Source: Lentisphaeria bacterium
GTDB taxonomy: Bacteria; Verrucomicrobiota; Lentisphaeria; Victivallales; UBA1829
Length of the DNA: 34,270 nt
Assembly: GCA_017524965.1 (NCBI GenBank)
Contig: JAFXUM010000004.1
Span: 1-34,270, forward strand
Reading direction: 5' to 3'
In this document: positions 1-34,270 of the stretch, one piece after another
Layout: each line of letters opens with the position of its first letter
Numbering within the stretch: position 1 is the stretch's first letter
The notes under the pieces: model-generated
Told to the model about the DNA's origin: nothing
Database searches by the model: none
The model's input: only the letters and a program-made list of their open reading frames with translations
Translations under genes and position numbers: made by a program

Positions 1-875
1 AAGCAGTATCCCATCATGAACTGCGATGCGGCGTGTCCCTGTTCGGAGGCCTTATGCCACCATTTCACGGCCTTCGTCTTGTCCGGCTGGACACCTGCGC
101 CGATATAATAAAGGACTCCTAAACTGAATTGTGCTTCGGCACAACCCTGCTTCGCGGCTTTACGGAACCATTTCACTGCCTCGGCCTTGTCCCGTTCGAC
201 GCCCTCGCCCACCACATAGCAGCCGCCGAGATTGAATTGCGCCATGTCAAAGCCCTGTTCCGCGGCTTTGCGGAACCATTTTGCGGCCTCGTTCAAGTCC
301 TGTTCGACGCCCTGACCATTGGCATACATCCAGGCGAGGTTGGTCTGCGCCGCACCGTAACCGAGTTCGGCGGCGGCCCTGAAATGCTTTTCCGCCGCTT
401 CATAGTCTCCGGCCTCGTAGGCAGCCATGCCGTCCTGGTTGATGTCGATCGCCTTGAATAAGTTGAAAACGATAACGAGCAGCCCGAGCAGCGGCATCAG
501 CACGGCAAGGCAACCCGGAAGTCTGCTCCAACGGAGAATGCCCGGCTTGCTTCCGGCTGGCTGCTCCGCCTCCGGTTCCGGCGGGGGTACCTTCCCCGCA
601 TCGTCCGGCGCGACGGCGGTTTTCCTGTTCTTCGCGTTTCGCCTGCATTCCCGGTCCAGAGTCACCATCCATCCCAAAGCCGCGGCCACACAGCCCGCCC
701 CGATGACGTACCCCCAAAAACCGCCGAGTCCCCAGTCAAGCAGCCAAACGACGACCGCGAGAGTAAGCAGCGCCCAAACCCAATATCCGGCAAGCCACAA
801 AACGCCAAAAATCAACTTCGTTTTGTGCTGTTTCATGTTTGCGACAACTTTCCGTCTCATTTTCGTGTTCGACAT
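1..875 (-). CDS. Membrane-anchored Sel1-repeat protein, 3' end cut by window edge
   Basis: Read leftward from an ATG at 875 (MSNTKMRRKV); in-frame ATGs at 860 and 836 are alternative starts and none has a strong ribosome site, so the exact start is open. The N-terminal ~70 residues hold two hydrophobic spans (around LIFGVLWLAGYWVW and GYVIGAGCVAAALGW), then a charged Pro/Glu linker and a third span (CLAVLMPLLGLLVIVF). After it come Sel1 units of about 36 residues carrying the family signature (G.GV..D..EA.KWFRKAAEQG); at least four are visible before the frame leaves the window. Sel1 repeats are alpha-helical solenoids of the TPR type that bind proteins; the ligand here is unknown. Unlike the neighbouring Sel1 genes it has no cleavable signal peptide and looks like a multi-span inner-membrane anchor. 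A clear promoter lies upstream (928-956). Confidence 0.85.
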   Translation of the reverse strand, partial: MSNTKMRRKVVANMKQHKTKLIFGVLWLAGYWVWALLTLAVVVWLLDWGLGGFWGYVIGAGCVAAALGWMVTLDRECRRNAKNRKTAVAPDDAGKVPPPEPEAEQPAGSKPGILRWSRLPGCLAVLMPLLGLLVIVFNLFKAIDINQDGMAAYEAGDYEAAEKHFRAAAELGYGAAQTNLAWMYANGQGVEQDLNEAAKWFRKAAEQGFDMAQFNLGGCYVVGEGVERDKAEAVKWFRKAAKQGCAEAQFSLGVLYYIGAGVQPDKTKAVKWWHKASEQGHAASQFMMGYC

Positions 876-927
876 ATTTTCAGCCCATTCAAGGTGTTGC
901 TGATTGAGGATGATGAATTACTTTTTT

Positions 928-956
928 ATTATACCACGCCCCAGGCAAATAATCAA
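928..956 (-). promoter_or_regulatory. Promoter of the membrane Sel1 gene
   Basis: On the minus strand TTGATT (951-956) and TATAAT (928-933) are separated by exactly 17 bases, a near-consensus housekeeping promoter. The start codons at 875/860/836 follow within about 50-90 bases. The same boxes and upstream flank recur before the next Sel1 gene (2588-2616). Confidence 0.7.
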
Positions 957-1004
957 GCGGGAAATGCCGGAAATGCAAAGGAATCATTGACCGAACAACC
1001 GCTG
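951..1004. repeat. Duplicated promoter-upstream region, copy 1
   Basis: This stretch contains the blocks AATCAAGCGG, AAATGCCGGAAATGCAA, GGAATCATTGACCG and CCGCTG in order. The same blocks occur in the same order at 2611-2680, each time beginning at the -35 box of a Sel1 gene. Confidence 0.75.
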
Positions 1005-1073
1005 ACTTCCTGCCCGGAGCCTGCCGGACAGGGGTGGGACGTTTTTGAGGTTCATTGTTGATGCAGACCGGGA

Positions 1074-2534
1074 TCATTCCGTTTTGTCGGATTCGAGTTT
1101 CTTCAACGCTTTTTTCGCCTTCGCATGCCCGCGTTCGGTGGCTTCCCGCAGCCACTTCAAAGCCTCGGCCTTGTCCTTTTCGACCCCGTCCCCTTTCAGG
1201 TAGCATATGCCGAGATTGTACTGCGCGCCCGAATGCCACCGATCGGCTGCTTTGCGGAACCATTTGACCGCCTCCGCTTTATCCGCCTCCACACCGGTCC
1301 CGTTCATATAGCAGACGCCAAGCTTGTATTGAGCGTTGCTTTCTCCCCGGTTTGCCGCGACGAGAAACAGTTCGATCGCCTTTTCCCGGTCCTGCTTTAC
1401 CCCCTCGCCTTTAAAATAACAGTTTCCGAGTTCGAATAGTGCCTCGGCATCCCCCTGGTCGGCGGCTTTGCGGAACCATTCCGCCGCCAGTTTGTGGTTA
1501 TACGGCAGTCCGCCCATGCCGTTGTAATAAAGCATTCCGACCTCCCTTTGCGCCTGCGCGACTCCCTGGTCGGCGGCCTTGCGATACCACTTGGCGGCCT
1601 CCGTATCGTCCGGGAATACACCAAATCCGAGGGTATAGCAATACCCCATTTCATACTGCGCTTCCGGGTGCCCCTTCTCGGCGGCTTTGCGAAGCCATTT
1701 CACAGCTTCCTCCAGTTCGGACTTCCCGTTGGGGGCAGAGTGCAGGCAGGCGTAGCCGTACCGGTACTGCGCCTCGACATCGCCCTGTTCGGCAGCCGCG
1801 CGGTCCCTTTTGTTCTCAAGCTCGCGCAACACCCGTGCCGTGTAGGACCATTTCGCCGCCTCTTCCGGGTTCTCTTCCACGCCGATCCCATGCTGATAAC
1901 AGTACCCGAGGTAGGCTATGGCTTTCATGTACCCCTCATCGGCAGCCTTGCGGAACCACTTGACCCCTTCCGCCTCGTCCTTTTCCACGTCGACGCCGTT
2001 GACATGGAGGTATCCGAGGCGGTACATGGCGGAGGGATCGCCCTGTTCGGCGGCTTTGCGAATCCATTTGACCGCCTCGGCGGCATCTTTTTTCACGCCG
2101 TAGCCTTTGGAATAGCACAGACTCAGATTGAACTGCGCTTCCACATGGCCCTGTTCGGCCGCCTTGCGGAACCATTTGAGCGCCTCGGCGGCATCCTTTT
2201 TCACCCCGATGCCTTTCATATAGTAAAAGCCGAGATTGTTCTGCATTTTCGCATCGCCCTGACCGGCGGCTTTGCGGAGCCATTTCACAGACTCGACAAA
2301 GTTTCTGTTCTCGTCGTAGTCGTCGTAATACTCCACGAGCCGTTTCTGCGCCGCCAGATCGCCCTGTTCCGCCGCCTGACGGATAGCTTCGATGTCCTCC
2401 GATTTCTCCTGTGCGCCCGCCTGAACGGACCGCGCAGATTCACCGGGCGCATTATCGTCTGCGGCATATGCGGCGACCGCCGGAAAAACGGCGGCAAGGC
2501 AAACGAACATTCTGCTGATGATTCGTGACGACAT
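1074..2534 (-). CDS. Exported Sel1-repeat protein with about eleven units
   Basis: The start is taken at the ATG at 2534 (MSSRIISRMFVCLAAVF), not at an in-frame ATG 48 bases upstream, because two paralogues in this window (6071 and 6855) begin with the same residues; AAGGGATGAAAG precedes it. Residues 1-24 form a Sec signal peptide with likely cleavage after AAYA. The remainder is an almost unbroken array of about eleven Sel1 units of ~36 residues (G.GV.KD.AEA.KWFRKAAEQG). The fifth unit carries an insertion (ARVLRELENKRDRAAAEQG) and the sixth lacks the G.GV turn. Known Sel1 proteins act as protein-interaction scaffolds; the role here is unknown, but export places it in the periplasm or at the surface. 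It ends in a charged tail (LESDKTE) and has its own promoter. Confidence 0.9.
   Translation of the reverse strand: MSSRIISRMFVCLAAVFPAVAAYAADDNAPGESARSVQAGAQEKSEDIEAIRQAAEQGDLAAQKRLVEYYDDYDENRNFVESVKWLRKAAGQGDAKMQNNLGFYYMKGIGVKKDAAEALKWFRKAAEQGHVEAQFNLSLCYSKGYGVKKDAAEAVKWIRKAAEQGDPSAMYRLGYLHVNGVDVEKDEAEGVKWFRKAADEGYMKAIAYLGYCYQHGIGVEENPEEAAKWSYTARVLRELENKRDRAAAEQGDVEAQYRYGYACLHSAPNGKSELEEAVKWLRKAAEKGHPEAQYEMGYCYTLGFGVFPDDTEAAKWYRKAADQGVAQAQREVGMLYYNGMGGLPYNHKLAAEWFRKAADQGDAEALFELGNCYFKGEGVKQDREKAIELFLVAANRGESNAQYKLGVCYMNGTGVEADKAEAVKWFRKAADRWHSGAQYNLGICYLKGDGVEKDKAEALKWLREATERGHAKAKKALKKLESDKTE
2484..2534 (-). repeat. Signal-peptide DNA cassette, copy 1
   Basis: DNA coding for the first ~16 residues of the eleven-unit Sel1 protein. 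The plus-strand string AAACGAACATTCTGCTGATG followed by ATTCGTGACGACAT is identical to that at the starts of the 6071 and 6855 genes, apart from upstream or downstream changes. Identity at DNA level suggests gene conversion or recent copying. Confidence 0.8.
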
Positions 2535-2587
2535 ACTTTCATCCCTTTCACGTTGTAGCTGATGGAGGGTTTGAGGAATCACATTTT

Positions 2588-2616
2588 ATTATAACTCATC
2601 TTTCGAGAAAAATCAA
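2588..2616 (-). promoter_or_regulatory. Promoter of the eleven-unit Sel1 gene
   Basis: TTGATT (2611-2616) and TATAAT (2588-2593) on the minus strand with a 17-base spacer. The boxes and the roughly 60 bases upstream match the promoter region at 928-1005, so the two are duplicates. Confidence 0.7.
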
Positions 2617-2680
2617 GCGGAAAAATGCCGGAAATGCAAGGAAAATGCGAGGGAATCATTGACCGCACATCCGCTGTCGG
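2611..2680. repeat. Duplicated promoter-upstream region, copy 2
   Basis: Second copy of the region at 951-1004, with a short insertion (about 11 bases) between the AAATGCAA and GGAATCATTGACCG blocks. Divergence outside the blocks suggests an old duplication. Confidence 0.75.
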
Positions 2681-2718
2681 GGAAGCACATCGGAGATGAA
2701 GGTGCGGAGCCTGCATCT

Positions 2719-3912
2719 TTACTGAAGCAGCCAGTCCAGCACGTTGAGTTTTCGTATGCCGTCAAAACTGTCCGATGGGTCTTCGTCCAAGGTCAGCAGA
2801 TATTTCGGGTAGTGGTCGTGGATCTTCTGAAGTGGCGCAAGTTCACGTTGGAGCGTTCCGGTGTCGCGCACCGTTGCCGCGACCTGGTAGTATTCCGTTC
2901 CATTGGAATTCTCCGCCACGAAATCGACCTCCAGATTTCCGACTTTTCCGATATGCACCTTATATCCGCGACGGATCAGCTCCAGAAAGACCACATTTTC
3001 CAAAACATGGCCCACGTCCTGCGAGCGTCCGGAAAGAAGATGACGGCGGAGGCCGGGATCAACCACATAATACTTTTCCATCGTCTTCAACAGCTGTTTT
3101 CCCTTGACGTCGTATCTGTCCGCCTTGTATACGAGGAAACTCTCCAGCAATGCGTCCAAATACCTTTCGATGGTCCTCGAATCGGATTTGCGTCCGTCAG
3201 ACGTCAGCGTATCGGCGATTCTTCTCGTCGAGAGTTCGCTTCCGATGCTGTCGAACACGAATTTCGCCACACTGTCCAGCATCAGCGGATCGGGTATCTT
3301 TCGCCTCTGGATGATGTCTTTCAGCAGGATGGTGCTGTAGATTCCCTCAAGATAGTCGCCAAGCTCCCTCGGCGAGTCCAGCAATGTTCCCGCATATGGG
3401 AATGAACTTCCGCCAACATATTCAGCGTACAGGCGGGGGTAATCGTTTCCTCCCCGCATTTCCACGAATTCACGGAATGACAACGGAAGCATCCTGATCT
3501 CCACATATCGCCCGGAAAGCATCGTGGCGATTTCATGGGAGAGGAGATTCGCATTCGAGCCCGTGATGTAAATATCGACGTTCGGGCGGATGTAGATGCT
3601 GTCGATGACCGCCGGGAAATCCTCGCACAGCTGCACCTCATCCACGAATACATATGTCATCCTACCCGGCTTCAGCCTGTCCTTGATATAAGAATGGAGC
3701 GCTTCGGGTTTTCGAAGCGGCTTGTTGTCCATGTCCTCAAGATTAACGGATACAATTCGATCCGCGCGGACACCCTGCGCCCGCAACCACTCCTGGTGCA
3801 TTTCCAGAAGAAAAGACTTGCCGCATCGGCGGACGCCCGTGATGACCTTGATGATCTGCTTGTCGCGCCAGGCGCGCAAACGATCCATGTATTCCCTGCG
3901 CTCTATTCTCAT
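2719..3912 (-). CDS. AAA ATPase with C-terminal DUF4143-type domain
   Basis: The start is the ATG at 3912 (MRIERREYMDRLRAW), fixed by a strong ribosome site (AGGAGGAGA, 7 bases away). Residues ~20-30 hold the P-loop (ITGVRRCGKSFLL), ~90 the Walker B strand (YVFVDEVQ), and ~115 a sensor-like TGSNA; this is the AAA_14 layout. The second half (residues ~190-397) matches the DUF4143 pattern: a winged-helix-like part (LSTRRIADTL...SRTIERYLDAL) followed by a nuclease-like fold segment (VLENVVFLELIRRGY, VDFVAE). The family is common in anaerobes and often hypervariable between strains; its cellular role is not established, so no function is claimed beyond ATP binding. Length is normal for the family. 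Its promoter contains four ACACAAA/TTTGTGT heptamers. Base composition is lower in GC than in the housekeeping genes to the right, fitting an acquired gene. Confidence 0.9.
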   Translation of the reverse strand: MRIERREYMDRLRAWRDKQIIKVITGVRRCGKSFLLEMHQEWLRAQGVRADRIVSVNLEDMDNKPLRKPEALHSYIKDRLKPGRMTYVFVDEVQLCEDFPAVIDSIYIRPNVDIYITGSNANLLSHEIATMLSGRYVEIRMLPLSFREFVEMRGGNDYPRLYAEYVGGSSFPYAGTLLDSPRELGDYLEGIYSTILLKDIIQRRKIPDPLMLDSVAKFVFDSIGSELSTRRIADTLTSDGRKSDSRTIERYLDALLESFLVYKADRYDVKGKQLLKTMEKYYVVDPGLRRHLLSGRSQDVGHVLENVVFLELIRRGYKVHIGKVGNLEVDFVAENSNGTEYYQVAATVRDTGTLQRELAPLQKIHDHYPKYLLTLDEDPSDSFDGIRKLNVLDWLLQ

Positions 3913-3951
3913 TACTTGTCTCCTCCTGATAGTTTCGGTGATGCGACATTT

Positions 3952-3979
3952 AATATAGCACACAAAACCGAAAAGTCAA
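3952..3979 (-). promoter_or_regulatory. Promoter of the AAA/DUF4143 ATPase
   Basis: TTGACT (3974-3979) and TATATT (3952-3957) on the minus strand, 16-base spacer, about 40 bases before the start codon. An ACACAAA heptamer lies inside the spacer. Confidence 0.6.
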
Positions 3980-4031
3980 CACAGTTTGTGTAATCAGCAA
4001 CACAAACTTTGTTATATTTCGCGATTTGTGT
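3960..4031. promoter_or_regulatory. Operator-like heptamer cluster at the ATPase promoter
   Basis: Four copies of one heptamer occur in 72 bases: ACACAAA at 3960-3966 and 4000-4006, and its complement TTTGTGT at 3985-3991 and 4025-4031. The middle two lie in a perfect 9-base inverted repeat (3983-3991 and 4000-4008, 8-base spacer). A second small palindrome, ACAAACTTTGT, lies at 4002-4012. The copies straddle the -35 box, as expected for a repressor or autoregulator site. No regulator gene is recognised nearby. Confidence 0.55.
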
Positions 4032-4034
4032 ATG

Positions 4035-4193
4035 GCTGATCAATAAATGATCCCACTTCCAAATTCCTAATGTCAAATCGTCAACAAGCTGTTGACGATT
4101 TTCACCCACCTGACTATAAAGCTCATAGAAGGATCTGCAATCCTTAAGATTAGTCGGAGAAAATCCTTTTGCATCAGGAGGCATTTCTCTGCT
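4035..4193 (-). pseudogene. Probable remnant of a DUF1016 (YhcG-type) nuclease gene
   Basis: The minus-strand frame through 4184 reads PPDAKGFSPTNLKDCRSFYE then LYSQVGENRQQLVDDL. This resembles the conserved N-terminal helical part of DUF1016 proteins (consensus roughly FPDAKGFSPRNLKYMRxFYE..Y...LV..L..IPWxHH). The frame continues as WKWDHLLIS, which looks like a decayed IPWGHH..LI motif. There is no catalytic domain, and the frame is closed by a stop just upstream (near 4195), so this looks like a relic rather than a gene. Intact DUF1016 genes are PD-(D/E)XK-type nucleases often found in defence or mobile regions. The assignment rests on remembered family patterns and needs a profile search. 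Confidence 0.5.
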
Positions 4194-4206
4194 TCGGTCT
4201 TATCCT

Positions 4207-4515
4207 TTACCCCGGATTTTGTGTCGCATAGATGATTACGCATTTCGCGATCACATAGCCGATCATCGCGACAAGGACCAGAAAATCGTAGAGAAGCAGC
4301 AGAAACAGAGAAGTCCTGCTTCGTTTTTTCAGAAAGAACCACAGATTGATTCCCAATGCCAGGAAGAGGTTGCAGACAAACAGGGAAACAACATGAAGCA
4401 ATGATTTATCCGCGGTCCGGACAAGCGGAATGACCATCAGCCACGCAAGCGCGAAGCAAACGATGATCGACACTTTTTTCGAAACGGATGGTTTTTGTTT
4501 TTCGGTTTCATTCAT
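4207..4515 (-). CDS. Small three-span membrane protein, unknown function
   Basis: 102 residues from an ATG at 4515, preceded by GAGGTGAAAG. After a polar N-terminus (MNETEKQKPSVSKK) there are three hydrophobic spans: about residues 16-33 (SIIVCFALAWLMVIPLV), 41-60 (VVSLFVCNLFLALGINLWFF) and 70-92 (LFLLLLYDFLVLVAMIGYVIA). I do not recognise a family. It lies 80 bases downstream of the Sel1-RDD gene on the same strand and could be co-transcribed with it, which would pair two small membrane modules. The codons are visibly less GC-rich than in the right half of the window. Confidence 0.75.
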   Translation of the reverse strand: MNETEKQKPSVSKKVSIIVCFALAWLMVIPLVRTADKSLLHVVSLFVCNLFLALGINLWFFLKKRSRTSLFLLLLYDFLVLVAMIGYVIAKCVIIYATQNPG

Positions 4516-4595
4516 CTTTCACCTCATTTTCGTTGTGATTCGGTTGGATGTTTATAAAGGGAATGAAGAACTATTTTTCTTTGCCGCAGCGTTTT

Positions 4596-6071
4596 CTATT
4601 TCCATGCCGGGAAGGAATAAAGGATTCCTATCAGCTGTTCCTCGACGATACCTAACCCGATCACAAGAATGAAAACAAGGAATCCGAAAAACGTTTTCAG
4701 AGGACTGGCATGATATTCCACGGCATCCATATTCAGGCTTTCATCGTATGTGGCCTGGAGACCGTTGGAAACTCTGTGATACTGAAAGTACATTGTGATC
4801 ACGTTCAGAAACAGGATTCCTGATGCCATGCCGCCCCAGAAGACTCTTATGCCGCGGACGAGGGAATCTCTGAATGAAAGGGACTTATGATCTTTTCGTA
4901 TGATTTTGATGCCGAACAGCCACTTGCCAAACGTTCCGCCGAAAGCCCAAATGATGACGCTGTCCAGAATGCAAGCAAACAGTACCATCAGGCAACCACT
5001 GAAAACAATATTTGCAATGCTTTCTTCCTCCCAGGGTCTATCCCACACCAGGTAATTGTCCCAGAAAGAACTTATGCCCAGAAATAAGAGAACATATCCC
5101 ACAAGAACTTTGACGGTAGCAACCTCGAATAAGAGATCGATCATCCGTGCGCCCCAGCGAAGGTCCGCACGTGCCGGGGGAGCATCGGGATCGACATCAT
5201 CGACATCGCGGGAATGCCTCTGAACAAGTTTTCCAAGCGATTTCACGAGAAGGACCAGAAGGAAAACTCCGACGGCAAGATGAAAAACCAGCCTCAGTCT
5301 GAACATATTGGCGGACAGGGGTTCGCCCAAAGCCTTCTGCGCTTCGGGAAAACCTTGTTCCGCGGCCTTGCGATACCATTTTCTGGATTCCGCTCTGTTC
5401 TTTTTTACTCCAATGCCGTTTGCATAACAAACGCCGAGACTGTATTGCGCCTCGGCAACGCCCTGTTCCGCGGCCTTGCGAATCCAGTTGACCGCTTCAG
5501 CATCATTTTGCTTCGTCCCCAGCCCCTTTCCAGTGCAAACGCCGAGATTGAATTGAGCTTCTGCATGTCCCTGTTCAGCCGATTTGCGGTACCAGTAGAC
5601 CGCTTCCACATAATCCTGCTCTGTCCCCAGTCCCTGGTAAAAGCAAAGACCGAGATTGGATTGCGCCTCGGCAAGGCCCTGTTCCGCGGCCTTGCGGAAC
5701 CATTTGACCGCTTCCGCATAGTCCTGTTCCGTTCCCAGCCCTTGATAAAAGCAAAGACCGAGGTTGAATTGCGCATTGGCAAGGCCCTGTTCCGCGGACT
5801 TGCGGAACCATTTGACCGCTTCCGCATAGTCCTGTTCCATTCCCTGCCCTTGATAGAGGCAATAGCCGAGTTTGAATTGCGCTTCCGCGTTCCCCTTTTC
5901 AGCCGCTTTTCTGAAATGCTTTATGGCGGATTCGTAAGATTGTGCTTCGTATGCTTCTTTTCCCGCCGCAAATTCGGCATTCCCGTCGTCGCCTGACACC
6001 GGACAAGCAAAGACCGTCAGAAAAACGGCGGCGAGGCAAACGAACATTCTGCTGATGATTCGTGACGACAT
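4596..6071 (-). CDS. Exported Sel1-repeat protein fused to an RDD membrane domain
   Basis: 491 residues; start at 6071 with AAAGGAAC upstream and the shared N-terminus MSSRIISRMFVCLAAVF. The signal peptide ends near FACPVSGDD; a lipoprotein reading at the Cys of VFAC is possible but the lipobox is poor. Residues ~30-250 hold about six Sel1-type units, several nearly identical to each other (108-base DNA repeats). A hydrophobic helix (~LVFHLAVGVFLLVLLV) follows. Residues ~290-470 form an RDD domain: the opening motif RADLRWGARMIDLL, two paired membrane helices, and the family signature GGTFGKWLFGIKIIRKD, then further spans to the C-terminus. RDD domains are small membrane modules of uncertain function, often proposed to act in transport. 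The layout implies a Sel1 solenoid outside the membrane tethered by a polytopic module. Confidence 0.88.
   Translation of the reverse strand: MSSRIISRMFVCLAAVFLTVFACPVSGDDGNAEFAAGKEAYEAQSYESAIKHFRKAAEKGNAEAQFKLGYCLYQGQGMEQDYAEAVKWFRKSAEQGLANAQFNLGLCFYQGLGTEQDYAEAVKWFRKAAEQGLAEAQSNLGLCFYQGLGTEQDYVEAVYWYRKSAEQGHAEAQFNLGVCTGKGLGTKQNDAEAVNWIRKAAEQGVAEAQYSLGVCYANGIGVKKNRAESRKWYRKAAEQGFPEAQKALGEPLSANMFRLRLVFHLAVGVFLLVLLVKSLGKLVQRHSRDVDDVDPDAPPARADLRWGARMIDLLFEVATVKVLVGYVLLFLGISSFWDNYLVWDRPWEEESIANIVFSGCLMVLFACILDSVIIWAFGGTFGKWLFGIKIIRKDHKSLSFRDSLVRGIRVFWGGMASGILFLNVITMYFQYHRVSNGLQATYDESLNMDAVEYHASPLKTFFGFLVFILVIGLGIVEEQLIGILYSFPAWK
5630..5953 (-). repeat. 108-base tandem repeats inside the Sel1-RDD gene
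   Basis: The string GCAAAGACCG or a close variant recurs at 5643, 5751 and 5859, exactly 108 bases (36 codons, one Sel1 unit) apart, with long identical stretches between. Near-identity at DNA level points to recent unit duplication and likely copy-number change between strains. Confidence 0.8.
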
Positions 6072-6086
6072 GGGGCTGTTCCTTTC
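6021..6086 (-). repeat. Signal-peptide DNA cassette, copy 2, including leader
   Basis: Same cassette as at 2484-2534, here extended through the start codon to the leader GGGGCTGTTCCTTTC (plus-strand reading), which is also shared with the copy at 6812-6870. Confidence 0.8.
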
Positions 6087-6135
6087 GAGTAATGCTCAAG
6101 GTTGGAAGGATTCGTCAAATTGATCGGATGTATGA

Positions 6136-6855
6136 TTAAAGCCCGAGCTCTTTCAGGGCTTCCGGCGCGTCTTTATCGCCATTTTCCGCAGCCAGGCGGA
6201 ACCACTTCGCGGCCTCCGCCTTGTCCTTTTCGACGCCGAGTCCCTCGAAATAACAACCGCCGAGATTGAACTGCGCCGTGGAATAGTCCTGCTCCGCAGC
6301 CTTGCGCCACCATTTCACGGCCTCTTCGTAGTCCTTTTTTACGCCCGTGCCTTCAAAATAATACTGGCCGAGCGTGAACTGCGCCGAGGGAATATCCTGT
6401 TCGGCGGCCTTGCGATACCATTTCGCCGCCTCCGCCATATCCCGGTTCACGCCCAACCCCATCGCGTAATTCTGGGCAACGAGGATCTGCGCGACGGCGT
6501 GACCCTGTTCTGCGGCTTTGCGGAACCATTCCGCCGACTTGGTCATGTCACATTCGACACCGTCGCCGGTCTGATAGCACACCCCCAGTTCGATCTGCGC
6601 GTCAGAATCGTTCTCTTCCGTCGCCTTCCGCCAGAGCTCGGCGATACGGTCTTTCCCCGTACCTGCAAAATGGTTTCCGACATCTTTCCCGACATCTTCC
6701 GTTCGGTTGCCTTTCTGCAAATCATTTGTGAAATCTTCCGTTTTTCCGGATTCTTTTTCCGTTTTTCCATTGTTGCCGCACCCGGTGAAGATTGCGCCGG
6801 TCAGAACAAGCGCGGCGAGGTAAACGAACATTCTGCTGATGATTCGTGACGACAT
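6136..6855 (-). CDS. Sel1-repeat lipoprotein
   Basis: 239 residues; start at 6855 with GAAAGGAAC upstream, in DNA nearly identical to that before the 6071 gene. The first 17 residues match the two paralogues almost exactly (MSSRIISRMFVYLAAL), but here the peptide continues LTGAIFTGC, a lipoprotein signal with acylated Cys at position 26. A low-complexity charged linker follows (GNNGKTEKESGKTED), then a poorly matched helical unit and four Sel1 units (G.GV..D..EAAKWFRKAAEQ). The absence of Asp just after the Cys fits outer-membrane sorting by the E. coli rule, which may not hold here. It is probably the first gene of a minus-strand unit with the Sel1-RDD gene (64 bases apart) and the small membrane protein. 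Ligand and role are unknown. Confidence 0.87.
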   Translation of the reverse strand: MSSRIISRMFVYLAALVLTGAIFTGCGNNGKTEKESGKTEDFTNDLQKGNRTEDVGKDVGNHFAGTGKDRIAELWRKATEENDSDAQIELGVCYQTGDGVECDMTKSAEWFRKAAEQGHAVAQILVAQNYAMGLGVNRDMAEAAKWYRKAAEQDIPSAQFTLGQYYFEGTGVKKDYEEAVKWWRKAAEQDYSTAQFNLGGCYFEGLGVEKDKAEAAKWFRLAAENGDKDAPEALKELGL

Positions 6856-6870
6856 GGGGCTGTTCCTTTC
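6812..6870 (-). repeat. Signal-peptide DNA cassette, copy 3, including leader
   Basis: Third copy, matching the second through the ribosome site and leader. It differs by a few bases that change VCLAAV to VYLAAL, after which the sequence becomes a lipoprotein signal. Confidence 0.8.
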
Positions 6871-6905
6871 TGATATTGCAAAAAAAAGAAAAGTTTCGTC
6901 AAGTT

Positions 6906-6941
6906 ATAATATACAATATATCGGTTCCGGCGACATTGCAA
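6906..6941 (-). promoter_or_regulatory. Possible promoter of the Sel1 lipoprotein gene
   Basis: TTGCAA (6936-6941) lies upstream of a very AT-rich block (6906-6920) offering TATATT (6915-6920, 15-base spacer) on the minus strand. The spacing is short, so the exact -10 box is uncertain. Confidence 0.4.
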
Positions 6942-7196
6942 GGGCGAAAACAGAAAAAAAAGAAAAAAAAGAGACCGGAATCTGTGCCCCATGAGGCGCA
7001 AGATAATCAGGGGGACGACTTGAGGGCAAACGAAACGCTCAACTCTCCGTTTCTTCCCCCTCCACCGGGCGCGCCTCGCGGTCAAGCGCCCCCCTTCTCC
7101 CCCTTCAACACCCCCTGCCATACGCGGCTCGCGGTAATGAAAAAGATGTCGTGCGCCAGCACGCTTTCCGAGGCGCGCAGCGCCCCCGGCGAAGCG

Positions 7197-7242
7197 GGAG
7201 GCAAAGCCTCCACTGCGGCAGTGCCCGGCTTCGCTCGGGCAC
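7197..7242. repeat. Composite palindrome, copy 1
   Basis: Hairpin A: GGAGGC-AAA-GCCTCC (7197-7211). Spacer ACTGCGGCAGT. Hairpin B: GTGCCCG (7221-7227), loop GCTTCGCT, CGGGCAC (7236-7242). The same order A-spacer-B is found at four other intergenic sites. Confidence 0.8.
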
Positions 7243-7293
7243 GTATATCAAAAATGCAAGATAATCTTCCCGTATCTTTTTGCCCTCATTTTA

Positions 7294-7355
7294 GGACGCG
7301 TTGCGTCCGGGGGGCTCGCATTCGCTCGCCTCGGTGAACTCGTCTTCACGAGTTC
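7294..7355. repeat. Composite palindrome, copy 1b, divergent
   Basis: Hairpin A type: GGACGC-GTT-GCGTCC (7294-7308). Hairpin B type: GAACTCGT-CTTC-ACGAGTTC (7336-7355). Arm sequences differ from other copies but the two-hairpin layout and the TTC-containing loop are kept. Confidence 0.6.
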
Positions 7356-7399
7356 GATTGATTACGGGAACGCGAACGCGACAAGCAGAAGGTATCCGC

Positions 7400-8728
7400 C
7401 TAATTCATCTCTTTCAGGAGGTCGGAGGCGTAGATATCGCCTTGGGCGGCGGCCTTTTCCAGCCACTTCCGCGCCTCGGCGTTGTCCGTTTCCACACCTT
7501 TGCCCTTGAGGTACAGATACCCCAGGTTCCGCTGGGCGGCAAAATCGCCAAGCTCCGCCGCTTTCCTGAACCATTCCGCGGCCATTTCCGGTCGTTCGCT
7601 CGTCGCATAAATCATCCCGAGCGCCCGCATCGACCGCGCATCTCCCTGATCGGCGGCTTTCTGATACCACAGAATCGAATCGGGATTCCATCTGTTCCTG
7701 TTTCCTTTGTAACCCAGCAGGAGTCCGAGGCAGAACTGCGCTTCGACGTCACCCTGTTCCGCGTGTTTCCTGAAGATGTCTTCAACCTCCACCCTATGCG
7801 TTCCCCAAAAATCACCCGCGCGGACAATGGCCAGCCGGATTTCGGCCTCACTGCTTCCCAGAGCGGTGCCTTTCTGGAACAAATACTCAGCCATGGCACG
7901 GTCTCTCCTGACTCCGGCGCCCTCGTAATAGAGCTTGCCCAGCTGAATCAGCGCGGCGACGTCGTTGTTCTCCGCGTCTTTCAGCAACCGCTCAAGGTCG
8001 ATCCCCTCCGGAAGCTGTTTTACAACGGCTTTCGCCGCCTCCGTGCCCGGTTCCAGCCAAAGCCCTTTCGCCTTCAGTTCCTCGTCCGAAAGCATGCCCA
8101 GGTCCTGCACGACATCCGGATCCAGAACAACATAAAACAGGTCTTCCTCCAGCCAAAACGGTTGCGTCCGCCCAGCGGGATACTCGAACAGATCGTCAAT
8201 GCCGTCGGGGTAATGAAAATGCGTGCCCAGACCACTCACCTCGATTTCCTTTCCGGCCAAAGGACCGTTTAAGACATCGGCATAAATCTTCGTCTCCGTG
8301 TCCATATTCCACCGGAAATGCGTCACGCGGAACAAGGTCCCCGGAGGAAGCGCGAAACGGATCACTTTTCTTTCCTCCCTGTCCCAGATCATGCCGTCGC
8401 CTTTGCCGCCGATCGAATACCCCTGCGAGTTCAGCTCCTCATACGTTTCCAAACTGGCCTGATACCCCTCGCTTGACACCTCATATCCGGAAAAATCCTG
8501 ATCATAGGCATACAGCAAATCCGTTTTCCTCAGGTAATCCAGCGGATCCTGCGATTCGAAGTAATCGTAATCCACGCATCGCCCGGGCACCTTCACCAGA
8601 TAAACATGGCCGCCCTCGTAGCCCTCGCCCGACATGGACCAGGAATAATAACACGACGATGCGAAAACCGACAGCAGCAGAAACATGCCGGTCAGCAGAA
8701 AAATGGGCAGGCGGGATTTGAGTTTCAT
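7400..8728 (-). CDS. Lipoprotein with C-terminal Sel1 repeats
   Basis: Start at the ATG at 8728 (MKLKSRLPIFLLTGMFLLLS), chosen over an in-frame ATG 84 bases upstream because AGAAGGATG sits 8 bases before it, the promoter lies just upstream, and the resulting N-terminus is a good signal peptide. The motif VFASSC near residue 25 is a probable lipobox. Residues ~28-265 form an unrecognised domain rich in Tyr and Asp (YEGGHVYLVKVPGRC, FESQDPLDYLRK). Residues ~270-442 carry about five Sel1-type units, the last two typical (AAEWFRKAAELG; GKGVETDNAEARKWLEKAAAQ). It is the fifth Sel1 protein in the region but does not share the MSSRIISR signal cassette. The unknown N-terminal domain may carry the specific function. 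Confidence 0.87.
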   Translation of the reverse strand: MKLKSRLPIFLLTGMFLLLSVFASSCYYSWSMSGEGYEGGHVYLVKVPGRCVDYDYFESQDPLDYLRKTDLLYAYDQDFSGYEVSSEGYQASLETYEELNSQGYSIGGKGDGMIWDREERKVIRFALPPGTLFRVTHFRWNMDTETKIYADVLNGPLAGKEIEVSGLGTHFHYPDGIDDLFEYPAGRTQPFWLEEDLFYVVLDPDVVQDLGMLSDEELKAKGLWLEPGTEAAKAVVKQLPEGIDLERLLKDAENNDVAALIQLGKLYYEGAGVRRDRAMAEYLFQKGTALGSSEAEIRLAIVRAGDFWGTHRVEVEDIFRKHAEQGDVEAQFCLGLLLGYKGNRNRWNPDSILWYQKAADQGDARSMRALGMIYATSERPEMAAEWFRKAAELGDFAAQRNLGYLYLKGKGVETDNAEARKWLEKAAAQGDIYASDLLKEMN

Positions 8729-8761
8729 CGTATTGCATCCTTCTTTTGCCGTTCCGCGGAT

Positions 8762-8790
8762 AATATATCTTCCATTCTTTCGTTTTTCAA
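8762..8790 (-). promoter_or_regulatory. Promoter of the Sel1 lipoprotein gene at 8728
   Basis: TTGAAA (8785-8790) and TATATT (8762-8767) on the minus strand with a 17-base spacer, about 35 bases before the start codon. A 23-base tandem repeat begins 8 bases upstream of the -35 box. Confidence 0.65.
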
Positions 8791-8798
8791 GCACGAAT

Positions 8799-8867
8799 CG
8801 GTCAGATTTCACGATTTCATTCGGTCGGATTTCACAATTTCAGTCAGTCGGAGAGCGTGATTTCAGT
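8799..8867. repeat. Three imperfect 23-base tandem repeats upstream of a promoter
   Basis: Units at 8799-8821, 8822-8844 and 8845-8867 share the pattern CGGTCNGATTTCACNATTTC followed by AGT/ATT; the third is more diverged. They lie between the end of the neighbouring gene (8892) and the -35 box at 8785-8790, roughly two helical turns per unit. Confidence 0.7.
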
Positions 8868-8891
8868 CGGAGCCCGTCCATTCAGAATTGC

Positions 8892-9344
8892 TCAGTAGAA
8901 CATCGGTCCGAACAGGAGCGCATGAAGAGTCGCGTGACAGGGGAAAAGCAGGATCTCAATGGGGATCTCGATGTCGGGACGATCCATAAAATGCCAGACC
9001 ATGCACACATAGGGGAGTCCGATAAACGTTTCTTCCACGATGAAAATACAAACGCAGACGGCGGTGAACCATTCGATGCCGAATTCCTTCGTCCGAGGTG
9101 GCTGTTCTTCCATTTGCGGCGGGGGCGGCGTGCCTCGTCGGCAGAGTTTCTTCACGAACCAGACCAGACGACGGATGAGTTCGAAGACCAGCAGAAGCGG
9201 CGTCCCGCCGATCAGCAGCAGGTCGAAATAGACCAGCCCCCGGACGCGCGGACACGCATCGGCATCCCGGATCGTCCGCCGATCATCCGCCGGCTCGACA
9301 TCCCCGATCACAACATCCTGTTTCGGTTCATCCTGTTCCGTCAT
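8892..9344 (-). CDS. Small membrane protein, unknown function
   Basis: 150 residues from the ATG at 9344. A polar acidic N-terminus (MTEQDEPKQDVVIGDVEPAD) is followed by a hydrophobic span (~residues 37-58, GLVYFDLLLIGGTPLLLVFE), a basic Pro-rich stretch (KKLCRRGTPPPPQMEEQPP), and two more spans (~90-115, WFTAVCVCIFIVEETFIGLPYV; ~128-150 to the C-terminus). No family is recognised. There is no obvious ribosome site; a four-codon frame starting at the ATG at 9355 ends in a TGA that overlaps this start codon, which could allow coupling. A good promoter lies at 9396-9424. The next minus-strand gene starts 164 bases on, behind its own promoter. Confidence 0.65.
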   Translation of the reverse strand: MTEQDEPKQDVVIGDVEPADDRRTIRDADACPRVRGLVYFDLLLIGGTPLLLVFELIRRLVWFVKKLCRRGTPPPPQMEEQPPRTKEFGIEWFTAVCVCIFIVEETFIGLPYVCMVWHFMDRPDIEIPIEILLFPCHATLHALLFGPMFY

Positions 9345-9395
9345 AGTAGGTTCATTGTCAAACTGGAATTAGTACGATTTGTCATTTTATAAGAA

Positions 9396-9424
9396 ACTAT
9401 ACATCCTCAATAGCGATATTGCAA
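9396..9424 (-). promoter_or_regulatory. Promoter of the small membrane protein gene
   Basis: TTGCAA (9419-9424) and TATAGT (9396-9401) on the minus strand with a 17-base spacer, about 50 bases before the start codon. Confidence 0.6.
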
Positions 9425-9448
9425 ATGGGAAAACGGTTATAACCATGT

Positions 9449-9487
9449 AAAAAACGGAGCCGGAATCCTGTTGTAGACTCCGGCTCC
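9449..9487 (-). terminator. Rho-independent terminator after pnp
   Basis: On the minus strand a perfect 9-base stem (GGAGCCGGA at 9456-9464 pairing with TCCGGCTCC at 9479-9487) is followed by a G/T-rich tail with six T. It lies about 100 bases after the pnp stop, beyond the composite palindromes. Confidence 0.85.
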
Positions 9488-9488
9488 T

Positions 9489-9574
9489 GAGGGCAAGCCC
9501 TCAACTGCAGTAGTGCCTTGCTTCGTAACGGCACAAGGACAAGACTGCAGAAGTGCGCGGCTATGCTCGCGCAC
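9489..9574. repeat. Composite palindromes, copy 2, two units
   Basis: Unit one: GAGGGC-AA-GCCCTC (9489-9502), spacer with CTGCAG, then GTGCC...GGCAC (9513-9534) with CTTCGT in the loop. Unit two: spacer ACTGCAGA, then GTGCGCG (9553-9559), loop GCTATGCT, CGCGCAC (9568-9574). The pair ends nine bases from the pnp stop codon. Confidence 0.8.
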
Positions 9575-9583
9575 AATGCGATA

Positions 9584-11701
9584 TCACTTCTTGCCGTCGA
9601 GCTCTTCGAGGGCGGCCTTGCGGCTGAGGCGGATCTTGCCGCTGCGGTCGATGTCGACGACCTTCACGCTCACGACGTCGCCTTCCTTGCAGATGTCGGT
9701 GACGTTCGCGACACGGTAGTTCGCCATCTCGGAGATGTGGAGCAGGCCGTCCTGGCCGGGGAGGATCTCGACGAACGCGCCGAAGTCCTTGACGGTCTTG
9801 ACGACGCCGCGGTAGATCTTGCCGATCTCGGCCTCGGCGGTGTAATACTGTATCTTGCGCTTGACCTCTTCGAGGATCTCCTTGTTGCCGGCGAGGATGC
9901 TGACGGAGCCGTCGTCCGCGATGTCGACCTGGGACTGCGTGGATTCGGTGATCTCCTTGATGTTCTTGCCGCCGGTGCCGATGAGGGCGCCGATCTTGTC
10001 CGGGTTGATGTGGATGACTTCCATCTGCGGAGCGCGCGGACTGACCTCGGGACGCGGCGCGGCGATGCAGTCGCGGACGACCTTGTGGATCTCGGCGCGC
10101 GCGGCCTTGTTCTGCTGCATGGCGCGTGCGAGCGTGGCGATCGGGATTCCGGGAAGCTTCAGGTCGAGCTGGAATCCGGTGATGCCTTCCTCGGTGCCGC
10201 AGACCTTGAAGTCCATGTCGCCGAAGTGGTCTTCCGCGCCGATGATGTCGGTGAGGAGGAGTTCCTTGCCGGTGTCGTCGGTCACGAGGCCGCAGGAGAT
10301 GCCCACGACCGGGGACTTGATCGGCACACCGGCGTCCATGAGGGCGAGCGTGGCGCCGCAGACGGACGCCATGGACGTGGAGCCGTTGGACGCCATGATC
10401 TCGGAGACGCAGCGGACGGTGTACGGGAAGTCCTTCGGCACGACCTGCGCGACGGAGCGTTCGGCGAGGTTGCCGTGTCCGATCTCGCGGCGGCCGGGGC
10501 CGGCGATGCGGCCGGTTTCGCCCGTGCTGTAGTTCGGGAAGTTGTAGTGCAGGTAGAATTTCTTGACGTTGGTGCCGCCGTAGATTTTGTCGGATTCCTG
10601 GGCGTCCTTCGGGCCGCCGAGGGTGGCGATCACGAGCGCCTGGGTCTCGCCGCGCTGGAAGAGCGCGCTGCCGTGGACGACGGGGAGGACGCCGACTTCG
10701 GCGGAGAGCGGGCGGATCTGGGTCACGCCGCGTCCGTCGGGACGGTAGCCCTTCTCGAGGATCGCCTTGCGGATGGTGGCGCGGACGTACTTGTCAAACG
10801 CCATGCCGAGGTAGAAATTGAAATCCTCTTCGCCGTAGGCTTCGAGGTACTGTTCCTTGAGCTGTTCCGCGCAGAGTTCCTTCAGCTCGGAGAGGCCCTT
10901 TTCGCGGTCTTCCTTGCCGGGGACGAGGCACGCGGCCTCGATCTTGTCGGAGATGAGCGCGATCATGGCGGCGTTGAAATCTTCCGGGACGAGGTGGAGC
11001 GTGGGCTCCTTCTTCGGACGACCGACCTTGGCGGCGAGTTCGAGTTGGGCTTCGCACTGCTTCTTCACGATCTCGTTGGCGAAGATCATCGCCTTTTCGA
11101 GCGTGTCCTCGGAGCATTCCTTCGCCTCGCCCTCGATCATGATGACCTTGTCCGGCAGGCCGGCGTACACGAGCTCCAGCGTGCTCTTTTCCATTTCCTG
11201 GATCGTCGGGTTCGCGATGAACTCGCCGTCGATGCAGCCGACGCGGACGGCGCCGATCGGGCCCTGGAACGGCAGGTCGGAGAGCACGAGCGCGGTGGAC
11301 GCGCCGAGCATGGAGAGCACGTCGCCCTCGTTCACGCCGTCGGCGGAGAGCAGCAGGCCGCAGACCTGGACTTCATCGAAGAAGCCTTCCGGGAAGAGCG
11401 GACGGATCGGGCGGTCGGCCATGCGGCAGATCAGGATCTCCTTGTCGCTGGGACGGCCTTCGCGCTTGATATAGCCGCCGGGGAACTTGCCGGCCGCGGA
11501 ATACTTCTCGCGGTAGTCGACCTGCAGCGGGAAGAAGTCCTGGCCTTTCTTCGCCTCGCCGGAGCAGGCGGCGGAGAAGACGATGGTGTCGCCCTGACGG
11601 ACCGTGCAGGAGCCGTTGGCGAGGTGAGCGAGCTTGCCGGCTGCCAGCGTGAGGTCGCGGCCCGGTCCGATGTTGATTTTGACTGAAATCTCTTCCAGCA
11701 T
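9584..11701 (-). CDS. pnp: Polyribonucleotide nucleotidyltransferase (PNPase)
   Basis: 705 residues, the usual PNPase length. The start at 11701 follows a perfect ribosome site (AAGGAGGT, 6 bases away). PNPase degrades RNA 3' to 5' with phosphate and is part of the RNA degradosome in many bacteria. Domain order: first RNase PH-like core (~1-210, including [20 protein letters not shown]), helical linker, second catalytic RNase PH core (~310-540, with [21 protein letters not shown] and [10 protein letters not shown]), KH domain (~555-610, GxxG loop as IGTGGKNI) and S1 domain (~620-690, [20 protein letters not shown]). All key motifs look intact. It lies downstream of rpsO as in E. coli and many others, here with a long 425-base gap. 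Composite palindromes and a strong terminator follow it. Confidence 0.98.
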
Positions 11702-12126
11702 GTGGTACCTCCTTGAGGTGGTTTGGTGCCTCAGGAGCCTGCATGTCCCCGAATGGATTTTGTTCGGTCAGCTTGCCCGCGTGGAACCGCGGTATCAGCC
11801 TCCGCGCCCGGACCCGGATTCGCCGGGTTGTCCATGTCGGGAGCTGATAACGTCAATTCCACACCGGCCGCCGTCGAAATGGTGCATCCATTCAGTTTCA
11901 GGGCTCGCGTCCGCTTCGCGTTCCGCAATGAACGGGAAGCAGGTGAGCGTGGCTCCTGTCGGCGGTTGTTGGATTGCCGCCGCGTCATTTGACCGGAAAA
12001 TCCGGCCGTTTTTCACGCGGCGGACGGTTTTGGTGAAAGGGTTATAATACACAAAATGGCCGCGCCCCCGGATTCATGCCGGGAACGCAACCATTTTCGC
12101 GTGTCGATTCAAAGAGCAGCGTGCTG
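11702..12126 (-). other. Long rpsO-pnp intergenic region, probable pnp leader
   Basis: No convincing gene in 425 bases; open frames here have no ribosome site, unusual composition and no recognisable product. Several small inverted repeats are visible: CCGCG/CGCGG near 11777-11792, CCCGG/CCGGG inside GGA/TCC (11810-11833), and AATGG/CCATT (11878-11892). In E. coli the corresponding region carries an RNase III-cleaved hairpin through which PNPase controls its own synthesis; a similar role here is only an inference. An AT-rich stretch near 12040-12057 could hold a weak promoter. Confidence 0.5.
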
Positions 12127-12396
12127 TCACTTCTGGCCGCGGATACCGAGTTCGGCGGCGAGGGAGAGATAGCGCTCGTGGTTCTCTTTGGAGAGATACT
12201 TCAGCAGGCGTTTGCGGCGGTTGACCATGGCCATGAGGCCGAAACGGGAGCTGTTGTCCTTCTTGTGAGAACGCATGTGATCGGTGAGTTCGGCGATCTT
12301 GGTGCTGAGCACGGCAATCTGGACCTCGGGGGATCCGACGTCACCCTCGTGGCGGGCGTATTTCTGCATGATCGCGGTTTTAGTTTCTTTTTCCAT
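12127..12396 (-). CDS. rpsO: 30S ribosomal protein S15
   Basis: 89 residues, exactly the family length. The start at 12396 has AGGAA about 9 bases upstream. The sequence shows the S15 hallmarks: DVGSPEVQIAVLSTKIAELT, the RNA-contacting H...HKKDNSSR segment, and GLMAMVNRRKRLLKYL. S15 binds the central domain of 16S rRNA early in assembly of the small subunit and often represses its own mRNA. It is the first gene of the rpsO-pnp pair and has its own promoter, divergent from that of gpmI. Confidence 0.98.
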   Translation of the reverse strand: MEKETKTAIMQKYARHEGDVGSPEVQIAVLSTKIAELTDHMRSHKKDNSSRFGLMAMVNRRKRLLKYLSKENHERYLSLAAELGIRGQK

Positions 12397-12442
12397 TGAA
12401 TTCCATTCCTGTTTGCGGGATTAAAACGAATTTTATCCTTTT

Positions 12443-12470
12443 AAGATACATCCCTTTTCGAAAAATGCAA
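12443..12470 (-). promoter_or_regulatory. Promoter of rpsO
   Basis: TTGCAT (12465-12470) and TATCTT (12443-12448) on the minus strand with a 16-base spacer, about 47 bases before the start codon. Confidence 0.6.
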
Positions 12471-12519
12471 GCCGGTTTCGCTTTTTTTTGTCATTTTTCG
12501 TTCCTTCCGGGCTTCCCGC

Positions 12520-12548
12520 TTGCATCGGCCCGCCTCGCGTGGTATATT
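12520..12548 (+). promoter_or_regulatory. Promoter of gpmI
   Basis: TTGCAT (12520-12525) and TATATT (12543-12548) with a 17-base spacer; the start codon is about 80 bases downstream. Confidence 0.65.
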
Positions 12549-12629
12549 AATAGGTTATGACATTGTAACCGAAACACAACATGCCCGCCCGCGAAACGCG
12601 GCGGCGCACCAACCTTCAGGAGTTTTCCC

Positions 12630-14278
<1,649 letters not shown>

Positions 14279-14279
<1 letters not shown>

Positions 14280-14368
14280 CACTGCAAGCAGTGTTGAAGT
14301 AGTGCCCGGCTTCGCTCGGGCACACTGCAAGCGGTGCTGATACAGTGCCGGGACTTCGCGCCCGGCAC
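14279..14368. repeat. Composite palindromes, copy 3, two units
   Basis: Unit one: ACACTGC-AA-GCAGTGT (14279-14294; its first A is the last base of the gpmI stop), spacer ending AGT, then GTGCCCG (14302-14308), loop GCTTCGCT, CGGGCAC (14317-14323). Unit two: CACTGC-AA-GCGGTG, spacer, then GTGCCGGG (14345-14352), loop ACTTCGCG, CCCGGCAC (14361-14368). Hairpin B of unit one is identical to that of copy 1, seven kilobases away. Confidence 0.85.
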
Positions 14369-14423
14369 GTTTAACCTCAAACAAAGCGTTTCGTCCGTCC
14401 GCTCCCCGGCGTCTCCCTGCCCC

Positions 14424-15440
14424 ATGCGCTCCCTCATCCTGATCGACTCCTACGCTCAGATATTCCGCGGATACTTCGCGGTCCGCGTGCTCAATTCGCA
14501 CGACGGCACCCCGACCAACGCGGTCTTCGCAATGGCGAAGTTCCTGCTCAAGCTCCACGCGGACTACCCCGCCGACGCGTTCGACGGCGCGTTCGTCTTC
14601 GACCTCGGGAAACCCGCGCACAGGCTCGAACTCGCCCCGGACTACAAGGCGAACCGGCCGCCCGCGCCGCCCGACCTGAACGCGCAGGTCCCGATCATCC
14701 GCGACCTGATCCGGGCGTTCGGCTGGCCGCTCTTCGAGCAGCAGGCGTGGGAGGCGGACGACCTCATTTCCGCGCTCACGTGCGCGTTCCCGGACCGCGA
14801 AATCCGCATCATCTCGGCGGACAAGGACCTCGCCCAGCTCGTCAATGACCGCGTCGCCATGCTCATCCCGTCCCGCTCCGGGACCGGGTTCGAACTGCGC
14901 GACGAAGCCGCCGTGGTGGAGAAGTTCGGCGTGCCGCCGTCCGGCATCATCGACTACCTCGCGCTCGTCGGCGACACCGCGGACAACATCCCCGGCATCG
15001 AGGGCGTTGGCCCGAAGACCGCCGCGAAGCTCATCTGCGCCTGCGGATCCATCGACGCCATCCTCGCGAATCCCGCTTCGGTCGCCAACGAAAACCTCCG
15101 CGCCAAGCTCGTCGACGGCGCGGAACACCTCCGCAAAAACCAGGCGCTGGTGCGTCTGCTCCGCGAACCTCCGGCGGGCGCAAGCTGGTCCGACGCCATG
15201 CTCGTGCGCACCGCGCCCGATTTCCGCCGCATCCGCGAGCTCGCCGCGAAGCTCGACCTGCACAGCATCCTGCGCGACCTCGACAAAATCGCGCCGGAAA
15301 CCGCGTTCGAGGATATCTGCGACGATCCCGACGACTTGTTCGCCGCCGCCTCAAAGCCCGCGAAACCGGAACAGCCGGCTCCCGCCGCCGAAAAGGCCCC
15401 GGAGAAGCCCGCTTCCGATCAAATGGAGTTCGATTTCTGA
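14424..15440 (+). CDS. 5'-3' exonuclease of the PolA-N/FEN family, stand-alone, with a clamp-motif-like tail
   Basis: Start taken at the ATG at 14424 (MRSLILIDSYAQIFRGYFA), where family homology begins; an in-frame ATG at 14334 lies within a palindrome and is unlikely. The protein has 338 residues and resembles the N-terminal 5'-3' exonuclease/flap-nuclease domain of DNA polymerase I without any polymerase. Visible features: the metal-binding Asp in LILIDSYA, HRLELAPDYKANRPPAP, the Asp cluster WEADDLISAL, RIISADKDLAQLV, and the helix-hairpin-helix LVGDTADNIPGIEGVGPKTA. The C-terminal ~35 residues are a Pro/Ala/Glu-rich linker ending SDQMEFDF, which resembles the hexapeptide sliding-clamp-binding motif (Q-L/M-x-L/F-x-L/F). 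A role in Okazaki-fragment or repair flap removal is inferred. It is followed after one base by the yggS-like gene. No clear ribosome site precedes it. Confidence 0.88.
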   Translation: MRSLILIDSYAQIFRGYFAVRVLNSHDGTPTNAVFAMAKFLLKLHADYPADAFDGAFVFDLGKPAHRLELAPDYKANRPPAPPDLNAQVPIIRDLIRAFGWPLFEQQAWEADDLISALTCAFPDREIRIISADKDLAQLVNDRVAMLIPSRSGTGFELRDEAAVVEKFGVPPSGIIDYLALVGDTADNIPGIEGVGPKTAAKLICACGSIDAILANPASVANENLRAKLVDGAEHLRKNQALVRLLREPPAGASWSDAMLVRTAPDFRRIRELAAKLDLHSILRDLDKIAPETAFEDICDDPDDLFAAASKPAKPEQPAPAAEKAPEKPASDQMEFDF

Positions 15441-15441
15441 C

Positions 15442-16140
15442 ATGAATACCATCCGCGACCACCTCGAATCTGTCCGGGCACAGATCGCCGCCGCCGAAGC
15501 CGCAGCCGGACGCCCCGCCGGGTCCGTCCGCCTCCTCGCCGTCTCCAAGACCTTCCCCGCCGAAGACGTCGCCGCGGCGTTCGCGTGCGGCCAGACCTGT
15601 TTCGGCGAAAACCGCGTGCAGGAACTCGCCTCGAAGGTCCCCGCCCTGCCCGACACGATCGAATGGCATCTGATCGGCTCGCTCCAGTCCAACAAGGCCG
15701 CGAAGGCCGCCGCGCTCGCGAGCTGGATCCACTCCGTCGACTCCGAAAAGCTCGTGCGGAAGATCTCCGCGGCCGCAGATTCGCTCGGAAAAACGGTCAA
15801 CATCCTTTTCGAGGTCAATTCCGGCGAGGAGAACAAGACCGGGTTCCGTTCTGACGACGACCTCCGCGCCTCGCTCGAAGCCGCCCTCGCGCTCCCCGGC
15901 ATCCAGGTGCGCGGCCTGATGACCATGGCCCCGCTCGGGTCCGACGAAGCCGCGTTGCACCGCGTGTTCGCCTCGCTCCGCTCACGGCGTGACGCGCTCG
16001 AACAGGAATTCGGCGTCAGGCTGCCCGAACTCTCCATGGGCATGAGCGGCGACTTCCGCGAAGCCATCGCCGAGGGCGCGACCATCGTCCGCATCGGCAC
16101 CGCCATCTTCGGCGGGAGGCAGAAGCCTCCACTTGGGTAG
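15442..16140 (+). CDS. YggS/PROSC-family pyridoxal phosphate homeostasis protein
   Basis: 232 residues, normal for the family. The start at 15442 lies one base after the exonuclease stop (TGACATG), implying translational coupling. These proteins bind pyridoxal 5'-phosphate on a single TIM barrel and keep the cofactor pool balanced; no catalytic activity is established. The PLP lysine is Lys36 (VRLLAVSKTFP). Other signatures are CFGENRVQEL, IEWHLIGSLQSNKA, VNSGEENKTGF, GLMTMAPLG, ELSMGMSGDFREAIAEGATI and VRIGTAIFG. The last residues (GRQKPPLG) and stop are encoded inside a composite palindrome (16115-16163), so the tail was probably changed by insertion of that element. A bidirectional terminator follows. 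Confidence 0.95.
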   Translation: MNTIRDHLESVRAQIAAAEAAAGRPAGSVRLLAVSKTFPAEDVAAAFACGQTCFGENRVQELASKVPALPDTIEWHLIGSLQSNKAAKAAALASWIHSVDSEKLVRKISAAADSLGKTVNILFEVNSGEENKTGFRSDDDLRASLEAALALPGIQVRGLMTMAPLGSDEAALHRVFASLRSRRDALEQEFGVRLPELSMGMSGDFREAIAEGATIVRIGTAIFGGRQKPPLG

Positions 16141-16163
16141 TGCGCTCAGCTTCGCAACGCCAC
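16115..16163. repeat. Composite palindrome, copy 4, overlapping the yggS-like stop
   Basis: Hairpin A: GGAGGC-AGAA-GCCTCC (16115-16130). Spacer ACTTGGGTAGT. Hairpin B is degenerate: GTGCG...CGCCAC (16140-16163) with GCTTCGC in the loop. The spacer matches copy 5 closely (ACTTGGGCAGT). Confidence 0.75.
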
Positions 16164-16193
16164 GAGGGACAATCTTCCACAAAAAACATAAAG

Positions 16194-16230
16194 CGGGCTG
16201 CCCGAGTTGATTCGGACAGCCCGATTGTTT
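16194..16230 (+). terminator. Terminator between convergent genes, likely bidirectional
   Basis: CGGGCTGCCCGA (16194-16205) pairs with TCGGACAGCCCG (16212-16223) with one G-T pair and loop GTTGAT. It is followed by ATTGTTTC on the plus strand and preceded by an A-run (16180-16186) that would be a T-run for minus-strand transcripts of the ankyrin gene. Confidence 0.75.
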
Positions 16231-16277
16231 CAGGATGCCTGCCGTTCAAGGTTCAGCTCACGGCAAGCTCAACATGC

Positions 16278-16365
16278 GTGCTCGAGCGCAGCAGAACACT
16301 GTATCGGCGTACTCCGCGTGTGCCGGAGCGAAGCCCGGCACTGCCCAAGTGGAGGCTGCGCCTCC
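16278..16365. repeat. Composite palindromes, copy 5, two units in reverse orientation
   Basis: Reading leftward from the stop of the ankyrin gene (16366-16368): hairpin A GGAGGC-TGC-GCCTCC (16351-16365), spacer ACTTGGGCAGT, hairpin B GTGCCGG (16320-16326), loop AGCGAAGC, CCGGCAC (16335-16341). A degenerate second unit continues to 16278 (GCG-TACTC-CGC, then GTG...CAC). The element starts at the base next to the stop codon. Confidence 0.8.
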
Positions 16366-17865
16366 TCACTTCTTGAGCTTGGCGGAGAGGAGCGCCTTGA
16401 TCTCGTCGTTCGCGGCGGCGTCCACGATCTTCTGCGTGACCTTCACGTTCATGGAGAGCAGGCGCTTGACCATGTCGACGTTTCCGGCGCGCGCGGCGCA
16501 CAGGAGCGGGGTCTCGCCCGCCTTGTTCGGGAGATCTTCCTTGACGCTGTAGTAGAGAAGCTTGCGGACGGTCTCGTCGTCGGCGGTCGCGGCGCAGAGA
16601 TGCAGCACGGAATTGCCGTCCTTGTCGACGCCGTTCACGTTCGGCATCTTGTCGGCGAGGAACTTGATGATCTCGGGGAACTTCGCGCCGGAGATGAGGA
16701 CGGTCGTGCCGTCCTTCGCAGTGGCGGCGAAGTTTGCCTTCTTGTTCACCATGAACTTCACGAGCGCGGCGTTTCCGCTGGAAGCGGCGCAGTGGAGCGG
16801 GGTCAGGCCGTCCTTGTCGGCGAGGTTGATCTCCGCCTTCTTTTCGAGCAGGAAGTTCACGGTGGAAGCCTTCCCGCGTGCGGCGGCGTAGAAGATCGGC
16901 GTGCGGCCGTTCTCCGCGATGGCGTTCACGTCCGCGCCGGCCTGAACGAGGTCCTTCACCATGTCGAGGTTGCCGCGGGCGGCGGCCTGATGCAGCGGCG
17001 TGAGCCCGGCCTTCGTGGCGACGGTCGGATCCGCGCCGTAGGTCACGAGGTTCTTCACCATTTCATACGTGCCGGCGCGCGCGGCGTCGTACAGCGGGGT
17101 CGCGCCGGTCTTCTTGATCTGGGTGCGCGGAGAGCACGCGCGGACTTTCAGCAGGTAGGTGATGATGCCGTCCTGTTTCTTCAGCACAGCGCAGTGGAGC
17201 AGCGACATGCCGGAATTGTCCACGGCGTTCGGGTCGACCTTGCTCTTCCCGGCCTTATCGAGGCTGTTCAGGAGCGTGAAATTGCCGTTTTCGACGCAGT
17301 AGAACGCGGGCGTGCGGCCCTTTTCGTCCTTCGCGTTGACCTCGGCGCCTTCCTCGATCTTCGCGAACGCGCTTTCCCAGTCCTTGTCCTTCAGGTACTC
17401 AAACATCTCGGCGTTGAGTTTGGCCCTGCGTTCGGCCTCAGCGCGCGCGGCGTCGTCCATCGCGTGCTCGGCGCGAATCTTCTCGACCGCTTCCTGCTGA
17501 GCCTGGAGAGCTTCCTCGCGCGCCTGAACGCGCTGTGCGCGCTCCTCGTCGTCGATGCCCTCTTCGTCCGGGTCCGGGGTCTCGGCCAGCGGCACGGGGA
17601 TTTCCTCCTCGCCGATCTTGACGTAGATGGTCCCGTCCTCGTCGACGCGGATACTGATTTCGGCCTGTTCGCCGGCTTCCCCGCCGGTTTCTTCGCCGGT
17701 TCCGGCTTCCTCGCCTTCCGCGGCGGTTTCCTGTTCGGTTTCTTCGGCCTGGACGGCGTCTTCCTGTTCTTCGGTATCGGAATCATCCGCGATGACCGCG
17801 GGGACAGTAATAAGCGCGAGAGCCAGGGAGACTGCTGCCGATTTCAAAATGAGTTTCTTATTCAT
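16366..17865 (-). CDS. Exported ankyrin-repeat protein
   Basis: 499 residues from the ATG at 17865 (MNKKLILKSAAVSLALALIT), chosen over a longer open frame because a signal peptide starts there and the promoter (-10 at 17966-17971) lies just upstream. Cleavage is likely after AVIA. Residues ~28-75 are a very acidic Glu-rich linker (EEQEDAVQAEETEQETAAEG), then a short beta-type segment (ISIRVDEDGTIYVKIGEEEIPV). A coiled-coil-like stretch follows (EERAQRVQAREEALQAQQEA). The C-terminal ~300 residues hold about nine ankyrin repeats with the TPLHxAA..G motif (GLTPLHQAAARGNLDMV; GLTPLHCAASSGNAALV; GETPLLCAARAGNVDMV). Ankyrin repeats bind proteins; the partner is unknown. Export would put the protein in the periplasm or outside the cell. 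Confidence 0.92.
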   Translation of the reverse strand: MNKKLILKSAAVSLALALITVPAVIADDSDTEEQEDAVQAEETEQETAAEGEEAGTGEETGGEAGEQAEISIRVDEDGTIYVKIGEEEIPVPLAETPDPDEEGIDDEERAQRVQAREEALQAQQEAVEKIRAEHAMDDAARAEAERRAKLNAEMFEYLKDKDWESAFAKIEEGAEVNAKDEKGRTPAFYCVENGNFTLLNSLDKAGKSKVDPNAVDNSGMSLLHCAVLKKQDGIITYLLKVRACSPRTQIKKTGATPLYDAARAGTYEMVKNLVTYGADPTVATKAGLTPLHQAAARGNLDMVKDLVQAGADVNAIAENGRTPIFYAAARGKASTVNFLLEKKAEINLADKDGLTPLHCAASSGNAALVKFMVNKKANFAATAKDGTTVLISGAKFPEIIKFLADKMPNVNGVDKDGNSVLHLCAATADDETVRKLLYYSVKEDLPNKAGETPLLCAARAGNVDMVKRLLSMNVKVTQKIVDAAANDEIKALLSAKLKK

Positions 17866-17965
17866 GGTATCGGGTCTTTCTTTGGCTGTGGGTGAATGGT
17901 TTCGGGCGGAGGAACACGGGCGGCCGCACGGGGGCGCGGCGCAAAACGCGCGTGTCTTTGGTAGT

Positions 17966-17993
17966 ATTATACAGCAGAAAACGCAAAATGCAA
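17966..17993 (-). promoter_or_regulatory. Promoter of the ankyrin gene
   Basis: TTGCAT (17988-17993) and TATAAT (17966-17971) on the minus strand with a 16-base spacer. Immediately upstream are phased A/T tracts (18003-18054) that could act as an UP element. Confidence 0.7.
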
Positions 17994-18002
17994 GCCCGAA
18001 AC

Positions 18003-18038
18003 CCGAAAAAATCGTATATTTTTCCGAAAAAATCGTAT
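18003..18038. repeat. 15-base direct repeat with 21-base period upstream of the ankyrin promoter
   Basis: CCGAAAAAATCGTAT occurs at 18003-18017 and again at 18024-18038; a partial third match (CCGAAATATTTTTTCG) follows at 18041-18056. The period is two helical turns, so A-tracts face the same side of the DNA. Confidence 0.75.
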
Positions 18039-18136
18039 TTCCGAAATATTTTTTCGTCATTTTCCGGCGATTATCCGCCCTTTAGACGGCCTGGAGATCG
18101 ACGTCCTCATTTTCCGCGAATTCGTCCGCTTTCGAT

Positions 18137-18164
18137 TTGACTTTTCCCGCAAACAGGCTATCTT
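18137..18164 (+). promoter_or_regulatory. Promoter of the rhaM-GH2 operon
   Basis: TTGACT (18137-18142) and TATCTT (18159-18164) with a 16-base spacer, about 58 bases before the rhaM start. Confidence 0.6.
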
Positions 18165-18222
18165 TAATTCAATATACCCTTTCCGTGGAAAAAGAACAAC
18201 GACGAGAAACAAGGAGTCCGGC

Positions 18223-18537
18223 ATGGAGCAGTCCGCATTTGTCATGAAGCTGAAACCCGGCGTGATCGAGGAATACAAACGCCGTCACGACGAGATCTGG
18301 CCCGAGGTCCTGAAGGCGCACACGCTCGCCGGGATCCGCGATTACTCCATCTTCTACGACCCGGAGACGCTGATGCTCTTCGCCGTGCGCCGCCTCACGG
18401 CCGGCGAGACCACGGAGACACTGAAGGAGGAAGCCTGCATCCGCAAGTGGTGGGACTACAACGCCGACCTCATGGAGTGCAAACCCGACAACGAGCCGGT
18501 TTCGCGCCCGCTCCGCCTCGTCTTCCACATGGACTGA
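18223..18537 (+). CDS. rhaM: L-rhamnose mutarotase
   Basis: 104 residues, the exact size of the family. AAGGAG lies 7 bases before the start at 18223. The enzyme interconverts the alpha and beta anomers of L-rhamnose in the cytosol, feeding rhamnose isomerase. Landmarks of the dimeric ferredoxin-like fold are present: FVMKLKPG, EEYKRRHDEIWPE with Tyr18 and the catalytic His22, and IRKWWDYNADLM with the Trp pair at 76-77. It is the first gene of a two-gene unit with the GH2 enzyme, 30 bases upstream of it. No other rhamnose genes are in the window, so rhamnose released from a glycan is an inferred source. Related U-type mutarotases act on fucose, but the WW.YNADLM motif favours rhamnose. Confidence 0.92.
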   Translation: MEQSAFVMKLKPGVIEEYKRRHDEIWPEVLKAHTLAGIRDYSIFYDPETLMLFAVRRLTAGETTETLKEEACIRKWWDYNADLMECKPDNEPVSRPLRLVFHMD

Positions 18538-21930
<3,393 letters not shown>

Positions 21931-21953
21931 TCTCCGCCTCAAAAAAGCATTAT

Positions 21954-21991
21954 GCCGGGAGCGTCCGAATCAGGATGCTTCCGGCCTTTTT
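21954..21991 (+). terminator. Bidirectional terminator between the GH2 and radical SAM genes
   Basis: A 13-base stem with two G-T pairs (GCCGGGAGCGTCC at 21954-21966, GGATGCTTCCGGC at 21973-21985), loop GAATCA, then five T. An A-run before the stem (21941-21946) gives a T-run for the opposite strand, so it can serve the convergent radical SAM gene too. Confidence 0.85.
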
Positions 21992-22008
21992 GTGATTGAA
22001 CATAATGC

Positions 22009-23820
22009 TTACTTGCGGCGCGGCTTGCCGCCGTGCCGACCGCCTTTTTTCCGTTCATCAGGCGGGCGTTTCCCCTCGTATTTTCCGCCGGGACGATGTC
22101 CGCGCGCGGGTCCGGCGTCGCGGTCGCGACGGAGCATATCGCGCTGGCCGCGGCGTTCGGCGAGTCCCTTGTTGACCTGGATCGGCTGACCGTCGGGCGT
22201 GGTCCCGGCGCAGTACATGGCGCAGCCCATAGTCATGGCGAGCGGGATGAAGTCCTGGACCTGCTTCGGGCTCCAGTGGTATTTCGCGAGGTAGTCGTCG
22301 ACCACGCGCATGTGGCGCTCCGTGCAGCCGGGGAAATTCGAGATGAAGTACGGGATCATGAACTGCTTTTTTCCGGTCCGGCGGTTCACGCGGTCGAAGA
22401 TGCCCTTGAACTTGTCGAACACGCCCGCCTGTCCCTTCCGCATCAGGCGCAGGACCTCGCCGTCGAGGTGTTCCGGCGCGACACTGAGCTGGCCGCCGAC
22501 GTGGTCGCGGATGATCTTTTCGGTGAGGTGCGGCTGGATCAGCGCGAGGTCGAGGCGGATGCCGGAGTTGATGAAGACGTGTTTCACGCCGGGGATGCGC
22601 CCGATTCGGTCGAGCAGGTCCATGAGCGGCTTCTCGTCCGCGTGGTAGTTCGGGCAGATCGAGGGGAAAAGGCACGAAATGCGGCGGCACTTTTTGCATT
22701 TTTCGGGGTCGAAGGGGCCGTGACCGTAGATGTTGCCCGCCGCGCCGCCGACGTCGCTGACCGTGCCGTGGAAATACGGCTGTGATGCGAGCTTTTCGAT
22801 GCTTCGGACGACGCTCTCCGGCGACCTCGAAACGAGGTGGTGATTCTGGTGCGACACGAGCCCGCAGAACGCGCATCCGCCGGGGCAGCCGCGCACCACG
22901 GGCACGGAGTCGCGGATCACGTCCCACGCCGGGATGCGCTCCTGGTAGCTCCAGTGCGGCACGCCGGTGAACGGCAGTTCGCAGACATGGTCGAACTCGG
23001 CGGACGTCATCGGCGGGCGCGGCGGCTCGACAAGCAGGATGCGGCCGCGCGTCCACTGGACCAGCCGGCGACCGTTCCACGGGTTCATCTCCGCCTCGAC
23101 GGTCTTCGTCTGGCGCATGATGGCGTCCTTTTCCAAGGCGACCTCCTCGCAGGACGGCAGCACGACGCACGAATCGTCAACGGTGAATGCCGCGCTCTCG
23201 CGTCCGCCGAGGTAACGGCATGTGCCGCGGATGCCGTCGAGCGGCTGATTCTTTTTGATGCGGTCGAATATCTCGAGCATGGTGAGCTCGCCCATGCCGT
23301 AGCACAGCAGGTCGGCTTTCGCGTCCACCAGCACGGACGGGCGCATCTTGTCCTGCCAGTAGTCGTAATGCGCCACGCGCCGCAGGCTCGCCTCGACGCC
23401 GCCCAGGATCACTGGCAGACCCGGAAACGCCTGCCGCACGAGCTGGCTGTAGACCACGGACGCGTGCGGCGGACACAGCCCCGTCTTCCCGCCCGGCGAA
23501 TACATGTCCTCGCGGCGCAGGCGGCGGCCCGCCGTGTAGAGCTTCACCATGGAGTCCATGTTGCCGCTCGCCACGCCGCATCCGAGCAGAGGCCGCCCGA
23601 ACGTCTTCACGCTCTCGGGATTCTTCCAGTCCGGCTGCGCCGCGATCCCGACGCGGTATCCGGCGTCCAGCAACACGCGCGCGATAAGCGGCGGCCCGAA
23701 CGTTGGATGGTCCACGTACGCGTCGCCGGTCACGATCAGGATGTCGATCGCGTCCCAGCCGCGCGCCTCCATTTCCGCACGGGTCATCGGGGCGAATGCT
23801 GTGAGTTCTTCGCGGGTCAT
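22009..23820 (-). CDS. YgiQ-family (UPF0313) radical SAM protein
   Basis: 603 residues from the ATG at 23820 (MTREELTAFAPMTRAEMEAR). The open frame continues upstream to 23982, but a promoter sits at about 23892-23920 and the intervening codons spell a simple Pro/Glu repeat, so the conserved start is preferred. The N-terminal cobalamin-binding-like part is typical of YgiQ (ILIVTGDAYVDHPTFGPPLI, VILGGVEASLRRVAHYDYW). The [4Fe-4S] motif is C312-x3-C316-x2-C319 in RGCPGGCAFCGL. A second Cys cluster (CKKCRRISCLFPSICPNYH) is also family-typical. The C-terminus ends in a very basic Gly/Arg/Lys tail (GRHGGKPRRK), probably nucleic-acid binding or disordered. The reaction is unknown for the family. 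No obvious ribosome site is seen. Confidence 0.92.
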   Translation of the reverse strand: MTREELTAFAPMTRAEMEARGWDAIDILIVTGDAYVDHPTFGPPLIARVLLDAGYRVGIAAQPDWKNPESVKTFGRPLLGCGVASGNMDSMVKLYTAGRRLRREDMYSPGGKTGLCPPHASVVYSQLVRQAFPGLPVILGGVEASLRRVAHYDYWQDKMRPSVLVDAKADLLCYGMGELTMLEIFDRIKKNQPLDGIRGTCRYLGGRESAAFTVDDSCVVLPSCEEVALEKDAIMRQTKTVEAEMNPWNGRRLVQWTRGRILLVEPPRPPMTSAEFDHVCELPFTGVPHWSYQERIPAWDVIRDSVPVVRGCPGGCAFCGLVSHQNHHLVSRSPESVVRSIEKLASQPYFHGTVSDVGGAAGNIYGHGPFDPEKCKKCRRISCLFPSICPNYHADEKPLMDLLDRIGRIPGVKHVFINSGIRLDLALIQPHLTEKIIRDHVGGQLSVAPEHLDGEVLRLMRKGQAGVFDKFKGIFDRVNRRTGKKQFMIPYFISNFPGCTERHMRVVDDYLAKYHWSPKQVQDFIPLAMTMGCAMYCAGTTPDGQPIQVNKGLAERRGQRDMLRRDRDAGPARGHRPGGKYEGKRPPDERKKGGRHGGKPRRK

Positions 23821-23891
23821 GGTCTTGGATTCGGGGCTGTGCGGTCCGGGTTCGGGTCCGGGTTCAGGTTCGGGTTCAGAAAAGATTGAAC

Positions 23892-23920
23892 AAATCGTTT
23901 TCATAAAATATACAGCCAAA
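23892..23920 (-). promoter_or_regulatory. Possible promoter of the radical SAM gene
   Basis: On the minus strand TTGTAT is followed after 16 bases by TATATT, which ends just before an in-frame ATG near 23904. Transcription would therefore start at or inside the upstream frame extension, supporting the start at 23820. Coordinates are good to a few bases. Confidence 0.5.
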
Positions 23921-24028
23921 ACGTCAAAATACAATCCCGCCGGACGGAAAGCGCCGCGTCTTCCCGTCGCGCGCCCCGTCATAATATGAAAAATGCGCCG
24001 CGAAACCCGTCTTTTTTCCGTTCCGGGG

Positions 24029-24057
24029 TTGCCTTTTTCCCGAATACGGTGTATTTT
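24029..24057 (+). promoter_or_regulatory. Promoter of the 24099-28015 gene cluster
   Basis: TTGCCT (24029-24034) and TATTTT (24052-24057) with a 17-base spacer, about 40 bases before the first start codon. Confidence 0.5.
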
Positions 24058-24098
24058 ATTTGTTTGTAATGAATTTTTCCACCTGAAAGGTATCCGCC

Positions 24099-24896
24099 AT
24101 GCTGACTCTTCTGATCTCCCTGATCACCTCTCTGCTCGTCGGCGCCGTGTCCTACAAGGGCCTGCCGACCTCCGCCGTCGTCGTCATGATGATCGCGGTC
24201 TTCCTCATCGTCCACCTCGTCATCTCGCTGCTCCTGCGCATGAAGTCGAAGAAAATCAACGAGAAGCTCCAGGCGCTGATGCTGGAGATTCAGCAGAAGA
24301 TCCAGGGCATGCAGAACCGCATGATGCACCGTCCCACCGGCAGCCCGAAACAGATGATGCAGATTCTGGAGCGCGAACAGCAGGCCGGGCTCGACCGCAT
24401 GATCGAGGCGCTCGACCTCTACAAGCCGCTGTTCAAGTGGAGCTTCCTCATGAAACGCCAGGTCAACACCATGAAGATGGCGTTCCTGTTCCAGCAGAAG
24501 AAATTCGACGAGGTCGACGCCCTGCTCCCGAAGTGCATGTTCCTCGACGCGCAGAGCGTGACGATCAAGCTCGTCCGCATGTACAAAAACAACGATCCGA
24601 AGCTCGACAAGTTCTTCAAGACCCGCGTGCGCCGCTTCAAGGGCGACAACGCCGTCATCCCGTACGCCGCGTACTCCTGGATGCTCGTGAAGCAGAACCG
24701 CGTCGAGGACGCCATCGCCGCGCTCACCGACGCCCGCAAGCAGACCTCGAACGAGGTGCTGGAGAAGAACCGCGAACTGCTGCTGAACGGCAAGGTGAAG
24801 CAGTTCTCCAACGCCCCGCTCGCCGAAGCCTGGTACGCCCTCATGCTGGAGGAGCCGAAAATGCCGCGCATCCAGCAGAACGTCCGCTACCGCTAA
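24099..24896 (+). CDS. Membrane-anchored helical protein, unknown function
   Basis: 265 residues; GAAAGGT lies about 8 bases before the start. Two hydrophobic segments at the N-terminus (residues ~1-16, MLTLLISLITSLLVGA; ~25-47, SAVVVMMIAVFLIVHLVISLLLR) are followed by a basic stretch (MKSKKINEKLQ) and a long helical, Met/Gln/Lys-rich region that looks coiled-coil (LMLEIQQKIQGMQNRMMH). The last ~140 residues have helix-pair spacing like TPR (LFKWSFLMKRQVNTMKMAFL; IPYAAYSWMLVKQNRVEDAI), without confident repeats. No family is recognised. The topology suggests a cytoplasmic helical scaffold held at the inner membrane. It is the first gene of a plus-strand run with the Minf_1886 protein (62 bases on) and the M16 peptidase. 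Confidence 0.8.
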   Translation: MLTLLISLITSLLVGAVSYKGLPTSAVVVMMIAVFLIVHLVISLLLRMKSKKINEKLQALMLEIQQKIQGMQNRMMHRPTGSPKQMMQILEREQQAGLDRMIEALDLYKPLFKWSFLMKRQVNTMKMAFLFQQKKFDEVDALLPKCMFLDAQSVTIKLVRMYKNNDPKLDKFFKTRVRRFKGDNAVIPYAAYSWMLVKQNRVEDAIAALTDARKQTSNEVLEKNRELLLNGKVKQFSNAPLAEAWYALMLEEPKMPRIQQNVRYR

Positions 24897-24958
24897 CCGG
24901 ACGGCGCGCCCCGTTTTAAGCTCGAACTCGCACATCATTCCGACCGCGGGAGACCGAC

Positions 24959-25402
24959 ATGGAAGAACTCGAATGGAAAGACTCGCTCCTCCGGATCCTC
25001 GAAAAGGATTCCCGGTACGACGCCCACGCCTACATCTTCATGAACAACGCCGTCTCCTACACCGTGAACAAGCTCTCCAAGCAGGGACGCCCGCTCGGCA
25101 CGCGCCACGTAAGCGGCGCCCAGCTCATCCAGGGCATGCTCGAATATGCGGTCAGCACCTACATGTTTCTTGCGCCGGACATGCTCCGCTACTGGAATCT
25201 CCTCAGCGGACGCGATGCCGGCAACATCGTTTACAACCTCATCGAGGAAGGCGTGCTCTCCGCCGGCCCGAACGACCGCATCGAGGACTTCGACTGCGTG
25301 CCCGACCTGCTCTACGTCACGCAGGAGATCGTGCGCCGCAGCTTCGGAAGCCGTCCCGAACCCGCGTCCGGTCCCGGCCCGCTTCCGGTCATCGACGCCT
25401 GA
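24959..25402 (+). CDS. Minf_1886-family protein
   Basis: 147 residues; GGGAG lies about 7 bases before the start. The pattern KDSRYDAHAYIFMNNAVSYT, RHVSGAQLIQGMLEYA, and GRDAGNIVYNLIEEGVLSAG fits the Minf_1886 family, which is frequent in Verrucomicrobia, Lentisphaerae and Planctomycetes and has no known function. Residues ~1-118 cover the whole family core; the last ~30 residues (SRPEPASGPGPLPVIDA) are a low-complexity tail. No membrane span or signal peptide, so it is cytosolic. It lies between a membrane-anchored helical protein and an M16 peptidase, with short gaps of 62 and 39 bases, so co-expression is likely. The family call is from memory of its motif pattern. Confidence 0.82.
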   Translation: MEELEWKDSLLRILEKDSRYDAHAYIFMNNAVSYTVNKLSKQGRPLGTRHVSGAQLIQGMLEYAVSTYMFLAPDMLRYWNLLSGRDAGNIVYNLIEEGVLSAGPNDRIEDFDCVPDLLYVTQEIVRRSFGSRPEPASGPGPLPVIDA

Positions 25403-25441
25403 TCCGCGCGGCCGCCTTCCCGGAACCGGGAGACTTTCCAC

Positions 25442-28015
25442 ATGCCTGAACCCGCCCTGCCCCTGCTCGACCTCGTCCGCGAACACCGCCTCGCCAACGG
25501 CATCCGCGTGTTTCTCTGCCCCATGCCCGGCGTCCGCACGGTCAGCTGCAACGTCTGCGTGAACACCGGCAGCGCGTTCGAGGGCGCCGACCTCGGCAGC
25601 GGCCTGTCGCACTTCCTCGAGCACATGATGTTCAACGGCACGAAGAGCTACCCCGGCGGCTCGGAGATCGCCGACCGCGTGAACGCCTGCGGCGGCAACC
25701 TCAACGCGTTCACCAGTCAGGACCAGACCTTCTACTACATCAACCTCCCCGCCGCGAACGCCGTCGAGGGCGTCCGCATGCTCGCCTCCATGATGCGCGA
25801 ACCGCTCTTCCCCGAGGACGAGTTCGCCCGCGAGAAGGACGTGATCCTGAACGAAAGCCGCATGCGCCTCGACAACCCCCGCCTCGCCGTCTACGAAAAC
25901 ATGCTCGGCGAACTCTTCCGCGGCAGTCCGTACCGCGTGCCGATCATCGGCTACGACCACATGCTGGGCGAAGTCACGCGCGAGCAGATGGCGGCGTACC
26001 ACCGCAGACGCTACACGCCCGAGCGCATGACGTTCTTCGTCGCCGGACGCTTCGACGCGGACGCCGTGCTCGCGGAACTCCGCGCGAAGCTCGAGGACTG
26101 GCAGACGGATTCCTTCGACGACACCGTTCCCGCGCGCCCGTTCAAGCGCTCCGGCCGCCACACCGCCGAGCTGACCTGGAAAGACTCGCTGGCGTATCTG
26201 GCGTTCGGCTGGCAGCTGCGCGACCTCACGCCGAAGGAAAACGCCGCGCTCCGCGTGCTGGCGTTCCTGCTCGACGACGATTCCGGGCGCGTCTACCGCG
26301 CCATGCACATCGAAAACGAGCTCATTTCGAGCTCGTGGGCGGACTACCTCATGTTCCAGGACGGACAGGGCTTCTTCTTCACGGCGTTCGAGGGCGACCC
26401 CGCGAAACTCGACGCGATGCAGGCGGGATTCCTCGACGTCCTGCATGATTTCCGCGAACATCCCGTCTCGAAACGCGAGATCGCACGCGCACGCGCCGCC
26501 GTCGAGGCGGAGATCCTCACCCGCTTCGAAACGCCCTCCGGGTTCGCCGGACTTCTCTCCGGCGCGGTCCGCATCAACGGCAGCTGCGACCTCCGGTCCA
26601 TGCTGCGCGACCTCGACGCGGTCACGCCCGACGACGTGATGGATATCCTCCGCACCATGCTGTCGCCCGACGACGTCACCTGCGTCCGCATGGCGCCCGA
26701 AGACGCCGCGGACGGGAAGAAAGCCGCCCGGAAGAAATCCGCGCCCGCCCTGCCCCGTCCGGTCGTCGAGACCGCGAAGTCCGGCCAGACCGTGCTGCTC
26801 CTGGAGGACCGTTCGCGGACGATGGCGGAGATCACGCTCGTGCTGCCCTGCGCGGCGGCGTTCGAGTCCGCCTCGGAAAGCCTCTTCTCACGCCTCGTCT
26901 CAGAGACGCTGTTCTGCGGTGCGGGCGCTTACGACGAGGCGAAGCTCAACGAATATCTCGCCGACTACGCCATCGAAGCCGATTGCACCGCGGGCAACAA
27001 CTCCATGTTCCTCTCGCTTCAGTTCCCGCTCAGGAGCTTCCGCCGCGCGGTCAAAATCGCCGCGCTCCTCGCGGGCGATCCGAAGTTCCCCGCCGACGCG
27101 GTCGAACGCGAAAAGCTGAACCTGGTCCGCGAGCTCGAAAGCGCCCTGCTTCAGCCCGACACGGCCGCGTTCGCGCGTCTGAGGGAACATCTTTTCGGCG
27201 CGAATCATCCCTACGGACGCAACCCGGAAGCCTCGCTCGCCGCACTCAGAAAAGCCTCCGCGAAAAAGCTGATGGATTTCTACTTCGAACGCGTGCTTTC
27301 CGCGCCGTCCGCGTGTCTGGCGTTCTCCGGCGCGATCTCACAGAAACAGACCCGTGAAGCCGCGCAGGAGATCTTCTCCGCCGGACGCTGGACCGCGCCC
27401 GCCCCGGAACGCCCCGCGCCGCCCCCGATGAACAAGCCCGCCGACCTCACGTTCGCGCTCGAACAGCGCAAGCAGGCGGTCGTGACCTGCGGATTCCGTT
27501 CGTGCGGCGTGGAGACCGCCGATCCCGCGTGGGACCTGGTGCTGAACGCCGAAAACGGCATGTCGGCGAAGCTCTTCAAGAAGGTGCGCGGCGAAAAGGG
27601 GCTCGCGTACTGGACCGGATTCGTCCGCATGTACGGATTCGGCGCGGGGGTATCGGCGTTCGCCGCCTCGACCGCGGACGAGAACGCGCGCGAGGTGCGC
27701 GGCCTGCTCCTCGACGAATTCCGCCGCCTCGCCTCGTCCGGCCTCGACAAGGACGAGTTTGACTGCGCCCTCGCGGCGCAGAAATACGCGTTCGACGCCA
27801 TGCCGTCCGGGTCACTCGCGAAACAGTCCGCGCTCGAACAGTTCCTGAACGGGGACGCGCTTCAGCCGTGGAAACGCCGCGAACAGCTCGACAAGCTCAC
27901 GCGGGCGGACGTGAACCGCCGCCTGAAACGCGATCTGAAGGGCGTGAAACCGTCCACGCTGATCGCGTTTGCAAACGGCGATCCCTCGGACAAAAAAGGC
28001 GCGAAAAAGGCGTAA
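25442..28015 (+). CDS. M16-family zinc metallopeptidase, two-lobed
   Basis: 857 residues; GGGAGA lies about 8 bases before the start. The inverted zinc motif HxxEH is intact: His57-Phe-Leu-Glu60-His61 (LSHFLEHMMFNGT), with the distal ligand Glu138 in EKDVILNESRM. The N-terminal half (to ~430) is the active M16 lobe pair, with NLNAFTSQDQTFYYI for substrate binding. The second half (~450-850) repeats the fold without a zinc site (ETLFCGAGAYDEAKLNEYLA; VRGEKGLAYWTGFVRMYGFG). This corresponds to the pitrilysin/PqqL-like layout. No signal peptide is visible, unlike many periplasmic relatives, so a cytosolic role in peptide turnover is more likely. It is the last gene of the run starting at 24099. 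Confidence 0.93.
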   Translation: MPEPALPLLDLVREHRLANGIRVFLCPMPGVRTVSCNVCVNTGSAFEGADLGSGLSHFLEHMMFNGTKSYPGGSEIADRVNACGGNLNAFTSQDQTFYYINLPAANAVEGVRMLASMMREPLFPEDEFAREKDVILNESRMRLDNPRLAVYENMLGELFRGSPYRVPIIGYDHMLGEVTREQMAAYHRRRYTPERMTFFVAGRFDADAVLAELRAKLEDWQTDSFDDTVPARPFKRSGRHTAELTWKDSLAYLAFGWQLRDLTPKENAALRVLAFLLDDDSGRVYRAMHIENELISSSWADYLMFQDGQGFFFTAFEGDPAKLDAMQAGFLDVLHDFREHPVSKREIARARAAVEAEILTRFETPSGFAGLLSGAVRINGSCDLRSMLRDLDAVTPDDVMDILRTMLSPDDVTCVRMAPEDAADGKKAARKKSAPALPRPVVETAKSGQTVLLLEDRSRTMAEITLVLPCAAAFESASESLFSRLVSETLFCGAGAYDEAKLNEYLADYAIEADCTAGNNSMFLSLQFPLRSFRRAVKIAALLAGDPKFPADAVEREKLNLVRELESALLQPDTAAFARLREHLFGANHPYGRNPEASLAALRKASAKKLMDFYFERVLSAPSACLAFSGAISQKQTREAAQEIFSAGRWTAPAPERPAPPPMNKPADLTFALEQRKQAVVTCGFRSCGVETADPAWDLVLNAENGMSAKLFKKVRGEKGLAYWTGFVRMYGFGAGVSAFAASTADENAREVRGLLLDEFRRLASSGLDKDEFDCALAAQKYAFDAMPSGSLAKQSALEQFLNGDALQPWKRREQLDKLTRADVNRRLKRDLKGVKPSTLIAFANGDPSDKKGAKKA

Positions 28016-28093
28016 AACCGTTCCATTTTCCCCGTCCGCGCCCCCTTTGCGACAAAAAACGCAAAAAAAGTCAAAAAAAAGGCCGGACTTCAT

Positions 28094-28121
28094 TTGAAAT
28101 ATCGGCTTTTTGCCTTAAAAT
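28094..28121 (+). promoter_or_regulatory. Promoter of the LysM lipoprotein gene
   Basis: TTGAAA (28094-28099) and TAAAAT (28116-28121) with a 16-base spacer. The same place can form an imperfect hairpin (AAAAAGGCCG at 28076-28085 with CGGCTTTTT at 28103-28111), a possible weak terminator for the M16 gene overlapping this promoter. Confidence 0.5.
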
Positions 28122-28204
28122 ATATGGTGATGTTCTTTTTTCGGGACATCGCCCGCGACACATATTCTGAATTTCAAATAACTTTTCCGGAGGTTCCACC
28201 TGTC

Positions 28205-29482
28205 ATGAAAGCAACACGCATCGTCATCCCCGCGTCCGCCGCGGTCGCGGCAATCATCCTCACCGCCTGCGCCGACAAGCCCGTCCGCATCCCCGGCGGC
28301 TCGTTCGTCGAAGAACCCTACACGGGTGAGACCACCTCCCGCAGCCAGACCATCCCGTCCAACGGCGAGAACACGCTCGAAACCGAGGTCATCTACATCG
28401 AAGACGATGTCCCGGTCGGCCCGGTCGAAGACAACACGCAGGCCGGTCAGCAGGGCGGTTCTTCCGCTCAGGGCGGCGCGGCTCAGGGCGGCGACACCAC
28501 CGCGCAGCAGGGCGGCACGCAGCTTCAGCCCGTCGAACAGGAACCTGCCACGAAGAACAACGCTCCCGAAGGCTCCGTGGAATACAAGGTCGTGAAGGGC
28601 GACACGCTGTGGGGCATCGGCATGGTCTACGGCGTTTCCGTGGCGCGCCTCGCCGAAATCAACGGCATCAGCGAGAAATCCACGCTCAAAGTCGGCCAGA
28701 TCCTCATGATCCCGCCGGACGCCAAAAACGCCGTCGGCAAGCCCGTTCAGAAGAAGCCGGAAACGAAGCCTGCGTCCACCACGAAGGCGGATTCCGGCAC
28801 GAAGTCCGCGAGCACGACGAAGCCCGCCGCGAACACGGCGAAGCCCGTCGCGAAGGACGGCGAAACTCTCTACGTCGTGAAGAGCGGCGACAACCTCAGC
28901 ATGATCGCGTACCGTCACCACGTGAAGCTCGCCGACCTCATCGCCGCGAACAAGGTCGATCCGAAGGCCACGCTCCGCATCGGCCAGACGCTCGTCATCC
29001 CGGCCGCCGGCGCCAAGGCCGCTTCCTCCACCACGAAGCCCGCGACCACCACGAAGACGGATTCCGGCACAAAGCCCGCCACCACCACGAAGCCCGCGAC
29101 CGCCACCACGACCAAGACCGAGCCCGCGACCACCACGAAGCCCGCGACCACAACTCCGTCCGCCACCACGACGAAGGGCGGCGAAGGCTCCGGCGGCATC
29201 GTCGAACCCATCGGCGGCGGCTCCATGGGCGGAACCAGCTCCACCTCGACGCCCGCGGCCACCACGAAGCCCGCGGCAGGCAGCGCGACCTCCGGCCTTG
29301 CATCCGTCTCCGCGCTTGATGACGCCGACATCTTCGCCGTGCCGATCGACTCCGAATCCACGCTCGAGGAAGTCGCGAACATCCATGACAAGAACCTCGA
29401 AGACCTGATCCGCCTGAACCCCGAGTTCAAGCCCGGACAGAAGATCCCCGCCGGAACGGCCATCAAAATGCCGCTTTTCTGA
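28205..29482 (+). CDS. LysM-domain lipoprotein
   Basis: 425 residues. The start at 28205 is chosen for CGGAGGT upstream and a clean lipoprotein signal: MKATRIVIPASAAVAAIILTAC, with lipobox Leu-Thr-Ala-Cys22. LysM domains bind N-acetylglucosamine in peptidoglycan. LysM1 spans about residues 127-170 (YKVVKGDTLWGIGMVYGVS..GQILMIP) and LysM2 about 223-266 (YVVKSGDNLSMIAYRHHV..GQTLVIP). A third, degenerate LysM-like segment ends the protein (LEEVANIHDKNLEDLIRLNP). Long Thr/Lys/Pro/Ala-rich linkers separate the domains (SGTKPATTTKPATATTTKTE), with nearly repeated DNA. No catalytic domain is present, so it probably tethers the outer membrane to the cell wall or targets partners there. A terminator follows. 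Confidence 0.93.
   Translation: MKATRIVIPASAAVAAIILTACADKPVRIPGGSFVEEPYTGETTSRSQTIPSNGENTLETEVIYIEDDVPVGPVEDNTQAGQQGGSSAQGGAAQGGDTTAQQGGTQLQPVEQEPATKNNAPEGSVEYKVVKGDTLWGIGMVYGVSVARLAEINGISEKSTLKVGQILMIPPDAKNAVGKPVQKKPETKPASTTKADSGTKSASTTKPAANTAKPVAKDGETLYVVKSGDNLSMIAYRHHVKLADLIAANKVDPKATLRIGQTLVIPAAGAKAASSTTKPATTTKTDSGTKPATTTKPATATTTKTEPATTTKPATTTPSATTTKGGEGSGGIVEPIGGGSMGGTSSTSTPAATTKPAAGSATSGLASVSALDDADIFAVPIDSESTLEEVANIHDKNLEDLIRLNPEFKPGQKIPAGTAIKMPLF
28749..29280 (+). repeat. Thr/Lys/Pro/Ala low-complexity repeats in the LysM gene
   Basis: Short repeated DNA blocks such as ACCACGAAGCCCGCGACC and GATTCCGGCAC(G/A)AAG recur in the two linkers on either side of LysM2. They encode TTKPAT-type repeats and are likely to vary in copy number. 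Confidence 0.65.
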
Positions 29483-29502
29483 GCGAAGATTCCGAAAATC
29501 AC

Positions 29503-29538
29503 GCGATCCGCAAAAAAACTTTGCGGGTCGCTTTTTTT
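29503..29538 (+). terminator. Rho-independent terminator after the LysM gene
   Basis: GCGATCCGC (29503-29511) pairs with GCGGGTCGC (29523-29531) with one G-T pair, followed by seven T (29532-29538). Confidence 0.85.
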
Positions 29539-29559
29539 AAGACCGCTTAAAAACGTCTC

Positions 29560-31125
29560 ATGGCTGAATTCCGAGCACAGGCGTCCGTCCCCGCCCGCTG
29601 GCGAATCGTCTTCGCCGCCGCGCTGGTCCTCGCGTTTCTGTGCGGCGGACTGCTGCTTTCGCGGAAGGACGCCGTGCCCTCGCAGGAGAACGCGGACAAC
29701 GCCATGGACGCCCGGTTCCGCCTGCAGACTGCAGCCGTCGCCTTCTCCTCCGGCAAGCTCGCGCCGCGCGTGCTGATCCTGACCGACTGGCCGGAATCCT
29801 ACCGGAAGGATGACGGATCGTTTCCGGAATTCGAAAAATTCCAGGGCAGCCTCGTCGTGATCGCCCCGGTGTCGGTCCCGGATTTCGGTCTCGGCGGCCC
29901 GTGGAAGGCGTTTCCCCAGTTCCGGAATCATTTCAGCCGGGACTATCATCCGCTCAGGGATCCGCTTTGGGGCAATCCGGACCGTGAAGCCGGCTCCCTG
30001 AAACGGGCCCTCGACCGGTCCGGCGCAAATGCACACACGTTCGACGTGATTCTGCTCGACTGCGCGTACCCGGACAGCCTTTTCTCCCGGAAGCCTCTGC
30101 TCTGGTCCTCCGCGTTCTTCGACATGATGAAAGAGGACGCCATGAACTCCGGCGGCGTTTTCGCGGCCGTCCTGCCGCCCGACCGCCCGGAAGTCTCAGC
30201 CTGCATCCTCGCGTTCCTGCGCCGTTCGTTCGGCAACGCGGGCGCGTTCTGTTTCGGCGACCGCGTAATTCTCGCCTCGGGATTCGACTCCGAGCCGGTC
30301 TTCGAGCTGGACAAACTGAACGCCACGGCGGAACTTGCCGGGTATTACGACGGCGGAAGCATCCCCGGCAACGCCATCGGGCTGGTGCTGGACGAGGCGT
30401 ACTCCGACTCGATCCCCGCCGGACTGCTCGAAGCCTCCCACAACATCGCGATCCCACAAAGAGTATTCACGCCGTTCCGCGCCGTCTTCGCACGCGCCCG
30501 GCTCCTGCCGAAACTGAGGCGTTTCCTGCCGGACGGATTTCCGGTTCAGACAGTCTGCGCCTGGCTCCTCGGCATCCTCCTCGCCGCCTATCCGTTTCTG
30601 CGCTACTTCATCTCGTGGAAGCCCGTCCACAAGCAGGCGTTCCGCGCGTTCGAGGACATGTTCTACCTCACGGGCGTGCTTGCGCTGTACCTGATGTTCA
30701 CGCACGAGATCATGCCCGATTACGGATTCCAGATAGTGCTTTACCTCGTCATCATCGTTTTCGTCTTCTATGAAACGGTGGCGAAAGACAAGAAGTGGTT
30801 CATGGCGGGAATCGTGCTGCGGCATCCGTTCGGGCGCGTCCTGTTCAGTCTGCTGGTCCCGCTGCTCTTCGGGTTCGCGTTCTTTCTTCCGCGGACAAAC
30901 TTTCTGGCCGGGTTCCTCCTTGCGCTTTCCGGACTCTGTGCCGCATCGCTGCTCGTTCGCGCGCGCATGAAGGAATGGGTCCAGCCGGGACCGGCGATCC
31001 CGCTCACGTTTCTTCTGGGCGTGATCGTCTCGCTGGGGATGTTCGCCGTGAGCCTGTGCTTCCCGCTCGGCCCGGCCGTGTTCGCGGCGGTCGTCTGCGC
31101 GTACCGCCTCATCCTCCTCGACTGA
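29560..31125 (+). CDS. Polytopic membrane protein with a spermidine-synthase-like segment
   Basis: 521 residues from the ATG at 29560, only 21 bases after a strong terminator; no ribosome site or promoter is obvious. One membrane helix (~residues 15-34, VFAAALVLAFLCGGLLL) leads into a soluble domain of ~290 residues. Within it, FDVILLDCAYPDSLFSRKPL (from residue 161) and FFDMMKEDAMNSGGVFAAVL follow the pattern of the end of the spermidine-synthase Rossmann fold (DVI.xDxxDP...LYSxEFY..L...L.PGG). The glycine-rich SAM-binding motif expected upstream is absent, so aminopropyl transfer is doubtful. From ~328 to the end are seven or eight membrane helices. Fusions of membrane bundles with spermidine-synthase domains are known in many bacteria; this one may be a degenerate member. 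Function unknown. Confidence 0.75.
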   Translation: MAEFRAQASVPARWRIVFAAALVLAFLCGGLLLSRKDAVPSQENADNAMDARFRLQTAAVAFSSGKLAPRVLILTDWPESYRKDDGSFPEFEKFQGSLVVIAPVSVPDFGLGGPWKAFPQFRNHFSRDYHPLRDPLWGNPDREAGSLKRALDRSGANAHTFDVILLDCAYPDSLFSRKPLLWSSAFFDMMKEDAMNSGGVFAAVLPPDRPEVSACILAFLRRSFGNAGAFCFGDRVILASGFDSEPVFELDKLNATAELAGYYDGGSIPGNAIGLVLDEAYSDSIPAGLLEASHNIAIPQRVFTPFRAVFARARLLPKLRRFLPDGFPVQTVCAWLLGILLAAYPFLRYFISWKPVHKQAFRAFEDMFYLTGVLALYLMFTHEIMPDYGFQIVLYLVIIVFVFYETVAKDKKWFMAGIVLRHPFGRVLFSLLVPLLFGFAFFLPRTNFLAGFLLALSGLCAASLLVRARMKEWVQPGPAIPLTFLLGVIVSLGMFAVSLCFPLGPAVFAAVVCAYRLILLD

Positions 31126-31153
31126 GGAGAAAGCTTTTCATGCCGCGCCGGGC

Positions 31154-31792
31154 TTATTTCCGTCCGGAGGCGCGAAGCCAGCGGTGTTCCGGCTCGAATT
31201 CGGCCGTCACGTCCGCGAATCCCGCCTCCAGCAACAGCCCGCGCAGTTCCTCCAGATTCGGACAGCGCATCTTCAGATGCTCCACGATCGCGAGCTGGCG
31301 TTCGTTCATCGCGCCGCCCGCCATTTCCAGCGCGGTCGCGAAATATCCGCCGGGGGCGAGCACGCGCCGTATCTCGCGCAGTCCGGCGGCCTGATCCGGC
31401 CAGAAATACAGGCTCTCGACCGAGATCACGGTGTCGAACGCGCCGTCCGCGAACGGCAGATCGGGCACGCCGCATTGTAAAAAACGCATCCGTCCGGCTT
31501 TCACGAAATCTTCGTTCAGCGCCGTCGCCGTCTCGACCGCGAGCGGGGAGATGTCGCATCCGGTCAGCTCGGATTCGGGGTATTGTTCCGACAGTTCGCG
31601 CAGCGCCGCGCCCGCGCCGCACCCCACGTCCAGCACGGACTGGCCGACGGGGATGTGCGCGAATCCCCACGCCCGGAGCGGGCCGTGTTCGCGGTTCATG
31701 CGGAGGATCATGTCGCGGCCCGCGTCGCCCGCGGGGCATCCTGCCGTTTCGACGTTCGAGAAATCCGGTTCGGTCATGTCGTATGGTCCCAT
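31154..31792 (-). CDS. Class I SAM-dependent methyltransferase
   Basis: 212 residues from 31792 (MGPYDMTEP); an in-frame ATG at 31777 is an equally possible start, and neither has a clear ribosome site. Motif I is SVLDVGCGAGAAL (about residue 53), motif II the acidic strand end ELTGCDIS, motif post-II LPFADGAFDTVISVESLYFW, and motif III RRVLAPGGYF. This is the Methyltransf_11 pattern of UbiE-like small-molecule methyltransferases; the Asp-rich and Trp-containing SVESLYFWPD segment is typical. The substrate cannot be told. It has its own promoter (31823-31851) and converges on the membrane-protein gene with a 28-base gap that lacks a visible terminator. Confidence 0.9.
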   Translation of the reverse strand: MGPYDMTEPDFSNVETAGCPAGDAGRDMILRMNREHGPLRAWGFAHIPVGQSVLDVGCGAGAALRELSEQYPESELTGCDISPLAVETATALNEDFVKAGRMRFLQCGVPDLPFADGAFDTVISVESLYFWPDQAAGLREIRRVLAPGGYFATALEMAGGAMNERQLAIVEHLKMRCPNLEELRGLLLEAGFADVTAEFEPEHRWLRASGRK

Positions 31793-31822
31793 GTCGGTTT
31801 GTAATGAGTTCGGAGGGCAAAT

Positions 31823-31851
31823 AAGATAGAGCCTTTCCGCGCGGAATTCAA
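31823..31851 (-). promoter_or_regulatory. Promoter of the methyltransferase gene
   Basis: TTGAAT (31846-31851) and TATCTT (31823-31828) on the minus strand with a 17-base spacer, about 30 bases before the start codon. Confidence 0.6.
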
Positions 31852-31902
31852 GGGCGGAAGCGGAAAAACCGTGTTTTTGACGTGTTTTTTTCGGAATCGC
31901 GT

Positions 31903-31930
31903 TTGAAAAAACGTGGAAATGTGCTATCTT
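31903..31930 (+). promoter_or_regulatory. Promoter of the small basic protein and lpxA
   Basis: TTGAAA (31903-31908) and TATCTT (31925-31930) with a 16-base spacer. Upstream T-tracts occur in the repeat GTGTTTTTGAC-GTGTTTTTTTC (31871-31892), spaced about one helical turn, as in UP elements of strong promoters. Confidence 0.65.
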
Positions 31931-31983
31931 TTATGGATATATTTTTGTACACGAACCAAATCCAACAATCATGGAGAACCACA

Positions 31984-32091
31984 ATGGGAAGACAGTATAA
32001 CAAGCACGAGAAACAGGCCCGCCGCAAACAGTACCTCAAGCGCGTCAAACTCCGCGTGAAAGAGGCGATCAAGGCCGCCAAGAAGAAATAA
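31984..32091 (+). CDS. 35-residue very basic protein upstream of lpxA
   Basis: The start at 31984 (MGRQYNKHEKQARRKQYLKR) is fixed by GGAG 8 bases upstream and by a strong promoter whose transcription start lies after all earlier in-frame ATGs except one at the very 5' end. About half of the residues are Lys or Arg and the C-terminus is IKAAKKK. The composition and probable high expression resemble small ribosomal or nucleoid proteins. PVC bacteria are known to carry small basic proteins of about this size, but I cannot name a family for this one, and it is not ribosomal protein S20 or L34 by sequence. It is probably co-transcribed with lpxA, 29 bases downstream. Confidence 0.75.
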   Translation: MGRQYNKHEKQARRKQYLKRVKLRVKEAIKAAKKK

Positions 32092-32120
32092 TCCGAGCTC
32101 ATTTTACCCGGACTACTGAC

Positions 32121-32918
32121 ATGGCGCAGATCCACCAGACCGCCATCATCGGAAACGACGTCGAGCTTGCCGATTCCGTTTTCGTCGGCCCGTACTGCAT
32201 CATCGAAGACCACGTGAAGATCGGCGGGAACACCCGCCTGATCGCGCAGTGCCACATCTACTCGAACACCACGATCGGCGCGGGCAACACCATTTTCCCG
32301 TTCGCCACGCTCGGCGGTCCCCCGAACGACGTCAGCTACGACCCGACGCAGGAATCCTACACCCGGATCGGCGACGACAACATCATCCGCGAGGGCTGCT
32401 CCATCCACAGGGGCGCGCATCCCGGCACCACGACCGTCGTCGGAAGCCACTGCTTCCTCATGGGCAATTCGCACATGGCGCACAACACCGTGATCGGCGA
32501 CCACGTCATCATGGCGCTCGGCGCCCTCGCCGCGGGCTACGTCCAGATCGGCGACCGCGCGTTCATCTCCGGCAACACCTGCATCCACCAGTTCGTCCGC
32601 GTGGGCCGCTACGCCATGCTCTCCGGCGGTTCCGCCATCTCGATGGACCTGCCGCCCTTCATGATCGGCGACGGCCGCAACGGCGGCGTCCGCAGCTTCA
32701 ACAAGGTCGCGCTGGAGCGTGCCGGATACTCCAAAGAAGACATCCGCACCATCCACAAGATGTACGACATCGCGTTCCGCCGCGGCCTCAACATGAAGAA
32801 CGCGCTGGAAGAGATCGAAATCACTCTGCCGCAGATCCCGGAAGTCAAGGAATTCGTCGAATTCGTGCGCTCCGCGAAACGCGGCGTCCTGAGCGGGGGC
32901 AGCACCCGCCGCGCATAA
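32121..32918 (+). CDS. lpxA: Acyl-ACP--UDP-N-acetylglucosamine O-acyltransferase
   Basis: 265 residues, close to the 262 of E. coli LpxA. It moves an R-3-hydroxyacyl chain from ACP to the 3-OH of UDP-GlcNAc, the first step of lipid A synthesis, in the cytosol at the inner membrane. The left-handed beta-helix shows as hexapeptide repeats (IIGNDVELADSVFVG; IGAGNTIFP). The family motifs are FPFATLGGPPND, IREGCSIHRG and MGNSHMAHNTVIGD, where His118 and His121 match E. coli His122 and the catalytic His125. The C-terminal helices follow (VRSFNKVALERAGYSKEDI), then a short tail (SGGSTRRA). It marks the organism as an LPS-making diderm. The usual neighbours lpxD, fabZ and lpxB are absent; instead it follows a tiny basic protein. 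No strong ribosome site. Confidence 0.96.
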   Translation: MAQIHQTAIIGNDVELADSVFVGPYCIIEDHVKIGGNTRLIAQCHIYSNTTIGAGNTIFPFATLGGPPNDVSYDPTQESYTRIGDDNIIREGCSIHRGAHPGTTTVVGSHCFLMGNSHMAHNTVIGDHVIMALGALAAGYVQIGDRAFISGNTCIHQFVRVGRYAMLSGGSAISMDLPPFMIGDGRNGGVRSFNKVALERAGYSKEDIRTIHKMYDIAFRRGLNMKNALEEIEITLPQIPEVKEFVEFVRSAKRGVLSGGSTRRA

Positions 32919-32934
32919 GCAAAAAATCAAGCAC

Positions 32935-33008
32935 GCGCCCGGCAATCTTTTTGAGCGGTTCGGGCGCATAAGAAACGGCACGTATCGCCAGTGTGTGATG
33001 CGTGCCGT
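32935..33008. terminator. Hairpins between convergent lpxA and LRR genes
   Basis: Two hairpins: GCGCCCG (32935-32941) with CGGGCGC (32961-32967), and a 12-base stem ACGGCACGTATC (32975-32986) with GATGCGTGCCGT (32997-33008), one G-T pair. Neither has a proper T-run after it, so termination is a guess. Confidence 0.45.
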
Positions 33009-33054
33009 GACTGTTATTATGAAACAGCGCCTTGTCGGGGCGCGGGCTTATGCT

Positions 33055-34270
33055 TTATTTAAAATGAAACTCATCCGGTTCCTCGGGAACACGCTCCTGT
33101 TTCGCCGAATCCATGGGGGTGCTTACGACCGGCGGAGTATTTTTATTCCACTGGTAAGGAGTGCCATCAAAAACGGATTCGTCGACGTTCTTCAGATGCT
33201 CCGGCAGCCTGACCTCTCCCAGGGTCCAGCAGCTGCGAAACGCCTTCGGACCGATCTTCGTGACGCTGTCCGGGATGGTGATGCGTTTCAGCTCTTCGCA
33301 CTGGGCGAACGCCTCCTCGCCGATCTCCTTCAGGCTGTCCGGGAGCGAAACGCGTTTCATCTCGGAGCAGGCAAAAAACGCCCTGTCTTCGATCTTTTCC
33401 ACGCCGTCCGGGATCACGATCTCCTTCAAAGACATACACTGCCGGAACGCCTCTTTGGGGATCGTCTTCATACCGGGCGGAAGCCGGACCGACTCCACGT
33501 AGCTGCAGAAAAACGTGTTTTCGCTGAGCTTCGTCACGCACGGCGGGATCACGATTTCCGGCATGACCGCGCCCCATTCGAACACGCTCGCGCCGATTTC
33601 CTTCAGCGACTGCGGCAGTTCGAGCTGTTTCAGTGCGGTGCACTCCCCGAACGCGTACACATCGATCTTCGTCAGCGTATCCGGCAGTCCGACGTGTATC
33701 AGTCCGGCACACCCCCTGAAACACCCCGCGGGGACCGTTTCCACCCCCTCCGGCAGACGGATGTCCGTCAGGCTCGCGCAATGCTCGAACGCCTTTGGCG
33801 CGATCTCCCGCACGCGCGACGGGACGACAAACGGCGCGGCGGGTTCCGAGGCGCAGACCAGCAGCGTTTTGCCGTCTTTGGAATAGAAAACGCCGTCCTC
33901 GACCGTGTACAGCGGGTGGTCGTCCGGGACCAGGAAACGGCAGCCGCTCCCGGAGAACGCGCCGCCTTCGATGCGATTCACGTTCTTCCCGATGGTCACG
34001 GACGGCAGGCTGCGGCAGTTCCGGAACGCGTGATGTTCGATCTTCGTCACACTGTCCGGGAGATTGACCTCCTTCAGCGCCGTGCAGCCGGAAAAGACAT
34101 CGTATTCGATATACTGGATCCCCTCCGGGATCACGGCCTTTTTCAGCGAGGTGCAGCCCTTAAAGAGACCGTGATGCAGCCCCATGCTCGCGTAAGTCTC
34201 CCATATCACCTCCGGCATCCCCTGGAACGACGGAGGCTCCCTGAAGACGCTGACCGGTTCGGACCGCCCC
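33055..34270 (-). CDS. BspA-like leucine-rich-repeat protein, 5' end cut by window edge
   Basis: The frame is open from the right window edge to the stop at 33055; an internal ATG at 34218 has homology continuing upstream of it, so the true start lies outside. About thirteen LRR_5 (BspA-type) units of 23 residues are seen, with the pattern CxxLKxIxIPDSVTKIGxxAF (for example CEELKRITIPDSVTKIGPKA and CMSLKEIVIPDGVEKIEDRA). One unit is replaced by a linker of about 40 residues with a beta-hairpin look (DHPLYTVEDGVFYSKDGKTL), also usual in this family. The C-terminus is a charged tail (KQERVPEEPDEFHFK). BspA-like proteins are generally surface or exported adhesins or binding proteins; signal peptide and function cannot be judged here. 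Confidence 0.88.
   Translation of the reverse strand, partial: GRSEPVSVFREPPSFQGMPEVIWETYASMGLHHGLFKGCTSLKKAVIPEGIQYIEYDVFSGCTALKEVNLPDSVTKIEHHAFRNCRSLPSVTIGKNVNRIEGGAFSGSGCRFLVPDDHPLYTVEDGVFYSKDGKTLLVCASEPAAPFVVPSRVREIAPKAFEHCASLTDIRLPEGVETVPAGCFRGCAGLIHVGLPDTLTKIDVYAFGECTALKQLELPQSLKEIGASVFEWGAVMPEIVIPPCVTKLSENTFFCSYVESVRLPPGMKTIPKEAFRQCMSLKEIVIPDGVEKIEDRAFFACSEMKRVSLPDSLKEIGEEAFAQCEELKRITIPDSVTKIGPKAFRSCWTLGEVRLPEHLKNVDESVFDGTPYQWNKNTPPVVSTPMDSAKQERVPEEPDEFHFK

Follow-up and report, generated by a model that had tools for sequence, protein, structure and literature searches.

A short basic protein widespread in Verrucomicrobiota and a proposed place for it in the ribosome

Some ribosomal proteins are very short, basic and specific to particular lineages; bL37 is one of these, and its occurrence over phyla is patchy. 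In an extract from PMC3353972, Thx and S22 are likewise very short, basic and patchily distributed over phyla, and Thx is described there as a central helix set into 16S rRNA. CT421.2, a signature protein of the PVC group and the closest published idea that we found for the gene described here, appears in an extract from PMC7203096 as a small RNA-binding protein that possibly replaces L30. The gene described here lies in a 34,270-nucleotide stretch of DNA from a Lentisphaeria bacterium (the window, by which we mean the whole stretch that was analysed), and its product resembles these proteins in size and charge. The peptide, MGRQYNKHEKQARRKQYLKRVKLRVKEAIKAAKKK, has 35 amino acids, 15 of them Lys or Arg and 2 acidic, with a computed pI of 11.2, in keeping with the extreme Lys/Arg content that an initial annotation of the window had pointed out.

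A 35-codon gene and its expression signals

The length of this ORF is unremarkable (there are 41 ORFs of at least 20 amino acids in 4.3 kb), and it is recognized as a genuine gene because it is conserved, not because it is long. Eight loci of the same genus encode an identical peptide and differ in their DNA only at three third positions, such that the 28 pairs among them hold 26 synonymous and 0 non-synonymous differences, a clear case of purifying selection. Together with homologues throughout the phylum, these synonymous-only changes bear out the initial annotation in its claim of a real and easily overlooked gene. Absence of the peptide from related genomes, which had been named there as the outcome that would count against the idea, was not what we found: the peptide is conserved in them. 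The features of the locus are collected in Table 1.

Table 1. Coordinates of the small basic protein gene, its signals and its neighbours in the window
Feature	Coordinates	Strand	Basis
Class I SAM methyltransferase gene, divergent neighbour	31154..31792	-	Pfam/NCBIfam
Sigma-70-like promoter, TTGAAA-16-TATCTT, TG before the -10	31903..31930	+	Scan, 9/12 matches
Predicted transcript leader, well conserved within the genus	31931..31983	+	Same-genus alignment
Shine-Dalgarno-like GGAG, 7 nt 5' of the ATG	31973..31976	+	Sequence; kept in same-genus loci
Small basic protein gene, 35 aa plus TAA	31984..32091	+	ATG at 31984; family profile, dN/dS
lpxA, 265 aa, downstream neighbour	32121..32918	+	NF003657 and TIGR01852, over cut-off

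The ribosome site that had been proposed is present and kept within the genus (Table 1). Elsewhere, among loci L045-L163, Shine-Dalgarno-like motifs were seen at 15 of 15 Lentisphaeria-named loci, 3 of 33 from Verrucomicrobiia and 3 of 31 from Opitutia. The promoter had been called strong. A scan over 2.6 kb returned 2 sites against 0.8 (sd 0.8) in shuffled sequences, which as a count alone is weak; of 9 loci compared, the 7 from the same genus that contain the stretch and align over it preserve the hexamers and their spacing, with TATTTT as a variant in L007 (L128 lacks upstream DNA and L016 could not be aligned). The promoter is thus better supported by conservation than by the number of sites, and while its presence stands, its strength is unproven. 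The only Rfam hit in the predicted leader, mir-2833, scored 21.6 bits where the gathering score is 65, and a known RNA family was rejected for this stretch.

The gene may also carry a signature like that of highly expressed genes. Across 6 genomes its dS is 0.051 and its dN 0, and in the same genomes uL2 has a dS of 0.064 and a dN of 0.0036, and uS19 a dS of 0.040 and a dN of 0.0057; dS is 0.088 for uL23, 0.187 for LpxA, 0.210 for uL4 and 0.341 for the methyltransferase (six comparison genes in all, uL22 and uS3 having been left out as not found in the stretches). Because uL4 is as fast as LpxA at synonymous sites, the rate argues at best for high expression. Codon choice is nearer to that of uL2, uS19, uL23 and uL4 than to that of its two neighbour genes (resampling p about 0.02, over 35 codons only). 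A synonymous rate and codon choice like those of some ribosomal genes suit the abundant nucleic-acid-binding or ribosome-linked peptide that the initial annotation had suggested, while the role itself is one that we infer.

Sequence and distribution of the family

Most members share the motif MGxQxNKxxKRxRRxxYLxRxK, and conservation is confined to the first 22 residues. Among the 113 distinct sequences in the matches listed for a degenerate DNA pattern, residues on which the pattern placed a loose constraint or none are nearly fixed (Arg13 in 113, Arg14 in 110, Arg20 in 111), and position 11 is Lys or Arg in 111. In diverged members Met-Gly-Gln and the Arg/Lys core remain, while Asn6 and often Tyr17 are gone. 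An AlphaFold2 model of the window peptide (mean pLDDT 94) has residues 1-6 extended and a helix over residues 7-34. The C-terminus is variable, ranging from no tail to a Lys/Ala-rich one and, in one member, a helix-hairpin-helix (HhH) domain: 79 of the 113 distinct members among the matches listed, the window peptide included, have 60 amino acids or fewer, and 30 of the 34 that exceed 60 are Lys/Ala-rich. In L162, a long Lys/Ala linker leads to the HhH domain (PF14520, E 1.4e-10, over cut-off). The whole L162 tail also matches models of L21 (4e-12), phasin (2e-11), NuoE (7e-11) and S2 (3.7e-6), all under cut-off, and since the phasin and NuoE models match about equally, this tail says little for the ribosome.

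A single-sequence search with the window peptide matched 91 of 288 genomes of the phylum at E 0.01. Profile searches, which ran on Verrucomicrobiota genomes only, matched 265 of 387 sampled genomes with a 22-member profile at E 0.1, 249 of 387 with a 90-member profile at E 0.01, and 308 of 387, in 158 of 197 genera, at E 0.01 with a 40-member profile that includes diverged members; this last profile matched 248 of the 310 genomes with a completeness of 90% or more and a contamination of 5% or less. Genomes almost invariably have a single match, G090, G104 and G256 being among those that have two. Behind the 40-member profile lie weak matches at 30 loci, of which 23 were read; 22 of the 23 start with ATG and Met-Gly-Gln, and judged by their sequences these matches are convincing. 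L177 has ATA in place of the ATG start of the other 22 diverged members, possibly an error or an unusual start.

No profile match at E 0.01 was found in 79 of the 387 genomes. A second search of 20 of these, with E up to 10, gave nothing in 12 and weak matches, most of them partial, in 8; the best, in G290 (E 0.013, model positions 2-31), may be real. Retention in reduced genomes was not seen in G036, a 0.9-Mb genome rated 99% complete, which keeps bS20 and bS21 but lacks a match even with E up to 10; the 40-member profile likewise left G057, a genome of that genus and size, unmatched at E 0.01. The protein is therefore dispensable in these two genomes or too diverged there.

In the GTDB species collection, the DNA pattern matched at least 119 stretches. 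By record title, the 119 matches listed comprise 98 from Verrucomicrobiota, 18 from Lentisphaerota and one each that is unnamed, from Omnitrophota and from Planctomycetota; the titles listed include Opitutus, Prosthecobacter, Victivallis, Methylacidiphilum and Akkermansia. Because the accessions of the matches listed come in no visible order, they suggest that the family is restricted to the phylum. The Planctomycetota-named locus L158 and the Omnitrophota-named locus L131 likely come from misnamed bins, since the L158 peptide is identical to that of L104 and both loci have neighbours common to Verrucomicrobiota-named loci; we therefore rejected them as evidence for other phyla. Spread by viruses was also rejected, the pattern having 0 matches in viral contigs.

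We found no above-chance relative of the family in Pfam, NCBIfam or the PDB. The window peptide matched nothing in Pfam or NCBIfam at E up to 1 and, with the limit raised to 10, nothing in the PDB. Each of the four NCBIfam families returned for 90 members was matched by a single member (a ribonuclease P model had the best E, 0.0088, and S30e was at 0.24), and the same held for four Pfam families returned for 40 members (best E 0.022); all are taken as chance. The family profiles matched no ribosomal protein among PDB chains at E up to 10; their other matches were one chain at E 9.8 and, at E 0.12, two chains of CCDC124, a ribosome-bound protein, the latter match being treated as chance. The N-terminal motif strings of the family did not occur in the literature searched, and among the best matches listed no title or abstract start was about this protein.

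Neighbouring genes

The window gene does precede lpxA, as had been described, with the lpxA start 29 nt after its stop (Table 1). Across 159 loci (some duplicated), lpxA lies downstream at 20, namely 16 from the taxonomic family of the window and 4 contigs of a named collection; the 16 were read from among 22 genomes of that family with a 40-member profile match, and all have lpxA. At the other 139 loci, many of which hold 1.5 kb of flank only, lpxA was not found. Since the linkage is confined to these 20 loci, mostly of one taxonomic family, lpxA is a family-level neighbour and not a general partner. A strict scan placed a terminator between the two genes at 8 of the 20 linked loci, and one more, at L011, was seen by eye and missed by that scan. 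The link to envelope synthesis drawn in the initial annotation finds no support in these counts. Within the genus of the window, two scans found no plus-strand terminator between the stop and lpxA, which suggests that lpxA is probably cotranscribed with the peptide gene there. The methyltransferase is beside the peptide gene at 7 of the 159 loci, all from the same genus. The window's genome also holds a second LpxA-type acyltransferase (G000:C3:4733-4975, at L034; PF13720 over cut-off).

Counted within 700 nt, the neighbours at the 159 loci include several genes with a tie to translation: RimO downstream at 16, YacP-NYN downstream at 10, and an RlmI-like methyltransferase that is divergent upstream at 8 and downstream at 1. 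Among 23 diverged members, 8 have tRNA-Cys directly 3' on the same strand (L165, L167, L175, L176, L177, L179, L180 and L184). Neighbours without such a tie are IspF (11 loci), CysK (5) and an OGG-like glycosylase (4); others, named by eye, are M23-peptidase-like (14), transglutaminase-like (21), GFO-type oxidoreductase-like (5) and TIM-barrel-like (6), and two unknown families occur at 25 and 11 of the 159 loci. At 25 of the 159 loci, for example L072 and L099, the divergent upstream neighbour is a conserved gene of unknown function with a SecDF_P1_head match just under cut-off. No ribosomal-protein operon context was seen at the loci examined. In one genome of the same genus (G076:C55:38780-41287), bS20 and the peptide gene share a strand, with bS20 about 2.2 kb upstream. 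The 100 nt past the stop contain a terminator-like site at 67 of 154 loci, compared with 5 of 159 stretches taken 500 to 400 nt upstream, a lenient control in that these stretches are mostly intragenic.

Function and comparison with known proteins

We propose that the peptide is a small protein of the ribosome, integral or permanently bound and lineage-specific to Verrucomicrobiota, a reading to which we give a probability a little below 0.6. It is favored by size, charge, single copy, phylum-wide retention, its own promoter, frequent terminators of its own, translation-gene neighbours, and a fitting dS and codon choice. Three of these, the strong basicity, the single copy and the wide conservation in the lineage (308 of 387 genomes), are traits of the ribosomal class. 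Against the proposal stand the fifth of genomes with no match at E 0.01, G036 included, the solved ribosomal chains among which no match was found, the many neighbours with no tie to translation, and the H1-like tails. In this model the peptide would be made constitutively as part of the ribosome. Its MGxQxNK N-terminus is predicted to be extended and the rest to form one basic helix with conserved Arg and Lys, joined in the main group by Tyr17. Grooves of the rRNA could take up both the extended end and the helix's basic face, and this insertion may stabilize the local rRNA fold as the Thx helix does in 16S rRNA. The C-terminal tail would be free to vary, and lpxA would be no partner. That the family is an undescribed ribosomal protein marking Verrucomicrobiota, with 30-40 amino acids set into rRNA as a hook plus helix, able to bear lineage-specific Lys/Ala or HhH tails, and lost in some lineages, is a more specific proposal that we make tentatively, at slightly worse than even odds; such a protein could have been overlooked because annotation skips genes so short.

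Many members carry Lys/Ala-rich tails, which makes a nucleoid-associated protein the main rival: basic helix and tail together would coat DNA, as in the H1-like HC2. Most of the members over 60 amino acids are of this kind, and tailed L140 weakly matches PF07382 (E 0.00088) and NF038053 (E 2.4e-5), both below cut-off. However, the tail is the variable part of the protein and the shorter members are the majority (79 of the 113 among the matches listed), the conserved first 22 residues match no H1-like model, several gene contexts lean to translation, and ribosomal proteins also carry similar Lys/Ala tails, so we regard a nucleoid role as unlikely. A factor for ribosome assembly, hibernation or rRNA processing, bound to the ribosome only at times, would explain the RimO, RlmI-like and YacP-NYN neighbours and could be read into the chance-level helix match to CCDC124; that match is insignificant, though, the neighbours vary among lineages, and the low rate of synonymous change points to steady high expression, all of which make transient binding rather improbable.

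Two further readings are less likely still. In the genus of the window, the short distance to lpxA, the lack of a terminator between the genes and the conserved leader DNA are what one would expect of a leader peptide controlling lpxA expression. Over the wider set, the peptide gene holds no consistent position before lpxA (not found at 139 of the 159 loci), its amino-acid sequence is conserved phylum-wide, and 8 of the 20 linked loci have a terminator before lpxA; these counts largely refute such a leader, which we now consider very improbable. The peptide is also small, basic and common to the phylum, as would hold for the phylum's own form of TIGR04137/CT421.2 or for a shortened bS20 or bS21. 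We rejected these identities, whose chances are close to nil: TIGR04137 has a separate gene (C218, 52 amino acids) with 0 BLASTP alignment to the peptide and matches 0 of 90 family members, and bS20 and bS21 are encoded elsewhere, in 92 and 94 of 96 genomes, respectively, and in the window's genome on other contigs.

If the ribosomal proposal is right, the ribosomes of most of a phylum, with environmental, gut and rumen members, hold a protein missing from the catalogues searched, and ribosome structures, phylogenetic markers and the annotation of Verrucomicrobiota genomes would need to include it. A nucleoid role, too, would leave a basic protein of wide occurrence for which neither Pfam nor NCBIfam has a model.

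Set against described proteins, the family recalls HC2 (PF07382) and NF038053 in the Lys/Ala-rich tails of some members; it differs in that these models match only a tailed member and under their cut-offs, no H1-like match passing the cut-off, while the conserved core goes unmatched and the window peptide is tailless. With bS20 and bS21 it has in common that they are small basic helical proteins, in their case of the small subunit, and differs in that both are encoded elsewhere in the same genomes. Thx/S31, S22 and bL37 are likewise very short, basic and patchy over phyla, and show no sequence relation to the family (family profiles against ribosomal PDB chains, E up to 10). TIGR04137 (Chlam_Ver_rRNA), which from its name and range we infer to be the same protein as CT421.2, has another sequence and another gene, and according to an extract from PMC3444138, CT421.2 is found also in Chlamydiae and Planctomycetes and has about 53 to over 80 amino acids. 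In being small, basic, lineage-restricted and suspected of a ribosomal or RNA-binding role, as an extract from PMC7203096 presents it, CT421.2/TIGR04137 is nonetheless like the family described here.
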